Source of the DNA: Falsiroseomonas bella
Lineage (GTDB): Bacteria > Pseudomonadota > Alphaproteobacteria > Acetobacterales > Acetobacteraceae
Assembly (NCBI RefSeq): GCF_003173615.1
Contig: NZ_QGNA01000008.1
Coordinates: 1-64,000 of the forward strand
Length of the DNA stretch: 64,000 nt
Direction of reading: 5' to 3'
The notes beneath the pieces are model-generated. The model had not been told where the DNA came from. It saw only the letters and a list, made by a program, of their open reading frames with translations, and made no database searches. Both the position numbers and the translations under genes were made by a program. Positions 1-64,000 of this stretch are shown piece by piece (the first letter of the stretch is position 1; each line of letters begins with the position of its first letter).

Positions 1-411
1 GGCGCGCTGGCCGAGAACACCCCGAGCCGCGACCTGCTCGTCTCCCCCGACCACTGCATGTTCCTCGACGGCGCGCTGGTGCCGGCGCGGCTGCTGGTGA
101 ACGGCACCTCCGTCACCGTGGAGGCCGGGCTGGCCGAGGTCACCTACTATCACGTCGAGCTGGAGAGCCACGACGTGCTGCTCGCCGAGGGCGCGGCGGC
201 CGAAAGCTGGCTCGACTGCGACAACCGGTCCTGGTTCGAGAACGCCCCGGTGGCGCAGCTCGGCGTCGCCGGCACGCTGGCCGAGGCCGGCTCGGGCTGG
301 GATGCCAACCGCGCCTGCGCGCCCCTGCTGCATGGCGGTGCGCACCTCGCCGCCATCCGCGCCGCCATCGAGGCCCGCGCCCCGGGCCGCGCCGACCGCG
401 CAGCCGCCTGA
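1..411 (+). CDS. Hint-domain protein, C-terminal part (5' end outside window)
   Basis: The frame is open from base 1 and ends at TGA 409-411. The first visible residues include [20 protein letters not shown], which matches the C-terminal half of the Hint_2 (hedgehog/intein-type) domain found in large bacterial surface or secreted proteins. There the domain has an autoprocessing fold, although splicing or cleavage is rarely proven. The visible part is about 136 residues; the residues after the Hint core (from about residue 90) are a low-complexity Ala-rich tail. The ATG at 58 is internal and is not the start. A T-tailed hairpin at 450-482 ends the transcript. The next gene codes for a chaperone-like protein, which suggests but does not prove a functional link. 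What lies upstream of the Hint domain cannot be seen. Confidence 0.8.
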
Positions 412-449
412 TCGGCGGCGCCGGACACCCGGCGCGTCCGTGACTCCAG

Positions 450-482
450 CCCGGCCGTCCCAACCAGGGGCGGCCGGGTTTT
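450..482 (+). terminator. rho-independent terminator after the Hint gene
   Basis: The arms CCCGGCCG (450-457) and CGGCCGGG (471-478) pair perfectly around a 13-base loop and are followed directly by four T residues. It separates the Hint gene from the trigger-factor-like gene that starts at 514, so the two are probably separate transcripts. Confidence 0.75.
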
Positions 483-513
483 CATATGGCCGCCGCAACG
501 GCAAGCTGGCCGT

Positions 514-2340
514 ATGGCCCAGACCCGGCCCGAGCCCGACCCGATGACGCCGGCCCCGCCGCGCTTCCTTCCCCTCACCGCCGACCGGCTGCGCCGCCGG
601 TTCATCCTCGTCGTGTCGCGCGACGCGGTGATGGAACGGCGTGAGGCGCGGCTGCAGGAGATCGGCCTCACCGCCGTTGCGCGGGAGGCGGAACGCAGCC
701 GCCCCGCCTTGGCGCGCATCCTCGATTCGACCATGGCCGAATGCATCGAGCAGGCCGCGCGGGACGCGGTGGCGGCGATGCTGCGCGAGACCGGCCTGGC
801 CAGCATCGGGCCGGCGCGGATCGAGACGCTGTCCGCCCCGCCGGAACACGACCTGGTGCTGCGCGCCGAGATCGCGACGCTGCCCGAGATTTCGCCGCCC
901 GACCCGACGGGGCTCCGGCTCGAGCGGCTGGTCGCCGCGCCCTCGGCCGCCGAGGTCGAGGACGAGCTGCACGCGCTCGCCCGGCGGCGCGGCGCCTGGC
1001 AGCCTCTTCCGCCCGGCGCGGGCGCGGGCGCGGAGGACCGGCTGGTCTGCGACGTTGCCGCGACGCTGCTGCCCGCGCGCAACGCCATCCCGCAGCCGGG
1101 CATCCTGGGCGCGCGCCCCGGCGCGCCGGGACGGCTGCCGGACGAATGGACCTTCGGCGACAACGGCGCCGGCCTCGTCACGGAGGTGCTGGCGATCGAG
1201 CCGGCCGCCAACCCGCCGCATATCCGGCTGCGCGTGCAGGGCACGACGACGCAGGAGGGGCAGAGCTACGTGATCTTCCACCTGCCCGGCGCCATCCCCG
1301 CGCGGCCGGAGAGCAGCTGGGTGGGATCGGTGGCGCTGCGCCCGGTCGGTGCGCCGCGCGGGCTGCGCGGCAGCAAGCTGCGCCTGGAAAGCCAGGATTC
1401 CTCGGCAGAGGGACGGCTGCGGCGCAAGGACGCGGCGCTGCTGGCCGCGGGCGATGGCGGGTTCACGCGCTGCTACGTCTCCGAGACCTTCGCCGATGCG
1501 GAGACGGCCTTCCTGCGGATGCCGTTGCTGTTCGACCACGCCGCGGGAACGGTGGATTTCTGCTGCGACATCGGCGCACCGCGGCTGGTGGAAGGGCTCG
1601 ACCTCGGCGAGCAGGGGCCGCTGCCGCTCCCTGCCCTCTCGGGCCAGGCGCAGCTGCTGGGCGCCGGCGCGGCCGACCCGGCGGGGCTTTCGGCGCATCT
1701 GCAGGGCATGAAGGCGGGCGAGACGCGCGAGGTGACGCTGCGCCTGCCGGGCGGCATGGCGGACCGCGCACTGACCGGGCGGGAGGCGCGCTTCGTGGTG
1801 CGCGCACGCGCGGTGCTGCGCCGCGTGCTGCCGCCGCTCGACGACGCGTTGGCGCAGGCGAGCGGCTTCGCGGGGCTGGCGGCGCTGCGCGGCGGCATCG
1901 AGGCCAGGCTGGCCGACCGCGCGACGCAGCTGCAGCGGCGGCAACTGCGCCAGGCGGCGCTGCACGCGCTGCTGGCGGAGGCGGGCGAAATTCCGCTGCC
2001 CGAGGAAGCGGTGGCGGCCGAGACCGCGGCGATCTGGGCGGGCTTCGCCGCCGCCGCCGCGGCGCGCGGCGAGGCGCCGGACCGCGTGGCGGCGATGGCG
2101 CTTGCCGCGCAGCGGCTGCGCATCGGGCTGCTGGTCGCGGCGCTGGCCAGGCGGCACGGGCTGGCGCCGGATGCCGTCGCGCTGCGGGCCGCGGCGACGG
2201 CGCTCGGCCCCGGCGCCGCGGAGGCGGCGGTGCAGGCACGTGCGCTGGAGGACACGGTGGTCGCCTTCCTGCTCTCCCGCGCGCAGGTCACGGACCGGCC
2301 GGCCAGCCTCGCGGAGCTCATGGCAGCCGCGGAAGGATAG
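514..2340 (+). CDS. trigger-factor-like chaperone with an inserted CBM/tail-fibre-like domain
   Basis: The protein has 608 residues; E. coli trigger factor has 432. Residues about 22-188 follow the trigger factor N-terminal domain and the start of the PPIase domain (RAEIATLPEISPPDPTGLRLERL then EVEDELHALARRRGAW). Residues about 388-435 resume the PPIase domain (GMKAGETREVTLRLPGG). The C-terminal helical domain follows and ends with a trigger-factor-like tail (VTDRPASLAELM). Between them, residues about 189-363 (bases 1078-1602) resemble the beta-sandwich modules of tail-fibre or carbohydrate-binding proteins: NAIPQPGILGARPG, a Trp-containing strand, then GTTTQEGQSY. The GFRxGK ribosome-docking motif expected near residue 50-60 is absent, so ribosome binding is doubtful. 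A second ATG at 544 is an alternative start. It is probably a specialised paralogue rather than the housekeeping tig. Confidence 0.75.
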   Translation: MAQTRPEPDPMTPAPPRFLPLTADRLRRRFILVVSRDAVMERREARLQEIGLTAVAREAERSRPALARILDSTMAECIEQAARDAVAAMLRETGLASIGPARIETLSAPPEHDLVLRAEIATLPEISPPDPTGLRLERLVAAPSAAEVEDELHALARRRGAWQPLPPGAGAGAEDRLVCDVAATLLPARNAIPQPGILGARPGAPGRLPDEWTFGDNGAGLVTEVLAIEPAANPPHIRLRVQGTTTQEGQSYVIFHLPGAIPARPESSWVGSVALRPVGAPRGLRGSKLRLESQDSSAEGRLRRKDAALLAAGDGGFTRCYVSETFADAETAFLRMPLLFDHAAGTVDFCCDIGAPRLVEGLDLGEQGPLPLPALSGQAQLLGAGAADPAGLSAHLQGMKAGETREVTLRLPGGMADRALTGREARFVVRARAVLRRVLPPLDDALAQASGFAGLAALRGGIEARLADRATQLQRRQLRQAALHALLAEAGEIPLPEEAVAAETAAIWAGFAAAAAARGEAPDRVAAMALAAQRLRIGLLVAALARRHGLAPDAVALRAAATALGPGAAEAAVQARALEDTVVAFLLSRAQVTDRPASLAELMAAAEG

Positions 2341-2419
2341 CGGCCGCCCTCGCGTTGACGCTGCGGAACGCCAAGCCTAGCGTCCCCGCATCCCGCAGGA
2401 GCGAGGGGAAGGAAACGCG

Positions 2420-3175
2420 ATGGCGAATGGCGTGAAGGCGGCCTGGGCTGCAGGCAAGCCGGTGGTGAACGGATGGCTCGCCATCCCCTCGGGCTTCAGC
2501 GCGGAGGTCATGGCGCAGGCCGGCTTCGACAGCCTGACGGTGGACATCCAGCACGGCGTGCAGGACTACCTCTCCATGGTCGCCTGCTTCCAGGGCATGC
2601 AGCCGCATGGCGTCACGCCGCTGGTGCGCGTGCCGTGGAACGAGCCCGGCATCATCGGCAAGGTGCTGGACGGCGGCGCGAAGGGCGTGATCTGCCCGAT
2701 GGTCAACACCGAGAAGGAAGCCCGCGACCTGGTGTCCTTCTGCCGCTATCCGCCGAAGGGCGCGCGCAGCTTCGGCCCGATCCGGTCCGGCATCTACGGC
2801 GCGGCGGCCGACACCGACGCGGCCAATGACGACGTGCTGGTGATCCCGATGATCGAGACGAAGACCGCGCTCGACAACCTGGAGGCCATCGTCAGCGTGC
2901 CGGGCGTGGACGCGGTGTATATCGGTCCGTCGGACCTCTCGCTGTCGCTCGGCATGAAGCCGCTGCAGGACCGGCGGGAGCCGGAGTTCCTGAAGGTCAT
3001 CGACCACATCCGCACGACGGCGGCGAAGCACGGCGTGAAGACGGGCATCCACACCATGTCGGGCCAGTACTCGAAGGAGATGTTCGAGCGCGGCTTCAAC
3101 CTGGCGACGATCATGAACGACAGCGGGCTGATGCTGACGGCCGCGAAGGCGCAGGTGGGCGTCGCGCGCGGGTGA
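2420..3175 (+). CDS. HpcH/HpaI aldolase family protein
   Basis: This 251-residue protein belongs to the class II (metal-dependent) HpcH/HpaI aldolase family, which cleaves 4-hydroxy-2-oxo acids to pyruvate or a related keto acid plus an aldehyde. Visible landmarks are the DIQHG segment near residue 42 (the family has D-x-x-H/E-G here), RVPWNEPG near 73-80, the KGVICPMVNTEKEA segment and YIGPSDLSLSLG near residue 170. Metal-ligand Glu and Asp positions appear conserved. The length is normal (about 250-267). A strong GAGGGGAAGG purine tract lies upstream of ATG 2420. It is a single gene flanked by the trigger-factor-like gene and a convergent TerB-like gene, so its substrate cannot be inferred from context. 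Confidence 0.88.
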   Translation: MANGVKAAWAAGKPVVNGWLAIPSGFSAEVMAQAGFDSLTVDIQHGVQDYLSMVACFQGMQPHGVTPLVRVPWNEPGIIGKVLDGGAKGVICPMVNTEKEARDLVSFCRYPPKGARSFGPIRSGIYGAAADTDAANDDVLVIPMIETKTALDNLEAIVSVPGVDAVYIGPSDLSLSLGMKPLQDRREPEFLKVIDHIRTTAAKHGVKTGIHTMSGQYSKEMFERGFNLATIMNDSGLMLTAAKAQVGVARG

Positions 3176-3181
3176 GGGAAG

Positions 3182-3232
3182 ACGCGAGGGCCCTGCCCTC
3201 GCGTTCCCGCCGGGGACGATGATCGTCCCCGG
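3182..3232. terminator. double hairpin between convergent genes
   Basis: Two perfect hairpins lie back to back: ACGCGAGGGC/GCCCTCGCGT (3182-3191 with 3195-3204) and CCGGGGACGAT/ATCGTCCCCGG (3210-3220 with 3222-3232). They fill the 63-base gap between the aldolase stop and the stop of the opposing TerB-like gene. There is no T run, so the terminator role is inferred from position. Confidence 0.55.
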
Positions 3233-3238
3233 ACCCCT

Positions 3239-3808
3239 TCAGCCGAGAAGAACCTTTTCCAACTCGGCCAGCACGTGCTTCTCGGCGTCGGAGATGCGGC
3301 TGCTGAGACCGAGGAAGCCGCCGGCGGCCTGGGCGACCGTGCGGGCGCGACCGATGGTCTTCTGCGCCATCGTCGCGCGCGACTCGGGCGGCAGCGCCGA
3401 GACGATGGCATGGGCATAGCCACGCCACGCGTCGAGCAGCTGCGGGGACGGCTTCGTCTTCAGCCAGTGATCGAGCAGCGCCATCGCCTCGGGCTGCTTG
3501 TCGACCCCGGCCTCGCGCGCGGCGCGCAGCACCGCCTCCTTCTCCGCAGGCTCGAGCGTGCCGTCGGCCCAGGCCACGAAGACCAGCGGCGCCAGGGCCA
3601 GCGCAGCCACGCTCTGCGGGCCGAGCTCGAGCGCGACCAGGCGGTCGAGCAGCGCCTCGTCCTGGATGGGCAGCGCCGCGGCGATCGCGTCCTTGCGCGA
3701 CCTGTTGCGGTCCGCATCGCGCAGGCGCTTCAGCAGCGCCTCCTCCTGCTGGGCGAAGAAAGCATCCTCCAGCGCTCGCTCGCGCCCCTTCAGGATACCC
3801 TCGGACAT
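3239..3808 (-). CDS. TerB-like (tellurite-resistance-fold) protein
   Basis: This 189-residue protein has no signal peptide or membrane segment. The stretch LAPLVFVAWADGTLEPAEKE (about residues 73-92) followed by RAAREAGVD resembles the TerB/DjlA-type helical domain, in which an acidic 'DG.l...E' motif sits between helices. A second helical half follows (SRISDAEKHVLAELEKVL at the C-terminus). TerB-like domains are linked to membrane stress and metal-ion responses, but the role of stand-alone members is unknown. The N-terminal 45 residues are charged and probably helical. It is convergent with the aldolase gene and shares the hairpin pair between them. The function is unassigned. Confidence 0.65.
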   Translation of the reverse strand: MSEGILKGRERALEDAFFAQQEEALLKRLRDADRNRSRKDAIAAALPIQDEALLDRLVALELGPQSVAALALAPLVFVAWADGTLEPAEKEAVLRAAREAGVDKQPEAMALLDHWLKTKPSPQLLDAWRGYAHAIVSALPPESRATMAQKTIGRARTVAQAAGGFLGLSSRISDAEKHVLAELEKVLLG

Positions 3809-3882
3809 GGCGGACCCTCCTCTGCCGTTGCGAGGATGATGGCGCCGCGCGATGCGCGTTTCCAGTCATCCGACGGAGGATG

Positions 3883-4317
3883 TCACGCGAACGCCTTCAC
3901 CACCTCCTCCGGGATCGGCGCGGAGCGGATCCGACCGGTTTCCGGGTCACGCACCGTCCACACCCGCGTCTCGAAGCCTTCAACGCCGAGCGCGCCATCG
4001 GCCTTGAGCAGCCGGTGCTCGACATCGAAGGCGGAGCGGCGGAAGGCGGTGACGCGGCTTTCGATCACCACCGCGTCGCCATAGGCGCTGGGGATGCTGA
4101 ACTTCGCGCGGGTGTCCACCATGGGGATGCCGAGGATGCCGAATTTCTTGGTCCAGGCGATCTTCGGCATGCCGAGCGCGGCCTGGAACAGGAAGGCGGT
4201 GGAGGCGTCGAACATCGCGAAGTAGCGCGGGTAGAAGACGATGCCGGCGGGGTCGCAATCGCCCCACTCGATCGTCACGGCACGGCGATGCACCAGGGTG
4301 GGCTCAGGCAGCGGCAT
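3883..4317 (-). CDS. acyl-CoA thioesterase, 4HBT hotdog family
   Basis: This 144-residue protein begins at ATG 4317, 14 bases inside the end of the thiolase gene; upstream codons in frame are shadow. The N-terminal EWGDCDPAGIVFYPRYFAMF (from about residue 15) is the active-site signature of 4-hydroxybenzoyl-CoA thioesterase-type hotdog enzymes, in which the Asp before PAGIVFYP is catalytic. The enzyme would hydrolyse an acyl- or aroyl-CoA in the cytoplasm. It is the third gene of the fcs-thiolase-thioesterase operon. In a beta-oxidative hydroxycinnamate route it could release the shortened aromatic acid (for example vanillate) from its CoA ester. Substrate is inferred from context only. Confidence 0.85.
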   Translation of the reverse strand: MPLPEPTLVHRRAVTIEWGDCDPAGIVFYPRYFAMFDASTAFLFQAALGMPKIAWTKKFGILGIPMVDTRAKFSIPSAYGDAVVIESRVTAFRRSAFDVEHRLLKADGALGVEGFETRVWTVRDPETGRIRSAPIPEEVVKAFA

Positions 4318-5542
4318 CGGGGTTCTCCAGCAGCAGCGCGATGCCCTGCCCGCCGCCGATGCAGGCCGAGGCGATGCCGTAGCGTGCGCCACGGCGCACG
4401 AGTTCGCGCGCGCAGGTGAGCGAAAGGCGGATGCCGGTCGCGGCCAGTGGATGTCCGATGGCGATCGCGCCGCCATTCACGTTGAGCCGCGCCTCGTCCA
4501 GGTCCAGCGCGCGGGCGCAGGCCATGACCTGCGCACCGAAGGCCTCGTTGATCTCGACCAGCGCGATGTCGTGCAGCGCGAGGCCGGTGCGTTCAAGCAA
4601 CGCGCGGATCGCGGGCACGGGGCCGATGCCCATGATCTCCGGCGGGCAGCCGACGGCGCAGCCGGCGAGGAGGCGCGCGAGCGGCTTGCGGCCGTTGGCG
4701 CCGGCACGGGAGGCGATGATCCCGGCGGCTGCGCCATCCACCACGGCGGAGGAGTTGCCGCCCGTCTGCACGCCGCCGAAGGCCGGCCTGATCTTTGCGA
4801 GGGTTTCGGGCGACGAGGGGCGCGGATGCGTGTCCGCGGCGAGCCTCTCGATCTTGCGCGGGAGTACGATGCCGCGGTCTTGCATGCCCTCGCGCGCGAA
4901 TGTCTCGGTCATGACGGCGACGATCTCGTCGTCGAAGAACCCGGCCTCGCGCGCCGCGAGCGCACGGGAAAAACTGCGGCTGGCGAAGGCGTCCACCTCG
5001 GCGCGGGTGATGTTGCCGCGCTTCGCGAGCTCCTCCGCCGTGCCGCCCATGGTGAGCCCGCAGCCGGGATCGAGCAGCGCCTCCCACAGGAAATCCTTGA
5101 ACTCGACGGGCGCGCCGAGGCCGAAGCCGCTGCGATGCGTGTAGGCGGCGATCGGATTGCGGCTCATGCTCTCGGCGCCGACGGCGAGCGCAAGGCCCGC
5201 GCCCTGCCGGTCCACGGACGTCGCGGCCTGGATGATCGCCTCGATGCCTGTGCCGCAGACGCGCTGCACCAGCAGCGCAGGCACGTCCTGCGGCGCGCCG
5301 GCATAGAGGCCGATATGGCGCGGCAGCATGTAGGCGTCGAAGCTGGCCTGCGCGACGGAGCCGGCGACGACGTAGCCGATCTCCTCGCCCGCCGCCTGCG
5401 CCTTCCGCAGCGCGGCGCGCGCAGCCTTGATGCCGAGATCGGTCGGCGAGATCTGCGCGAGAGGGCCTGACAGATCGGCGAAAGGCGTGCGCGCGCCGGC
5501 GAGCAGCCAGGCGTCGTCCCAGGACGTGTGCAGCGCGGTCAT
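4304..5542 (-). CDS. thiolase (acetyl-CoA acyltransferase family)
   Basis: This is a thiolase of 412 residues, a normal length for the family. The nucleophilic Cys is at about residue 96 (QRVCGTGIEAI). The His lies in NGGAIAIGHPLAATG and the second catalytic Cys in SACIGGGQG near the C-terminus, so all key residues are present. Start ATG 5542 overlaps the fcs stop as ATGA, indicating translational coupling; the longer open frame upstream is a shadow of fcs. The expected reaction is cleavage of a 3-oxoacyl-CoA by CoA to acetyl-CoA and a shortened acyl-CoA. Its position between an arylpropenoyl-CoA ligase and a thioesterase suggests a 3-aryl-3-oxopropanoyl-CoA substrate. Confidence 0.92.
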   Translation of the reverse strand: MTALHTSWDDAWLLAGARTPFADLSGPLAQISPTDLGIKAARAALRKAQAAGEEIGYVVAGSVAQASFDAYMLPRHIGLYAGAPQDVPALLVQRVCGTGIEAIIQAATSVDRQGAGLALAVGAESMSRNPIAAYTHRSGFGLGAPVEFKDFLWEALLDPGCGLTMGGTAEELAKRGNITRAEVDAFASRSFSRALAAREAGFFDDEIVAVMTETFAREGMQDRGIVLPRKIERLAADTHPRPSSPETLAKIRPAFGGVQTGGNSSAVVDGAAAGIIASRAGANGRKPLARLLAGCAVGCPPEIMGIGPVPAIRALLERTGLALHDIALVEINEAFGAQVMACARALDLDEARLNVNGGAIAIGHPLAATGIRLSLTCARELVRRGARYGIASACIGGGQGIALLLENPDAAA

Positions 5543-7365
5543 GGCGGGGTTCCGATCGTGATGACGTGCGGCGGCGGCGCGCTGGAGAAAAGCTCGTCCA
5601 CCAGCGCGGCGCGGCGCGCGAGCACGGCGCGCTGGTTGACGCTGCCCTTGTCGGTGATCTCGCCGGCATCGAGGGTGAGCGGCGAGGTAAGCAACGTGGC
5701 GCGCGCGACATGCTGGCTGCTGCCGGTGGCGGTCTTCGCGAGTGCCGCGAGCTTCGCCGCGAGTTCGGCGCGGAGCGCGGGATGCGTCGCGGCATCCTCG
5801 CCCTGCGGCACGATGCGCGCGACAGCCTCGGGTTCCGGCAGCAGGATGGCGGCGAGTTCGTCGCGGTCCGGTGCGGCGATCACCACGTCCTTCACATAGG
5901 GCGCGAGCGCCGCGACGAGCTTCGCGCGCAGCGGGCCGACACTCACCCAGGTGCCGGTGGAGAGCTTGAAGTCCTCCGTGATGCGGCCGTCGAACCGGAA
6001 GCCCTTGTGCAGGTCGGCGGGATCGAGCGGCACCAGCGCATCGCCGAAGCGATAGAAGCCTTCCTCGTCGAAGGCGGCGCGCGTGGCCTCCGGGTTTCGC
6101 CAGTAGCCGGGCGTGATGGAGGGTCCGCGCACCCGCGCCTCCATCTTGTCGCCGACCGGGGCGAGCTTCATCTCGATCCCCGGCACGGGCAGGCCGACCG
6201 CGCCGGATTCGGAAAAATCCTCGCGCACCACCAGGCAGAAGGGCGCGGTCTCGGTCGCGCCGAGCCCGGTGATCATCGGGATCTTTTGACCGCGTTCGGC
6301 CAGCGCCATGCGGTCCAGCTCGTCCCAGATGTGCTGCGGCAGGCCGGCGGCCGAGTAGAACATCATCCGCACACGAGAGAAGAAGATGCGGCGCAGCGCT
6401 GCGTCCTGCTTCAGGTGGTGCACCACCTCCTCGAAGCCGCGGGGCACGTTGAAGTAGATGCTGGTCGCGATCTCGCGCAGGTTGCGCAGCGACTCGGAAA
6501 AGCCGCCGGGCACCGGGCGGCCTTCGTCCATGTAGAGCGTCCCGCCGTTGTAGAGCGCGATGCCGGTGTTGTGGTTGCCGCCGAAGGTGTGGTGCCAGGG
6601 CAGCCAGTCCAGCAGCACCGGCGGGTCTTCCGCCATGAAGGGGAAGGCCTCGCGGATCATCTGCTGGTTGGAGCAGAGCATGCGCTGCGTGTTGATCACG
6701 CCCTTGGGCTGGCCGGTGGAGCCCGAGGTGAACAGGATCTTTGCGCATGCATCCGGGGCCACGGCTTCCGCCGCGCGATCCACCGCCGGCGTCGGTTCTG
6801 TCGCGAGCAGCGCGCCGAAGCCCTGCGCGTCCAGCACCTCCGTTCCCGCCGGCACCGCCGCCGCGATCGCCTTGGCGAAGCGCACGCCGTCATTGGCGAA
6901 GACGAGGCCGGGCGTCAGCAGCGCGATGCAGTGGCGCAGCTTCGCGTAGTCCGTGGCGAGCAGCGAATAGGACGGCGAGACGGGCGCGACCGGCACGCCC
7001 ACATGCAGCGCCGCCAGCGTCAGCACGAACTGATCGAGGCAGTTGCCCGAGAGGATTACCAGCGGCCGTTCCGCCGACAGCCCGCGATCCAGCAGCGCCT
7101 GCCCCACGGCGCGCACTTTCGCCAGCATCTCCCCGTACGACATGCATCGCCAGTCGCCGCCCAGCGCGGGATCGCGCTTCGCGATCAGCGTGCGCTCCGG
7201 CGCGACCGCGGCCCAATGCTCAAGCCGTTCCGTCAGCCGGCGCGGATAGGCGCCGAGCGTGCCTTCCGGCGTGACCAGCAGCGCGCCATCCGCGCGCCGC
7301 GCGAAGCGCACAGGGCCCGGCCCGAGCGGCTTGCGGGCAGCGTCTGCCTCGATCGGCGCGGACAT
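5539..7365 (-). CDS. fcs: feruloyl-CoA synthetase-like AMP-dependent ligase
   Basis: This 608-residue adenylate-forming enzyme matches the length and sequence character of feruloyl-CoA synthases. The P-loop-like AMP motif is LFTSGSTGQPKGVI (about residue 215), followed by LDWLPWHHTFGGNHN, a stretch typical of Fcs and not of generic fatty acyl-CoA ligases. GLGATETAP is the A5 motif. The start is ATG 7365, with GGAGGG seven bases upstream; the open frame continues to 7674 but overlaps the divergent marR gene. It activates a carboxylic acid, probably a hydroxycinnamate, to its CoA thioester in the cytoplasm. It is the first gene of a three-gene operon and faces marR across a 90-base gap that holds a palindromic operator. 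Confidence 0.87.
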   Translation of the reverse strand: MSAPIEADAARKPLGPGPVRFARRADGALLVTPEGTLGAYPRRLTERLEHWAAVAPERTLIAKRDPALGGDWRCMSYGEMLAKVRAVGQALLDRGLSAERPLVILSGNCLDQFVLTLAALHVGVPVAPVSPSYSLLATDYAKLRHCIALLTPGLVFANDGVRFAKAIAAAVPAGTEVLDAQGFGALLATEPTPAVDRAAEAVAPDACAKILFTSGSTGQPKGVINTQRMLCSNQQMIREAFPFMAEDPPVLLDWLPWHHTFGGNHNTGIALYNGGTLYMDEGRPVPGGFSESLRNLREIATSIYFNVPRGFEEVVHHLKQDAALRRIFFSRVRMMFYSAAGLPQHIWDELDRMALAERGQKIPMITGLGATETAPFCLVVREDFSESGAVGLPVPGIEMKLAPVGDKMEARVRGPSITPGYWRNPEATRAAFDEEGFYRFGDALVPLDPADLHKGFRFDGRITEDFKLSTGTWVSVGPLRAKLVAALAPYVKDVVIAAPDRDELAAILLPEPEAVARIVPQGEDAATHPALRAELAAKLAALAKTATGSSQHVARATLLTSPLTLDAGEITDKGSVNQRAVLARRAALVDELFSSAPPPHVITIGTPP

Positions 7366-7387
7366 CGCCGTCCCTCCGGTGGATTTG

Positions 7388-7400
7388 TTATGCGGCATAA
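7388..7400. promoter_or_regulatory. palindromic operator, probably for the adjacent MarR regulator
   Basis: TTATGCGGCATAA is a perfect inverted repeat (TTATGC, one spacer base, GCATAA) in the 90-base gap between the divergent fcs and marR starts. It is followed by TAATCC and sits in an AT-rich island within very GC-rich DNA. MarR dimers typically bind short palindromes of this kind in their own divergent promoter region. It lies 22 bases upstream of the fcs ATG and 55 bases upstream of the marR ATG, so it could control both directions. The assignment is inference. Confidence 0.6.
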
Positions 7401-7455
7401 TAATCCGGCGCCGCCCCCCTTCCAAGAGCCGGCGCCGCTTCGCATACTGACACGG

Positions 7456-7938
7456 ATGTCCACGCTCCGTCGCCGCGCCGAGACACTGCCGCCCGCCGCC
7501 GCCGTCGCCGTCACGCCGGTGCCGCCGCCGCTGAATGATCGCCTGGGCTTCTGGCTGCGCCTGGCGCAGCAATCGGCCTTCGACGCCTTCCACCGTGCCA
7601 TGGCGCCGCTCGGCCTCACGCCGGGCCGGCTCGGCGCGCTGCTGCTGCTGGAAGCGCATCCCGCGATGCGGCAAGCCGCGCTGGCGGAGGCGCTGCGCGT
7701 GAAGCCGCCGAACCTGGCGGTGCTGCTGGCGGGGCTGGAGGCCGAGGGGCTGATCCGCCGCGTTGAGGATTCCCGGAACCGCCGCGCGAACCTGCTGCGC
7801 CTGACGCCGACGGGCCGCGCGCTGCTGAAGCGCGCCAAGGCGCAGGAGGCGCTGGTGGAAGAGGCCCTTTGCGACGGCATGGACGCGCAGGAACGCGCCG
7901 CGCTGCTCGGCGCGCTGCGCCGGATCGCCGGCGGATGA
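7456..7938 (+). CDS. MarR-family transcriptional regulator
   Basis: The 160-residue protein carries the winged-helix MarR fold. Helices around LTPGRLGALLLLEAHPAMRQ lead into the recognition region KPPNLAVLLAGLEAEGLIRR (about residues 83-102) and the wing EDSRNRRANLLRLTPTGRALL. The start ATG 7456 was chosen because the open frame upstream is only the antisense of fcs. The stop overlaps the enoyl-CoA hydratase start (ATGA). By analogy with FerR/CouR-type MarR repressors of hydroxycinnamate genes, an aryl-CoA thioester could be the inducer. That analogy rests on gene neighbourhood, not on a ligand motif. Confidence 0.88.
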   Translation: MSTLRRRAETLPPAAAVAVTPVPPPLNDRLGFWLRLAQQSAFDAFHRAMAPLGLTPGRLGALLLLEAHPAMRQAALAEALRVKPPNLAVLLAGLEAEGLIRRVEDSRNRRANLLRLTPTGRALLKRAKAQEALVEEALCDGMDAQERAALLGALRRIAGG

Positions 7939-8711
7939 GCGAGCCCCTCGTCACCGTCGCGCGTGAAGGCGCGGTCGCGACCATCGCGCTGAACCGGCCG
8001 GCGAAGCGCAACGCGATCAGCGACGCGCTGCTCGCCGCGTTGGAGGATGCCGTGGTGCAGGCGCAACGCGAGGCGCGCGCCATCGTCATCCACGGCAACG
8101 GGCCGTGCTTCTCGGCCGGTCTCGACCTATCGGAGCACAAGGCGCGCAGCGCGGAGGAGGTGTTCCGGCACTCGCGCGGCTGGCATCGCGTGTTCCGCAG
8201 GATCCGCGAGGGCGACGTGCCGGCGATCGCGGCGATCCACGGCGCCTGTGTCGGCGGCGGGCTGGAACTCGCCGCCGCCTGCCACATCCGCGTGGCGGAT
8301 TCGACGGCCTTCTTCGCATTGCCGGAGGGAACCAGGGGCATCTTCGTCGGCGGCGGGGCGAGCGTGCATGTCGCGCGGCTGCTCGGCGCGGCGCGGATGA
8401 CGGACATGATGCTGACCGGCCGCGCGCTGGATGCCGCCGCGGCGGAGCGCGCGGGCCTCGTCACCTATGTCGAGCCGGAAGGCGGCGCGGTGGCGAAGGC
8501 ACGCGAGCTCGCCGCGAAGGTTGCGCAGGCGGCGCCGCTGACCGTGCTCGGCGTGCTGCAGGCGCTGCCGCGCATCCAGGACATGGCGGAAGCCGACGGG
8601 CTGTTCGTGGAAAGCCTGGTCGCCGCCCTGGCGCAGACCGGGCCGGAGGCGCAGGCGCGGCTCGCGGCCTTCCTCGAGAAGCGCGCGCCCAAGGCGGGAG
8701 AGGACCGATGA
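7935..8711 (+). CDS. enoyl-CoA hydratase/isomerase (crotonase) family protein
   Basis: This crotonase-fold protein has 258 residues. The first oxyanion-hole segment is [12 protein letters not shown] (about residue 60), and the second is [20 protein letters not shown] (about 98-117), with the first catalytic Glu in GLELA. The second catalytic Glu is in [18 protein letters not shown] 7935 overlaps the marR stop, and the stop overlaps the next SDR start (ATGA in both cases), so the three genes are translationally coupled. It would hydrate an enoyl-CoA, here probably the CoA ester made by the divergent Fcs. Whether it also cleaves the product to an aldehyde, as Ech of the non-beta-oxidative route does, cannot be told from sequence alone. 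Confidence 0.87.
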
Positions 8712-9469
8712 AGAGCTTGCAGGGCGCATCCGCCGTCGTCTCCGGCGGCGGATCGGGGCTCGGCGCGGCGACGGCGGAGGCGCTGGCCGCGGCGGGCGCG
8801 AAGGTCGTAGTGCTCGACATCGATGCGGCGAAGGCGCAGGCCGTCGCCGCGCGCATCGCCGGCGTCGCGGCCGTGGGCGACGTGGCGGAGGAAGCGCCGG
8901 TCGCGGCGGCGGTGGAGCAGGCTGCGTCGCTGGCGCCGCTGCGCATCGCCGTCTCCTGCGCGGGCATCGCGCCGGCGGCGCGCGTCGCCGGGCGCAACGG
9001 GCCGCATGACCTCGATCTCTTCACGCGCGTGATCCGGGTGAACCTGATCGGCACCTTCAACCTGCTGCGCCTGGCGGCGGCGAGGATGACGGCGAACGAT
9101 CCGCTGGAGGATGGCGAGCGCGGGCTGGTGGTGAACACCGCCTCCATCGCCGCCTATGAGGGCCAGATCGGGCAGGCGGCCTATTCGGCCTCCAAGGGCG
9201 GCGTCGTCGGGCTGACGCTGCCGGCGGCGCGGGAGCTTGCGCGCTTCGGCGTGCGCGTCGTCACCATCGCGCCCGGCCTGATCCACACGCCGCTGATGGA
9301 CGGGCTGACGCCGGAGGCGCGCGAAAGCCTGGGCAAGCAGCCGCTGTTCCCGCAGCGGCTCGGCCGCCCCGACGAGTTCGCGGCGATGGTGCTGGCGGTT
9401 GCGCAGAACCCGCTGCTCAACGGCGAGACCATCCGGCTGGACGGCGCGCTGCGGCTGCCGCCGGCCTGA
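8708..9469 (+). CDS. SDR, 3-hydroxyacyl-CoA dehydrogenase (HSD10)-like
   Basis: A 253-residue classical short-chain dehydrogenase. The NAD-binding glycine motif [10 protein letters not shown] is at residues 12-21, SCAG is near residue 80, and catalytic Ser and YSASK are near 140-158. An Asp at the end of the second beta strand (VVLDID) favours NAD over NADP. The layout with long insert [22 protein letters not shown] resembles type II 3-hydroxyacyl-CoA dehydrogenases (HSD17B10 group). It starts at ATG 8708 overlapping the hydratase stop. In this operon it would oxidise the 3-hydroxyacyl-CoA to the 3-oxoacyl-CoA that the divergent thiolase cleaves. Confidence 0.85.
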
Positions 9470-9486
9470 CGGTCAGGCTGCCTGAC

Positions 9487-9504
9487 GGGCCGCTTGCGCG
9501 GCCC
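9487..9504 (+). terminator. hairpin after the SDR gene
   Basis: GGGCCGC (9487-9493) pairs with GCGGCCC (9498-9504) round a TTGC loop, 18 bases after the SDR stop and 53 bases before dctP. A smaller hairpin GTCAGG/CCTGAC precedes it. There is no T run, so it may attenuate rather than stop read-through into the TRAP genes. Confidence 0.4.
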
Positions 9505-9556
9505 CGCTCCCCTTGCGACAAAAGAACTTCCGACACGAACGGGAGAGGCAGGCACA

Positions 9557-10648
9557 ATGAACCGCCGTGGATTGATCAGCGGGGCCGCCGCGGGCGGCAT
9601 CGCCACCGCAACGCTGGCCACGCCGGCGCTGTCCCAGGGCCGCATCGAGTGGCGCATGGTCACGCTGTGGCCGCGCAACCTCCCCGGGCCGGGCGTCGCG
9701 GCGCAGAAGGTCGCGGACCGCATCGGCGCCGTCACCGCGGGCCGCATCAATGTCCGCCTCTTCGCCGCCGGCGAGGTGGTGCCCGCGCCCGGCGCCTTCG
9801 ACGCGGTGGCGGCCGGCACGGCCGATCTCTATCACGGCGTTCCCGCCTTCTGGATCGCGAAGTCGCCGGCCATCGGTTTCTTCGGCAGCTTCCCCTACGG
9901 CATGACCGTGTATGAGCGGCAGGCCTGGATGATGCATGGCGGCGGCCAGGCGCTGTACGACGAGGTCTATGGCCGCTTCGGCGTGAAGCCCTTCAACACC
10001 GGCGACAGCGGCCCGCAATGGTTCGGCTGGTTCCGGCGCGAGATCCGCTCCATCGAGGATTTCCGCGGCCTGCGCTTCCGCACTGCCGGCCTCGGCGGCG
10101 AGATGTTTCGGCGCGCCGGCGCATCGGTCGTCACGCTGCCGGCGGGGCAGATCTTCGCCGCACTGCAGTCCGGCACGATCGACGCGGCGGAGTTCCTCGG
10201 ACCGTTCAGCGATGCGCCGCTCGGCCTGCACCAGGTGACGAAGAACTACTACTGGCCCGGCGTGCAGGAGCCGTCCTCCGCCGAGGAGATCGGCATCAAC
10301 ATGGGGCGCTGGAACGCTCTGCCGGACGACCTGAAGGCCGCGGTGCGCTTCGCCTGCCAGTCGGTCGCGGAGGAGATCACCACCGAATACGACGCGAACC
10401 ACCCGCGCGCGCTGGCCGAGCTCGTCTCCCGCCACGGCGTCACGCCGCGCGAGGTGCCGCGCGACGTGCTGATCGCGCTCGGCAATTCGGCGGGCGAGAT
10501 CCTGGCGGAGTATCGCGGATCGAGCGACGCGATGGTGAAGCGCGTCGCCGACAGCTACGCCGAATTCCGCAACCGCAGCCAGGGCTACATGATGATGTCC
10601 TACGGCGCCAACTTCCAGGCGCGCGCCCTGCCCATTCGCTGGGGTTGA
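9557..10648 (+). CDS. TRAP transporter solute-binding protein (DctP family)
   Basis: The 363-residue protein has an N-terminal Tat-like signal (MNRRGLISGAAAGG to ALSQG, about 28 residues) and the DctP/TAXI fold landmarks: VAAQKVADRIGAVTAGRINVRLF, the ligand-contacting Arg segment FRGLRFRTAGLGGEMFRRAG (about 175-195) and LPAGQIFAALQSGTIDAAEF. It is the periplasmic receptor for a carboxylate-type ligand. The subgroup with a TVYERQAWMMHGGG segment resembles binding proteins for 2-oxo or aromatic acids, but the ligand is unknown. An SD-like GGGAGAGG precedes ATG 9557. It is followed by DctQ- and DctM-type genes. Placement 87 bases after the beta-oxidation genes suggests uptake of the substrate used by that pathway. 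Confidence 0.9.
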   Translation: MNRRGLISGAAAGGIATATLATPALSQGRIEWRMVTLWPRNLPGPGVAAQKVADRIGAVTAGRINVRLFAAGEVVPAPGAFDAVAAGTADLYHGVPAFWIAKSPAIGFFGSFPYGMTVYERQAWMMHGGGQALYDEVYGRFGVKPFNTGDSGPQWFGWFRREIRSIEDFRGLRFRTAGLGGEMFRRAGASVVTLPAGQIFAALQSGTIDAAEFLGPFSDAPLGLHQVTKNYYWPGVQEPSSAEEIGINMGRWNALPDDLKAAVRFACQSVAEEITTEYDANHPRALAELVSRHGVTPREVPRDVLIALGNSAGEILAEYRGSSDAMVKRVADSYAEFRNRSQGYMMMSYGANFQARALPIRWG

Positions 10649-10717
10649 GCGCTGCACCTTCTGCTGAAGATCGCCGACGCCCATGACGCCGCGAGCCGCT
10701 GGCTCGCACGCGGCGTC

Positions 10718-11200
10718 ATGTGGCTCGCGCTGGCGGTGGTACTGGCGCAGTTCGTGGTGGTGGTGCTGCGCTATGCCTTCGCCTCCTCCTTCGTGTGGAT
10801 GCAGGAGAGCGTGATCTACCTGCACGCCACGCTCTTCATGCTGGCGATCGGCTACACCTACCTTGTGGACCAGCATGTGCGGGTGGACGTGCTCTATGCC
10901 GGCTGGTCCATGCGGAAGAAGGCGGCGGTGGACCTCGTCTCCATCGTTGTCGCCGTGTTGCCCTTCTGCGCCCTGGTCGTCTGGGGCTCCTGGGGCTACG
11001 CGGCCGCATCCTGGCGGCAGGACGAGGGGCCGATGGCCTATGGCGGTGTGCCGCTGGTGCCGGCGCTGAAGTCGCTGATCCCGCTCATGGCGATCCTGCT
11101 GGCGGCGCAGGCCGTGTCCATCGCGATACGCTGCATCGCGGTGCTGACCGGCGCGGCCAGCACCCACTTTCCCTACCGCGCGCATCAGGGCAGCGCATGA
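10718..11200 (+). CDS. TRAP transporter small permease (DctQ family)
   Basis: From ATG 10718 the protein has 160 residues with four predicted membrane helices, typical of DctQ (FVVVVLRYAFASSFVWMQES in the first half). Homology-like sequence continues upstream in frame: from CTG 10652 the reading LHLLLKIADAHDAASRWLAR looks like the normal DctQ N-terminus, and the frame is open back to the dctP stop at 10648. The only start codons by standard rules are at 10718 or later, so the true start may be a CTG at 10652, three bases past dctP with GGGG upstream. The stop overlaps dctM (ATGA). DctQ forms the transport complex with DctM in the inner membrane. Confidence 0.85.
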   Translation: MWLALAVVLAQFVVVVLRYAFASSFVWMQESVIYLHATLFMLAIGYTYLVDQHVRVDVLYAGWSMRKKAAVDLVSIVVAVLPFCALVVWGSWGYAAASWRQDEGPMAYGGVPLVPALKSLIPLMAILLAAQAVSIAIRCIAVLTGAASTHFPYRAHQGSA

Positions 11201-12765
11201 GCACCTTTGCTATCGGGCAGGTGCTCGACCTGCTCATGTTCGCGTCGCTCTGCGCGCTGATCCTCACCGGCGTCCCCGTCACCTTCATCCTGACCGGCTG
11301 CGCCATCGTCTTCGGCGGGCTCGGCATCCTGTTCGGCGTCTTCGACAGCTTCCTGCTGGCGGCCCTCGCCCAGCGCATCTTCGGCACGATGACGACCGAG
11401 ACGCTGGTGGCGATTCCGCTGTTCGTCTTCATGGGCATCATGCTCGAACGCTCCCGCATCGCGGAGGAGCTGCTGGAGGCGATGGGGCGGCTGTTCGGCA
11501 CGGTGCGCGGGGGCCTGGCGATCAGCGTCTCCGTCGTCGGCGCGCTGCTGGCGGCCTCCACCGGCATCGTCGGCGCGACGGTCGTCACGATGGGGCTGAT
11601 GGCGCTGCCCGCGATGCTGCGCCGCGGCTACGACAAGCGCTTCGCCTGCGGCACCATCTGCGCCGCCGGCACGCTCGGCCAGATCATCCCGCCCTCCACC
11701 GTCATGGTGATCCTGGGCGAGGTGATCGCGGCGGCCTACCAGCAGGCGCAGCTCGCGCAGGGAAAATTCTCTGTGGAGACGGTCTCGGTCGGGCAGCTGT
11801 TTGCCGGCTCGATGATCCCGGGGCTGATGCTGGTGGGGTTCTACATCCTGTATCAGCTCGTCATCGCCTTCCTCCGGCCGGAGCTGGCGCCGGCGATCCC
11901 GAAGGCGGAGGCCGGCCGCGTCACGACGCGGGAGCTGCTGAACGCGCTGCTGCCGCCGATGGTGCTGATCGTGGCGGTGCTCGGCTCCATCCTCGGCGGT
12001 GTCGCGACGCCGACCGAGGCCGCGGCGGTGGGCGCCATCGGCGCCACCATGCTCGCCGGCCTGCGCCAGCAGGGGCGGCCCTGGCCGATCCATCTCGGCG
12101 CGCTCTGCGCGGTGGGCGTCGTGCTGCTGGGCGTGTTCTTCGATCTCCGCCTCGGCCGGGCGGAGCCGCCGCTGGCGGACCAGGTGGCACTCGGCGTCGC
12201 GGCGGTGCTGTGCCTGGGCCTCGGCTTCGGCGTGGTCGTTGCGCTCTGGCGCTGCTACGGCGCGGGCGTGCTCTCCGCCGTGTCGCACACCACCATGACC
12301 ATCACGGCGATGATCTTCGGCACGCTGATCGCCGCGACGCTGTTCAGCCTGGTGTTCCGCGGCCTGGGCGGCGAGGAGACGGTGAAGGAGCTGCTCTCCG
12401 CCATCCCCGGCGGGCAATGGGGCGCGCTGCTGGCCGTGATGGCGGTGATGTTCGTGATGGGGTTCTTCCTCGACTTCGTGGAAATCACGATCATCGTCGT
12501 GCCGATCGTCGGTCCGGTGCTCCTGGCCATGGGGATCGACCCGATCTGGCTGGCGGTGCTGATAGCGCTCAACCTGCAGACCAGCTTCCTGACGCCGCCC
12601 TTCGGCTTCTCGCTGTTCTATCTCGGCGGCGTCGCGGGGAAATGGGTGGGCACAGGCGACATCTATCGCGGCGTGGTGCCCTTCGTGCTGCTGCAGCTGC
12701 TGGCGGTCGGAATGGTGATGGCCTTCCCCGCCCTGGCGACCTGGCTGCCGGGCGTGCTGTTCTGA
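11197..12765 (+). CDS. TRAP transporter large permease (DctM family), long form
   Basis: The 522-residue membrane protein is longer than typical DctM (about 430). Family landmarks include GVPVTFILTG near the start, IPLFVFMGIMLERS (about 73-86), STGIVGATVVTMG, AAGTLGQIIPPSTVMVI (about 156-172) and GGVATPTEAAAVG (about 267-279). The C-terminal half has GFFLDFVEITIIVVPI and NLQTSFLTPPFGFSLFYL. The extra length is a segment at about residues 291-355 with two additional hydrophobic stretches, placed between the two halves. ATG 11197 overlaps the dctQ stop. DctM is the ion-coupled channel subunit. It ends six bases before the convergent DUF1232 gene. Confidence 0.92.
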   Translation: MSTFAIGQVLDLLMFASLCALILTGVPVTFILTGCAIVFGGLGILFGVFDSFLLAALAQRIFGTMTTETLVAIPLFVFMGIMLERSRIAEELLEAMGRLFGTVRGGLAISVSVVGALLAASTGIVGATVVTMGLMALPAMLRRGYDKRFACGTICAAGTLGQIIPPSTVMVILGEVIAAAYQQAQLAQGKFSVETVSVGQLFAGSMIPGLMLVGFYILYQLVIAFLRPELAPAIPKAEAGRVTTRELLNALLPPMVLIVAVLGSILGGVATPTEAAAVGAIGATMLAGLRQQGRPWPIHLGALCAVGVVLLGVFFDLRLGRAEPPLADQVALGVAAVLCLGLGFGVVVALWRCYGAGVLSAVSHTTMTITAMIFGTLIAATLFSLVFRGLGGEETVKELLSAIPGGQWGALLAVMAVMFVMGFFLDFVEITIIVVPIVGPVLLAMGIDPIWLAVLIALNLQTSFLTPPFGFSLFYLGGVAGKWVGTGDIYRGVVPFVLLQLLAVGMVMAFPALATWLPGVLF

Positions 12766-12771
12766 TCGTCC

Positions 12772-13152
12772 CTACCAGCCGGAAGCGGGCCACAACCACC
12801 ACAGCAGCAGCACGGCCGCCGCGAGCCACAGCGCCACGATCGCCGCGGCGCCGGCCAGGCTGCGCGGGCGGCGCTCCGCGGCGTCCGCCGCCGCGCGGCA
12901 TTCGGCCAGCACATCGGGCGGGATCAGCCGTGTCACCGCCAGGATGCCGAGCGGCACGATCAGCAGGTCGTCCAGGTAGCCGAGCACCGGGATGAAGTCC
13001 GGGATCAGGTCGATCGGCGAGAGCGCATAGGCCGCGACGGCGAGCGCCAGGGCCTTCGCGTGCCAGGGCGTCCGGGGATGGCGCGCGGCGAGCCAGACGG
13101 CGTGCACGTCCCGCTTCACCCCGCGCGCCCAGCTCCTCGCCCGTTGCAGCAT
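12772..13152 (-). CDS. DUF1232 (YkvA-like) membrane-associated protein
   Basis: A 126-residue protein with the DUF1232 core AYALSPIDLIPDFIPVLGYL (about residues 41-60) followed by DDLLIVPLGI, then a C-terminal hydrophobic helix ending in Trp-rich WLWPASGW. The family is widespread and has no established function; the core forms a hydrophobic hairpin. I chose ATG 13152; an in-frame TTG at 13170 would add six residues and cannot be excluded. It is divergent from the BMP-type ABC operon (49-base gap) and convergent with dctM. Confidence 0.82.
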   Translation of the reverse strand: MLQRARSWARGVKRDVHAVWLAARHPRTPWHAKALALAVAAYALSPIDLIPDFIPVLGYLDDLLIVPLGILAVTRLIPPDVLAECRAAADAAERRPRSLAGAAAIVALWLAAAVLLLWWLWPASGW

Positions 13153-13201
13153 CGCCTTCGCGCTTCCCAAGCAGGCGGCGCACGGTTAAGCAGACGCGCC
13201 G

Positions 13202-14731
13202 ATGCCTGCCTCCCCGCCACTGGTCCAAGCCCAGCAGATCGTCAAGCGCTTCGGCGCGCTGGCGGCGAACGACCATGTGGACCTGACCGTCGCCGCGGGC
13301 GAGATCCACGCGCTGCTCGGCGAGAACGGCGCGGGCAAGTCCACGCTGGTGAAGATGCTCTACGGGCTGCTGCAGCCGGATGCCGGACGCATCCTGTGGC
13401 AGGGCGCGCCGGTGGTGCTGCATGGCCCGCGGGAGGCGCGGCGCCTCGGCATCGGCATGGTGTTCCAGCACTTCTCCCTGTTCGAGGCGATGACGGTGGC
13501 GGAGAACGTGGCGCTGGCCCTGGATGGCGATGCGCCGCTGCCGCAGGTGGCCGAGCGCCTGGCAGAGACCAGCCGCGCCTATGGCCTGCCGCTCGATCCG
13601 CGGCGGGAGGTCTGGCAGCTCTCGGTGGGCGAGCGGCAGCGCGTGGAGATCGTGCGCTGCCTGATGCAGGACCCGCGCCTGCTGATCCTGGACGAGCCGA
13701 CCTCCGTGCTGACGCCGCAGGAGGCCGAGGGGCTGTTCGCCACGCTCGCCAAGATCCGCGCCGAGGGCCGCGCGGTGCTCTACATCTCCCACAAGCTCGA
13801 GGAGGTGCGTCGCATCTGCGAGGCGGCGACCATCCTCCGCCACGGCAAGGTCGTGGCGCGCTGCGATCCGCGCGCGGAAAGTGCGGCGAGCCTCGCGCGC
13901 ATGATGGTGGGCAGCACGGTGCTCGGCGTGAAGCACGAGCCGACGGCCCCGCGCGGGAAGGTGCGGCTGGCGGTGGCGGGCCTGTCGCTGCCGCCCGCCG
14001 AGGCGCATGGCGTGGCGCTGCGCGATGTCTCGCTCGCGCTGCATGGCGGCGAGGTGCTGGGCATCGCGGGCGTCGCGGGCAACGGGCAGGACGAGCTCTT
14101 CGCCGCGCTGTCGGGCGAGCGTCTGGCGCCGCGCGCGGAGGCGGTGCTGCTGGATGGGCGGCCGGTGGGACGGCAGGGCATCAATGCGCGGCGGCGGCTC
14201 GGCGCGGCCTTCGTGCCGGAGGAGAGGCTCGGCCATGCCGCCGCGCCACGCTTCCCGCTGAGCGAGAATGCGCTGCTCTCGGGCCATGCGGCGGGGGAGT
14301 TCCTGGCGGGTGGGCTGGTGCGGCGCGGGCGGCTGCTCGGCTATGTGGACGAGGTGACGCGCGTCTTCGACCTGCGCAAGGGCAGCCGCGACCCGGAGGC
14401 GCGCGCGCTGTCCGGCGGCAACCTGCAGAAATTCACGGTGGGGCGGGAGATCCTGCGCAACCCCGACGTGCTGGTGGTGGCGCAGCCGACCTGGGGCGTG
14501 GATGCCGGCGCGGCGCGGCGCATCCGCCAGGCGCTGCTGGACCTGGCGGCGGAAGGCGCCGCCGTGCTGGCGATCAGCCAGGACCTGGATGAGCTGCTGG
14601 AGATCGCGGACCGCATCGCGGTGATGTTCCATGGCCGCCTTTCCGCGCCGCTGCCGGTGCAGGGGCTGACGCAGGAATCGCTCGGGCTGCTGATGGGCGG
14701 ATCGGGCTTCCCGGCGGAGGACGCCGCATGA
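13202..14731 (+). CDS. ABC transporter ATP-binding protein, BMP/nucleoside importer type (two nucleotide-binding domains)
   Basis: This is a 509-residue duplicated ATPase. In the first half, Walker A is GENGAGKST (about residues 39-47), the ABC signature is degenerate (LSVGERQRVEI) and Walker B is LLILDEPTS. The second half has a degenerate Walker A (GVAGNGQDE), a normal signature LSGGNLQKF and Walker B-like VLVVAQPTWGVD, where the usual Asp-Glu is replaced. This asymmetric layout is typical of the RbsA/YufO/NupA class that energises BMP-type nucleoside importers. The stop overlaps the permease start (ATGA). It lies first in a four-gene operon with two permeases and a BMP-family receptor. Confidence 0.93.
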   Translation: MPASPPLVQAQQIVKRFGALAANDHVDLTVAAGEIHALLGENGAGKSTLVKMLYGLLQPDAGRILWQGAPVVLHGPREARRLGIGMVFQHFSLFEAMTVAENVALALDGDAPLPQVAERLAETSRAYGLPLDPRREVWQLSVGERQRVEIVRCLMQDPRLLILDEPTSVLTPQEAEGLFATLAKIRAEGRAVLYISHKLEEVRRICEAATILRHGKVVARCDPRAESAASLARMMVGSTVLGVKHEPTAPRGKVRLAVAGLSLPPAEAHGVALRDVSLALHGGEVLGIAGVAGNGQDELFAALSGERLAPRAEAVLLDGRPVGRQGINARRRLGAAFVPEERLGHAAAPRFPLSENALLSGHAAGEFLAGGLVRRGRLLGYVDEVTRVFDLRKGSRDPEARALSGGNLQKFTVGREILRNPDVLVVAQPTWGVDAGAARRIRQALLDLAAEGAAVLAISQDLDELLEIADRIAVMFHGRLSAPLPVQGLTQESLGLLMGGSGFPAEDAA

Positions 14732-15801
14732 GGCTGGTGCTGGAGAAGCGGGCGGAGACGCCCTTCGCGCTGCGCCTGCTCTCGCCGCTGCTGGCGGTGG
14801 CGCTGACGCTGGTCTCGGCCGTGATCATCTTCGCGGCGATGGGGCAGGACCCGCTGCACGCCCTGACGGTGTTCTTCATCCTGCCGCTGTCGGATTCCTG
14901 GGGGCTGCAGGAAGTGGCGGTGAAGGCGACACCGCTGGTGCTGATCTCGGTCGGGCTCGCGCTGTGCTACCGGTCGAACAACTGGAACATCGGCGCCGAG
15001 GGGCAGTTCCTGGTCGGCGCCATGGCCGGCGGCTGGCTGGCGCTGGCGACGCATGGGGCACCGGACGGGCCGTGGCTGATGCCGGCGATGCTCGTGTGCG
15101 GCGCGCTGGGCGGCGCGCTGTTCGCGCTGATTCCGGCGCTGCTGAAGACGCGCTTCGGCGCGAACGAGATCCTGACCTCCCTGATGCTGGTCTATGTCGC
15201 CGAGCTGCTGCTGGACTGGCTGGTGCGCGGGCCGTGGCGCGACCCGCAGGGCTTCAACATGCCCGTGACGGTCGGCTTCGAGCCGGAGGCGATCGTGCCG
15301 CTGCTGCTGGAGGGCGGGCGGCTCAACATCGGCACGCCGATCGCGCTGCTCGTCGTCGTGCTGGCGGCGGTGCTGATGGGGCGCACGCTGAAGGGCTTCG
15401 AGATAAGGCTGGTGGGCGAGGCACCGCGGGCCGCGCGCTTCGCCGGCTTCAGCGCCGACCGGCTGACCTGGACGGTCTTCGCGATCTCCGGCGGGCTGGC
15501 GGGGCTGGCCGGCGTGCTGGAGGCAGCGGGGACGGTGCGGATGCTGCAGCCGGGCATCTCGCCGGGCTACGGCTTCACCGCGATCATCGTCGCCTTCCTC
15601 GGGCGGCTGAACCCCGTGGGGTGCCTCATTGCGGGCGTGTTCCTGGCGGTGACCTTCATCGGCGCGGAGAACGCGCAGATCATGCTGAAGCTGCCGCTCG
15701 ACGTGACGCGCGTGTTCCAGGGGCTGCTGCTGTTCTACGTGCTGGCCTGCGACACGCTGCTGCTCTACCGGCCGCGGCTGGTGAGGAGCGTCGCCGCGTG
15801 A
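14728..15801 (+). CDS. ABC transporter permease 1, BMP/nucleoside type (YufP-like)
   Basis: A 357-residue inner-membrane permease of the branched-chain/RbsC superfamily (BPD_transp_2). It has about nine hydrophobic segments. The family motif region is NNWNIGAEGQFLVGAMAGGW (about 89-108), followed by LKTRFGANEILTSLMLVYVA and, later, AGFSADRLTWTVFAISGGLAGLAG. Start ATG 14728 overlaps the ATPase stop, and the stop overlaps the GTG start of the second permease. The two permeases form the membrane channel. The receptor family suggests nucleosides, purines or a related compound; the ligand is not determined. Confidence 0.92.
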   Translation: MRLVLEKRAETPFALRLLSPLLAVALTLVSAVIIFAAMGQDPLHALTVFFILPLSDSWGLQEVAVKATPLVLISVGLALCYRSNNWNIGAEGQFLVGAMAGGWLALATHGAPDGPWLMPAMLVCGALGGALFALIPALLKTRFGANEILTSLMLVYVAELLLDWLVRGPWRDPQGFNMPVTVGFEPEAIVPLLLEGGRLNIGTPIALLVVVLAAVLMGRTLKGFEIRLVGEAPRAARFAGFSADRLTWTVFAISGGLAGLAGVLEAAGTVRMLQPGISPGYGFTAIIVAFLGRLNPVGCLIAGVFLAVTFIGAENAQIMLKLPLDVTRVFQGLLLFYVLACDTLLLYRPRLVRSVAA

Positions 15802-16715
15802 CACTGCTCGAGGCCATTCTCCTCACCGTCATCACCGCCTCCACGCCGCTGCTGATCGCCGCGATCGGCGAGCTGGTGGTCGAGAAGTCTGGCGTGCTGA
15901 ACCTCGGGGTCGAGGGGATGATGATCATGGGCGCGGCCTGCGGCATCGTCGCCGCCATCGCGACCGGATCGGGTGCCGCGGGCGTCGCGGCGGCGGTGCT
16001 GGCGGGGATGGCGATGGCGGCGATCTTCGCCGCGCTCACGCTCGGGCTGGCGGCGAACCAGGTGGCGGCAGGTCTGGCGCTGACCATCTTCGGCCTCGGC
16101 CTGTCGGGCGTGGTCGGCGCCAGCTTCGTCGGCGCGCAGCGCGCGGGCATCGGCAAGATCGAGATCCCGCTGCTGTCGGAGATCCCCTTCCTCGGCCCGG
16201 TCCTGTTTAACCAGGACCCCTTCGTCTATGCCTCCTTCGCGCTGGTGGCGGGCGTTTCCTGGTTCCTGACGCGCACGCGGGCGGGGCTGGTGCTGCGCGC
16301 CTGCGGGGAGAGCGCCGCCAGCGCCCATGCGCTGGGCTACAAGGTTCTGCGTATCAGGTTTTTCGCGATCCTGTTCGGCGGGGCCTGCGCGGGGCTGGCG
16401 GGGGCCTATCTCTCGCTGGTGCTGACGCCCTTCTGGACCAGCGGGATGACGGCCGGGCGCGGCTGGATCGCGCTGGCGATCGTGGTCTTCGCTTCCTGGC
16501 TGCCCTGGCGCGCGGCACTCGGCGCCTATCTTTTCGGCGGCATCACGATCCTGCAGCTGCATGCCCAGGGCGCGGGCTTCCGCGTGCCGCCGCAGCTGAT
16601 GTCCGCCCTGCCCTATCTGATCACCATCGTCGTGCTGGTGCTGATCATGCGGCTGCGCCGCGGCGGCGCGGCGGGGCCAGCCGGGCTCGGCATCCCCTTC
16701 GTGCCGGACCGGTAG
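15798..16715 (+). CDS. ABC transporter permease 2, BMP/nucleoside type (YufQ-like)
   Basis: A 305-residue permease with GTG start at 15798 that overlaps the preceding stop (GTGA); the longer open frame upstream is a shadow. The N-terminus TLLEAILLTVITASTPLLIA is followed by the family motif EKSGVLNLGVEGMMIMGA (about residues 29-46) and ANQVAAGLALTIFGLGLSG. The later GYKVLRIRFFAILFGGACAGLAGAY matches the second permease of YufOPQ/NupABC-type systems. It pairs with the preceding permease in the inner membrane. The receptor gene follows after 65 bases. Confidence 0.92.
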   Translation: MTLLEAILLTVITASTPLLIAAIGELVVEKSGVLNLGVEGMMIMGAACGIVAAIATGSGAAGVAAAVLAGMAMAAIFAALTLGLAANQVAAGLALTIFGLGLSGVVGASFVGAQRAGIGKIEIPLLSEIPFLGPVLFNQDPFVYASFALVAGVSWFLTRTRAGLVLRACGESAASAHALGYKVLRIRFFAILFGGACAGLAGAYLSLVLTPFWTSGMTAGRGWIALAIVVFASWLPWRAALGAYLFGGITILQLHAQGAGFRVPPQLMSALPYLITIVVLVLIMRLRRGGAAGPAGLGIPFVPDR

Positions 16716-16780
16716 CGCCCGGCATGAAATTCGCTTAATGCACCGCCCATAGGCCCGCCTTTCCGGAAGGAACCCCCGCC

Positions 16781-17860
16781 ATGTCCCTCACCCGCCGCAC
16801 CCTGATGGCCGGCGCCGGCGCGCTGGCAGGCGCCGCGACGCTCGGCCGCGATGCCGGGGCGCAGCAGCGCCTGAATGTCGGCGTGGTGCTCATCGGCCCC
16901 GTGGGCGATTTCGGCTGGTCGCACATGCACGACCAGGGCCGACGCCGCATGAGCGAGTTGCTGGGCGACCGCGTGAACGCGACGACCGTTGAGTCCGTCG
17001 CACCGCCCGATTTCGACCGCGTGGTGACGCAGCTGGTGCGCACCGGCCACCGGCTGATCTTCACCACCAGCTTCTCCTATTTCGCGCCGACGCAGCGCCT
17101 CGCGCCGCAGCACCCGCAGGTGTTCTTCGAGAACGCGACGGGCCCGACGACGCTGCCGAACATGGCGATCTACAATGCGCGCTTCTACGAAGGCCGCTAC
17201 ATCCAGGGCGTGATCGCGGCGCGCAAGTCGCGCAGCAAGACCATCGGCTACGTCGCCACCTTCCCGGTGCCGGAGGTGATCCACGCCATCAACACGGTGA
17301 TGCGCGGCGCGTGGTCCGTGGATCCTTCCATGAAGGTGCGCGTGGTGTGGGTGAACGCCTGGTCCAACCCGGCGCGCGAGGCCGATGCGGCGCGCGCGCT
17401 GATCGACCAGGGCTGCGACGTGCTGTGCAGCCACACCGACGGCCCGGCGCCGCTGCAGCTGGCCAATGAGCGCGGCGTGTTCGGCTTCGGCCAGGCGAGC
17501 GACATGACGCGCTTCGCGCCGCGCGCCCACCTGACCAGCAGCGTGAACAACTGGGGCGACTACTACGCGGAGCGCGCGCGCGCGGTGATCGACGGCAGCT
17601 GGCGCCCGACCGACACTTGGGGCGGCCTTGGCTCCGGCATGTTCCGCATGGCGCCCTGGACCAACATGACGCCCGAGGAAGTCAGCGAGGCCGAGCGCGT
17701 GCGCGACGCCATTGCCGCCGGCACACTGCATCCCTTCGAGGGGCCGATCGTCCGCCAGGACGGCACGCAGGTGATCGCGCAGGGCCAGCGCCTGACCGAC
17801 GACCAGATCCGCGCGATGAATTATTTCTACCGTGGGATCGACGTGGCGATCCCGGGGTGA
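16781..17860 (+). CDS. BMP-family ABC transporter substrate-binding protein
   Basis: A 359-residue periplasmic receptor. A Tat-type signal is evident (LTRRTLMAGAGALAG, cleavage near DAGAQQ). The mature part starts with LNVGVVLIGPVGDFGWSHMHDQGRRRM, the BMP/Med-family beginning, and continues with SFSYFAPTQRLAPQHPQVFF and HTDGPAPLQLANERGVFGFGQ. The BMP (basic membrane protein A-like) family binds nucleosides, purines or autoinducer-like ligands, and members beside duplicated ATPases are import receptors. A 10-bp perfect hairpin after the stop separates it from the convergent metal ATPase gene. Confidence 0.92.
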   Translation: MSLTRRTLMAGAGALAGAATLGRDAGAQQRLNVGVVLIGPVGDFGWSHMHDQGRRRMSELLGDRVNATTVESVAPPDFDRVVTQLVRTGHRLIFTTSFSYFAPTQRLAPQHPQVFFENATGPTTLPNMAIYNARFYEGRYIQGVIAARKSRSKTIGYVATFPVPEVIHAINTVMRGAWSVDPSMKVRVVWVNAWSNPAREADAARALIDQGCDVLCSHTDGPAPLQLANERGVFGFGQASDMTRFAPRAHLTSSVNNWGDYYAERARAVIDGSWRPTDTWGGLGSGMFRMAPWTNMTPEEVSEAERVRDAIAAGTLHPFEGPIVRQDGTQVIAQGQRLTDDQIRAMNYFYRGIDVAIPG

Positions 17861-17867
17861 AGGCGTC

Positions 17868-17893
17868 GGGGGCGCCCGATCAAGGGCGCCCCC
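17868..17893. terminator. bidirectional terminator hairpin
   Basis: GGGGGCGCCC (17868-17877) and GGGCGCCCCC (17884-17893) form a perfect 10-bp stem with a six-base loop in the 40-base gap between two convergent genes. There is no strong T run on either side. Confidence 0.6.
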
Positions 17894-17900
17894 TCACGCG

Positions 17901-20174
17901 TTACGCCGCCTCCGCGCTCATCCCCGCCAGCATCTCCTCCTCCGCCGCCAGGTGCAGGCGCAGCAGCGCCTCCAGCGCGAACAGCGTGCGGCGGAGTTCG
18001 GGCGCGGCGGCGGGCCAGTCGCGCTCCGCCACGCGCAGCAGCGTCGCGACGCGCTCGGCCTGGCCCTCCATCTCGGCATGCATCCGCACCAGCGGCGCCA
18101 TCGGGTCGGTGCCGCCGAGGCGCGCGGCGGCGGCGGGGTACAAGGCGCGCTCCTCCTCCTGCTGGTGCGGCACCAGCTCGGCGCGCAGGCGGTGCTCCAC
18201 CTCGGTCAGCGCGGGCAGCGCTGCGGGGGTGGGGCCGATGGCCTCGGCGCCGGCGCGCAGCGCCTCGGCCAGGTCGCGCAGGCCGGCATGCTCGGCATGG
18301 CGCGCGGCGAGGCCCGCCTCGGCGGGCAGGCTTGCGGGCGCGGCCTCGTCGGCGCCGGGGCGCAGCGCGCTGAGGGCATAGAGGATGGCGAAGACGTCGA
18401 TCCCCTCCTGCACCAGCGCGCCGGCCAGCGGCGGCAGGTAGCCGGCGGCGGCGACGGCCATCGCGACGCCGGACATGCCCATGCCCAGCGCGATGGCCTG
18501 GAAGGCGACGCGCCGCGCGCGGCGGGCGATGGCGACGGCCTCCGCCGCGCGGTCCACGCGATCCACCAGCAGCACGACGTCGCCGGCCTCGGCCGCCGCG
18601 GCGGTGCCATGCGCGCCCATCGCGATGCCGACATCGGCCGCGGCGAGCGCCGGCGCGTCGTTCACGCCGTCGCCGACCATCGCGGTGGGCGCGGCCTCCG
18701 ATTCGGCGCGCACGGCGGCGATCTTGTCGGCCGGCGCCTGGCCGGCAAGCACGGCATCGAGGCGCAGCGCGCGCGCGATGGGCGCCGCGGCGGCGGCGCG
18801 GTCGCCGGTGACGAGGACGATGCGCGTGATGCCGAGCGCGCGCAGCCGGCGCACGGCGCGCGGCGCTTCCTGGCGCAGGCCGTCGGCCATGACGAAGGCG
18901 GCGGCGGGGCGGCCATCCACGGCGAGCCAGGCGACCGAGCCCGCCGCGGCGGAAACCTGCGCGGCCACGCCGAAGCCGTCCTCCGGCGCGATGCCGGCGG
19001 AGCGCAGGAAGCCTTCGGCGCCGAGAAGCACCGCATGGCCCTCGACGCTGCCGGCGAGGCCGCCGCCGGCGACCTCGGCGAGCTCATCGGGCACGGGCAG
19101 CGACAGGCCGCGCGAGGCGGCCGCCGCGACCAGCGCGGCGGAGACGGGGTGCGTCGAGCCCTGCGCCACGGCGGCGGCGAGGCGCAGCGCCGCCTCCCGC
19201 CCCAGCGCCGGGTCCGCATCCACGGCGGCGAGGCGCGGGCGGCCGGGGGTGAGGGTGCCGGTCTTGTCGAACAGCACGGTGCGCACGCGGGCGAGGCGCT
19301 CCAGCGCGCCGCCGCCCTTCACCACGATGCCGCGCCGCGCCGCGCGGCCGATGCCGGCGACGAGCGCCACCGGCGCGGCCAGGATCAGCGGGCAGGGTGT
19401 CGCCACCACCAGCACCGCCAGCGCCCGCACCGGATCGCCCGTGACCGCCCAGGCGCCGAGCGAGAGCACGCCGGTGAAGGCGACGAAGCCGAGCGCCCAG
19501 CGATCCGCCAGGCGGGCCATCGGCGCGCGCTCGGCCGCCGCCTGCTCGGCCAGGCGGACGATGGCGGCATAGGTGCTGGCGCCGGCCTCGTGGCTGGCGC
19601 GCAGGCGAAAGGCGGGGCCGGCATTGACCGCACCGCTGCGCAGCGCGGCGCCGGCGGCGAAGCGGACCGGCAGCGGCTCTCCCGTCAGGGCGCTCTCGTC
19701 GAGCGAGGCCTCGGCATCCTCCAGCGTGCCGTCGGCGGGAACCGTCTCGCCCGGGCGGACCAGCAGCAGGTCGCCGGGGCGGATCGCCTCGACGCCGATC
19801 TCCTGCACCGTGCCGTCCTCCAGCCGGGCGGCGCGGCGGGGGGCGCGGGCCATGAGCTCGGTCAGCGCGCCGGTGGCGCGGCCCTCGGCCCAGGCTTCCA
19901 GCGCCTCGCCGCCCGCGACCATCAGGGCGACGACGGCGGCGGCCGCGGCCTCGCCCAGCAGGACGGCGGCGAGGATGGCGGCGAGCGCCACGGCATCCAC
20001 CCCGACGCGGCCGCCGAGCAGGGAGCGGACCAGGCCCCAGCCGACATGCGCCGCGACGGGCAGCGCGCCGATGGACCAGGCCCAGGCGGCCTCCCGCGGC
20101 AAGCCGCCGAGGAAGAGGGCCAGGCCGAGGACGAGGCAGAGGAGGACCCAGCCGAGGAGCATGTAGCGACGCAT
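17901..20174 (-). CDS. nia: P1B-5-type heavy-metal ATPase fused to a hemerythrin domain (Nia-like)
   Basis: The 757-residue protein has no N-terminal metal-binding domain. It starts with two hydrophobic helices and has the A-domain TGEP (about 164-167), TPCP in the fourth core membrane segment (259-262), phosphorylation site DKTGT (303-307), an STHP segment (340-343) and GDGVNDAP (501-508). A soluble helical domain follows from about residue 620 with hemerythrin-like ligands: H626, H629, H661, H670 with E674, H699, and H741 with E745. The TPCP motif plus a C-terminal hemerythrin domain defines the P1B-5 group; Sinorhizobium Nia of this group exports Ni and Fe. Export of Fe(II)/Ni(II) with the di-iron domain as a sensor is therefore inferred. 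It is divergent from pnp across a 421-base gap. Confidence 0.88.
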
Positions 20175-20595
20175 GGTGGGCAGTCTGGCGCCGGCCCGGC
20201 CGGCCCGAAATGCCCTGGATCAACCCGGTTGCGTGTTTTTCCCTGGCCTTTCCCGGGGGGAAGCCCTAGATAGCGGCCGCGGTCGGTCCCCAAGGCGGGG
20301 TCCGGCCCGCGCTGCGATGGCAGCGGATTGCACGAGATTGCCGCCAGGCCTCCGGGACGATGGCGGCGTTTCCGGCCACATGGGTTTTCCCGTTTGGGGC
20401 GGTTCTATCCGGTGCTCCGGAGCCCCCTTCCCATGCCGCCCGAGACGCCGCTGCCACACCAGGGCGCCGCCTACGCGGTCAGGCAGACTCTCGGACGGAT
20501 CCCTGTCGTCGTTTCCTGGCCGTGCGCGCGCGCTGTCGCGTGCGCGGCCGCATGTCATGGCCGCGGCAAGGGTGCCGGGCCGAGAAGGACGACGC
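20175..20595 (+). promoter_or_regulatory. 421-base nia-pnp intergenic region with long pnp leader
   Basis: This gap holds the divergent starts of the P1B-5 ATPase and pnp. I see no rpsO, although rpsO usually precedes pnp in proteobacteria, and no other credible gene; several open frames cross it but lack protein-like sequence. The clearest structure is the GC-rich hairpin at 20518-20549. Around 20400 the sequence is somewhat less GC-rich (TTTTCCCGTTTGG), and a promoter may lie there, but no convincing -35/-10 pair was identified. Confidence 0.5.
20518..20549 (+). promoter_or_regulatory. hairpin in the pnp leader, candidate RNase III/PNPase autoregulation site
   Basis: The 32 bases form one nearly perfect hairpin: GGCCGTGCGCGCG pairs with CGCGTGCGCGGCC, with two G-U pairs in RNA and a short loop. 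It ends 46 bases before the pnp ATG. In E. coli a leader hairpin at a similar place is cut by RNase III and then lets PNPase repress its own message. The same role here is inference from position and shape. Confidence 0.45.
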
Positions 20596-22842
20596 ATGTT
20601 CGACAAGTATTTCCGCAAGGAAATCGCCTGGGGCGGCCAGCTCCTGGTCCTCGAGACCGGCAAGGTGGCACGCCAGGCTGATGGCGCGGTGATGGCCCGC
20701 CTCGGCGACACCATCGTGCTCTGCACGGCGGTGGGCAACCGCGGCGTGAAGCCCGGCCAGGACTTCTTCCCGCTGACCGTGAACTACCAGGAGAAGGCCT
20801 TCGCCGCGGGCAAGATCCCCGGCGGCTTCTTCAAGCGCGAGGGCCGGCCCTCCGAATCCGAGACGCTGATCTCCCGCCTCATCGACCGGCCGATCCGCCC
20901 GCTCTTCCCGGACGGCTTCCGCAACGAGGTGCAGGTGATCGCGACGGTGCTGTCGCATGACCTGGAGAACGACCCGGACATCGTCGCGATGGTCGGCTGC
21001 TCGGCGGCGCTGACGCTCTCGGGCATTCCGTTCTTCGGGCCGATCGGCGCGGCGCGCGTGGGCTATGTGGACGGGCAGTACGTGCTGAACCCGACGCTCG
21101 CGCAGCGCAAGCAGAGCCAGCTCGACCTCGTCGTCGCCGGCACCGCCGAGGGCGTGCTGATGGTCGAATCCGAGGCGCAGGAGCTCTCCGAGGAGGTGAT
21201 GCTCGGCGCGCTCGAGTTCGGCCACAAGAGCTTCCAGTCGGTCATCCAGGGCATCATCGAGCTGGCCGAGGTCGCCGCGAAGGAACCCTGGGCACTGCCC
21301 GAGGAGAACGAGGCGGAGAAGACGCTGAAGGCCCGCATCGCGGAGATCGGCCGCGCGCCGATGGCCGAGGCCTACAAGATCATCCCGAAGCTCGAGCGGC
21401 AGAACGCCGTCGGCGCGGTGAAGAAGCAGGTGGTCGCGCAGCTCGAGGCCGAGGGCCTGGACGCCGCCGCGGCGAAGGGCCTGCTGAAGGAGCTGGAGGC
21501 GGACGTCGTCCGCAACAACATCCTCGACACCGGCCTGCGCATCGACGGCCGCGACACCAAGACCGTGCGGCCGATCCGGGCCGAGGTCGGCGTGCTGCCG
21601 CGCGCGCATGGCTCGGCGCTGTTCACCCGCGGCGAGACGCAGGCCTTCTGCGTGGCGACGCTGGGCACCGGGCAGGACGAGCAGATCATCGACGCGCTCA
21701 CGGGCGAGTACCGCGAGCACTTCATGCTGCACTACAACTTCCCGCCGTTCAGCGTGAACGAGACCGGCCGCATGGGCTCGCCCGGGCGGCGTGAGATCGG
21801 CCACGGCAAGCTGGCCTGGCGCGCGATCCGGCCCGTGCTGCCGGAGAAGGAGAAGTTCCCCTACACGCTGCGCGTGGTCAGCGAGATCACGGAGAGCAAC
21901 GGCTCCTCCTCCATGGCGACGGTCTGCGGCACCTCCCTCGCGCTGATGGATGCCGGCGCGCCGCTGAAGCGGCCCGTGGCGGGCATCGCGATGGGCCTGA
22001 TCAAGGAGGAAAAGGGCTTCGCCGTGCTGTCCGACATCCTCGGCGACGAGGACCATCTCGGCGACATGGACTTCAAGGTGGCGGGCACCGAGGGCGGCGT
22101 GACCTCGCTGCAGATGGACATCAAGATCACCTCCATCACCTTCGAGATCATGAAGATCGCCCTCGGCCAGGCGCGCGACGGGCGCCTGCACATCCTGGGC
22201 GAGATGGCGAAGGGGATCAGCGGCGCCCGCGGCGACGTGGCCGCGACCGCGCCGCGGATCACCGTGATCAGCATCAACAAGGACAAGATCCGCGACGTCA
22301 TCGGATCGGGCGGCAAGGTGATCCGCGAGATCGTCGAGCAGACCGGCACGAAGATCGACATCGACGACGACGGCACGATCAAGGTGGCCGCGACCAGCAC
22401 GGAAGCCGCGCAGAAGGCGATCGACTGGATCCAGGGCATCGTCGCCGAGCCGGAGATCAACAAGATCTACACCGGCAAGGTGGTGAAGACCGCCGAGTTC
22501 GGCGCCTTCGTGAACTTCCTCGGCGCCAAGGACGGGCTGGTCCACATCAGCGAGCTCGCCAATGAGCGCGTGCAGAAGACCACCGACGTCGTGAAGGAAG
22601 GCGACGCGGTGAAGGTGAAGGTCATCGGCTTCGACGACCGCGGCAAGGTGAAGCTGTCCATGCGCGTCGTGGACCAGCAGACCGGCGCCGACATCACCGA
22701 GCAGGTGGGCGCGCGCCGTCCGCGCCCCGAGGGCGAGAATGGCGAGCGGGGCGAGCGGGGCGACCGCGGCCCCCGTCGTGACCGCGACCGCGGCCCCCGG
22801 CGCGACCGCGATGGGGGCGACGGCCGCGACGCGGCCGAGTGA
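20596..22842 (+). CDS. pnp: polyribonucleotide nucleotidyltransferase (PNPase)
   Basis: The 748-residue protein starts with [20 protein letters not shown] at ATG 20596, with GAAGGA six bases upstream; the open frame upstream is not coding. It has two RNase PH-like domains (about residues 5-210 and 310-540, the second with GRRE and the [18 protein letters not shown] active-site region), a KH domain ([14 protein letters not shown], about 570-584) and an S1 domain ([17 protein letters not shown] to [11 protein letters not shown]). PNPase degrades RNA from the 3' end with phosphate and is part of the RNA degradosome. The C-terminal tail after about residue 705 is an Arg/Gly/Asp-rich disordered extension, which accounts for its above-average length. 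Confidence 0.97.
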
Positions 22843-22860
22843 GCGCCTGACGAAGGCGCC

Positions 22861-22888
22861 GGCCGGCCCCTCCCAAAGGGGGCCGGCC
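22861..22888 (+). terminator. strong hairpin after pnp
   Basis: GGCCGGCCCC (22861-22870) pairs perfectly with GGGGCCGGCC (22879-22888) round TCCCAAAG, 18 bases after the pnp stop. The stem is very GC-rich but no T run follows. Confidence 0.6.
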
Positions 22889-22965
22889 GCGCCATCTTCG
22901 CGTCATGGTCGCCGCGGGCTACAAGCCGCGGCACGGAACTGGACAGTCACCGGAGCGAGACAGCC

Positions 22966-24366
22966 TTGAAGGCGATCAACCCGATCCGCATGGGCGGCGT
23001 CGAGGTGCTGCCCCTGGTCGAGGGCGGCAAGGGCGTGGCGGTATCGAACGGCGCAACCTGCGGGGGCTGGGCCTCCGGCGGGGGCGTCGGCACCTTCTCC
23101 GGCGTCAATGCCGACAGCTACGACGCCGACGGCAACGTCATCCGGCAGGTCTATCACGGCCGCACCCGGCGCGACCGGCACGAGGAACTCGTGGCCTACG
23201 GCATCGCCGGCGGCATCGCCCAGGCGCGCATCGCGCATGAGATCGCCGGCGGCCAGGGCCGCATCCACATGAACGTGCTGTGGGAGATGGGCGGCGCGGA
23301 GCGCGTGGCGCGCGGCGTGCTGGAAGGCGCGAAGGGCCTGGTGCACGGCATCACCTGCGGCGCCGGCATGCCCTATCGCCTGGGCGATCTCGCGCGCGAA
23401 TACGGCGTGCACTACTACCCGATCATCTCTTCCGCCCGCGCCTTCTCCGCGCTGTGGAAGCGGTCCTACAGCAAGACGCGCGAATGGCTGGGCGGCGTGG
23501 TCTACGAGGATCCGTGGCTCGCCGGCGGGCACAACGGCCTGTCGAACAGCGAGGATCCGAAGCGGCCCGAGGACCCCTTCCCCCGCGTGCTGAAGCTGCG
23601 CCAGACCATGAACGAGTTCGGCCTGAACGAGGTGCCGATCATCATGGCCGGCGGCGTCTGGTGGCTGGAGGAATGGGAGGACTGGATCGACAACCCGGAT
23701 CTCGGCCCGGTCGCGTTCCAGTTCGGCACCCGCCCCCTGCTGACGCAGGAAAGCCCGATCAGCGAGGAATGGAAGCGGCGCCTGCTGACGCTGAAGGATG
23801 GCGACGTGCTGCTGCAGCCCTTCTCGCCGACCGGCTTCTACAGCTCCGCGGTCCACAACGACTTCCTGCGCGAGCTCGAGGCCCGCAACGAGCGCCAGGT
23901 CGCCTACACGACCGAGCCCGTGGGCGACCACATCGCCGAATACGGCGTCGGCCCGCGCAAGCGCCTCGTCTACCTGGCACCGCACGACATGGCCCGCGTG
24001 GCGCATTGGGAGGCCGAGGGCTTCACCGAGGCGATGCGCACGCCCGACAACACGCTGATCTTCGTCACGCCGGACAAGGCGAAGGAGATCGTGCAGGACC
24101 AGGTGGACTGCATGGGCTGCCTCTCGCATTGCCGGTTCAGCAACTGGGCGCAGACCGAGCCCGATTTCAGCACCGGCAAGAAGGCCGATCCGCGCAGCTT
24201 CTGCATCCAGAAGACGCTGCAGGACATCGCGCATGGCGGGAAGCTGGACGAGAACCTGATGTTCTCCGGCCACAACGCCTACCGCTTCGGCACGGACCCC
24301 TTCTACTCGAATGGCTTCGTGCCGACGGCGAAGCAGCTGGTCGAGCGGATCATGACCGGCCGCTGA
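22966..24366 (+). CDS. nitronate monooxygenase-like FMN protein with C-terminal Cys motif
   Basis: The 466-residue protein fits the 2-nitropropane dioxygenase/FabK-like FMN TIM-barrel family. Landmarks are NGATCGGWASGGGVGTFS near residue 28-45, GVVYEDPWLAGGHNG (about 173-187) and VPIIMAGGVWW (about 222-232), the usual FMN-phosphate site. The start is TTG 22966 (MKAINPIRMGG); no ATG precedes the conserved N-terminus. An unusual extension of more than 100 residues follows the barrel and contains CMGCLSHC (near residue 382) and a further FCIQ Cys, which could ligate metal or form disulphides. It is a single gene downstream of pnp. Substrate unknown; nitronates are the family default, and the extension makes another oxidation plausible. 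Confidence 0.75.
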   Translation: MKAINPIRMGGVEVLPLVEGGKGVAVSNGATCGGWASGGGVGTFSGVNADSYDADGNVIRQVYHGRTRRDRHEELVAYGIAGGIAQARIAHEIAGGQGRIHMNVLWEMGGAERVARGVLEGAKGLVHGITCGAGMPYRLGDLAREYGVHYYPIISSARAFSALWKRSYSKTREWLGGVVYEDPWLAGGHNGLSNSEDPKRPEDPFPRVLKLRQTMNEFGLNEVPIIMAGGVWWLEEWEDWIDNPDLGPVAFQFGTRPLLTQESPISEEWKRRLLTLKDGDVLLQPFSPTGFYSSAVHNDFLRELEARNERQVAYTTEPVGDHIAEYGVGPRKRLVYLAPHDMARVAHWEAEGFTEAMRTPDNTLIFVTPDKAKEIVQDQVDCMGCLSHCRFSNWAQTEPDFSTGKKADPRSFCIQKTLQDIAHGGKLDENLMFSGHNAYRFGTDPFYSNGFVPTAKQLVERIMTGR

Positions 24367-24444
24367 GGCCGCCGGGGGCGCGCATCCTCACGGTGCCTCG
24401 ACCACGGATGACAGGGCGGCGTGCCGCAGCCTAGGCTCGCCGGC

Positions 24445-24966
24445 ATGGACACCTCCGCAACGCGGCCCGGCGTGATGCCGCGCCTTCGGCACGAGATGCG
24501 CAGCTATGCGCTGACCGTGCTCTACCTCTCCGTCTGCTTCGCCGCGATCCAGCTCTACAAGGCCGCGCTGCTGACCGAGGAATCGCTGCGCTACACGACC
24601 TATGGCTTCGCCCTGATCAAGGCGGCGGTGCTGGGGAAGTTCCTGATGCTGGGCGAGGCGGCGAAGGTGGGCCGCCGGGTGGCGGGCGAGCCGCTGCTGC
24701 GCGGCGCGCTGCGCGGGTCGCTGCTGCTGCTGCTGGTCCTGGTCGTGCTGACCGCGATCGAGGAGCTCGTGGCGGGGGCGCTGCACGGGCTGCATCCCGC
24801 GCAGGTCCTGGATGAGCACGTCGCGGGCGGGCGCTGGGCGGAGTTCCTGGCCTATTGCCTGCTGGTCTGGCTGTTCCTGATCCCCTATCTCGGCCTGAAG
24901 CACCTGTCGGAGCTGCTGGGCCCGGAGGCCTTCGGCCGCGCCCTGCGGGGCGAGAGACTGGGCTGA
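24445..24966 (+). CDS. four-helix integral membrane protein, unknown function
   Basis: From ATG 24445 the protein has 173 residues. Four hydrophobic segments are visible: AVLYLSVCFAAIQLY-like near residues 27-45, TYGFALIKAAVLGKFLML near 54-72, SLLLLLVLVVLTAIEEL near 92-108 and AEFLAYCLLVWLFLIPYLGL near 135-154. Charged loops contain conserved-looking KAALLTEESLRY. A GTG at 24421 would add eight residues. I do not recognise a family. It lies between the flavoprotein and the two-component pair, on the same strand as both. Confidence 0.7.
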   Translation: MDTSATRPGVMPRLRHEMRSYALTVLYLSVCFAAIQLYKAALLTEESLRYTTYGFALIKAAVLGKFLMLGEAAKVGRRVAGEPLLRGALRGSLLLLLVLVVLTAIEELVAGALHGLHPAQVLDEHVAGGRWAEFLAYCLLVWLFLIPYLGLKHLSELLGPEAFGRALRGERLG

Positions 24967-24967
24967 C

Positions 24968-25011
24968 CCCGGACGGCGCGGGGGCGCGCTCCCCCGGCGG
25001 CCTCGTCCGGG
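24968..25011 (+). terminator. long interrupted hairpin after the membrane-protein gene
   Basis: CCCGGACG (24968-24975) pairs with CGTCCGGG (25004-25011), with an inner GGGGG/CCCCC stem (24980-24984 with 24991-24995). It starts two bases after the stop. There is no T run. Confidence 0.45.
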
Positions 25012-25103
25012 AGGGCGTGATCCGGTGCCGCGCCGCATCGCCGCTACCAATCCCTGCCGATGCCGGTATGGTGGCCCCGCTTGGGGGCGGAACGGTCCGG
25101 CAG

Positions 25104-25841
25104 ATGACGCAGGGCTTGGCGCGCATCGCGGTGGTCGAGGACGAGGGCGACCTGCGCGAAGTCATGGTGGAGTATCTGCGCGTGCAGGGCTTTCACGCCC
25201 TGCCCTGCGGCGATGGCGCCGCGCTGGATGCCGTGCTGGCGGACGCGCCGGTGGAGGCGGTGCTGCTCGACATCAACCTGCCGCGCGAAGGCGGTCTTTC
25301 GATCGCGCGGCGGCTCGGGGCGCTGCCCGATCCGCCCGGCATCCTGATGGTCACGGCGCTTGGCGATTCGATGGACCGCATCGTCGGTCTCGAGATCGGC
25401 GCCGACGACTACATCGCGAAGCCCTTCGAGCTGCGCGAGCTGCTGGCGCGGCTGCGCAGCGTGCTGCGACGCCGGCGCGCGCTGGCCGAGGCCGCGGCAG
25501 CGGCGCAGGCGGCGCCGGAACGCGCGATGCCCGCCGAATGCCGCTTCGGCCCCTATCGCCTGCGCCCCGCGGAGCGGCGGCTGCTGGACGGCGACGGCGC
25601 GGAGGTGGCGCTGACGCCGATGGAATTCGACCTGCTGCAGATGCTGGCCGAGAACCCGAACCAGGTGCTGACGCGCGAGCGGCTGCTGCGCCTGCCCGCC
25701 GGGGAGGAGGCCGATCCCCTCGACCGCTCCATCGACATCCGCGTCACGCGCCTGCGTCGCAAGCTGGAGGCCGATCCCGCCAACCCCACCCTGATCCGCA
25801 CGGTGCGCGGCCAGGGCTACCAGTTCACGCCTGATGGTTGA
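25104..25841 (+). CDS. OmpR/PhoB-family response regulator
   Basis: The 245-residue protein has a receiver domain (acidic VVEDE at 10-14, phosphoacceptor D56 in LLDINLP, conserved Lys in IAKPFE near 106) and a winged-helix DNA-binding domain from about residue 145 (EVALTPMEFDLLQMLAENPN, then RVTRLRRKLEADPANPTLIRTVRGQGYQF). ATG 25104 gives a normal N-terminus; a longer open frame upstream has no family resemblance. It precedes a hybrid histidine kinase by 132 bases on the same strand and is its probable partner. The genes it controls are unknown. Confidence 0.93.
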   Translation: MTQGLARIAVVEDEGDLREVMVEYLRVQGFHALPCGDGAALDAVLADAPVEAVLLDINLPREGGLSIARRLGALPDPPGILMVTALGDSMDRIVGLEIGADDYIAKPFELRELLARLRSVLRRRRALAEAAAAAQAAPERAMPAECRFGPYRLRPAERRLLDGDGAEVALTPMEFDLLQMLAENPNQVLTRERLLRLPAGEEADPLDRSIDIRVTRLRRKLEADPANPTLIRTVRGQGYQFTPDG

Positions 25842-25973
25842 TGCCTCAAGCGCCGGCGCCGGCCTCCGCCGGCTTGGCTTGCGCGCCTCAGACATGGTGC
25901 GCCCGGCCATGCGGGCCCAAGCCGCGCGCGCCGCATGCGCGGCGTGGCGCCGTCCGCCCGGAGGCAGCACCGC

Positions 25974-27518
25974 ATGAGCGACGACACCCTTTCCCTCCTG
26001 GCCCGCCTGACGGAGGCGGAGGCGCTGAAGCAGGGCGTGATCGACGCCGCGCTCGACGCCGTCATCACCGCCGACCGCGACTGCCGCGTGATCGGCTGGA
26101 ACGCCGCGGCCGAGCGTATCTTCGGCCATCGCAAGGCCGAGATCATGGGCAAGCCGATCGGCGACACCATCGTGCCGCCGCATCACCGCGCCGGGCACGA
26201 GGCAGGCCTCGCGCGCTACCACCGCACCGGATGCCCGCATGTGCTCGGCCAGCGCCTCGAGATGGAGGCGATGCGCGCCGACGGCTCGATCTTCCCCTGC
26301 GAGCTCTCGATCCATGAGGTGAAGGCCGCGGGGAAGGTGTTCTTCACCGCCTGGCTGCGCGACCTGACGCCGATGCACGAGGCGCAGGCGGAACTCGCGC
26401 GCCAGCGCGAGCGCCTGCACCAGACCGAGAAGATGAGCGCGCTCGGCAGCCTGCTGGCGGGCGTCGCGCATGAGCTGAACAATCCGCTCGCCGTCGTCGT
26501 CGCGCAGACCACGATGCTGGAGGCGCTGGCGCAGGACACCGCGGTGCGGGAACGCGCGGCGCGCATCCACGCCGCTGCCGCGCGCTGCGGGCGCATCGTC
26601 AAGACCTTCCTCGCGATGGTGCGCCAGCAGGCGCCGCTGCGCACCGCGGTCGAGGTGAACGCGGCGCTGGAAGGCGCGCTGGATCTCGCCGGCTACGGGC
26701 TGCGCAGCGCCGGCATCGCGATCGAGCGCGCGCTCGATCCCGCGCTGCCGCGCATCCAGGCCGATCCCGACCAGCTCGGCCAGGTGGCGGTGAACCTGGT
26801 GGTGAACGCGCAGGCCGCGCTGGCGGACCGGCCGGAGCCGCGCATCCTGCGCCTGGAAAGCTGGGCCGAGCCCGCCGGCAGCGTGGGCTTCGCCGTGGAG
26901 GACAACGGCCCCGGCGTGCCCGAGGCGCTGCGCGAGAAGATCTTCGAACCCTACGTCACCACGAAGCCGCTCGGCGCAGGCACGGGGCTCGGGCTCGCGG
27001 TCTGCCGCAACATCCTCGGCGCGCATGGCGGCACCATCGCGGTGGAGCCGGGGGTGCTCGGCGGCGCGCGCTTCGTGGTGCGCCTGCCGGCGGGGGAGGA
27101 GAAGCCGCAGGCGGAAGCCGCGCAGGCCGCCGCCGCGCCGGCGCGGCACCGCGTGCTCGTGGTGGATGACGAGCCGGAGGTGGGCGCGGTGCTGGCGGAG
27201 CTGCTCGGCCTGCACGGCATCGAGGCGGAGACGGCCAGCGACATCCCCGAGGCGCGCGCGCGGCTGGCGCGGCAGCGCTACGACGCGGTGTTCTGCGACC
27301 TGCGCATGCCCGGCGGCGGTGGCGCGGCGCTCTATCGGGAGGCGGTGGCCGCGCAGCCGCATCTGCGCGGCCGCTTCGCCTTCGTCACCGGCGACACGGT
27401 GGCCGGGCCCTCCGCCATCGGCGCGCTCGACCCGCAGGCGCCGCCGCCGATCCTCGAAAAGCCCTTCACGCCGCAGGACGTGGCCGACATCCTGGCGCGC
27501 ATCGAGGAACGGGGCTGA
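25974..27518 (+). CDS. PAS-containing hybrid sensor histidine kinase
   Basis: The 514-residue protein begins at ATG 25974, with GGAGGCAG nine bases upstream. It has no membrane segment, so it is a cytoplasmic sensor. A PAS domain covers about residues 20-135 (ITADRDCRVIGWNAAAERIFG). The HisKA box has H166 in GVAHELNNPL. The HATPase domain has N278 in NLVVNAQAAL, VEDNGPGVP (309-317) and GTGLGLAV (336-343). A receiver domain follows a linker at about 392 (VVDDEPEV, D442 in FCDLRMPGG), giving a hybrid kinase with a terminal receiver. It may signal to the upstream OmpR-type regulator directly or through the internal receiver. The input signal is unknown. Confidence 0.92.
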   Translation: MSDDTLSLLARLTEAEALKQGVIDAALDAVITADRDCRVIGWNAAAERIFGHRKAEIMGKPIGDTIVPPHHRAGHEAGLARYHRTGCPHVLGQRLEMEAMRADGSIFPCELSIHEVKAAGKVFFTAWLRDLTPMHEAQAELARQRERLHQTEKMSALGSLLAGVAHELNNPLAVVVAQTTMLEALAQDTAVRERAARIHAAAARCGRIVKTFLAMVRQQAPLRTAVEVNAALEGALDLAGYGLRSAGIAIERALDPALPRIQADPDQLGQVAVNLVVNAQAALADRPEPRILRLESWAEPAGSVGFAVEDNGPGVPEALREKIFEPYVTTKPLGAGTGLGLAVCRNILGAHGGTIAVEPGVLGGARFVVRLPAGEEKPQAEAAQAAAAPARHRVLVVDDEPEVGAVLAELLGLHGIEAETASDIPEARARLARQRYDAVFCDLRMPGGGGAALYREAVAAQPHLRGRFAFVTGDTVAGPSAIGALDPQAPPPILEKPFTPQDVADILARIEERG

Positions 27519-27527
27519 CCTTTCACG

Positions 27528-27599
27528 GACGAAGGTTTCAGCTTCGTCCCTCACACGCCGGCGCTTCGCCTGGCTTCGCCACACAAGCGGCGGGCCGCA
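27528..27599 (+). repeat. 72-bp intergenic repeat, copy 1
   Basis: This 72-base sequence recurs at 60636-60707 in the same orientation with 63 of 72 positions identical and no gaps. It begins nine bases after the kinase stop and lies just before the convergent PfkB gene end. It starts with GACGAAGGTTTCAGCTTCGTC, which can fold (GACGAAG/CTTCGTC), and continues with CGCCGGCGCTTCG. Confidence 0.75.
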
Positions 27600-27612
27600 T
27601 CCGCGGCCCTGG

Positions 27613-28518
27613 TTATCGGGCGCGCAGCAGTTCCTCCACCATGGCGCGGTCGGGCGTCGCGCCGTCGCGCGCGCGAAGCGCGCCGGCGGCGGAGGCGAAG
27701 CGCATCACCTGCTCGATCGGCCGGCCTTCGGCGATGGCCAGCGCATAGGCGCCGTGAAACACGTCGCCCGCGCCGGTGGTGTTCGTCGCCTGCACGCGGA
27801 AGGCGGGCGTGCGGCGCGGCGTCGGGTCCTGCCGCGTCATCCACAGCGTGCCCTTCTCGCCCTGCGTCACGGCGGCAACGACGCAACCATCGGCCAGCGC
27901 GTTGCGCAGCGCCTCCTCCGGCTTCTTGCCCGGCGCGTAGTTGGCAAGGCCCGGCATCGAGAACACCGCATGGTCCACGCGCGGGATAAGGTCGAGCAGG
28001 ATGCGCGTCTCGGTCTTCTCGCCGTCGATCACCGTCGGCACGCCCTTCGCGCGCGCATGGTCGAGCGCGCATGCCGCGCCTTCGAGCCAGCGCGGATCGC
28101 AGAGGAAGGCGCGCGCGCCGTCGATCAGCTGCAGCGGCAGCCAGGACGGGTCGGTGCCGAGATTGTCGCCGCGATACGAATAGATGCTGCGCTCGCCGAC
28201 CGGGTCCACCAGCACGGCGGAGACGGGCGTGCGCCCGCCCGGCGCCAGGCGGCAATGCGAGACATCCACGCCCTGCGCGGCCAGGGCATCCAGAAGCGGG
28301 CGGCCGTTCAGGTCGTCGCCGACCCGACCCCAGAAGACGCAGTGGCCGCCGAGGCGGCTGACGGCGATCGAGGCATTGGCAGCCAGCCCGCCGGCGCCGA
28401 GCGCATAGCTGCGCGCGCGGTTCTTCGAAGGCGGCTGGACGATCTCGTCCACATGGAAGGTGTGGTCCATCACCACGCTGCCGAGGCAGACGACGAGGGG
28501 GCGCGGGTCGGTGGGCAT
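27613..28518 (-). CDS. PfkB-family carbohydrate kinase
   Basis: A 301-residue ribokinase-fold enzyme. The substrate-binding N-terminal motif is GAGGLAANASIAVSRLGG (about residues 41-58), and the C-terminal PfkB signature with the catalytic base is NTTGAGDVFHGAYALAI (about 242-258). The start ATG 28518 fits MPTDPRPLVVCLGSVVMDHTF; the in-frame extension to 28653 lacks family sequence. The overall pattern recalls kinases acting on ketohexose-like sugars or sulfofructose, but the sequence does not decide the sugar. No sugar-utilisation genes are adjacent. Confidence 0.87.
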   Translation of the reverse strand: MPTDPRPLVVCLGSVVMDHTFHVDEIVQPPSKNRARSYALGAGGLAANASIAVSRLGGHCVFWGRVGDDLNGRPLLDALAAQGVDVSHCRLAPGGRTPVSAVLVDPVGERSIYSYRGDNLGTDPSWLPLQLIDGARAFLCDPRWLEGAACALDHARAKGVPTVIDGEKTETRILLDLIPRVDHAVFSMPGLANYAPGKKPEEALRNALADGCVVAAVTQGEKGTLWMTRQDPTPRRTPAFRVQATNTTGAGDVFHGAYALAIAEGRPIEQVMRFASAAGALRARDGATPDRAMVEELLRAR

Positions 28519-28704
28519 GGGCGGCAGGCTGCCCGCCGCAGCAGGGCCGCGGCAAGACAAGATTGTGCCGCGGCCGCGTCGCGCCGGCACGCCCAGGGTG
28601 GTCCCAATGGCAATGTATTTTCTTGTTCCGGCGTCCCGTTTCCCCTGGTGCAACTTTTGCTTGCGCGATAGACGGAATCTCTCCCGCAGAGGAAGGATCC
28701 CTTG

Positions 28705-29424
28705 ATGCGTCGCCTGAGCCTGTTTTCCGCACCCGCTTCCGCCCTCGTCGCAGGGCTGAGCCTGTTCGGCGCAGACCAGGCCGCGGCCGGTCCCGTGACC
28801 TCCACCGTCGCGACGACGCCGGGCACCACCTACAAGGCGGCTGCGCTGACCGGTTTCGCAACGACCGGCGCGGACATGAACGGCATCGAGGTGACGGTGT
28901 TCTTCGCCGCCGGCGGCAGCGAGACCGCGACCTGGTCCGGCGGCACCTCCTCGGCCGCCGGCACCGGCTGGTCGCTAAGCCAGCCGGACGACACCTTCTC
29001 CAACCCCTGGACGCTGTCCAACATCGGCGCCGGCACGATCAGCGGCTTCTCGATCAACGGCCTGCTCGGCAACACCGTGTTCGACATCGTGACGAGCCCG
29101 GAGGGCTCGCCGGGATCGTCGGACGGCGCGCCCTTCGGCTCGGCCGACGCGTCCGACACCGGCGAGATCACCGGCGCCGACGCCACCTACAGCAACGAGC
29201 TGCGCATCGGGGGCGTGTTCTACGGCGACCTCTATGTGAAGCTCGACGTCACCTTCTCCGGCACCGGCCTGACGGCGAGCAACAGCTTCTCCTTCGTGGC
29301 CGACGCCGACAATGCCAGTGCGGACCGCGGCGGAATCCAGCCGGTCGAGGTGCCGGCGCCCGGTGCGCTGGCGCTGTTCGGGCTGGGGCTCGCCGGGCTC
29401 GGCGCGGTCCGCCGCCGGCGCTGA
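28705..29424 (+). CDS. PEP-CTERM-type exported protein
   Basis: The 239-residue protein has a signal peptide (MRRLSLFSAPASALVAGLSL to AAAG, about 28 residues). The body is beta-rich and low in charge, with many Gly, Thr and Ser residues. The C-terminal sorting tail VPAPGALALFGLGLAGLGAV ends in RRRR. PEP-CTERM tails direct proteins to an exosortase that cleaves near the motif; such proteins often go to the surface or exopolysaccharide matrix. Here PEP is replaced by PAP, as is common in alphaproteobacteria. GAGGAAGGA lies eight bases before ATG 28705; a TTG one codon earlier is also open. No exosortase gene is in the window. Confidence 0.85.
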   Translation: MRRLSLFSAPASALVAGLSLFGADQAAAGPVTSTVATTPGTTYKAAALTGFATTGADMNGIEVTVFFAAGGSETATWSGGTSSAAGTGWSLSQPDDTFSNPWTLSNIGAGTISGFSINGLLGNTVFDIVTSPEGSPGSSDGAPFGSADASDTGEITGADATYSNELRIGGVFYGDLYVKLDVTFSGTGLTASNSFSFVADADNASADRGGIQPVEVPAPGALALFGLGLAGLGAVRRRR

Positions 29425-29440
29425 GGCGCCGGCGCCGCGC

Positions 29441-30133
29441 ATGGGACGCGGCGCGACAACGCGGCCGCCGGAGCCGCCCCTGCCGGACTGGCTGCGCGCG
29501 CGGCTGCTGCATGTCGGGCCGGAGCTGCTCGTGCTCGACAAGCCTTCCGGCATGCCGGTCTCCGCGCGGTCGGGCGAGAGCCTGGAGCATTGGCTGCCGG
29601 CGCTGCGCATGGGCAAGCGTCGCGATCCGCAGCCGGCGCATCGGCTGGATGCGGACACCGCCGGCTGCCTGGTGCTCGGCCGCACCGCGCCGATGCTCGC
29701 GCGTCTCAACGCGCTCTTCGCCGAGCGCCGCGTCGGCAAGCTCTACTGGGCTATCCTGCGCGGCACCCTGCGCGGCGAGCACGGCACGGTGGACGCCCCC
29801 CTCCGCAAGGTCAGCACCGCCGCAAGCGGCTGGCGCATGCAGGTGCACGCGGCCGGCGACCCCGCCCGCACCGCCTGGCGCATCCTCGGCCGAGCGCCCG
29901 GCCTCACCTTCGTCGAACTCCGCCCCGAGACCGGCCGCACCCACCAGCTCCGCGTGCATTGCGCGCATCTCGGCGCGCCGATCCTGGGCGACGCGATGTA
30001 TGGCGGCGGCCCCGGCTCGCTGCACCTGCTCGCCCGCGAGATCGCGCTGCCGCTCGACCCGCCGATCCGCGTCGCCGCCCCGGTACCCGGGCACATGCGC
30101 GACGCTTTGGCGGCGTGCTCGAGCCCTGGCTGA
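29441..30133 (+). CDS. RluA-family RNA pseudouridine synthase
   Basis: The 230-residue protein has the catalytic segment AHRLDADTAGCLVLGRT (about residues 66-82), where the Asp of HRLD is the nucleophile. Also visible are VLDKPSGMPV (about 31-40), KLYWAILRG and the late ETGRTHQLRVHCAHLGAPILGD motif. There is no S4 domain, which fits the short RluA/TruC-like class. It would convert a specific uridine in rRNA or tRNA to pseudouridine; the target site is unknown. Start ATG 29441 lies 16 bases after the PEP-CTERM stop, so the pair may be cotranscribed by chance of spacing. Confidence 0.9.
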   Translation: MGRGATTRPPEPPLPDWLRARLLHVGPELLVLDKPSGMPVSARSGESLEHWLPALRMGKRRDPQPAHRLDADTAGCLVLGRTAPMLARLNALFAERRVGKLYWAILRGTLRGEHGTVDAPLRKVSTAASGWRMQVHAAGDPARTAWRILGRAPGLTFVELRPETGRTHQLRVHCAHLGAPILGDAMYGGGPGSLHLLAREIALPLDPPIRVAAPVPGHMRDALAACSSPG

Positions 30134-30158
30134 CGCCCGCAGGACCGGGGGCGCACGC

Positions 30159-30181
30159 CTCGCCGGCTTTCCGCCGGCGAG
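30159..30181. terminator. hairpin after the pseudouridine synthase gene
   Basis: CTCGCCGGC (30159-30167) pairs perfectly with GCCGGCGAG (30173-30181) round a TTTCC loop. It lies in the 144-base gap between two convergent genes and could act in either direction. No T run. Confidence 0.5.
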
Positions 30182-30277
30182 AACGGGCCCTGACCCTGGA
30201 TGCTGTGTCCTGTCCGTGCGGCCTGCCGAGGCTCGGATCCCTCCCCGGCCGACAACACCCACGAAGGAAGCGCAGCC

Positions 30278-30790
30278 TCAGGCGCGGCGCCGCCGGGCCG
30301 CGGCAAGGCCGGCCAGGCCGAACCCGAACACCGCCAGGGTCGCGGGTTCCGGAACCCCGACGACCGCCGTGGTCCAGGTCACGTCCCTGAAGAACACCGT
30401 GCTCACCCCCGTGCCGAGTGATATTATGGCACTAGAAAATATGGTGACTCCGTTCGTAAACGCCGTCCCTCCGGTTAAGCCAGCACCATTGGTAATGGTC
30501 GGCGAGGCACCGCTGCTGTCGAAAAAGGTTCCCTGGCCGCCCGGACCAGCCGTGGCGATCACGAACCCGGAACCGGGTTCCGTGAACAGGATGCTCACGA
30601 TGTTCGTGTTGTCGACGAGCTGAGAGGAGCTGCCATTCAGCACCGAACTCTCGATCTGCAGGTATCCGAGATACCCGCTGCCGGCACTTGTCGCGTTGAA
30701 CTGCAAGAGGGCAGCGCTGGCGGCGGAGGCATACAGAGCGGCAATGACCGCGACGATGCCCGCCAGCCAGGTCCTGTGGAAACGACCCAT
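30278..30790 (-). CDS. PEP-CTERM-type exported protein, AT-richer gene
   Basis: The 170-residue protein starts at ATG 30790, preceded at six bases by GAAGGGA, which fits better than the ATGs at 30796 or 30847. The signal peptide is MGRFHRTWLAGIVAVIAALY to ASAA (about 26 residues). The mature part is a short beta-rich region with LLQFNATSAGSGYLGYLQ. The C-terminal tail VPEPATLAVFGFGLAGLAAA plus RRRRA is a canonical PEP-CTERM. The coding region is clearly less GC-rich than its neighbours (28 of 60 bases G+C in 30421-30480), suggesting later arrival or relaxed codon selection. Function unknown. Confidence 0.8.
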   Translation of the reverse strand: MGRFHRTWLAGIVAVIAALYASAASAALLQFNATSAGSGYLGYLQIESSVLNGSSSQLVDNTNIVSILFTEPGSGFVIATAGPGGQGTFFDSSGASPTITNGAGLTGGTAFTNGVTIFSSAIISLGTGVSTVFFRDVTWTTAVVGVPEPATLAVFGFGLAGLAAARRRRA

Positions 30791-31129
30791 ATCCATTCCC
30801 TTCGATGCCGCCAGATCGACCGGCTTCACCATGCGGGCAAAATCCATGCCGCTTGGACAAGGCTAACGAAAACAGAACATTGTTGAGGGCCACGCATGCC
30901 CCATTCGCAGGGATGTAAAGTCCTCCGACAGGTCCGATCTCCTATGCGCGGGTGCAGCATGTCCAGCGCTTGCGACACGTGCGGATGCACCCCGCAGGCC
31001 CGCCGCCGCCGCCGCCGCCGCGCGGGCTGTTCCCTGGGGAACCGCGCGCCGCCCGCGCCCGGGCTCTACTCGCCCTTGTCGAAGCCGATCCGTGCCGACC
31101 GGCACGGTTCAAGCAAGGAGCACAGGATC
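30791..31129. other. 339-base divergent intergenic region
   Basis: This gap lies between the divergent PEP-CTERM and lipoprotein genes and must contain both promoters. The stretch 30845-30915 is AT-richer (GAAAACAGAACATTGTTGAG), the likeliest promoter zone, but I could not assign clear -35/-10 boxes. A short CCG/GCC triplet run covers 31000-31022. Open frames across it encode no credible protein. Confidence 0.4.
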
Positions 31130-31588
31130 ATGCGTTCCATCCCGCAGGCCAGCCGCCGCCCCATCCGCAAGTCCCTCGCGGTCGCAGCACTCGTCATCGT
31201 CTCCGCCGTCAACCTCGCCGCCTGCGGCCAGCACGTGGAGCGCGCCAACCTGGGACGCTGCACGAACCTGCCGAACGCCGGCGGCGCGCTCTGCGAAGAA
31301 GTCGGCGGAGACTACATCTTCGTGGACAGGTTCACGGGGTCCATGCGGCGCTACGACGCGGCCCAGGCCGAACTCATCGCACGCGCGAGCGTGTCCCTGG
31401 CCTCTGCGCAAGCCGCGACCATGCTGGCGGGCCAAGCGTCGGGCAGCTCGAATGCGGGTCAGAGGAACTGCCTCGCCAATCCGGGCATCGCCTGCTCGGG
31501 ATCGCTCAACAACCGGATGAGCGCGTCTCGTTCGTCTGGCCTGACCACGGTCTGCAGCGGCGGGACATGCCTGTCCGCGGGGCGATAG
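31130..31588 (+). CDS. small putative lipoprotein
   Basis: The 152-residue protein has a basic N-terminus (RRPIRK), a hydrophobic stretch (SLAVAALVIVSAVNLAACG) and a lipobox LAAC, so Cys near residue 32 is the expected lipidation site. The mature part is short, with Cys residues that could form disulphides (CTNLPNAGGALCEEVGG and NCLANPGIACSG). AAGGAG lies nine bases before ATG 31130. No family is recognised. It sits upstream of a LysR remnant, and the two are probably unrelated. Confidence 0.7.
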   Translation: MRSIPQASRRPIRKSLAVAALVIVSAVNLAACGQHVERANLGRCTNLPNAGGALCEEVGGDYIFVDRFTGSMRRYDAAQAELIARASVSLASAQAATMLAGQASGSSNAGQRNCLANPGIACSGSLNNRMSASRSSGLTTVCSGGTCLSAGR

Positions 31589-31721
31589 TGCAGCGGAGCC
31601 TGTCGCGGCCCTCGCGGGAAATTCCGGCTGCGGGGCCGCAAGCCACGGACACGCAACGAAGCTGGATTGACGGCCAGCAAGCCTTGCGAAATCGCGGTCG
31701 TTGCAACCGGGAACCGACCAT

Positions 31722-32314
31722 GAAGATTCGCACTGCCCTGGCCGGGCGTGACCGTGACGCTCGACGAATGCCTCAGCAGCCAGGCGGTGCAGGCCCTGCG
31801 GGAGGCGCGGCTGGATGCCGCCCTGCTGCGCGCGGAGATCCCGGAGGAAGCAGGGCTCGCGGTGCATCGCCTGCTCGACGAGGCGATGGTGGTTGCCGTG
31901 CCGGCAACGCATCCGCTGGCCGCCGGCGATGCGCCGCGGCCGCTCACCGACTTCGCCGCCGCACGCTTCATCGCCTTCGCGCGCGTCGAGGGGCCCGGCA
32001 TGTTCGACGCGACGCTGTCGGCCTGCCTGAAGGCGGGCTTCACGCCGCAGCTGGGGCAGGAGGCGCCGCGCATCACCTCGGCGCTCGGCCTCGTCGCCGC
32101 GGGGCTCGGCGTCGCGCTGGTCCCCGACTCGCTGCGCCGCGTGCAGATGGATGGCGTCGCATGGTGTGCGCTGGCGGCGGCCGACCGCCCCACCGTGTCG
32201 CTGCGGCTTGCGACGCGGCGCGAAGCGGGATCGCCCGCCCTGCGCAACTTCGTCGCCCTGGTGCGCCGGTGCTTCGCCATGCCGGACGAGCCCGGTTCTC
32301 CGGCCGGGACCTGA
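31722..32314 (+). pseudogene. LysR-type regulator remnant, substrate-binding domain only
   Basis: The frame from about 31724 encodes PGVTVTLDECLSSQAVQALR, then RLLDEAMVVAVPATHPLA and ITSALGLVAAGLGVALVPDS. This is the C-terminal effector-binding domain of a LysR-type regulator, beginning at about its first beta strand. An in-frame TGA at 31721-31723 lies directly upstream and the DNA-binding helix-turn-helix domain (about 90 residues) is missing; 31589-31720 shows no match to it. It is therefore a 5'-truncated gene. A GTG at 31748 could still give a 188-residue protein, but without a DNA-binding domain. Confidence 0.75.
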
Positions 32315-32404
32315 CGGCGGCGTGGGCGACGCCGGAGCGACCCTTGACCTTCCCACGGCGGCAATCGCTAGGCTCCGCGCGAATCCCAGGAGTGCCGAAC
32401 GAGG

Positions 32405-32800
32405 ATGGTCCGCATCCCGATTCCGAACATGCATGAGGCGCCCGGACGGCGCGGCCTGATCCTGCTTCCGCTCACAGCCATCGCCGCGGCGCCGGCCGCC
32501 GCGCATTCCGAGCTGCGCGGCTCCGTCCCCGCCGCCGGCGCCGTGCTGGACCGCGCGCCGGAAAGCATCGAGCTGCAGTTCAGCGAGCGCGTGCAGCTGA
32601 CCGCGCTGCGCCTGCGCCGCGTCGGCGGGCAGGAGATCGCCCTGCCCCGCCGCAGCATCCGGGAGGCGACGCGGGAGGTCATCGCCCTGCCGCCGCTCGA
32701 ACCCGGCGAATACCGCGCCGAATGGCGCATCATCTCCGCCGACGGCCATCCGGTCGGCGGCGTCATTCCCTTCCGTGTCGCGGGGCCGCGCGCCCCATGA
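32405..32800 (+). CDS. copC: copper resistance protein CopC
   Basis: The 131-residue protein is a periplasmic copper carrier. A signal region ends at AAAPAAAHSELRGSVPAAGA (about residues 25-44), so the mature N-terminus would be His, the classical Cu(II) ligand of CopC. The domain continues with ESIELQFSERVQL and ends with the conserved RIISADGHPVGGVIPFRV, which has a further His. No Met-rich Cu(I) loop is seen, so it resembles the Cu(II)-only type. Its stop overlaps copD (ATGA). An ATG at 32429 is a possible shorter start. Confidence 0.88.
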   Translation: MVRIPIPNMHEAPGRRGLILLPLTAIAAAPAAAHSELRGSVPAAGAVLDRAPESIELQFSERVQLTALRLRRVGGQEIALPRRSIREATREVIALPPLEPGEYRAEWRIISADGHPVGGVIPFRVAGPRAP

Positions 32801-33705
32801 TCCTGGAATACCTGCAGCCGGACCCGTCGCTCGCCGACGGCCTCACGGTGGTGCTGCGCGCGCTCTACTACGTCGCGACGATCGGCGCGGCGGGGCTCGC
32901 GCTCTTTGCCATCGGCTTCGGCCACCGGCTGGAAGCGGCGGAGGCGGCGAGGCTGCGGCGGTGGCTGCTCGGCGCCGTCGCGGCGGGCCTGGTGCTCTCT
33001 GTCGCGGCGCTGGCGCTGCGCGTCTTCGTGCTGACGGCGGGGGCGAGCGCCACGGATCCGGATGTCTGGGGGGCCGTGATGCGCTCGCGCATCGGCGACG
33101 CCTTCTGGCTGCGGGGCGGCGGGCTGCTGCTGCTCGGCGCGGCGGCGACGCGCTGGCGCGCGGGGCCGGCCGTGGCGGCGGTGGGGGTCGTGCTGGTTCT
33201 CTTCTCCTATGCGGCGATGGGACATTCGGTGCTCTACCGCCCGCGGCAGGAGATCGCGGCGCTGGTGGTGGTGCATCTCGGCGTCGTCGCCTTCTGGGTG
33301 GGCTCGCTGCCGCCGCTGCTGTGGGTGGCGCGGCGGCGCGACACGGCCTCCGCCGCGGCGCTGCTGCGGGACTGGAGCGTGGCGGCGACGGTCGCCGTCG
33401 GCGTGATGCTCGCCACGGGCCTGCTGCTGACCTGCTACCTGACGGTCCGCCTCGACCGCATCCTGGACGCCTGGCATGGCTGGGCGCTGGCCTGGAAGGT
33501 GGCGGCGGTGTTATGCGCGCTCGGCCTCGCGCTGTGGAACAGGCTGCGCCACACGCCGGCGCTGACGCGCGGGGAGGACGGCGCGGGCGCAAGGCTCGCG
33601 GCGTCGATCCGGATCGAGAGCGTGGTCGTGCTGCTCGCCTTCTACGCCGCCGCCGAGATGGTCTCGGTGCATCCGGCCGATTACGGGCACCGGGTGCAGG
33701 GGTGA
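32797..33705 (+). CDS. copD: copper transport protein CopD
   Basis: The 302-residue inner-membrane protein has about eight hydrophobic segments. CopD-family features are YAAMGHSVLYRPRQEIAALV (about residues 138-157), the long hydrophobic VVHLGVVAFWVGSLPPLLWV (about 157-176) and a C-terminal YAAAEMVSVHPADYGH. His residues in or near membrane segments are the probable copper sites. It is translationally coupled to copC and would import copper from CopC to the cytoplasm. It is convergent with pbpC. Confidence 0.88.
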   Translation: MILEYLQPDPSLADGLTVVLRALYYVATIGAAGLALFAIGFGHRLEAAEAARLRRWLLGAVAAGLVLSVAALALRVFVLTAGASATDPDVWGAVMRSRIGDAFWLRGGGLLLLGAAATRWRAGPAVAAVGVVLVLFSYAAMGHSVLYRPRQEIAALVVVHLGVVAFWVGSLPPLLWVARRRDTASAAALLRDWSVAATVAVGVMLATGLLLTCYLTVRLDRILDAWHGWALAWKVAAVLCALGLALWNRLRHTPALTRGEDGAGARLAASIRIESVVVLLAFYAAAEMVSVHPADYGHRVQG

Positions 33706-33717
33706 GGCGCGGCCGCG

Positions 33718-35778
33718 CTACCGGACGCGCAGCTCCGCCCGGGCCGCGGCGCCCTCCGCGTCCAGCACGGTGATGCGGTAGAAGCCGGGGCCGGGCGGGG
33801 TCCAGGCGGTTTCGCGCCGGGCGCGATGCGCCTCCACCGGGGCGCCGTCCACGAGGAAGGTCAGCGGCCGGCGGCCGCCCGCGGCGCGGATCGTCACGCT
33901 GCCGCCCTCGGCCAGCACGGCGCCCGGCATGGGAAACAGCAGGCGCAGGCGGTCCGCGGCTTCTGCGAAGGGTGCGGGCGCGGCGCGCACCGGGAGCGCC
34001 TCGCGCGGCGCGGCCGGCAGTAGCGCGAAGGCGCGCGCCAGCACCGGCAGGGCGAGCGTCGCACCGGTCGCGCCCGGCATCGCCGTGCCGTCCGGCCTTC
34101 CGATCCAGACGCCGGCGACATGCCGCGCATCGAGGCCGAAGGCCCAGGCGTCGCGCCCGCCCCAGCTCGTGCCGGTCTTCCAGGCAACGCCGGCGGGGCC
34201 GCCGCGCGGGAAGGGCTGCACCAGCACGCCCGCGGCCTGCGCGGCGGCGAAGCCAGCCAGCACGCGCGGACGCTCCTGTTCCTCCGCGCCGGGCAGCACG
34301 CGGATCGTGCCGCCCTGCCCGCCTTCGGCCAGCATCGCATAGAGCGACACCATGCCGCGCAACGTCATCCCGGCGCCGCCGAGCGCGAGCGGCAGCGAGG
34401 GCTCGGTGCCCGCGGGCAGGCGCGGCGGCGCGCCGGAGGCCTTGAGGAGAGAGGCGAAGCGCAGCGGCCCGACCTCGTTCAGCAGCGCGACGGCCGGCAG
34501 GTTCAGCGAGCGCCGCAGCGCCTCGGCGGCCGTGATGCGGCCTTCGAAGCCGCGGTCGAAATTCTCGGGCGCGTAGCTGCCGAAGCGGCGCGGCATGTCG
34601 GACAGCACCGTGTCGGGCCGCACCACGCCATGCTCGAAGGCGAGCGCGTAGAGGAAGGGCTTGAGCGCCGAGCCCGGCGAGCGCACCGCGCGTGTCAGGT
34701 CCATCATGCCCGCACGCGCTTCCTCGCCGAAGGCGCCGGCGACCAGGGCGCGAACTTCGCGCGACTGCGTCTCCGCGATCACCAGGGCCAGGGCCGCGCG
34801 CGAATGCAGGTCGCGCAGCGCCTCGAAGGCGAGGCGTTCCGCGGCGCGCTGCAGGTCGCGGTCGAGCGTAGTCGCGATTCGCGCGCCGGGCTCGGCGTTG
34901 CGCGCGAGTTCCCGTGCGAGATGCGGGGCGAGGCGCGGCATGGGCTGGCGCTGCACTGGCACGGACTGCGCCAGGGCGTGGGCGCGCTCGCCATCGTTGA
35001 CCGCGCCGGCTTCCGGCGCGCGGGCGAGCAGCACGGCGTCGCGCGCGCGTCGCGCGGCCTCGACGTGGCGATCGGGGCGCAACGCTTCGGGGCGGCGGGC
35101 AAGCGCGATCAGCAGCGCGGATTCCGCGGCGTCGAGCGTCGCCGGCGCGCGGCCGAACCAGGCGAGCGAGCCGGCGCGGAGCCCTTCGAGATTGCCGCCC
35201 TGCGGCGCGAGCGTCAGCCAGATGGCGAGGATTTCGTCCTTGCTGAACCGCGCCTCGAGCTGCAACGCGCGAAAGCTCTCGATGGCCTTGCTGCGCAGCG
35301 TGCGCGGGCGCGGCTCCAGCAGGCGGGCGGCCTGCATGGTCAGCGTGGAGCCGCCGGAGACGACGCGCCCCGCGCGCAGCCATTGCGCGGCGGCGCGCGC
35401 GAGGGCGAGCGGGTCCACGCCGGGATGGCTGAGGAAGCGCCGGTCCTCCGCCGCGACGAGCATCGCGACGAGATGCGGCGGCACATCCTGCGGCGTGGTG
35501 CGGAGCCGCCAGGTGCCGCCTGCGACCGGCAGGACGGAGAGCGTGCGGCCCTCGCGGTCGAGGATTTCGGTGCCGGTGCTGCGGTAGCGGGAGAGGTCGG
35601 GCGGGAAGAGACGGTCGAGGGCGAATGGCGTGAGCGCAAGCAGCAGAAGCGCGCACAGCCCCCACCCAACCCTCCCCCGCACTGCGGGGGAGGGCAAGAA
35701 AGAGCGAAGCGCGGCGCTCTTCTCCCTCCCCCGCAGTGCGGGGGAGGGTCGGGGTGGGGGCGGGGCGCCCTCCGCCAT
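33718..35778 (-). CDS. pbpC: penicillin-binding protein 1C
   Basis: The 686-residue protein has one membrane anchor (about residues 42-58), a GT51 transglycosylase domain (VAAEDRRFLSHPGVDPLA, then GGSTLTMQAARLL), a transpeptidase domain with SxxK in SPGSALKPF, SLN and KTGTSWGGRDAW, and a C-terminal BiPBP_C domain. ATG 35778 follows the stop of the alpha-2-macroglobulin gene with no gap. The first 35 residues are translated from a palindromic repeat (PPPPRPSPALRGRE and PSPAVRGR), which no PBP1C needs. A GTG at 35682 inside the repeat would give a 654-residue protein starting VRGRVGWGLCALLLL. PBP1C and a bacterial alpha-2-macroglobulin are commonly paired. Confidence 0.9.
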   Translation of the reverse strand: MAEGAPPPPRPSPALRGREKSAALRSFLPSPAVRGRVGWGLCALLLLALTPFALDRLFPPDLSRYRSTGTEILDREGRTLSVLPVAGGTWRLRTTPQDVPPHLVAMLVAAEDRRFLSHPGVDPLALARAAAQWLRAGRVVSGGSTLTMQAARLLEPRPRTLRSKAIESFRALQLEARFSKDEILAIWLTLAPQGGNLEGLRAGSLAWFGRAPATLDAAESALLIALARRPEALRPDRHVEAARRARDAVLLARAPEAGAVNDGERAHALAQSVPVQRQPMPRLAPHLARELARNAEPGARIATTLDRDLQRAAERLAFEALRDLHSRAALALVIAETQSREVRALVAGAFGEEARAGMMDLTRAVRSPGSALKPFLYALAFEHGVVRPDTVLSDMPRRFGSYAPENFDRGFEGRITAAEALRRSLNLPAVALLNEVGPLRFASLLKASGAPPRLPAGTEPSLPLALGGAGMTLRGMVSLYAMLAEGGQGGTIRVLPGAEEQERPRVLAGFAAAQAAGVLVQPFPRGGPAGVAWKTGTSWGGRDAWAFGLDARHVAGVWIGRPDGTAMPGATGATLALPVLARAFALLPAAPREALPVRAAPAPFAEAADRLRLLFPMPGAVLAEGGSVTIRAAGGRRPLTFLVDGAPVEAHRARRETAWTPPGPGFYRITVLDAEGAAARAELRVR
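35659..35760. repeat. palindromic repeat pair, locus 1 (inside pbpC 5' end)
   Basis: Two copies of an inverted element face each other. Each has CTCCCCCGC and GCGGGGGAG arms round a 1-3 base loop (centred near 35682 and 35735), and the outer flanks CCCCCACCC and GGGTGGGGG (with one extra G at the right) are also inverted. The spacer contains AGAGCG/CGCTCT. The same element occurs at 51.7, 58.9 and 59.95 kb. Here it lies in the pbpC reading frame with no stop codon. Confidence 0.85.
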
Positions 35779-38700
35779 CTACCGCCTCGGCTGCGGCGCC
35801 GGCGCGGGCGGTGCCGTGGGCGCGGGATCATCCGGCCCGAGCACCACGATCCGCGCGCTGTTCTGCCGCGCGAAGACGCCGGGGCGATACATGTCCTGCG
35901 CCTCCATCCCCGGCAGCTCGAAGCGCCCCGCCGTGACGGCGCGCATGCGCACCGCAAGCCGCGCGAGGGACTGTTCCGGCGTCAGCGTCACCGCCGCGGC
36001 GAAGCGGTCGTCGCGCGCGGGCATGCTGTCGGGCTCGGTCAGCGTGCCGAGCCAGGGCATCCCCTGCACCTCGCCGGCCGGCAGCCTTCCGGTGATCTCC
36101 CAGCCCGCGGGCAGGCCCTGCAACACCATCGCCATGTGGCTTTCGTTGGTCAGCGCGCGGGCCTCGAGCAGCACGACGAAATCCGTGCCGGTGCGCAACG
36201 CGTCGAGGTTCAGCGCCTGGCCGTCCAGCGCGAAGAAGCGCCGCGCCACGCGCATGCCCTGCGCGGCCGCAGGCAGCGGCGAGGTCGGCACGCCGACCAC
36301 CGACACCGCCTGCACGACCGGCGCCTGTCCGCGATTCTGCGCGGTGGCGTCGCCGGTCAGCGCCGCGCCGACCACCGCCGCGACGGGCAGGTCGCGGCCA
36401 TCGAGCAGGATGCGCACCGGCCGCCCGTCGCGCCCGAGCGCCTGCGCCGCGGCGACGGCCCAGGCCTGTTCCTGCGTGCTGGTGCTGGCGGGGGTGAGAT
36501 CCGCGCCGGGCAGCCTTCCGAGCAGGTTCGGCAGGCGATCCTGCGCCACGCCGCTCTCCTTCAGCAGCACCGCCATTGCCAGCAGGTCGCGCGAGGCGCT
36601 GCCGAAATCGAAGCTCCAGTACTGCCGCGCGGTCGCGTCCAGCGCGCTCGCGAAGAGCTGCGTCGCACGCTGCGTGTCACCGGCGCGCGCGAAGGCGCTG
36701 GCGAGCTGCGCGCGCGCCAGCGGCGTCGGCAGCGCATCGACATTCTCCGCAAGGCGCCGCGCCGCGCCCAGCCGGTTGCGCCCGGCGAGTGCGAGGACAT
36801 GCACGCGATAGGCCATGGCCGCGAACTGCTCCGGCTGGTCCGCATTGCGATCCAGCCCTTCCTCCGCCGCGCGCAGCGCATCCTCGAGCGCCGATTGCGG
36901 CACCGTCACGCCGGCGGCGCGGGCGCGCAGCAGCGCCTCGGTCGCGTAGAGGCTCGCCCAGTCCTGCACCTCGCCTTCCGCGCCCCAGAAGCCGAAGCGG
37001 CCGTCGAAGCGCTGGCGGTCGAGGATGGAGGCGATGGCGCGGCCGAGTGCCGCCGCGTCATCCGCCGCCGTATCCGGGTTCTGCGGCGCATGCACCAGCG
37101 CCATCACGCGGGAGGAGGCTTGCTCCACGCAATCCAGCGGGAAGCGCAGCAGCGCGGCGAGCAGCGCCGCCGGATCGTAGCGCACCGGCGCACCCCAGGT
37201 CGCGCGCGCCTGCCAGGTGCCCGCGATGAAGCGGTCCGACGGCACCGGCACCGGCGCCGTCTCGTTCGGCGCCAGCGTGCGCGTCGCGATCTCCGTCACC
37301 GGCGCGCGGGAGGAGCGGACGGTGATGCGCGCCTCGCGCTGCGTGGCGAAGCCGTTCGGCCCGGTGACGACGAGGCGCAGCACGCCCTCACCGGCCACCG
37401 TCGCGCGCAGCGCGGTGGCGGGCGTGGCGCGCGCGCCCGTCGCAAGAGTCTGGGCCAGCCGCGCCGGGCCCGCCAGCTCGATGGCGCCGCTCGCCGTCAG
37501 CGTCGCCACCACCTCGCCCGGCGGCAGCTCGATGTTGTGCAGCAGCACCGGCAGCCGCGCCTCGTCGCCGGGTGCGAGGAAACGCGGCAGCAGCGCCTCC
37601 GCGACCACCGCCTCGCGCACCGTCATCGGCTTCGACGCCGCGCCGATCCGCGCGCCGTCCCAGGCCACCACCATCAGCCGCAGCTCGCCCGCGAAATCCG
37701 GCAGGTCGAGCGGGATGCGCGCGACGCCGTCGCTGCCCACCGAGACCGGGCCCTGGAACAGCGCGACGAGGCGCTGCGGGATGTCCAGCGCCGAGCCCGC
37801 CAGCTCGTCACCGCCCTGGCGCAGCACCGCCGCCTCGCCTTCCGCCGGCGCGATCAGCCTTCCGTAGTCGTCGCGGATGTCGAGGCCGAGCCGCCGCCGC
37901 GCGAGGAAATGTTCCACCGGATCGGGCGAGCGGAAGCGCGTGAGGCGCAGGATGCCCTCGTCCACCGCGGCGAGCGTCAGCATCGCGCTGCCGCCCGCCG
38001 CACCCGCGATGCGCACCGGGATCTCGACGCGCGTGTTCGGCCGCGCGAGGTCGGGCGATTCGATTGCGACATCGAGCCGCCGCGCCGCGGGGTCGAGCCC
38101 GATCCAGGCGAGGCCGAGAGCACGCGCCGGCCGCCCCGCGGGAGACTGCCCGGCGCGGAACACCGTGACCGCCACATGCGCGCCCGGTCCCCAGGCAGCA
38201 TCCACCGGCACCTCGATCTCGATGCCGCCTTCCGGCACGGCGACGTCGCGCAGCGACACGAGGCGATCCGTCAGCACCGCCACGCTCGCCTGCCCCGCGA
38301 AGGGCGGCGTGATGCGCACCCGTGCGACCTCACCCGCCGTGTAGGCGCGCTTGTCGGCGGCGAGGTCCACGCGGTCCGGCACCTCCGCCGACTCCCCGCC
38401 GGCCCAGCCCGCGCGGAAGCGGTAGGACGCGATGGCCATGCCGTTCGGCTGCGTCACCTCGATGCGGTAGCGCCCGAAGGAAAGCGTGCGCGCGAAGCGG
38501 CCGGGGCGCCCGGGCGCGACCTGGATGTCGGTGGAATCCACCGGCTCGTCGCGCCACACCGTCTCGTAGCGCGCCACGCGGTCGCGCAGCACGATGCGCC
38601 AGTCGGGGCGCTCGCGCACCAGCCGCAGGCGCAGCGTGGCCGCGATGGCCTCGCCCGCCGGATTGACGGCGGCGATGTCGAAGGCGGCCTCGGCATTCGC

Positions 38701-40935
38701 ATCCACCGCGCCGCCCTGGAAGGCCGGCCGGATCGCCAGCAGCGTGTTGCCCGAGCGCACCGGCAGGGAGAAGCGCGTGGAGCTGCCGCGGCCGCCGGGT
38801 TCCTCCAGCGTCACCGCGACCTCGGCCTTCACCGGCCGCGTGCTGTCCGGCGCGCGTGGCAGGTTCAGCGTGAGCGTCGTGCGGCCCTGCGCATCCGTCT
38901 CCGGGATCTCGAAGCTCTGCAGGTCGGGCGAGAAGACCTCGTCCGCCAGGCCGAAATGCCAGCCGCGCCAAGCCTCGAAGGGCTCCGCATCCTGCACCAG
39001 GCGCAGCTCCGCCATGCCGGTCAGGCCCGCGGCCGGCGCGCCGTAGAGGAAGCGCGCGGTGAGCGGAATCTCGGCGGGCTGGCCGCCGACCAGCGCGGGC
39101 GGCAGCGGGCCGGCTTCGACCTCCATGCGCTCCGGCACGAAGGCGTCCACGCGGAAGGTGGTGCTGCCGATCGGCGGCCCGTCCGGGTCTGCCAGCACTT
39201 CCACCGTCCAGGCGCCGGCCGGCGCGCCGGTGGAGAGTGCCACGCGCTGCACGAAGGCCGCGCCGTTCACGCGCTGCGGCACGACGGCCCAGAACACCTG
39301 GCCGTTCGGGCGCAGCACGCGCAACCGCGCGGGGATGTCCACCGGCTGCCCGCCCGCGTCGCGCAGCAGCGCGCCCACCTGCACCGTCTCGCCCGGGCGG
39401 TACATGCCGCGGTCGAGCCAGACGAAGGCATCCAGCGGCCCCGGATGCGGCCTGCCCGCCGCGCCGCGGTCGGAGAGGTCGAAGGCCGCCGTCTCGAGAT
39501 CGAGCGAGGCGAAATCCTCGCCGCGGAAGACATGCAGCGCCGCGGGCGCCAGCGGCCCCTCGCCCCGCAGCAGCGCGGCGTTGAAGCTGGCGAGGCCGTC
39601 CGCGCCGGTCGTCGCCTCCGCCAGGATGTCGTTGTTGCGCGCCAGCAGCGCGACCCGAGCACCTTCCTTCGGCGCCGCGTCGGAGAAGCCACGGATCTGC
39701 GCAGAGAGCCCACCGGTGCCGCGCCACGCCGTGATGCCGAGATCGGTCGCCAGCACGGCCGCCGCCGCTTCCGCGCGGAAGCGGCCGCGCGACCCGTCCG
39801 CCGGGCGGGCGAGCAGCACATACACGCCGGGGCCGGCGGTCAGCAGCGCATCCGGCAGCGGCATGGCATTGCGCACCAGCCGGTTCGGCTCGGCCGGCGG
39901 CAGCACGACGCGGCCTTCCCACACCACGCGGCCCATATCCTCCGCGAAGCCGCCGGCGAGCCAGCTTTCCATCTGCTCGCCGGGCCGCCAGTCGCGCGTG
40001 AGGCCGAGCAGGTTGCGCTCGCCGATGCGCGTGACGCGCAGCGTCATCTCCGCGACGTTCACCGTGGCGACGGTCATGGCCGGCGCCTGGCCTCGCGGCA
40101 GGATGAAGGCACGGCTGTCGAAGACGATGCGCGCATTGCGGTTGGGCATCGCGACGTTGATCGGCGTGTCGCGCATCATCCGCAGCCCGTCCTCGCCCGG
40201 CAGCCCGGCGCGCAGGACAAGGCGCGTGGTGCGGCCCCAGGGCAGGCCGGCGACGCAGATCTGCTCGCCCTCCTTCGTCACCGCCATGCCCGGCAGCGGC
40301 GGCTCGGCGCGCACCCAGTCGCCGGGCTGCCAGTCGTCGCGTCGCGCCGGGGCAGAGGTGAAGGCGAGGCAGACGCGGGCGGGTTCCGCATCCGGCTCGG
40401 TCCGCACCTGGCGGACCAGCAGGCCGGCACTGCGCCGCGCCTCGGCCAGCGCGGCGCGGTGCTTCGCATCCTCCGGCGCGCGCTCCACCACCGCTTCCAG
40501 GGCCTGGATCTGCCACATCGGCTGGTCGAGGCGGCGCATCGCCTCCGCCATCAGGGAAAGGGACGGGATCTCAGGCGGGCCACCGGGTACCTGCATGAAG
40601 GCGCGCCAGCCGGCCTGCAGCGCGCGCATCGCCTCGGGCGGGTTGCGGCGGAGCTGCGCCTCGCCCAGGGCGAGCCATTGGTCGGGCCCGGCCTGGCCCA
40701 TGCCGATCCGCTCCTCCCAGGCGGCGGCGGCGCCGGCCCAGTCGTTGCGGCTCTGCGCCTGGCGCGCGCGTGTCTCGGCCTGGCTGCGCTGCTGCGGCGT
40801 GGCGCCGGCGGGGAAGCGGCGCTGCAACTGCGCCTGGTAGGCGATGGCGTCGTTCTCGAGGCCGGGCGGCTCGAAGGCGAGCGCCGGGCCGGCAAGGGCG
40901 AGCAGGACGCAGAACAGCGCGAGCAGGCGGCGCAT
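35779..40935 (-). CDS. bacterial alpha-2-macroglobulin with thioester motif
   Basis: The 1718-residue protein belongs to the YfhM-type bacterial alpha-2-macroglobulins, periplasmic protease traps. The start is ATG 40935 with GGGGAGA upstream. The signal peptide MRRLLALFCVLLALAGPALA has no lipobox, so it is likely soluble rather than a lipoprotein as in E. coli. The N-terminal region has MG domains (for example DAFVWLDRGMYRPGETVQVG). The alpha-2-macroglobulin signature region is MLTLAAVDEGILRLTRF. The thioester motif CVEQ is at bases 37120-37131 and should be reactive. The C-terminal part is a helical toroid followed by a receptor-type domain. The pbpC ATG abuts its TAG stop, so the two are coupled. 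Confidence 0.92.
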   Translation of the reverse strand: MRRLLALFCVLLALAGPALAFEPPGLENDAIAYQAQLQRRFPAGATPQQRSQAETRARQAQSRNDWAGAAAAWEERIGMGQAGPDQWLALGEAQLRRNPPEAMRALQAGWRAFMQVPGGPPEIPSLSLMAEAMRRLDQPMWQIQALEAVVERAPEDAKHRAALAEARRSAGLLVRQVRTEPDAEPARVCLAFTSAPARRDDWQPGDWVRAEPPLPGMAVTKEGEQICVAGLPWGRTTRLVLRAGLPGEDGLRMMRDTPINVAMPNRNARIVFDSRAFILPRGQAPAMTVATVNVAEMTLRVTRIGERNLLGLTRDWRPGEQMESWLAGGFAEDMGRVVWEGRVVLPPAEPNRLVRNAMPLPDALLTAGPGVYVLLARPADGSRGRFRAEAAAAVLATDLGITAWRGTGGLSAQIRGFSDAAPKEGARVALLARNNDILAEATTGADGLASFNAALLRGEGPLAPAALHVFRGEDFASLDLETAAFDLSDRGAAGRPHPGPLDAFVWLDRGMYRPGETVQVGALLRDAGGQPVDIPARLRVLRPNGQVFWAVVPQRVNGAAFVQRVALSTGAPAGAWTVEVLADPDGPPIGSTTFRVDAFVPERMEVEAGPLPPALVGGQPAEIPLTARFLYGAPAAGLTGMAELRLVQDAEPFEAWRGWHFGLADEVFSPDLQSFEIPETDAQGRTTLTLNLPRAPDSTRPVKAEVAVTLEEPGGRGSSTRFSLPVRSGNTLLAIRPAFQGGAVDANAEAAFDIAAVNPAGEAIAATLRLRLVRERPDWRIVLRDRVARYETVWRDEPVDSTDIQVAPGRPGRFARTLSFGRYRIEVTQPNGMAIASYRFRAGWAGGESAEVPDRVDLAADKRAYTAGEVARVRITPPFAGQASVAVLTDRLVSLRDVAVPEGGIEIEVPVDAAWGPGAHVAVTVFRAGQSPAGRPARALGLAWIGLDPAARRLDVAIESPDLARPNTRVEIPVRIAGAAGGSAMLTLAAVDEGILRLTRFRSPDPVEHFLARRRLGLDIRDDYGRLIAPAEGEAAVLRQGGDELAGSALDIPQRLVALFQGPVSVGSDGVARIPLDLPDFAGELRLMVVAWDGARIGAASKPMTVREAVVAEALLPRFLAPGDEARLPVLLHNIELPPGEVVATLTASGAIELAGPARLAQTLATGARATPATALRATVAGEGVLRLVVTGPNGFATQREARITVRSSRAPVTEIATRTLAPNETAPVPVPSDRFIAGTWQARATWGAPVRYDPAALLAALLRFPLDCVEQASSRVMALVHAPQNPDTAADDAAALGRAIASILDRQRFDGRFGFWGAEGEVQDWASLYATEALLRARAAGVTVPQSALEDALRAAEEGLDRNADQPEQFAAMAYRVHVLALAGRNRLGAARRLAENVDALPTPLARAQLASAFARAGDTQRATQLFASALDATARQYWSFDFGSASRDLLAMAVLLKESGVAQDRLPNLLGRLPGADLTPASTSTQEQAWAVAAAQALGRDGRPVRILLDGRDLPVAAVVGAALTGDATAQNRGQAPVVQAVSVVGVPTSPLPAAAQGMRVARRFFALDGQALNLDALRTGTDFVVLLEARALTNESHMAMVLQGLPAGWEITGRLPAGEVQGMPWLGTLTEPDSMPARDDRFAAAVTLTPEQSLARLAVRMRAVTAGRFELPGMEAQDMYRPGVFARQNSARIVVLGPDDPAPTAPPAPAPQPRR

Positions 40936-40983
40936 GGCGATCTCCCCAGTCGCACCGAGCATGGCACGCGGGTGCGCCGGCCG

Positions 40984-42381
40984 TCACCGTCCTCCGTGGC
41001 CGGAGACGCGCGCGCCGGCATCGGCCGGCATGCGCAGCATGGAGGGGAGCGAGGCGAGCACGACCAGGCCCGAGATCACGAAGGCGATGGCGAATTCGCG
41101 CGGCCCCGCGCCGCCCGCGCCGGTGGCCAGCATCGCCGCTTCCAGCGCGAGCGACCCCAGCACGACGCCGAGCGCCTGGCCCAGCTGCTGCATCGTGCCC
41201 GCCATGGCGGTGGCCGGCGCCAGCTTGTCCTGCGGCACATCGGCATAGGCGAGGGTCGCCAGCGAGGTGAATTGCAGCGCGCGCGTCAGCCCGCCCGCGG
41301 CCAGCACGGCGAAGATCGCGACAAGCGGCCAGGCGGCGGTGAACAGCGCGCAGACCGCGACGCCGATCGCCGCCAGCACGCAGTTCACCACCAGCACGCC
41401 GCGGAAGCCGAAGCGCTTCAGCAGCGGGCGGACCAGCGGCTTCATCGCGAAGGCGCCGAGCGCGGTCGCGAAGGTGATGCCGCCGCTGGCGCTGGCCGAC
41501 AGGCCGAAGACGAGCTGCAGCTTCAGCGGCAGCAGGAAAGGCAGCGTAGAGGCGCCGACGCGGAACAGCGTGCCGCCGCCCATCGAGACGCCGAAGCTCG
41601 GCAGGCGCAGCAGCGAGAGATCCACCGCCGGCCTGCGGGCGCGCCGGGAATGGCGCACGGCCAGCACGGTGGCGATCGCGGCCAGCCCGAGCATCGTGGG
41701 CGCGAACCAGGGCGGCGCGATGCCGCGGCCGGCCGTCTCCAGCCCCGCCATCAGGAAGGCGATGGCGAAGCCCCAGAGCGCCAGGCCCTTCGCATCCAGC
41801 GGGCCGGGGTCCTGCTTCTCGACATCGGGGATGAAGATCCAGACCAGCACCAGGCCGAGGATGCCGACCGGGATGTTCAGCCAGAACACGGCGCGCCAGG
41901 AGATCGCATCGGTCAGCAGCCCGCCGACCGGCGGGCCGAGCACGGGGCCGAGCAGGGCGGGCATGGTCAGCCAGGTCATGGCGACGACCAGCTCCTCCTT
42001 GCTGACGCGGCGCAGCAGCAGCAGGCGTCCCACCGGCACCATCATCGCCCCGCCGACGCCCTGCAGGATGCGCGCCGCGACGAGCGAGGGCAGGCCCTGC
42101 GCGAGGCCGACGAGCGCGGAGGCGAAGGTGAACAGCACGATCGCGGCCATGAAGACGCGGCGCGCGCCGAAGCGGTCCGCCACCCAGCCGGAGACCGGGA
42201 TGAAGACGCAGAGCGCGACGAGGTAGGAGGTGATGGCGACCGAGAGATGCACCGGGTCCACCATCAGGTCGCGTGCCATCGCCGGCAGCGCGGTGGCGAC
42301 CACGCTGGAATCCAGGTTCTGCATGAACAGCGCGCTGGCGACGATGATCGCAACGGCGCGGGGATCCTTAACGCGCGCCAC
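40984..42381 (-). CDS. DHA2-type MFS transporter (EmrB-like)
   Basis: The 465-residue protein has many hydrophobic helices in the layout of the 14-TM DHA2 drug/proton antiporters. Motifs are MQNLDSSVVATALPAMARDL (first helix, motif D1-like), VADRFGARRVFMAA (motif A), and GVGGAMMVPVGRLLLLR then LGPVLGPPVGGLL (motif C-like). I chose GTG 42381 as start because it gives the normal short N-terminus; it overlaps the ligase stop (42368-42370). The open frame to 42453 lies inside the ligase gene. It is likely an exporter of a small molecule or drug. No membrane-fusion partner is adjacent, and its substrate is unknown. Confidence 0.88.
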   Translation of the reverse strand: MARVKDPRAVAIIVASALFMQNLDSSVVATALPAMARDLMVDPVHLSVAITSYLVALCVFIPVSGWVADRFGARRVFMAAIVLFTFASALVGLAQGLPSLVAARILQGVGGAMMVPVGRLLLLRRVSKEELVVAMTWLTMPALLGPVLGPPVGGLLTDAISWRAVFWLNIPVGILGLVLVWIFIPDVEKQDPGPLDAKGLALWGFAIAFLMAGLETAGRGIAPPWFAPTMLGLAAIATVLAVRHSRRARRPAVDLSLLRLPSFGVSMGGGTLFRVGASTLPFLLPLKLQLVFGLSASASGGITFATALGAFAMKPLVRPLLKRFGFRGVLVVNCVLAAIGVAVCALFTAAWPLVAIFAVLAAGGLTRALQFTSLATLAYADVPQDKLAPATAMAGTMQQLGQALGVVLGSLALEAAMLATGAGGAGPREFAIAFVISGLVVLASLPSMLRMPADAGARVSGHGGR

Positions 42382-43876
42382 GAGCCATCTCGCGCAGCGC
42401 CGCGCGCTGCACCTTGCGGCCGTTCGGGCCATCGGTGGTGGGGAATTCTGCAAGGGTCACGAAGCGGGCCGGAACCTTGAAGCGCGCGAGGCTGCGCTCG
42501 CAGGCGGCGTGGAGCGCGGCCTCGTCGTAGGCGGCGCCGGGGATGAGAAAGGCGATGGCGCGGCCATCCAGCGCGACGACCTGCGCGGCGGTGACGCCCG
42601 GCTGCGCGAGCAGGAAGGATTCGATCTCCTCCGGCGACACGAGGAAACCGCCGAGCCGCAGCGCATCGCCCGCGCGGGTGAGGAAGCCGAAGCCGCCTTC
42701 CGGCTGCGCCTCCGCCAGATCGCCGCTGCGGAACCAGCCCTCGACGCGGGCGCGCGCCGTCGCTGCCTCGTCGCCCAGGTAGCGGTCGAACAGCGACGGG
42801 CCGCGCAGCAGCAACTCGCCATCCTCGGCGATGCGGAAGGCGGCCTCGGCGCTGGCGGGGGTGCCGCCGCCGACGGCGGCATGGGGGCCGGCGGGGTCCT
42901 GCAACGCGAAGAGCGCCTGCGCTTCCGAACTGCCATAGACGCCGCGGACGGCGAGGTTGAGCGCGGCGGAGGCCGCCATCACGCGCTCCGCATTGCCGTG
43001 GAAATTGGCGAAGCCGGTGAAGGCGAAGCGTGCATAGGGGCGGCCGGACGCAGCCTCGGCCAGCATCAGCAGCAGGTCGTCGCCGCCGACGAGATGCGTG
43101 ACCCCTTCGCGCCGGATCAGCGCATCGGCCGCAGCGGCGTCGAAGCGCTCCATCGGGTGGATCGCGGCGCCGCCGGCCAGCGCGGCCATTGCCGCCGCAA
43201 GCCCGAAAGTGCCGCAGAGCGGGACGGCGGCGAGGAAGGCCGCACCCGGCGCCGCCGTGCCGATGCGCGCCGCGACGTCCTGCGCGTGGGTCGCGATGCT
43301 GCGCTGGCGATGCAGCACGAGCTTCGGGCCGGCGGTGGTGCCGGAGGTGGTGAAGGTCAGGCAGTCGGCATCCGGCGTCGAGCGGTCGGCCTCGTCGGCG
43401 CCGCGCAGCGCGGCGAAGGGCAGCACAGGCAGGCCTGCGAGCGCGCCTTCGCCCAGCGCATCCACGCCGATGGCGAGGCGGAGCGAGGCGCGGGCCTCGG
43501 GCGGGACGCTGCCGAGGATCGCATCTGCGTCCACGGCGGGAAAATCGCGCGCGACGGCGATGGCCTTGGGTTGCGCGCCGGCCAGCAGCGGCGCGAGCTC
43601 AGCCGCGCGGAAGCGCGTGTTGAGCAGCACCGCGCAGGCGCCCCGGCGTGCAAGCGCCAGCAGCAGCAGCAGGAAACCGGGGCGGTTCGGCAGGAAGAGC
43701 GCGACGCGGTCACCCGGCCCGATCCCGGCCGCCGCGAGCCCGCCCGCGATGCGCCGCACAGCCCCCGCCACGCCCGCCCAGTCGAAGCCGGGCAGCGCCG
43801 CCCCGCGCGGGTTTCGCGCGGCGGTCGTTTCGAGCAGGGCGGGAAGGGTGGCGGGGCGCGCCATGCCGGCCATCAT
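42368..43876 (-). CDS. AMP-dependent acyl-CoA synthetase/ligase
   Basis: The 502-residue adenylate-forming enzyme has the P-loop-like TFTTSGTTAGPKLVLHRQRS (about residue 173-192), an A5-like VYGSSEAQ, the GWFRSGDLAEAQPEGGFGFL hinge region and a C-terminal KVQRAAL with the expected catalytic Lys. It activates a carboxylic acid, perhaps long-chain or aromatic, to acyl-CoA or acyl-AMP. Three in-frame ATGs (43876, 43873, 43864) are candidates; I chose the first, with GGCGGGA upstream. It is divergent from hyuB by 75 bases and precedes an MFS gene that overlaps its stop. Confidence 0.85.
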   Translation of the reverse strand: MMAGMARPATLPALLETTAARNPRGAALPGFDWAGVAGAVRRIAGGLAAAGIGPGDRVALFLPNRPGFLLLLLALARRGACAVLLNTRFRAAELAPLLAGAQPKAIAVARDFPAVDADAILGSVPPEARASLRLAIGVDALGEGALAGLPVLPFAALRGADEADRSTPDADCLTFTTSGTTAGPKLVLHRQRSIATHAQDVAARIGTAAPGAAFLAAVPLCGTFGLAAAMAALAGGAAIHPMERFDAAAADALIRREGVTHLVGGDDLLLMLAEAASGRPYARFAFTGFANFHGNAERVMAASAALNLAVRGVYGSSEAQALFALQDPAGPHAAVGGGTPASAEAAFRIAEDGELLLRGPSLFDRYLGDEAATARARVEGWFRSGDLAEAQPEGGFGFLTRAGDALRLGGFLVSPEEIESFLLAQPGVTAAQVVALDGRAIAFLIPGAAYDEAALHAACERSLARFKVPARFVTLAEFPTTDGPNGRKVQRAALREMARGAR

Positions 43877-43951
43877 GGTCCCGCCCCGGCCGCGCCGCCA
43901 GAGGCCCGCCCGCGGCTTGACGCTGCCCGCGCCGGGCATGAGCCTTTCCGT

Positions 43952-45589
43952 ATGCAGCCCGATCCCGTGACCCTCGCCGTGCTCGAGAACCGCTTCCGCG
44001 CCATCGTGGAGGAGATGGGCGAGGCGCTGCTGCGCACCGCGACCTCGCAGATCCTGAATTCCTCGCGCGATTTCTCGATCGCGTTGTGCGATGCGCAGGC
44101 CCGGCTTGTGGCGCAGGCGGATCACATACCCGTGCATGTCGGCGCCATGCCCTTCGCCGCCGCGGCGGTGCTCGAAAGCTTCGGCGCGACGATGCAGCCG
44201 GGCGAGACCTATCTGCTGAACGATCCCTGGCATGGCGGGAGCCACCTGCCGGATCTGACGATCGTCCTTCCCGTGTTCGGGGACGGCGCGCTGCGGTTCC
44301 TGACGGTGGTGCGCGCGCATCAGTCCGACATCGGCGGCGCGACGCATGGCGCCTACAACCCCGCCGCCTTCGAAATCTGGCAGGAGGGCATCCGCACCCC
44401 GCCCATCCGCCTCGGCGAGGACGACGCGCTGCGCGAGGACCTGGTCGCGATGCTCGCGCTGAACACGCGCATCGCGCGGGACTTTCGGGGCGACCTGATG
44501 GCGATGTGGGGCGCGGCGCGGCTGGGTGCGAAGCGCGTGCAGGCGCTGCTGGCGGAGCATGGGGCGGTCAAGCTGGCCGCGGCGTCCGATACGATCCTCG
44601 ACCTGTCGGAAGCGCATGCGCGGCGCATCATCGCAAGCTGGGAAGATGGCGAATACTTCGGCGAGGCGACGCTCGACGATGACGGGCACGGCGCGCAAAA
44701 CATCCCGATCCGTGCGCGCGTGACGAAGCGCGGCGGCGACATCACGGTGGATCTTTCGGAGTCGTCGCCGCAGGTGCGCGGCTTCGTCAATTCCTCCTGG
44801 CCCAACACCGTCAGCGCCGCGCGCATGGCGCTGGCCTATCTGCTCGACCCCGAGGTCGCGAAGAACGACGGCGCCTTCCGCCCCCTGACCGTCGTCGCGC
44901 AGGAGGGCAGCATCGTCCGCCCGCGCGAAGGCGCCGCCGTGACCCTCTGCACCAGCCACTGCTCCAACGAGATCGTCGAGGCCATCGTCAAGGCCCTCGC
45001 CCCCGCCTGCCCCGAACGCGCCATGGGCGGCTGGGGCCGCCGCTTCCGCGTCGCCATCGCCGGAGAAAACCCGAAGCGCGGCAAGAAGTTTGTCTGGCAC
45101 CTGTTCCACGCTCGCCCCGGCGGCGGGGGGCATGCGAAGGGCGATGGCTGGTCCTGCGCCGGCGAGTGGCATTCCGCCGGCGGCCTGAAATTCGGCAGCG
45201 TCGAGATGGCCGAGGCCCGCTTCCCCCTCTTCTTCCGCCACCACGAATTCCGCCCCGGTTCCGCCGGCGACGGCACCTTCCGCGGCGGCCTCGGCGCCGA
45301 GCTGGAACTGGTGATCGAGACGCAACAGCCCGCGATGGCCAACACCGCCGGCGACGGCATCCGCCACGGCGCCGCCGGCATGCTCGGCGGCGCGGACGGC
45401 GCCCCGCACCGCTACACCCTGCGCCACGCCGACGGCACCGAGCGCGACCTGCGCACCAAGGAAACCGGTGTCGAGCTCCGCCCCGGCGACGTGCTGGTGG
45501 TGCGCTCCGGCGGCGGCGGCGGCTGGGGCCCGCCCGATAAGCGCGACCCCGCGCTGCGCGACGCCGACGCGAAGGAGGGCCTGGTCTGA
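43952..45589 (+). CDS. hyuB: hydantoinase B/oxoprolinase family protein
   Basis: The 545-residue protein begins MQPDPVTLAVLENRFRAIVE, the characteristic HyuB start, and continues with RTATSQILNSSRDFSIALCD, LLNDPWHGGSHLPDLTIV (about 87-105) and late AMANTAGDGIRHGAAGMLGG. It forms one half of an ATP-dependent amidohydrolase or carboxylase complex with HyuA (N-methylhydantoinase, 5-oxoprolinase or acetophenone carboxylase-like). The start ATG 43952 excludes a long antisense-derived frame upstream. The stop overlaps the hyuA start (TGATG). The substrate is undetermined. Confidence 0.9.
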   Translation: MQPDPVTLAVLENRFRAIVEEMGEALLRTATSQILNSSRDFSIALCDAQARLVAQADHIPVHVGAMPFAAAAVLESFGATMQPGETYLLNDPWHGGSHLPDLTIVLPVFGDGALRFLTVVRAHQSDIGGATHGAYNPAAFEIWQEGIRTPPIRLGEDDALREDLVAMLALNTRIARDFRGDLMAMWGAARLGAKRVQALLAEHGAVKLAAASDTILDLSEAHARRIIASWEDGEYFGEATLDDDGHGAQNIPIRARVTKRGGDITVDLSESSPQVRGFVNSSWPNTVSAARMALAYLLDPEVAKNDGAFRPLTVVAQEGSIVRPREGAAVTLCTSHCSNEIVEAIVKALAPACPERAMGGWGRRFRVAIAGENPKRGKKFVWHLFHARPGGGGHAKGDGWSCAGEWHSAGGLKFGSVEMAEARFPLFFRHHEFRPGSAGDGTFRGGLGAELELVIETQQPAMANTAGDGIRHGAAGMLGGADGAPHRYTLRHADGTERDLRTKETGVELRPGDVLVVRSGGGGGWGPPDKRDPALRDADAKEGLV

Positions 45590-47664
45590 TGCGCGCGCCC
45601 TATCGCATCGGCGTGGATGTCGGCGGCACCTTCACCGACGTCGTCTGCATCGGCGCCGATGGCGAGACGCTCCTCGTCAAATCCGCCACCACGCCGCACG
45701 ACCAGTCCGAAGGCGTGCTCGACGGCCTGCGCCTGCTCGCCAGCACGCTGCACCTGACGCTCGCCGAACTGCTGGAAGTGACGGAGCGCCTGGTCCACGG
45801 CACCACCGTCGCCACCAACGCCCTGCTCGAACGCCGCACCGCCCGCGTCGCGCTGCTCACCACCGAGGGCCATCGCGACGTCATCGAGATGCGCGAGGGC
45901 CTGAAGCCCGAGCGCTACGACCTCCGCCTGCCCACCCCGGCACCCCTCGTCCCGCGCCACCTGCGCCTGCCGCTCCGCGAGCGCATCCGCGCCGATGGCA
46001 CCACCGAAATCCCGCTCGACGAAACCTCGCTGCAAACCGCCATCGCCGCGCTGCGCGACGAGAAGGTGGACGCCGTCGCCATCTGCCTGCTGCATGCCTG
46101 GCGCGACCCGCGGCACGAGACGCAGGCCGCCGCCGCCATCCAGGCCGCGCTGCCCGAGGCCTACGTCACCCGCTCCGCCGACGTGCTGCCGCAGATCAAG
46201 GAATACGAGCGCTTCAGCACCACGGTCGTGAACGCCGCCGTCGGTCCCATCGTCGCGCGCTATCTCGGCCGGCTGCAGCAGCGCCTCGACGCCGCCCGAT
46301 TCCACGGCCCGCTCTTCGTCATCCTCTCCCATGGCGGCGTTGCGCCGGTGGAGGAAGCGCAGCGCCTGGCCGCCGGCACCGCCCTCTCCGGCCCCGCCGG
46401 CGGCGTCGCCGCCGCGCTCGCGCTCGCCCGCGCCGGCCTCGGCGACAACCTCGTCACCTTCGATGTCGGCGGCACCTCCACCGACGTCGCCCTCGTCGCG
46501 AATGGCGAGGCCGCGCTCGGCAAGGGGCGCGAGGTCGGCGGCCAGCGCATCGCGCTCGAGAGCCTGGACATCGTGACGCTCGGCGCCGGCGGCGGCTCCC
46601 TCGCCTTCGTGGATTCGGGCGGGATGCTGCGCGTCGGCCCGCGCAGCGCCGGCGCGGTGCCCGGCCCCGCCTGCTACGGCGCCGGCGGCACCGAGCCCGC
46701 GGTGACCGACGCCAATCTGCTGCTCGGCTACCTCGACCCCGATCGTTTCCTGGGCGGCCAGCGCCGCCTCGACATCGCCGCCGCCGAGGCCGCCGTCGCG
46801 CGCCTGGCCGCGAAACTCGGCATGGACCCGATGGCATGCGCCGCGGGCATCCACCAGCTTGCGAATGTCGCGATGGCCGAGGGCATCCGCGTCGCCACCG
46901 TCCGCCGCGGCGTCGACCCCCGCAATTTCACGCTGCTCGCCTTCGGCGGCGCCGCCGGCCTGCACGCCTCCGCCGTCGCGCGCGACCTGGGGATGACGCG
47001 CGTGGCCGTGCCGCTGCTGGCCGCGGGCCTTTCGGCCTGGGGCATGCTGCAGACCGATTTGCGCTACGAGGTGTCCCAAAGCCTCGCCGACGCATCAGGC
47101 CTGCCCGCCGAGGAGTCCGTGCGATCCTTCTTCGCCGCGCTCGACCAGAAGGCGCGCGCGCGGATGGCGCGCTGGATGACCGGCACGCCCGAGCTGCGCC
47201 GCAGCGCCGACATGCGCTACGGCGAGCAGGTTTTCGAAGTTGCGGTGCCGCTGGACGGCGTGGACTGGGACAAGGCCGGCCTGCCCGCCCGCATCGCCGA
47301 GGCCTTCCACGCCCGCCACGAGGCGCTGTTCACCTACGCGCTGCGCGGCGAGGAGGTGGTGCTGGTCACCGCCCGCGTCGCCGCCGTGGGCAAGCTGCCG
47401 CCCCGCCCCGCGCCCCCGCGCCCACCGCGCGGCGCCTCCGCGCCGATGGGCCTCCGCCGCGCCCGCATCGGCGGCGCGTTTGTTGAGCTGCCGGTCTGGA
47501 GTTTTTCCGAGTTGGCCCCGGACCAGCGCGTGGAGGGGCCGGCGATCGTGGAGAGCGACACGACGACCGTGCTGCTGCTGCCGGGGGATTCTGGGCGGTT
47601 GGATGGGAGGGGGTGGTTGGAGGTGGCAGTAGATGCCGCACCAGCACGACTGAGCGAGCCCTGA
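45589..47664 (+). CDS. hyuA: hydantoinase A/oxoprolinase family protein
   Basis: The 691-residue ATP-using subunit has the N-terminal nucleotide-binding motif YRIGVDVGGTFTDVVCIG, then LVHGTTVATNALLERRTARV (about 66-85), FDVGGTSTDVALV (about 289-301) and the DPRNFTLLAFGGAAGLHA segment. It phosphorylates or activates the substrate, and HyuB completes the reaction. It is translationally coupled to hyuB. The divergent acyl-CoA ligase beside them might process the product, but this is unproven. The 3' end is followed by an AT-richer accessory patch. Confidence 0.92.
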   Translation: MRAPYRIGVDVGGTFTDVVCIGADGETLLVKSATTPHDQSEGVLDGLRLLASTLHLTLAELLEVTERLVHGTTVATNALLERRTARVALLTTEGHRDVIEMREGLKPERYDLRLPTPAPLVPRHLRLPLRERIRADGTTEIPLDETSLQTAIAALRDEKVDAVAICLLHAWRDPRHETQAAAAIQAALPEAYVTRSADVLPQIKEYERFSTTVVNAAVGPIVARYLGRLQQRLDAARFHGPLFVILSHGGVAPVEEAQRLAAGTALSGPAGGVAAALALARAGLGDNLVTFDVGGTSTDVALVANGEAALGKGREVGGQRIALESLDIVTLGAGGGSLAFVDSGGMLRVGPRSAGAVPGPACYGAGGTEPAVTDANLLLGYLDPDRFLGGQRRLDIAAAEAAVARLAAKLGMDPMACAAGIHQLANVAMAEGIRVATVRRGVDPRNFTLLAFGGAAGLHASAVARDLGMTRVAVPLLAAGLSAWGMLQTDLRYEVSQSLADASGLPAEESVRSFFAALDQKARARMARWMTGTPELRRSADMRYGEQVFEVAVPLDGVDWDKAGLPARIAEAFHARHEALFTYALRGEEVVLVTARVAAVGKLPPRPAPPRPPRGASAPMGLRRARIGGAFVELPVWSFSELAPDQRVEGPAIVESDTTTVLLLPGDSGRLDGRGWLEVAVDAAPARLSEP

Positions 47665-47701
47665 GGCTTTCGGCTGAAGTAGGGGCTCGCTTGCCTTCTG
47701 T

Positions 47702-48463
47702 TTATGCGGCAGCCGCGGCACGATAGTCAGTGTCGGACTGGCCACCTTCAATAATCCGAGCGCCGGAGCGCGAAAGCAGGGTTAGGCGGGGTCCAAGCTC
47801 TCGCTTACTGCGAACGACGCCAACTAGCCGCGGCGGGTTAGGCAGAGCCGCGAGATCGTCGAAGGCCGCGTTCGCGCGCCAGACGGAGTTGGGATGCGAG
47901 CCTACAGCCTGAAATGCCGTGATTTTACCGCCGACCACGACCGTGGCTGTAACCTCCCAACTGATTGTCGATGCGCCGACCACGGTGGCTCCATCTGTCT
48001 GCACCGCGGGCTCCCCAAATATAGCAACGAGCCTTTCCGCGAGGTAGTCGACGATGCCGTCCTCGTCTTCATCACGCATCCTCGCATACACGCGATCCGC
48101 AATCTGCCATGAGGCCATCGCGACATCAGCGATGGCACGATAAAGCTGATCCACAGGTGCATCTACGAAGACGGCGCGAGAGTTGCGCTGGACGCCCAGT
48201 TCTTCGGTCACGGTCGCCGCCGTCCGTGCGAACGATCGGGCTGCGCCAACAGCATCGATCTCCTGGAAGGCGAGCCCATTGTCGCTCACGCGAAAAGTGC
48301 CCGCACTGAACTGATCGACGCGGACGGCAACCCCTGAACCGCTCGGGTAAATGAGGGGAAGCCTCACAAAACTCGCATCTCTCCAGTGCTGGACGGACAC
48401 AAGATCGCTCGCGACAGCTCGCACCGCCTCGGCGACAACTGTATTTTCAGCGACATCGCTCAT
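47702..48463 (-). CDS. DUF1828-like protein in a low-GC cassette
   Basis: The 253-residue cytoplasmic protein carries AVRVDQFSAGTFRVSDNGLA (about residues 46-65), which resembles DUF1828, a domain found in phage, plasmid and island genes with no settled function. The first 45 residues and the acidic RDEDEDGIVDYLAERLV stretch look helical. GC content is clearly below that of its neighbours, with many AT-rich codons. It is the second gene of a two-gene unit, starting 10 bases after the stop of the gene at 48474-48989. The pair lies between hyuA and vapBC. No catalytic motif is recognised. Confidence 0.65.
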   Translation of the reverse strand: MSDVAENTVVAEAVRAVASDLVSVQHWRDASFVRLPLIYPSGSGVAVRVDQFSAGTFRVSDNGLAFQEIDAVGAARSFARTAATVTEELGVQRNSRAVFVDAPVDQLYRAIADVAMASWQIADRVYARMRDEDEDGIVDYLAERLVAIFGEPAVQTDGATVVGASTISWEVTATVVVGGKITAFQAVGSHPNSVWRANAAFDDLAALPNPPRLVGVVRSKRELGPRLTLLSRSGARIIEGGQSDTDYRAAAAA

Positions 48464-48473
48464 CGCTCTGTCC

Positions 48474-48989
48474 TCACAGTAGCTTGTATTCCCAACCCGG
48501 TACTGGAACAGTATCTATATTACTGATTTTGAACTCTCTTCCAACGTAAGTACGCAGCGCAGAAAAATCCTGTAGCGACTCTGCAATCGGCATGGCGACT
48601 GGCAGGTTGTGCCTCTTCATTCGCGCTTGTGTTTCATGCCAATTGAGAACGAATGCGTGGTTGTGTGTGTCGCCCACGCGGCGCCCCGCCCACTCCGTGC
48701 CATGCCGAGGCTGGTTGGTATGACCACCGCTGAGCGCCTTCCAGTCAATGCGCATCAGCGGGATGCGCCGCCGCGCGAGGTTCGTCGACACCCGCACCTC
48801 AAACGTAACATTGCAGTCGGGGCGATACCTAAGAAATCCGACATGCAGGATAAGGCCGGGTTCCACTGACCCGCCTATCTCCAAAGGCGCATCAATCCAG
48901 CAATACTCCGTGTCAGCGTCGGGAGGGGACCAAGTCGGTTCAATTGGGATGCGCTTCTCGGCCGCAGCGAGTCGCTGAAAGGGATGCAT
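48474..48989 (-). CDS. uncharacterised 171-residue protein, low-GC cassette
   Basis: Starting at ATG 48989 (MHPFQRLAAAEKRIPIEPTW), the protein has no signal peptide or membrane segment. It is beta-rich in the centre (LILHVGFLRYRPDCNVTFEV), where it also has His-containing WAGRRVGDTHNHAFVLNWHE. No family is recognised with confidence. The coding sequence is strikingly AT-rich at its 3' end (23 of 60 bases G+C in 48481-48540, against about 70% for the rest of the window), which suggests recent horizontal transfer. It is followed after 10 bases by the DUF1828-like gene and is probably cotranscribed with it. Confidence 0.65.
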   Translation of the reverse strand: MHPFQRLAAAEKRIPIEPTWSPPDADTEYCWIDAPLEIGGSVEPGLILHVGFLRYRPDCNVTFEVRVSTNLARRRIPLMRIDWKALSGGHTNQPRHGTEWAGRRVGDTHNHAFVLNWHETQARMKRHNLPVAMPIAESLQDFSALRTYVGREFKISNIDTVPVPGWEYKLL

Positions 48990-49054
48990 GCCGCTACCGT
49001 ACCGATTTTGGCCAGTGATTTCGAGGCGCGATGCCACCGCCGCCCGCCACACCC

Positions 49055-49426
49055 TCACCCCTCTGCCGGCATCGCCAGCCCGAGCCGTCCCGCCACCGCC
49101 GCCAGCCGCCGGTCGCCGCTCCACAGCAGCGCGCCCGGCGTCAGCGCGGCCGAGGCCAGCAGATGCGCGTCCACATACCCGATGCCGGCGCCCGCCAGAT
49201 CGTGCTGCTCGATGAACCCGAGCACTTCCTCGGGCTCGGCCATCACCGCCTGCGGCAACTCCCGCAGCAGCCGCAGCACCGTGGCGCGCTCGGCGATGCG
49301 GCCGCAGGCCAGTTCCCCGATCACGAAGGCATGGCCCAGCACCAGGCGCGACTCCAGCAGGCGCCGCAGCCGCGCGTCGCCATGCCGGAAATGCGCGATC
49401 CAGATGCCGGTATCGACCAGCGTCAC
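49055..49426 (-). CDS. vapC: VapC-type PIN-domain toxin
   Basis: The 123-residue PIN-domain ribonuclease has acidic active-site residues at D5 (LVDTGIW), E38 (VIGELA), D86 (GYVDAHLL) and D104 (WSGDRRL). VapC toxins cleave tRNA or rRNA when freed from VapB. The start overlaps the end of vapB (ATGA), a typical toxin-antitoxin arrangement. It lies next to the low-GC cassette, in what looks like an accessory patch. Confidence 0.9.
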   Translation of the reverse strand: MTLVDTGIWIAHFRHGDARLRRLLESRLVLGHAFVIGELACGRIAERATVLRLLRELPQAVMAEPEEVLGFIEQHDLAGAGIGYVDAHLLASAALTPGALLWSGDRRLAAVAGRLGLAMPAEG

Positions 49427-49635
49427 GCCTCGTCCTTCGCGGCGGGCGCGCTGCGCCGGCGCGGGATGTCCGGCAACTCCGGCATGGTGCCGCCCAGCAG
49501 CGCGAGGCGCCGCGCCGCCTCGCGCTGGATCAGCGCGTCCAGCGCCTCCCGCACCAAAGCGGAGGTCTCCTTGATGTCGGTGAGTTCGCGCGCGCGCTGA
49601 ATCAACGCGTCATCAATGGCAAGCGTGGTCCGCAT
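49423..49635 (-). CDS. vapB: VapB-family antitoxin
   Basis: The 70-residue protein begins MRTTLAIDDALIQRARELTD, the ribbon-helix-helix-like start of VapB antitoxins, followed by the helix ETSALVREALDALIQREAAR and a C-terminal toxin-binding tail. The C-terminal tail would block the VapC active site, and the N-terminal part would bind the operator and repress the pair. The overlapped stop and vapC start support translational coupling. Confidence 0.9.
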   Translation of the reverse strand: MRTTLAIDDALIQRARELTDIKETSALVREALDALIQREAARRLALLGGTMPELPDIPRRRSAPAAKDEA

Positions 49636-49674
49636 GGCGATCTGTCCACAGCGGTCGAGGCACAGGATTTGACA

Positions 49675-50172
49675 TCAGTCGATGCCGCATTCAATGCCGG
49701 TTGGAAGCCGCCGCGCGACGACGCCCGAGCCTGCCCCGCTCAGCCCCCCGCCACCTTCCGCGGCCTTCGCGCCGCCGCGCGCCCTTCCGCCCGCCGCGCC
49801 CAGCCGCGCAGCCATCCAGGCCTTCGATCCCAGCACGCCCTCCAGCAGCGCCGGCACATGGAAATCGGCGTCCAGCCGGGGGAAATGGATGCCGAGGCCG
49901 AGGGCCTCCACCTCGATCACCGCCAACTCCTCCCGCGTCGCGCCGGCCAGACCCTCCGCATCGCGCGGCGCGAAGCCGATCTCCACGCCGGTGGTCAGGC
50001 GCACGATCACCCGGTCGCGGCCGGCATCGTCATGCGCGCTCTCGGCGCGCGGCCCGCGCAGCCGCGCACGGCACGCCAGCGCGTCGGAGGTCCGCTCGCG
50101 GTCCTCCAACCTCCCACTGTCGGAAGGCTTTACACTCCCCTGCCCCCGGCACCGACGAGGTCCGCAAGTCAT
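49675..50172 (-). CDS. DUF2442-domain protein
   Basis: On the minus strand, the sequence IVRLTTGVEIGFAPRDAEGL, then IEVEALGLGIHFPRLDADFH and LLEGVLGSKAWMA, gives the DUF2442 pattern (a small domain often found beside DUF4160 in toxin-antitoxin-like pairs). From ATG 50172 it would have 165 residues; a TTG at 50109 preceded by GGGAGG would give 144 and fits family length better. The C-terminus is a Gly/Ala-rich tail. No DUF4160 partner was found upstream. It lies next to vapBC. Function unknown. Confidence 0.7.
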   Translation of the reverse strand: MTCGPRRCRGQGSVKPSDSGRLEDRERTSDALACRARLRGPRAESAHDDAGRDRVIVRLTTGVEIGFAPRDAEGLAGATREELAVIEVEALGLGIHFPRLDADFHVPALLEGVLGSKAWMAARLGAAGGRARGGAKAAEGGGGLSGAGSGVVARRLPTGIECGID

Positions 50173-50286
50173 TGTCACCTCATCGGTTCCATTTGCGGCA
50201 CACGTCTTGCAAAGCGGCTCGTAGGACGTCGCCCGGCGGAATCGCGGCCCAAGGGTGGGCATCGCGAAGCCGGGCAGGGATGCGAC

Positions 50287-50976
50287 ATGACGATGCAGAC
50301 ACTGAAGCGCACGCTGGCGGCAGCGGGAATCGCACTTGGCATGGCCTCGCCGGCCGCCGCCGCGCCCATCGAACTCTGGGCGCAGTTCAACATGCCGCCC
50401 ACCGGCAGCTTCGGCGCGATCTCCGTCCCGCTCACCACCAGCAGCTTCGGCATCGGTGGGGTGGGTGGCCCGGCCCCCTCGCAGGCGGTCCTTGAGGCGG
50501 TGCTCGGCTCGCTCACCGGCATCCGGATCGGCGGCATGGGGAATGCGGTCAGCTCCGGCTTCTTCACGACCGCCTTCGGCTTCGACATCGGCGTCGTGCA
50601 GCTCGGCAGCGGCCCCAGCGAGCCCGCCACCGGCTTCGGCACCTTCGGCCCGGTGAACAGCGTAAGCTCCGGCACCGCCAGCGGCGTTCCCACCCTCGGC
50701 GTGTCCAGCTTCTCCTCGACGCCCGGCACGATGATCGGCTTCGTCCTCTCCGCCGGCTACCTCGGCGACCAGTCCGCCCGCGCGGGGGAAACGCTCTTGT
50801 TTGCCTTGCGGCCCGGGGCAGGATTCTTCGTGAACCCCGCCTATGTGGCCGATGGTGGCCGCGTGATCCTGTTCGGCGACGACACGGTGGTTGGGGTGCC
50901 GGCACCGGCCAGCCTCGCGCTGTTCGGCCTTGGCCTGCTCGGCCTCGCCACGCTGCGCAGGCGGGGCGCGGGCTGA
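50287..50976 (+). CDS. PEP-CTERM-type exported protein
   Basis: The 229-residue protein starts with a signal peptide (MTMQTLKRTLAAAGIALGMA to PAAAA, about 26 residues). The body is Gly/Ser-rich and beta-rich, with IELWAQFNMPPTGSFGAISV at the mature end. The sorting tail is VPAPASLALFGLGLLGLATL followed by RRRGAG. It is the third such protein in the window. The exosortase that would process it is not in the window. Function unknown. Confidence 0.85.
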   Translation: MTMQTLKRTLAAAGIALGMASPAAAAPIELWAQFNMPPTGSFGAISVPLTTSSFGIGGVGGPAPSQAVLEAVLGSLTGIRIGGMGNAVSSGFFTTAFGFDIGVVQLGSGPSEPATGFGTFGPVNSVSSGTASGVPTLGVSSFSSTPGTMIGFVLSAGYLGDQSARAGETLLFALRPGAGFFVNPAYVADGGRVILFGDDTVVGVPAPASLALFGLGLLGLATLRRRGAG

Positions 50977-51066
50977 TCGGCAGGCTGCGGCCCCGGCCAC
51001 CCTGCCGGGGCCGCACCCGAGGAATTTCGACTCGATACTAGGATTGTTTTCCGATATGCTGAGGGG

Positions 51067-51660
51067 ATGCGCCCTGCACCCCCCGCCTTCCCCCTCCGCC
51101 GCTCCGCCCCGCGCCCGTGGCGCCCGCTGACCGACATCGAATGGGCGGCGCTGTCCGCCATCCTGCACCGCTCCACCCGCGGCCGGCCGCCGACCCTCGC
51201 GCGCTACACCTGGGACGCCATCTTCTGGGTCGCGTGCTCCACCAAGCCGTGGCGGGCACTTCCAGAAAATCTGGGAAAGGCCGATTCCGCCCATCGCGCA
51301 CTGCGCCGCGCGGCACTCGGAAAAAACCTGCACCGGATGCTGCTGCGCGTCTCCGACCATCCGGAGTTCGCCCGGAACAATCCCCTGCGCGCGATCGAGT
51401 GGTTCATCGTCCGCGCCTATCGCCGCGCGTTTCGGATCACCCGCATCGCCATCCCCTTCGCCCGCCGCCTCGGCCTGGCCTGCGCCCTGCCGGCCGAGGT
51501 GAACTGGCTGCCGGATGCGAATTTGTCCGAAACGGTGAAGGGGATCGCGGCGCGGGCGCGCGCAATTTCGGGCGGGCTGTCGGTCGGGGTGATGCGGGGG
51601 TTGCTGGAACTGGCGGAATGGGCGGCGGGGCAGCCTTGGCGGTGGAGGACGACGGGGTGA
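51067..51660 (+). CDS. stand-alone transposase-type N-terminal domain protein (DUF4096-like)
   Basis: The 197-residue protein contains PLTDIEWAALSAILHRSTRG then RYTWDAIFWVACSTKPWRAL, matching the DUF4096 domain that opens IS5-family transposases (LTdeeWall then lWvLrTGaPWRdLP). No DDE catalytic domain follows; instead about 100 other residues end the protein, with a helical RAYRRAFRITRIAIPFARRL. No terminal inverted repeats or target duplications were noticed. It may be a domesticated fragment acting as a regulator, or a decayed element. The gene starts at ATG 51067 with GAGGGG directly upstream; an ATG at 51058 is out of frame. Confidence 0.65.
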   Translation: MRPAPPAFPLRRSAPRPWRPLTDIEWAALSAILHRSTRGRPPTLARYTWDAIFWVACSTKPWRALPENLGKADSAHRALRRAALGKNLHRMLLRVSDHPEFARNNPLRAIEWFIVRAYRRAFRITRIAIPFARRLGLACALPAEVNWLPDANLSETVKGIAARARAISGGLSVGVMRGLLELAEWAAGQPWRWRTTG

Positions 51661-51709
51661 GGGGGCGGCGAGGGGTCAGGCGAACGCGTTGATGTGCCGG
51701 CGGTCGGTC

Positions 51710-51833
51710 GCGCCCCCACCCCGACCCTCCCCCGCACTGCGGGGGAGGGAGATCAGCGGCTGGCGCCAGCTCACCCTCCCCTGCAAAGCGGGGGAGGGAG
51801 GGGCCCGGCCGAAGGCTGGGAGGGTGGGGGCGC
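51710..51833. repeat. palindromic repeat pair, locus 2
   Basis: An inverted pair of the same element as at 35.7 kb, with outer ends GCGCCCCCACCC and GGGTGGGGGCGC. The first copy has the perfect core CTCCCCCGC-ACT-GCGGGGGAG; the second is degenerate (CCTCCCCTGC, AAA, GCGGGGGAGG). It fills most of the 207-base gap between the DUF4096 gene and the convergent aminopeptidase gene, and may double as a transcription stop. Confidence 0.85.
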
Positions 51834-51867
51834 GACTGGCAGCGCAAGATGCGAACGGACCGCGCGC

Positions 51868-53643
51868 CTACAGCTTCGCGCAGGCCTGCTCCAGCCACGC
51901 CCGCGTCGCCGCATCCACCAGCGGGCCAATGTCGGAAAACACGCGCGCATGATACGCATCCACCTGCGCGCGCTCGGCCGGCGTCAGCATTTCTTGCACG
52001 ATCAGCGCGCGTTCGTAGGGCGCCAGCGTCAGCACCTCGAACTGCAGGAACGGCTTGCGGCCACCCGGCATCGCCGGCGCAGGCCGCACAAGCAACAGAT
52101 TCTCGATGCGGATGCCGTAGGCGCCGGGTTCGTAGAATCCCGGCTCGTCCGAAAGAATCATGCCGGGCTTCAGCGGCACCGGCTTCGCCGCGCGGCTGAT
52201 GCCCGCGGGGCCTTCGTGCACGCTCAGAAAACTGCCGATGCCGTGGCCGGTGCCGTGGTCGTAGTCGAGCCCCGCCTCCCACAGCGGCCGCCGTGCGATG
52301 GCGTCGAGATGCGGGCCGGCGACGCCCTCCGGGAAGCGGGTCGCGGCCAGCGCCAGGTGGCCCTGCAGCACGCGGGTGTAGCGTTCGCAAAGCGCGGCCG
52401 GCGGCGCGCCCGGACCGGTCCACAGCGTGCGGGTGACATCGGTGGTCCCGTCCCGGTACTGCGCCCCCGAATCGATCAAAAAAGCTTCGTTGGGGCGGAT
52501 GGGGCGGTCGGTGGCGTCGGTCGCGCGGTAATGCACGATGGCGCCGTGCTCGCCGGCGCCGGCGATGGCGGGAAAGCTTTCGGCGACGAACAGCGCGCCC
52601 TCCGCCCGCAGCGCCAGCAGCTTTTGCGCGGCGCGCATTTCCGTCAGGCCGTCACGCGGCACGCCGGCGAACCACGCCAGGAAGCGCGCCAGCGCCACCG
52701 CGTCGCGGTGATGCGCCGCGCGGGCGCCGTCCTGCTCCCGAAGATTCTTGCAGGCGCGCGGCAGGCGGCAGGGGTCCTCGCCGGCCACCACATCGGCGCC
52801 GGCCGCGCGCAGGCGGCGGGCGATCCAGGCGGGGGTCACGTCAGGGTCCACCCGCAGCTTGCGGCCCGTGAGCGCATCCAGCGCCGCGCCGAGCTCACCC
52901 GGCGGGCGCAGCGACACGGCGTTGCCGAGATGCGCCCGCAGCGCCGCATCGGCCCGCGCGGGGTCGAGGAACAGCGTCACCGTCCCGTCCGCGCGCAGCA
53001 GCGCCTGCGCGAGCGCGAGCGGCGTATAGGCCAGGTCGGCGCCGCGGATGTTCAGCAGCCAGGCGACGGAATGCGGATCGGCCAACACGGCGGCATCCTC
53101 GCCGGCCTCGCGCAGCACCTTCGCCGCCGCATCGCGCTTCGCGGCGGCGTCGAGGCCGGCGAATTCCAGCGGATGCGGCACGGCCGGCGCCTCGGGCGGG
53201 GCGGGGCGGTCGCGCCAGACGGCGTCGATCGGGTTGCCGTCCAGCGGCACCAACGTGGCGCCGGCGTCCGAGAACTTGGCGAGGGCGGCCTCGGTGTGCA
53301 GCCAGGGGTCGTAGCCGATGCGCTTTCCCGTCGCCTCGGCGCGCAGGATCTCGGCGGGCGGCTGCTCCGTGACGTGGCGCAGGGTCCAGAGGGCGGGGTC
53401 GGTCTCGCGCTCGGCCTGGGTGGTGTAGCGGCCATCGACGAAGAGGAAGGCGCGGTCGGGCAGCACCAGCGCCAGGCCGGCACTGCCGGTGAAGCCCGTC
53501 AGCCAGGCCAGCCGCTCGGCCGAGGGCGGGACATATTCGCCGAGGAAGGCGTCGCCGCGCGGCACCAGCAGGCCCTGCACGCCGAGGCTGGACAGCTCGG
53601 CCCGCAGCGCGTCGAGACGGGCAGGGTGCGGGTCGGTGGTCAC
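51868..53643 (-). CDS. Xaa-Pro aminopeptidase (M24 family, long form)
   Basis: The 591-residue protein starts with GTG 53643. It is long enough for the three-domain eukaryote-like aminopeptidase P layout: two creatinase-like N-terminal domains and a C-terminal M24 catalytic domain. Metal ligands are visible in DSGAQYRDGTTDVTRTLW (two Asp, near residue 395-412), GHGIGS (His), DEPGFYE (Glu) and FEVLTLAP (Glu). It removes an N-terminal residue next to proline from peptides, using a pair of metal ions, in the cytoplasm. It is a single gene and the 177-base gap after its start holds its promoter and that of the next gene. Confidence 0.9.
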   Translation of the reverse strand: MTTDPHPARLDALRAELSSLGVQGLLVPRGDAFLGEYVPPSAERLAWLTGFTGSAGLALVLPDRAFLFVDGRYTTQAERETDPALWTLRHVTEQPPAEILRAEATGKRIGYDPWLHTEAALAKFSDAGATLVPLDGNPIDAVWRDRPAPPEAPAVPHPLEFAGLDAAAKRDAAAKVLREAGEDAAVLADPHSVAWLLNIRGADLAYTPLALAQALLRADGTVTLFLDPARADAALRAHLGNAVSLRPPGELGAALDALTGRKLRVDPDVTPAWIARRLRAAGADVVAGEDPCRLPRACKNLREQDGARAAHHRDAVALARFLAWFAGVPRDGLTEMRAAQKLLALRAEGALFVAESFPAIAGAGEHGAIVHYRATDATDRPIRPNEAFLIDSGAQYRDGTTDVTRTLWTGPGAPPAALCERYTRVLQGHLALAATRFPEGVAGPHLDAIARRPLWEAGLDYDHGTGHGIGSFLSVHEGPAGISRAAKPVPLKPGMILSDEPGFYEPGAYGIRIENLLLVRPAPAMPGGRKPFLQFEVLTLAPYERALIVQEMLTPAERAQVDAYHARVFSDIGPLVDAATRAWLEQACAKL

Positions 53644-53820
53644 GAAGCCTTAACTCCTGAACATGCTTCCACAGGAACTCATGCGCTCAGCGCATGTCTC
53701 GGGCGTTGTTGCAGCGCACCAAAAAGCGCCGACCCCTCCCTATCTTCGGCTCACGCAGCGCGACCGGAGAGAGGCCATCGGGGCCGGCCCGGACAGCGCC
53801 GCGACAGAGCCGGAAGCATC

Positions 53821-54189
53821 ATGAACCCCCGCCAGACCCAGGAACAGATCGGGCTGTTCCCCGTCGCCGCCGCACCCTCCGCCGCCGAGGTGGACGCGCT
53901 CCGCGCCCAGGCCGCCGCCGCGCGCGACGCCGCCCTCGCCGGCAGCGTTCGCCGGGCCTTCAGCGGCATCGGCCGTTTCCTCGCCGCCGTCGGCACCACG
54001 CTGCTGGAATTCCCCGAGCGCCGCGCGACCTTCGAACGCCTGCGCTCCCTCTCCGACCGGGAGCTGGCCGATATCGGCCTGAGCCGCAGCGACCTCGCCC
54101 GCGTCTTCGACCCGGACTTCCGCGTGCCGGCCGCCCCGGCCAACGCGAATGTCCGCCCGCTGCCAAGCGGGCGTCCCCGCGTGGCGTAA
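53821..54189 (+). CDS. DUF1127-domain protein
   Basis: The 122-residue protein has the DUF1127 core (FERLRSLSDRELADIGLSRS, about residues 77-96, then DLARVF). Short DUF1127 proteins of alphaproteobacteria interact with RNA or take part in phosphate and carbon metabolism; the long N-terminal region here (about 70 residues, with helical AEVDALRAQAAAARDAALAG) is atypical. A GGAAG sequence lies before ATG 53821. Two hairpins follow. It is a single gene. Confidence 0.85.
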   Translation: MNPRQTQEQIGLFPVAAAPSAAEVDALRAQAAAARDAALAGSVRRAFSGIGRFLAAVGTTLLEFPERRATFERLRSLSDRELADIGLSRSDLARVFDPDFRVPAAPANANVRPLPSGRPRVA

Positions 54190-54201
54190 CCTTTACTCTG
54201 C

Positions 54202-54216
54202 GGGGGCTGAGCCCCC
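54202..54216 (+). terminator. short hairpin after the DUF1127 gene
   Basis: GGGGGC (54202-54207) pairs with GCCCCC (54211-54216) round TGA. A wider inverted repeat TCTGCGGG/CCCGCAGA encloses it. Possibly an RNA-processing or termination stem; weak compared with the next hairpin. Confidence 0.4.
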
Positions 54217-54240
54217 CTTCATAAGGCTCCCGCAGACGCA

Positions 54241-54282
54241 CGGGGCCGGCGCCCTCCCCCCGGGTGCCGGCCCCGTTCTTTT
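54241..54282 (+). terminator. rho-independent terminator
   Basis: CGGGGCCGGC (54241-54250) pairs with GCCGGCCCCG (54266-54275) and is followed by TTCTTTT, a clear terminator at the end of the DUF1127 transcript and 48 bases before the SDR ATG. Confidence 0.8.
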
Positions 54283-54329
54283 CGTGCCGGCCAGCGCCGC
54301 TATCCTGTCCGGGTTTGCAGGGGGAAATC

Positions 54330-55115
54330 ATGCAGATCCGTCTCGATGGCCACACCGCGCTGATCACCGGCGCCTCCAAGGGCCTCGGCCGCGCCATGGC
54401 CGAAAGCTTCGCCGAGGCCGGCGCCGCCGTGGCCATCGTCGCCCGCCGCCCCGCCGAGCTCGAAGCGGCCAAGGCCGGCATCGCCGCCCGCTTCCAGGGC
54501 GCGCGCATCGCCGCCATCGCGGCCGATGTCTCGACCGCGGAGGGCTGCGCCAAGGCCGTTGCGGAAGCGACCGCGGCGCTCGGGCCGGTGGACATCCTCG
54601 TGAACAACGCCGGCACCAGCCAGCGCGGCCCCTTTCCGGAGGTGGACGACGCGCTGTGGCAGGCCGATCTCGACCTCAAGCTCTTCGCCGCCATCCGCCT
54701 GTCCCGCGCAGTGTGGGGTGGCATGGCGGAACGGAAATGGGGGCGCATCATCAACGTGCTCGCGATCGCGGCGAAGGCGCCCGCGGCGGAGAGCGCGCCC
54801 ACCGCCGTCTCCCGCGCCGCCGGCATGGCGCTGACGAAGATCCTTGCGAACGAGGGTGCGAAGCACGGCATCCTGGTGAACGCGATGCTCGTCGGCCTCT
54901 TCGATTCCGAGCAGCACCAGAAGCGCCATGCGGGCATGAAGTCGGAGCAGAGCTACGAGGAATGGCTCGCCAAGGCCGGCGCGGGGCTGCCGCTCGGGCG
55001 CTACGGGCGGCCGGAGGAGTTTTCCGCGCTTGCGACGTTCCTCGTGTCGGACGCCGCCAGCTACATCACGGGCACGGCGATCAACGTGGATGGCGGGCGC
55101 AGCCCCGTGGTTTGA
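54330..55115 (+). CDS. SDR-family protein lacking the catalytic Tyr and Lys
   Basis: The 261-residue protein has a normal NAD(P)-binding motif (ITGASKGLGRAMAESF, residues 13-28) and NNAG (about 90-93), with Arg-Arg in VARRP suggesting NADP. However, where SDRs carry Ser, and Tyr-x-x-x-Lys, this protein reads NVLAIAAKAPAAESAPTAVSRA: Tyr is Thr and Lys is Arg, and the Ser position is also changed. A C-terminal ASYITGTAINVDGG is intact. Start ATG 54330 has GGGGGAA seven bases upstream. It may be a non-canonical reductase, a binding protein or an isomerase. Confidence 0.85.
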   Translation: MQIRLDGHTALITGASKGLGRAMAESFAEAGAAVAIVARRPAELEAAKAGIAARFQGARIAAIAADVSTAEGCAKAVAEATAALGPVDILVNNAGTSQRGPFPEVDDALWQADLDLKLFAAIRLSRAVWGGMAERKWGRIINVLAIAAKAPAAESAPTAVSRAAGMALTKILANEGAKHGILVNAMLVGLFDSEQHQKRHAGMKSEQSYEEWLAKAGAGLPLGRYGRPEEFSALATFLVSDAASYITGTAINVDGGRSPVV

Positions 55116-55260
55116 CGCGATAATGGGCAGTCCGCCCTCTTGGTGAGCGAAGATGGCGTAGAGGGCGCCTGATCTGCTCGAAAAGGCGGCGAGAGGCTGG
55201 TTGCGAGCCCGGACGGAGCCGGCCATCTGGCGGGTCACACGTCCGGGAGATCTCCGCGCC

Positions 55261-56628
55261 ATGGCCCGTCGCTTCGCCAATCCGTTCGACGCCGATGCGT
55301 CGCTGTGCGGCTGCGGGCGCACGCACGTGCCCGGCCTCGCCTGCGAAGACCTGCCGAACGCCCCCGCGCAGGACGGCACGCATGAGTACGGCGAGATCGC
55401 CGAGCAGGCGGTGCTGCGCGCGCTGTATCCGGACGACGCCACGCGGCGCGGCATGCTGCGCGCGGTCGGCGCCGGCACGCTCTTCGCGGCGATCAACGCC
55501 TTCTTCCCCCTCGGCGCCGCGCGCGAGGCGCTGGCCCAGGCGCCCGGCACGATCGAGAAGCGGGACCTGAAGATCGGCTTCATCCCCATCACCTGCGCCA
55601 CGCCGATCATCATGGCGCATCCGATGGGCTTCTATCAGCGCCACGGGCTGAACGTGGAGGTGATCCGCACCGCCGGCTGGGCCGTGATCCGCGACCGCGC
55701 CATCGCGCGCGAATACGACGCGGCGCACATGCTGAGCCCGATGCCGCTGGCGATGAGCCTCGGCGCCGGCGTGGCGCAGCCCATCCCCTTCGCGGTCGCC
55801 GCGATCGAGAACACGAACGGCCAGGCGATCACGCTGGCGAACAAGCACCGCGAGAAGCGCAACCCGCGCGACTGGAAGGGCTTCCGCTTCGCCGTGCCCT
55901 TCGACTACTCGATGCACAACTACCTGCTCCGCCACTACCTGGCGGAGCACGGCATCGACCCGGACCGCGACGTGCAGATCCGCTCCGTGCCGCCGCCGGA
56001 GATGGTCGCCAACCTGCGCGCCGACAACATCGACGGCTATCTCGGCCCCGATCCCTTCAACCAGCGCGCCGTGTTCGACGGCGTCGGCTTCATCCACATC
56101 CTGACCAAGGAGCTGTGGGACGGGCATCCGTGCTGCGCCTTCGCCGTGCCGCGCAGCATGATCACGGACACGCCGAACACCTTCCACGCTCTGCTGCGCG
56201 CCATCGTGGAGGCGACGGGCTATTCGCAGAATGCCGCCAACCGGCGCGAGGTGGCGGCGGCGATCTCCGGCCAGAACTACCTGAACCAGCCGCAGACCGT
56301 GGTGGAGCAGGTGCTGACCGGCACCTTCGCCGATGGCCTCGGCCGCGTGCAGCGCGTGCCCGACCGCATCGGCTTCGATCCCTTCCCCTGGCACTCCATG
56401 GCGATGTGGATCATGACGCAGATGCGCCGCTGGGGTCAGCTGAACCGCGACGTGGACTACCGGCAGGTGGCGGAGCAGGTGTTCCTCGCCACCGACGCCG
56501 CGAACGCGATGCGCGCGCTGGGCCAGGCGGTGCCGGCGACGACGGTGCAGTCCTTCACGCTGATGGGCCGCACCTTCGACCCCGCGAACCCGGCGCCCTG
56601 GACCGAGCGCGGCATCCGGACGTCCTGA
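55261..56628 (+). CDS. ABC transporter substrate-binding protein, NrtA/CmpA type, cyanate-operon receptor
   Basis: The 455-residue receptor is of the NrtA/CmpA (nitrate/bicarbonate/cyanate) class. The N-terminus carries a Cys-rich segment (LCGCGRTHVPGLACED) of about 70 residues before a Tat-like signal TRRGMLRAVGAGTLFAAI; the mature part starts near KRDLKIGFIPITCATPIIMA. This arrangement, with an extension before the signal, is known in this proteobacterial family. Other landmarks are HMLSPMPLAMSLG and VRADNIDGYLGPDPFNQ-like LRADNIDGYLGPDPFN. It is followed by a permease, an ATPase and a cyanase, all on one strand. The cyanase makes cyanate the likely ligand; nitrate is possible. Confidence 0.88.
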   Translation: MARRFANPFDADASLCGCGRTHVPGLACEDLPNAPAQDGTHEYGEIAEQAVLRALYPDDATRRGMLRAVGAGTLFAAINAFFPLGAAREALAQAPGTIEKRDLKIGFIPITCATPIIMAHPMGFYQRHGLNVEVIRTAGWAVIRDRAIAREYDAAHMLSPMPLAMSLGAGVAQPIPFAVAAIENTNGQAITLANKHREKRNPRDWKGFRFAVPFDYSMHNYLLRHYLAEHGIDPDRDVQIRSVPPPEMVANLRADNIDGYLGPDPFNQRAVFDGVGFIHILTKELWDGHPCCAFAVPRSMITDTPNTFHALLRAIVEATGYSQNAANRREVAAAISGQNYLNQPQTVVEQVLTGTFADGLGRVQRVPDRIGFDPFPWHSMAMWIMTQMRRWGQLNRDVDYRQVAEQVFLATDAANAMRALGQAVPATTVQSFTLMGRTFDPANPAPWTERGIRTS

Positions 56629-56635
56629 GCCGGCC

Positions 56636-57487
56636 ATGTCTTCCCGTGTGACGAATGCGCGGGCGGCGCTGCTGTCGCTTGCGCTGCTCGCCGCCTTCCT
56701 CGGCGCCTGGGAGTTCTCCGCGCGATCCGGCGGCAGCGGCGGGGGCGCGGCGCTCGATCCCGAATACGCCGCGCTGCTCGGCGCGGCGGCGGCGCAGGGC
56801 GGGCAGACGGGCTTCCCGATGCCGTCCGAGATCGCGGCCAGGCTCTGGGAACTGGTGCGCGACCCCTTCTACATCGCCGGGCCGAACGACCAGGGCATCG
56901 GCATCCAGCTGGCCTATTCGCTGGCCCGCGTCGCGGCGGGTTTTCTTCTGGCTGCCGCGGTCGCCATTCCGCTGGGATTTCTCATCGGCATGTCGCCGCT
57001 GCTGAGTGCCGCGCTCAATCCCTTCATCCAGGTGCTGCGGCCGGTCTCGCCGCTCGCCTGGATGCCGCTCGCGCTCTACACGATCAAGGACAGCTCGATC
57101 TCCTCCATCTTCGTCATCTTCATCTGCTCGGTCTGGCCGATGCTGCTCAACACCGCCTTCGGCGTGTCGAGCACGCGGAAGGAATGGCTGAACGTGGCGC
57201 GCACGCTGGAGGCGGGCAGGCTGAAGACGGCGTGGAAGGTCATCCTGCCGGCCGCCGCGCCGACCATCCTGACGGGGATGCGCATCTCCATCGGCATCGC
57301 CTGGCTGGTGATCGTGGCGGCGGAGATGCTCGTTGGCGGCACGGGCATCGGCTACTGGGTGTGGAACCAGTGGAACAACCTCTCGCTCGCCGACATCGTG
57401 ATCGCGATCCTGCTGATCGGCATCGTCGGCCTGCTGCTGGACCGGCTGCTCGGCGTGCTCGCCCGCGCCGTGGCCTGGGCGGAGTGA
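56636..57487 (+). CDS. ABC transporter permease, NrtB/CmpB type
   Basis: The 283-residue permease has five to six hydrophobic segments and the BPD_transp_1 signature region NVARTLEAGRLKTAWKVILP then AAAPTILTGMRISIGIAW. The Asp/Ile-rich YTIKDSSISSIFVIFICSVW region matches NrtB-type permeases. It starts seven bases after the receptor stop and ends four bases before the ATPase start, so the operon is compact. The homodimer forms the inner-membrane channel for cyanate or a similar small anion. Confidence 0.92.
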   Translation: MSSRVTNARAALLSLALLAAFLGAWEFSARSGGSGGGAALDPEYAALLGAAAAQGGQTGFPMPSEIAARLWELVRDPFYIAGPNDQGIGIQLAYSLARVAAGFLLAAAVAIPLGFLIGMSPLLSAALNPFIQVLRPVSPLAWMPLALYTIKDSSISSIFVIFICSVWPMLLNTAFGVSSTRKEWLNVARTLEAGRLKTAWKVILPAAAPTILTGMRISIGIAWLVIVAAEMLVGGTGIGYWVWNQWNNLSLADIVIAILLIGIVGLLLDRLLGVLARAVAWAE

Positions 57488-57491
57488 CGCG

Positions 57492-58361
57492 ATGAGCAAC
57501 GCCTATGTTTCCGTCGAGGGCATCGCGCGGCGCTATCCGGGCGCGACCATCTTCGAGGACCTCTGGTTCAGCGTGAACCGCGGCGAGTTCGTCTGCCTGG
57601 TCGGGCATTCGGGCTGCGGCAAGACGACGGTGCTGAACATCCTGGCGGGGCTCGAAGCACCGTCGGACGGCGTGGTGATCGTGGACGGGCAGGAGATCTC
57701 CGGCCCTTCGCTCGACCGCGCCGTAATCTTCCAGGGCCATGCGCTGATGCCGTGGATGACGGCGGAGCAGAACGTCGCCTTCGCGCTGTCCTGCCGTCAC
57801 CCGTCCTGGCCCAAGGCGAAGCTGCGCGAGGCGGCGCAAGCGGCGCTGGAGAAGGTCGGCCTTGGCCATGCGGCCCAGAAGAAGCCGGCGCAGCTCTCGG
57901 GCGGGATGAAGCAGCGCGTGGGCATCGCGCGCGCGCTGGCGATCGCGCCGAAGATGCTGCTGATGGACGAGCCCTTCTCCGCGCTCGACGCGCTGACGCG
58001 CGGCGCGCTGCAGGAGGAGGTGTCCCGCCTGGTGACGGAGGCGGACCAGACCGCCTTCATGATCACGCATGACGTGGACGAGGCGATCCTGCTGGCGGAC
58101 CGCATCCTGCTGATGACCAACGGGCCCGATGCGCGGCTGGCGGAGGTGGTGGTGAACACGCTGCCGCGGCCGCGCGACCGCGCGAACCTGCACCACATGC
58201 CGGGCTATCACGAGCTGCGCGACCATATCCTGGATTTCCTGATCACGCGCAGCCGCACGCTGGCGGGCAAGCAGCCCGCCGGCTGGGACCCGAAGGCCGT
58301 GCCGGAGGTTCGCCCCGCCGCGCCGCAGATCACGCCGCCGCCCCCTCGGGCGGCGGCGTGA
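57492..58361 (+). CDS. ABC transporter ATP-binding protein, NrtD/CmpD type
   Basis: The 289-residue ATPase has Walker A VGHSGCGKTTVLN (about residues 37-49), the ABC signature LSGGMKQRVGIARAL, Walker B MLLMDEPFSALDALT and the switch His in ITHDVDEA. The C-terminal tail (PAGWDPKAVPEVRP) is a family-specific extension. It energises the NrtB-like permease. The stop lies 33 bases before the cyanase start. The neighbouring cyanase suggests cyanate import. Confidence 0.93.
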   Translation: MSNAYVSVEGIARRYPGATIFEDLWFSVNRGEFVCLVGHSGCGKTTVLNILAGLEAPSDGVVIVDGQEISGPSLDRAVIFQGHALMPWMTAEQNVAFALSCRHPSWPKAKLREAAQAALEKVGLGHAAQKKPAQLSGGMKQRVGIARALAIAPKMLLMDEPFSALDALTRGALQEEVSRLVTEADQTAFMITHDVDEAILLADRILLMTNGPDARLAEVVVNTLPRPRDRANLHHMPGYHELRDHILDFLITRSRTLAGKQPAGWDPKAVPEVRPAAPQITPPPPRAAA

Positions 58362-58394
58362 AAACCCCACCACCGACGCAGGGAGATGCACGCC

Positions 58395-58877
58395 ATGACG
58401 CGCGCCCAACTCACGGAAAAGATCCTCGACATCAAGCGCGAGAGGAACTGGACCTGGAAATACATCTGCGGCGAGATCGGCGGCGTGTCCGACACGCTGA
58501 TCGTCGGCGCGCTGCTCGGCCAGATGAAGCTGGTGAAGCCGCTCGCCGCCAAGGCCGCGACGCTGTTCGGCCTGACGGAGGTCGAGGAGCGGATGCTGAA
58601 CGAGGTGCCCTATCGCGGCACGGCGATGCCGCCGACCGACCCGCTGATCTACCGCTTCTACGAGATGGTGATGGTCAACGGCCCGGCCTGGAAGGCGCTG
58701 ATCGAGGAGGAGTTCGGCGACGGCATCATGTCGGCGATCGACTTCGACTTCCACTTCGAGCGCATGGCGCATGAGAAGGGCGACCGGGTGAAGATCGAGA
58801 TGACCGGCAAGTTCCTGCCCTACAAATACTATGGCGCCGAGCAGGGCATCCCGGCCTACGGCTTCAAGGAGGAGTAG
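58395..58877 (+). CDS. cynS: cyanase (cyanate hydratase)
   Basis: The 160-residue enzyme has an N-terminal helix-turn-helix-like domain (MTRAQLTEKILDIKRERNWT) and a catalytic domain with the three active-site residues: R and E in YRFYEMVMVNGPAWKAL (E. coli R96 and E99) and S in GIMSAIDFDF (E. coli S122). I chose ATG 58395, with GGGAGA eight bases upstream; ATG 58386 is embedded in that SD. Cyanase converts cyanate and bicarbonate to ammonia and CO2 in a decameric complex. It follows an NrtABD-like importer. No carbonic anhydrase (cynT) is in the operon. Confidence 0.95.
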   Translation: MTRAQLTEKILDIKRERNWTWKYICGEIGGVSDTLIVGALLGQMKLVKPLAAKAATLFGLTEVEERMLNEVPYRGTAMPPTDPLIYRFYEMVMVNGPAWKALIEEEFGDGIMSAIDFDFHFERMAHEKGDRVKIEMTGKFLPYKYYGAEQGIPAYGFKEE

Positions 58878-58932
58878 TCTCCCGGCGGGCGGGGGGGCGT
58901 GCTAACCGGCCCGGCGAATGGGCAGGATGGTC

Positions 58933-59000
58933 GTGCCCCCACCCGGCCGCTGCGCGGCCACCCTCCCCCGCGATGCGGGAGAGGGTCGGGTTGGGGCGTG
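58933..59000. repeat. palindromic repeat, locus 3
   Basis: One copy of the element: core CTCCCCCGCGATGCGGGAGAG, near-perfect palindrome, in inverted flanks GTGCCCCCACCC and GGGTTGGGGCGTG. The left arm also contains GGCCGC-TGC-GCGGCC. It lies between cynS and nadX and is not in a coding region. Confidence 0.8.
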
Positions 59001-59034
59001 ACCGACCTGCCGGACGCAGCGCAGGACGGATCGC

Positions 59035-59847
59035 ATGGCACGCACCCTCACTGTTGGAATCGCCGGGCTCGGCGCCATTGGCCTGCATCTGGCGCGCGCG
59101 CTCGATGCCGGCGTGGACGGGTTGAAGCTCGTCGCCGTCGCCGCGCGCGACCACGCCAAGGCGCAGGCCAACCTGGCGGGCTTCCGCAACAGGCCCGCCA
59201 TCGTGGACATCGCCGGCCTGGCCGAGGCCGACATCGTGGTGGAGGCCGCGCCGGCCGCCATCTTCGAGGAGGTCGCGAAGGCCGCGATCGCGCGCGGGCG
59301 GATCTTCGTCCCTTCCTCCTGCGGCGCGCTGCTGCCGCGGATGCATCTGGTGGAGGAAGCGCGGAAGACCGGCGCGCGGATCATCGTGCCGACGGGCGCG
59401 CTGCTTGGCCTCGATGCGGTGCGCGCAGCGGCGGAGGGCGAGGTCGCCTCCGTCACCATCGAGACGCGCAAGCCGCCGCGCGGTCTGGTCGGCGCGCCCT
59501 ATCTCGAGCAGCACGGCATCGACGTGCTGGCGGTGAAGGACGAGAAGACGCTGGTGTTCAAGGGCAACGCCTATGACGCCGCGCAGGGTTTTCCTGCGAA
59601 CGTGAACGTGGCGGCGGCGCTCGCGCTGGCCGGCATCGGCCCGCAGCGCACCATGATCGAGATCTGGGCGGACCCGCATGTGACGCGCAACACCCACACC
59701 ATCCGCGTCGAGGCCGCGGCGGCGCGGCTGACCATGACGATCGAGAATGTGCCGTCGGAGGAGAATCCCCGCACCGGCAAGATCACGCCGCTGTCCATCC
59801 TGGCTTGCCTGCGCGGCCTGACCAGCACGCTGAAGGTCGGCAGCTAG
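59035..59847 (+). CDS. nadX: L-aspartate dehydrogenase
   Basis: The 270-residue enzyme has an N-terminal NAD(P)-binding motif GIAGLGAIGLHLARAL (residues 8-23), VEAAPAAIF and SCGALLPRMHL, and the C-terminal region PANVNVAAALALAGIGPQRT with IWADPHVTRNTH, matching NadX. It oxidises L-aspartate to iminoaspartate and feeds NAD biosynthesis in place of aspartate oxidase. ATG 59035 has GGACGGA upstream. The neighbouring cynS releases ammonia, but no direct link is shown. Confidence 0.9.
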   Translation: MARTLTVGIAGLGAIGLHLARALDAGVDGLKLVAVAARDHAKAQANLAGFRNRPAIVDIAGLAEADIVVEAAPAAIFEEVAKAAIARGRIFVPSSCGALLPRMHLVEEARKTGARIIVPTGALLGLDAVRAAAEGEVASVTIETRKPPRGLVGAPYLEQHGIDVLAVKDEKTLVFKGNAYDAAQGFPANVNVAAALALAGIGPQRTMIEIWADPHVTRNTHTIRVEAAAARLTMTIENVPSEENPRTGKITPLSILACLRGLTSTLKVGS

Positions 59848-59950
59848 GCCCGCCGCTTGGCGGGGCGTCCCAGGCGGCGCCGGTCGCCTGTCGCGCGTGC
59901 CGGGGACGGCTAGGGTGCGGGCATGGCCGCGTCTGCCCGTGGCGTCGCGG

Positions 59951-59989
59951 CCCCCACCCCATCCCTGCCCCGCAAGCGGGGGAGGGAGG
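59951..59989. repeat. palindromic repeat, locus 4
   Basis: A shorter copy, CCCCCACCCC followed by a core CCCTGCCCCGC-AA-GCGGGGGAGGG that pairs along 8-9 bases. It is 10 bases upstream of the marC ATG, where it could affect translation or supply an upstream hairpin. Confidence 0.65.
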
Positions 59990-59999
59990 CTCCTGGACC

Positions 60000-60620
60000 A
60001 TGCTCGAGACCTTCGGCTTCACGCTGGTTGCGCTGCTGGTGATCGTGGATCCCTTCGGGACCGCGGTGATCTTCGCCAGCATGACGACCAACAACACCGC
60101 GGCCGAGCGGCGACGCCAGGCGATCCGCGCGACGGTGATCGCGGCCGTGGTGCTGCTGGTCTTCGCGCTGCTCGGGGGCTGGCTGCTGCGGGCGCTCGGC
60201 ATCGGGCTGCCGGCGATGAAGGTGGCGGGCGGCCTTCTGCTTTTCCTGCTGGCGGCCGACATGGTGATGGGCCAGACCTTCCTGCGCGCCACGCCGGAAG
60301 AGCAGAAGGCGGGCGCCGAGCAGCACGACGTCTCGGTCTTCCCGCTGGCGATCCCGCTGCTGGCCGGGCCGGGCGGCATGACCAGCATGGTGCTGATGCG
60401 CGAGCAGGCGCGCGGCGACCCGATGCAGTTCGCCGCCGTGATGGCCGCGCTGGTCGCGGTGCTGCTGCTGACGCTGGTCTGCCTGCTGGCGGCGGGGCAG
60501 GTCGCGAAGCTGCTGGGGCGCACCGGCGGGCATGTGATCGGCCGCGTGCTCGGCGTGCTGCTCGCGGCGCTGGCGGCGCAGATCGCGCTGGACGGCGTCA
60601 GGCAGAGCTTCGCGACGTGA
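60000..60620 (+). CDS. MarC-family inner-membrane protein
   Basis: The 206-residue protein has six predicted membrane helices. The family start is visible (TLVALLVIVDPFGTAVIFAS, about residues 8-27), and the second half has VSVFPLAIPLLAGPGGMTSM (about 112-131) as in MarC/UPF0056 proteins. MarC was once called a multiple-antibiotic-resistance protein but its function is unproven, and a small-molecule exporter role is possible. ATG 60000 lies 10 bases after a palindromic repeat. The 72-bp repeat follows at 60636. Confidence 0.88.
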   Translation: MLETFGFTLVALLVIVDPFGTAVIFASMTTNNTAAERRRQAIRATVIAAVVLLVFALLGGWLLRALGIGLPAMKVAGGLLLFLLAADMVMGQTFLRATPEEQKAGAEQHDVSVFPLAIPLLAGPGGMTSMVLMREQARGDPMQFAAVMAALVAVLLLTLVCLLAAGQVAKLLGRTGGHVIGRVLGVLLAALAAQIALDGVRQSFAT

Positions 60621-60635
60621 TCCTCATGCCAGGCG

Positions 60636-60707
60636 GACGAGGGTTTCACCTTCGTCGCTCAATCGCCGGCGCTTCGCTTGGCTGCGCCGCATAAGCGGCG
60701 GGCCGCA
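60636..60707 (+). repeat. 72-bp intergenic repeat, copy 2
   Basis: 63 of 72 bases match the copy at 27528-27599, same orientation and no gaps. As in copy 1 it lies immediately after a plus-strand gene (marC) and just before the end of a minus-strand gene (IalB-like), that is, in a convergent gap. The fold GACGAGG/CCTTCGTC is conserved in part, suggesting a hairpin at one end. Confidence 0.75.
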
Positions 60708-60730
60708 GGTCGGAACTTTTTGCGCTTGTA

Positions 60731-61390
60731 TCAGCGCCGCGCGGGCGGCGTCGGCGCGGGTGGCGCGGGGGGCGGCGGGGCGGGGACGACCTGCGGATCG
60801 GCCGGGCGCCGCTCGGAGGCGAAGAACTGGTCCACGCCTTCCGCGAACTGCGTCATCGGCACCGGCATGCTGACCGTCTCGCGCTGCGCCGCCGTGGCGA
60901 AGGACAGGCGCAGCACGTTCGCGCGGCGCAATGCGGCGAGCAGGTCGTCCGTGACGGGAATTCCGGCGAAGACGCCCTCGGCGTCGGAGGTCTGGAAGGC
61001 GATGCGCTGCACCTCGCCATTGTCGATCTGCCAGCTCATGCCCGCGGGCAGCAGCACGCCGTGCGGCACCTGGAAGACCAGGCCGAGCGAGCGCGTCGCG
61101 GGCTGGCGGGTGAGGACGATGCGCGCAACCACCCGGTTCTGCGGCTGCACGAGGATGCGGGCCGAGAGCTGGCAGGGGCGGAGGCCGCCCTCGCCCGGCT
61201 CGCCGCAGGCGATCTGCCAGGCCTCGCGCTGGGTCTGCGTGGTGCCGGGCGCGGCCGGCGCCGCCGGGGCGGCGGGCGGCGCGGCGGCGGGCGCCTGGGC
61301 GCGCTGCTGCGCCCAGACCGGCTGCGCGAGCAGCAGCAACAGCGCCGCCGCGGACGCTGCGGACGCCGCGCGGATGGATGCGCCCCGCAT
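60731..61390 (-). CDS. invasion-associated locus B (IalB)-like periplasmic protein
   Basis: From ATG 61390 the protein has 219 residues with a signal peptide (ASIRAASAASAAALLLLLAQ, then PVWAQQ). A Pro/Ala-rich linker follows (about residues 30-52). The IalB-type domain has REAWQIACGEPGEGGLRPCQ then LVFQVPHGVLLPAGMSWQID, with two Cys that could form a disulphide, and ends with a Pro-rich tail. IalB-family proteins are widespread in alphaproteobacteria; most are of unknown function. It starts five bases after the M20 amidohydrolase stop, so the two form an operon. Confidence 0.8.
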   Translation of the reverse strand: MRGASIRAASAASAAALLLLLAQPVWAQQRAQAPAAAPPAAPAAPAAPGTTQTQREAWQIACGEPGEGGLRPCQLSARILVQPQNRVVARIVLTRQPATRSLGLVFQVPHGVLLPAGMSWQIDNGEVQRIAFQTSDAEGVFAGIPVTDDLLAALRRANVLRLSFATAAQRETVSMPVPMTQFAEGVDQFFASERRPADPQVVPAPPPPAPPAPTPPARR

Positions 61391-61395
61391 CAAGG

Positions 61396-62574
61396 TCAGC
61401 CCCGCCGCGGCATGATCTGCTCGGCGAGGGTCGCGAACCAGCTCGCGCCGACCGGCAGGATCTCGTCGTTGAAGTCGTATTTCGGGTGGTGGACCATTGC
61501 GTCCTCGGGCCCCTTGCCGCCGCCGAGGAACAGGTAGGCGCCCGCCTTCTTCTCCAGCATGAAGGAGAAATCCTCGCCACCCATGGTGGGCTGGGGCAGC
61601 GGGCGGGTGCGAGCCTCGCCGGTGACGCTGCGCGCGGCGCGGGCGGCGATCTCGGTGCTTTCCGGCTCGTTCACCGTGGCGGGATAGGCGCGGGCGAAGC
61701 TGCATTCGGCGCTGCCGCCCATCGCGATGGCGATGCCGGTGACGATCTCCTTGAAGCGGCGCTCCAGCAGGTTGCCGACCTCGGGCAGGAACCAGCGCGC
61801 GGTCCCCTGCAGATGGACGCTTTCGGGGATCACGTTGAAGGTGTGGCCGCCGGTGAAGTGGGCGATGGTGATCACGCCGGCTTCCAGCGGATTGACGTTG
61901 CGCGCCACCACGCTCTGCAGCGCGGCGACGATGTGCGATGCGATCAGGATCGGGTCCACGCCGTTATGCGGCATCGCGCCATGCGCGCCGCGGCCGGTGA
62001 TGGTGGCCTCGAGGTTCGCGACCGCGGCCATCACCGGCCCCGGCGCGTGCAGGAAGGTGCCGGCGGGCGCGCCGGGCCAGTTGTGCATGCCGAAGATGCG
62101 CTCCATCGGGAAGCGCTCGAACAGGCCTTCCTTCACCATCACCTCGCCGCCCGCGAGATTCTCCTCGGCGGGCTGGAAGACGAGGTAGACGGTGCCGTCG
62201 AAGTTGCGCGTTTCCGCAAGGTACTTCGCGGCGCCGAGCAGCATGGTGGTGTGCCCGTCATGGCCGCAGGCATGCATCCTGCCGGGGATGGTGGAGGCGT
62301 GCGGCAGGCCGGTGAGTTCCTGCAGCGGCAGCGCGTCCATGTCGGCGCGGAAGCCGATGGCGCGGCCGGAGTTGCCGTTGCCGCGGATCACGCCGACCAC
62401 GCCGGTCTTCGCGATGCCGGTATGCACCTCGTCGCAGCCGAATTCCTTCAGTTTCGCGGCGACGATGCCGGCGGTGCGGACTTCATCGAAGCCGAGCTCG
62501 GGGTGCTGGTGGAAGTCCCGCCGCCAGGCGGTCATCTCCGGGTGGAACTCGGCGATGCGGTTGATCACGGGCAT
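61396..62574 (-). CDS. M20-family amidohydrolase (hippurate hydrolase-like)
   Basis: The 392-residue metallohydrolase has DFHQHPELGFDE (about residues 20-31), FRADMDALPLQE, GRMHACGHDGHTTMLLGAAK (about 98-117), FQPAEENLAGG and a C-terminal PTMGGEDFSFMLEK, which give the M20/HipO metal ligands and catalytic Glu. It would hydrolyse N-acyl amino acids (for example hippurate) or related amides. ATG 62574. It is followed five bases later by the IalB-like gene and preceded by the IlvD-like gene on the same strand (47-base gap). Confidence 0.92.
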   Translation of the reverse strand: MPVINRIAEFHPEMTAWRRDFHQHPELGFDEVRTAGIVAAKLKEFGCDEVHTGIAKTGVVGVIRGNGNSGRAIGFRADMDALPLQELTGLPHASTIPGRMHACGHDGHTTMLLGAAKYLAETRNFDGTVYLVFQPAEENLAGGEVMVKEGLFERFPMERIFGMHNWPGAPAGTFLHAPGPVMAAVANLEATITGRGAHGAMPHNGVDPILIASHIVAALQSVVARNVNPLEAGVITIAHFTGGHTFNVIPESVHLQGTARWFLPEVGNLLERRFKEIVTGIAIAMGGSAECSFARAYPATVNEPESTEIAARAARSVTGEARTRPLPQPTMGGEDFSFMLEKKAGAYLFLGGGKGPEDAMVHHPKYDFNDEILPVGASWFATLAEQIMPRRG

Positions 62575-62621
62575 GGGCGACCAGTCTCCGACGTGCGTGG
62601 CGAGCGGCGGGCTGTGCCGGT

Positions 62622-64000
62622 CTAGCCCGGCGGGCGGAGGAAGGCGAGGTCGGCGCCGAGCGGGGCCTGGGTCACCTGCTCATGCACCAGCCGGTCCCAG
62701 CCGCGGGCCGGGGCGGGGGCCGGCTGCCAGGCGGCGCGGCGGGCGGCGAGGGTCGCCTCGTCCACCAGCAGGTCGAGGCGGCGGTCCTTGACGGACAGGC
62801 GGATGCGGTCGCCGGTCTCGGCCAGAGCGAGCGGGCCGCCCACCGCGGCCTCGGGTGCCACATGCAGCACGATGGTGCCGAAAGCGGTGCCGGACATGCG
62901 GCAGTCGCTGATGCGGACCATGTCCTTCACGCCCGCCCGCGCCAGCTTCTTCGGGATGGGCAGGTAGCCGGCTTCCGGCATGCCGGCGGGGCTGCGCGGG
63001 CCGGCGCCCTTCAGCACCAGGATGTCCTGCGGCGTGACATCCAGCGCCGGGTCGTCGATGCGGTTCGCCAGGTCCTCGAGCCCGTCGAAGACGACGCAGC
63101 GCGCCTCCGTCTCGAACAGGGCGGGCGTGGCGGCGCTGCGCTTGAGGATGGCGCCGTCGGGCGCGAGGGAGCCGCGCAGGATCACGATGCCGCCGACCGG
63201 GCTGATCGGCGTCTCGCGCGCACGGATGATCTTGCGGTCCACGAAATGCGACCCGTCGCCGATCCGGGCGCGCAGCGGGGTGCCGTCGAGGTCGGGGGTG
63301 TCCAGGTGCAGCAGGTCCCGCAACTCCCAGAGCAGAGCCCGCATCCCGCCCGCTGCATGAAAGTCCTCCATGTAGCCTTCGCCGGTGGGCTTGAGGTCCA
63401 CCAGAACGGGCGTCGTCTCGGACAGCGCATCGAGCCGCGCGAGGTCGAGCGTGACGCCGGCGCGGCCGGCGATGGCCGCCAGGTGCACGACGGCGTTGGT
63501 GGAGCCGCCGAGGGAGAGCAGCACGCGCATCGCGTTCTCGACGCTCTCCACCGTGACCAGCGCCGCGGGCGGCATCGGCTTCTGGATCAGCCGCACGGCC
63601 TGGGCACCGGCTTCCTCGGCGATGCGCAGGCGGTCGGCATGCACGGCGGGGGCGCTGGCGGCGTCGAGCGGCATGAAGCCCAGCACGGCGGCGATGCAGG
63701 CCATGGTGCTGGCGGTGCCCATCACGCCGCAGGTGCCGGCGGTGGTGGCGAGTTTTCCTTCGATGGTCGCGATCTTGTCTTCCGTCACCTCGCCGGCGCG
63801 GTATTTCGCCCAGTAGCGGCGGCAATCGGTGCAGGCGGAGAGGCGCTCGCCCTCGAAGGCCTGGGCGAGCATCGGGCCCGTGACCAGCATCACGGAGGGC
63901 GTGCCGGCGCTGACGGCGGCCATGAGCTGGGCCGGCACGGTCTTGTCGCAGCCGCCGATCAGCACGGCCGCGTCCATCGGCTGGGCGGCCAGCATCGCCT
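62622..64000 (-). CDS. IlvD/Edd-family dehydratase, partial (5' end outside window)
   Basis: The frame runs off the window at base 64000, so the N-terminal part (about 100-130 residues) is missing. Visible residues include GGCDKTVPAQ and SACTDCRRYWAKYRAG, then ATTAGTCGVMGTASTMAC (Fe-S cluster Cys region), LSLGGSTNAVVHLAA, and the C-terminal RISDCRMSGTAFGTIVLHVA. This is the dihydroxy-acid dehydratase/6-phosphogluconate dehydratase superfamily. The SACTDC and YRAGE segments recall the sugar-acid dehydratase (arabonate/xylonate) branch, which uses a 2Fe-2S cluster, but IlvD itself cannot be excluded. Confidence 0.9.
   Translation of the reverse strand, partial: AMLAAQPMDAAVLIGGCDKTVPAQLMAAVSAGTPSVMLVTGPMLAQAFEGERLSACTDCRRYWAKYRAGEVTEDKIATIEGKLATTAGTCGVMGTASTMACIAAVLGFMPLDAASAPAVHADRLRIAEEAGAQAVRLIQKPMPPAALVTVESVENAMRVLLSLGGSTNAVVHLAAIAGRAGVTLDLARLDALSETTPVLVDLKPTGEGYMEDFHAAGGMRALLWELRDLLHLDTPDLDGTPLRARIGDGSHFVDRKIIRARETPISPVGGIVILRGSLAPDGAILKRSAATPALFETEARCVVFDGLEDLANRIDDPALDVTPQDILVLKGAGPRSPAGMPEAGYLPIPKKLARAGVKDMVRISDCRMSGTAFGTIVLHVAPEAAVGGPLALAETGDRIRLSVKDRRLDLLVDEATLAARRAAWQPAPAPARGWDRLVHEQVTQAPLGADLAFLRPPG

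Follow-up and report, generated by a model that had tools for sequence, protein, structure and literature searches.

A trigger factor-like gene with a predicted jelly-roll domain inserted in its FKBP region, and presence, absence and replacement of the domain among trigger factors of the same bacterial family

The locus and its trigger factor-like gene

The window, that is, the whole stretch of 64,000 nucleotides analysed, opens on the forward strand with the C-terminal part of an RTX and Hint_2 gene (positions 1 to 411; Pfam Hint_2, E = 7e-13 on 58 to 411), which is cut by the contig start and is a candidate partner of the gene that follows. A terminator-like hairpin with a 14-pair stem running into a T run (448 to 482, forward strand; RNA fold of -32.9 kcal/mol on 431 to 486) lies between it and a trigger factor (TF)-like gene with an insert (514 to 2340, forward strand; 608 amino acids), recognised from the open reading frame list, Pfam, TIGR00115 and the predicted structure. 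It is followed by an HpcH/HpaI aldolase gene (2420 to 3175, forward strand; Pfam E = 6e-33) with DNA matches to loci L059, L060, L036 and L062. A terminator scan, which needs 5 T in 8, returned none in positions 350 to 620. A similar hairpin and T run was found between the RTX-Hint gene and the TF-like paralog in genome G156, so that the Hint and TF-like genes may well be separate transcripts in both genomes.

The TF-like protein is made up of three parts. Positions 514 to 1062 encode the TF N-terminal domain and the first FKBP/PPIase strands, 1063 to 1632 an inserted domain of about 190 amino acids of the CBM4/phage-tail type with a predicted jelly-roll fold (delimited by the TF alignment and the predicted fold), and 1633 to 2337 the remaining FKBP part and the helical TF C-terminal domain, all on the forward strand. 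Homology to TF, which the original prediction had placed in both flanks, was found there by Pfam (Trigger_N, residues 72 to 154, E = 9e-6; Trigger_C, residues 455 to 558, E = 4e-5) and by TIGR00115 (tig; E = 1e-35, 123.3 bits, below the equivalog cut-off of 180.2), and the three-domain TF fold was seen in the predicted structure. The predicted insertion in the PPIase region is present, but its edges are not at residues 189 and 363, as first proposed; they lie at residues about 184 and 373. The motif check agreed with the prediction that the ribosome-docking motif, GFRxGxxP, is missing from the first part, and the FIPGF-like motif that we take to be the PPIase signature (as read from the TF alignment) is lost from the third. 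Judged by its sequence, the gene is a variant of TF that is not filed as a tig equivalog. The check for a separate housekeeping tig elsewhere in the genome was positive: the family TF search found an ordinary, insert-free tig at G000:C10:215421-216758. These findings confirm that the architecture of a TF-like scaffold with an insert is real.

The full-length model of the protein, built from an alignment of 9 TFs only, had a mean pLDDT of 66.8 and a pTM of 0.50, with pLDDT below 50 in the insert portion and one FKBP strand apparently misplaced in the alignment; the fold of the insert was taken from a separate model of the insert alone. In that model the insert is all-beta and shows the jelly-roll of a CBM4/16-type beta-sandwich, in keeping with the CBM- or tail-like look first ascribed to it.

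Distribution of the insert and its relatives

Across 397 genomes sampled from the window's family, the insert was found at the same site in 38 TF genes of 34 genomes, and the domain, with or without TF, in at least 77 genomes; the family search scored at most 8 candidates per genome, which makes its counts lower bounds. The 99 loci that were fetched yielded 36 open reading frames with TF and insert and 56 with the domain without TF (54 were used in the tree; two L163 pieces were omitted from it), and no frame scored over the profile in L168, L169 and L172. The total of 38 consists of the 36 frames, the window gene and L171 (G249), which was missed by the open reading frame profile and counted from its 161-amino-acid gap and its family-search match (E = 3e-9). 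Six further matches of the family search (G251:C28, G251:C128, G089:C97, G020:C188, G183:C79 and G133:C239) lay outside the 99 loci. The gap between the TF halves was 157 to 202 amino acids in the 38 genes compared to 8 to 21 amino acids in 50 insert-free TFs, and the reading frame was open in all 38. Chance does not explain the observation, since one architecture, with its gap at a common position, recurs in all 38 genes. An artefact of the contig or assembly was ruled out by the insertion site common to these genes in 34 genomes.

In 27 genomes the insert is carried by a conserved housekeeping-type TF. The GFRxGKxP motif and the FIPGF-like signature are kept in all 27, the two proteins scanned scored 375 and 394 bits against the TIGR00115 cut-off of 180, and four of the genes (L038, L039, L042 and L046) adjoin what we take, by eye, to be clpP-clpX-lon. 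In terms of match counts, the TF search gave two matches in each of 22 of these genomes, as expected from the two halves of one gene, and four in G028, G104, G115, G172 and G353. Most of the 27 genomes thus seem to have no TF other than the insert-bearing gene, indicating that the insert is no bar to housekeeping work. Insert bearers made up 12/12, 3/3, 3/3 and 1/1 of the members sampled of genera g102, g64, g29 and g6, and 3/14, 3/13, 1/8 and 1/6 of those of g4, g17, g37 and g16, respectively. Two TF matches without an insert were observed in genus g41 (G040, G122, G185, G285 and G307; several small genomes), perhaps because a second TF paralog is present or because the matches are split.

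At the order level, all 62 matching genomes (of 299) came from the window's family, a result given without the share of other families in the sample. At the class level, the insert matched in 3 of 385 genomes, namely the window's own, G498 (a 402-amino-acid frame) and G436 (E = 8e-4, two internal stops).

By sequence, the relatives of the insert outside TF are tail-type proteins. This label rests on seven of the 54 rows that were scanned with PHROG and Pfam: L048, L109, L103 and L114 each matched a tail family, L112 matched a baseplate family, the family matched by L061 has no known function, and L130 had no match; the other 47 are called tail-type since they carry the insert-type domain without TF domains. 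The window insert had no match in Pfam, and the best match of the tail-type relatives scanned in curated CBM families was CBM_4_9 (E = 0.021, below the cut-off). A sequence search for a solved structure found none for the insert (best E = 0.76). The fold resembles CBM4/CBM16-type modules of phage tails, tailspikes and baseplates, e.g. the Klebsiella K2-2 tailspike, and gp49 of Azospirillum phage Cd (a tail protein in one record, hypothetical in the other) is 43% identical to the tail-type domain of G127. The TF insert differs from these modules in lying within a cytosolic chaperone and in branching separately from them. Tail-type copies of the domain are present as well in at least 9 of the 34 genomes with TF and insert. 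A tail-type gene cluster was observed at L061 (G095:C30, 5914 to 14641), in a genome that also has an insert-bearing TF paralog.

Presence, absence and replacement of the insert

In the tree of the TF flanks, which tracks genera, the insert state must change 9 times, and starred branches force at least 6 of these changes. A single vertical origin without loss or exchange was rejected, the p-AU for one clade of insert-bearing housekeeping TFs being 5e-95 in a test that was run on the quick tree and presumes a group named before the tree is seen. Close relatives differ by the insert itself: the flanks of G376 (with insert) and G398 (without) share 95.4 and 94.4% DNA identity, those of G249 and G321 share 95.3 and 93.3%, and those of G326 and G255 share 94.0 and 90.3%, respectively. 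Where both partners carry it, the insert may be far more diverged than its carrier. The flanks of G216 and G174 are 96 to 97% identical (dS 0.13 to 0.25) compared to 38% for the inserts (dS 0.67), and in genus g4 the flanks are 89 to 94% identical (dS 0.21 to 0.28) compared to 35 to 59% for the inserts (dS 0.44 to 0.89). In g102, the insert dS is within about twofold of the flank dS, and the insert protein is faster in several pairs. The exchange probably proceeds by recombination between tig genes.

In the insert tree, one branch parts the TF inserts from the 54 tail-type domains (99/94; 98% of 200 bootstraps). A recent phage origin, gene by gene, was unsupported, the TF inserts making up one side of the tree. 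With TF inserts and tail-type domains on opposite sides of that branch, the sequences would be better accounted for by a single capture and later spread, loss and replacement than by many captures from phages. The tree is unrooted, and the transfer may have run from phage to TF or the reverse. In the quick tree, L044 (the paralog insert of G028) stood beside tail-type rows with weak support (83).

These data bear on the very unlikely reading that the insert faces phages, either as a tail-like decoy or as a binder of tail proteins in virion assembly. Its relatives outside TF are tail-type proteins, and near-identical TFs differ by the presence, absence or extreme divergence of the insert, both of which would be in line with such a role. 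A decoy copied from current phages, however, would be interleaved with tail-type domains in the tree, and the TF inserts are not; moreover, PADLOC gave no match in 9 proteins (the window paralog and genes near paralogs).

Another reading is that the insert is a tolerated passenger in the FKBP hairpin, with no selected role, and that the paralogs are decaying duplicates. Among hand-chosen pairs (22 for dN/dS, 7 for permutation), the insert dN/dS was 0.36 to 0.79, above that of the flanks, in 6 of the 13 housekeeping pairs of g102, g29 and g64; this and the existence of close relatives that lack the insert, such as G398, argue for a passenger, as does G152, which shows only a C-terminal paralog piece at a contig end. 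In the remaining 7 of the 13 pairs, however, the insert dN/dS was 0.04 to 0.27, the insert is kept in every sampled member of g102, g64 and g29, and all 38 reading frames are open. A passenger is considered unlikely.

Diverged paralogs and the proposed function

The other 11 insert-bearing genes are diverged paralogs (G000, G095, G153, G156, G127, G104, G353, G172, G028, G366 and G319). The PPIase signature is absent in all 11, that of the window included. The ribosome motif is absent in 7 of the 10 with a complete N-terminal part and kept as GFRPGxxP in G104, G353 and G172; the eleventh ends at a contig edge. By permutation, the insert was significantly better conserved than the flanks in 3 of 5 paralog pairs, and not in window versus G153 (47% differences in the insert, 49% in the flanks; p = 0.42) or G104 versus G353 (p = 0.27). 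When the same test was applied to g17 and g64 housekeeping pairs, the insert proved to be the more variable part. From these comparisons, the function of the paralogs can be read as having shifted to the insert. The dN/dS of the window lineage is fairly high (0.26 to 0.49 against G156, 0.61 to 0.76 against G153), so slow decay is a possibility.

The pairing with a Hint gene, proposed in the original prediction, recurs in part. RTX and Hint_2 stand directly upstream of the paralog in G000, in G156 (two tandem copies) and in G366, of another genus, where the search turned up no second Hint_2 gene. No Hint_2 gene was found beside the paralog in G095, G127, G104, G353, G172, G028 and G319, i.e. 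7 of the 10 with a readable upstream side; in G153 the contig starts inside the paralog gene. Where not adjacent, the nearest Hint_2 is about 20 kb away (G319), 25 kb away (G172), or else on another contig or over 200 kb away. The full-length relatives of the window Hint gene in G156 carry RTX repeats and Hint_2. The probable N-terminal part of the window gene lies at the end of contig C9 (L318), and one RTX-Hint copy in this genome seems to be split across the ends of contigs C9 and C13. Tandem duplication of the RTX-Hint gene was observed (window 1 to 411; L318 1 to 1109 and 2527 to 3450; L059 4244 to 7174), the Hint parts of the tandem copies in G156 being 99% identical. The aldolase gene follows the paralog in four genomes of the window's genus (G000, G156, G153 and G095). 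In G152 (G152:C455, L062), where the family search found no insert match in the genome, it stands beside the C-terminal paralog piece, which is either decay or simply the contig cut.

A dedicated chaperone that keeps the neighbouring RTX-Hint protein unfolded in the cytosol until secretion would account for the three adjacencies. By a hand estimate (2 x Hint genes divided by a density of about one gene per kb, added up for six lineages outside the genus), one or more adjacencies of this kind would arise by chance with a probability of about 0.01. Against this, most readable paralogs have no Hint neighbour, the Hint of G366 is nearest to those of G319 and not to those of the window's genus, and the hairpin with its T run separates the genes in the window and G156, which makes such a dedicated partnership improbable. 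The neighbourhoods of the paralogs differ between lineages. A sulfotransferase frame ends 4 bases upstream of the TF frame in G104, with a counterpart likewise placed in G353; the paralog of G127 has glycosyltransferases and a weak sulfotransferase match (below the cut-off) nearby, and that of G319 adjoins sugar transferases. By eye, the surroundings in G172 and G028 have no surface theme. The neighbouring genes are suggestive of a surface or export theme.

The insert-bearing genes share the three-part fold and domain order of trigger factor (Tig, TIGR00115), but the 38 genes add a jelly-roll of 157 to 202 amino acids in the FKBP hairpin, and the window copy lacks both the ribosome motif and the PPIase signature and, at 123 bits, is below the cut-off. 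The insert-in-flap domain of SlyD probably sits at a different FKBP loop than the TF insert. None of the 50 insert matches listed was named SlyD or SlpA. In published work, chaperone domains inserted in FKBP raise its folding activity, and those of SlyD/SlpA and of FKBP12 chimeras likewise add substrate binding (PMC11013033); the TF insert appears to differ from them in fold, and its carrier is a whole TF. According to PMC11559001, TF is single-copy in 97.4% of TF-bearing genomes, and additional copies have usually become subfunctionalised and no longer dock on the ribosome. The extra TF homologs without the ribosome motif described there, in Myxococcus and others, are likewise second copies beside one complete copy; they are mostly shorter by loss of the N domain, unlike the window protein, which keeps that domain and is longer through its insert. 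The main text of PMC11559001 does not use the word 'insertion', and the literature searched, including the portions consulted of PMC11559001 and PMC11013033, yielded no mention of any TF carrying a CBM- or tail-type insert. The chaperone itself is known; what is new are the 38 insert-bearing TF genes, including housekeeping tig genes in which the domain is present, absent or replaced among close relatives.

We consider that there is an even chance that the window gene is a duplicated, neofunctionalised TF acting as an off-ribosome holdase, with client recognition by the CBM-like domain. The cradle formed by the N domain, FKBP frame and helical arms of TF would be retained as a scaffold for the holdase, docking on the ribosome and activity as a prolyl isomerase would have been abandoned, and the jelly-roll on the FKBP hairpin would be the main recognition module, holding selected proteins, probably exported or surface clients, in the cytosol ahead of export or assembly. 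A single capture, from or along with a CBM-type module of phage tails, would have brought the insert into a TF of the window's family, and spread or loss, plus exchange, would have followed at that one hairpin in the housekeeping gene. A holdase derived from TF, with a jelly-roll head for recognition, would be the most economical mechanism. Weighing against this reading are the two paralog pairs in which the insert is no better conserved than the flanks, the three paralogs that keep the ribosome motif, the variable neighbourhoods (G172 and G028 among them) and the fairly high dN/dS of the window lineage.

A broader and tentative reading, which we regard as possible though doubtful, is that the ribosome-bound chaperone of the family carries an exchangeable recognition cassette. 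Phage-tail-type jelly-rolls would be swapped in, swapped out or replaced at one hairpin of the housekeeping TF, so that near-identical chaperones pick different clients (or meet different phages), and the window paralog would be a cassette carrier freed from the ribosome. If true, gain, loss and exchange of a binding-type domain of 160 to 200 amino acids would constitute a natural experiment on the role of the TF PPIase head, and exchange in the housekeeping tig would inform how chaperones gain client specificity. The G376 and G398 pair, with and without insert, puts the role of the insert within direct test.

The window protein had no match among plasmids, and no TF with an insert was found on viral contigs when the open reading frames of 77 viral loci were scanned. 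A 417-amino-acid TF-like frame with a GFRPGKA motif was observed in mid-contig on an IMG/VR contig of 321 kb (L313, locus bases 1896 to 3149), and this may perhaps be a phage-encoded TF.
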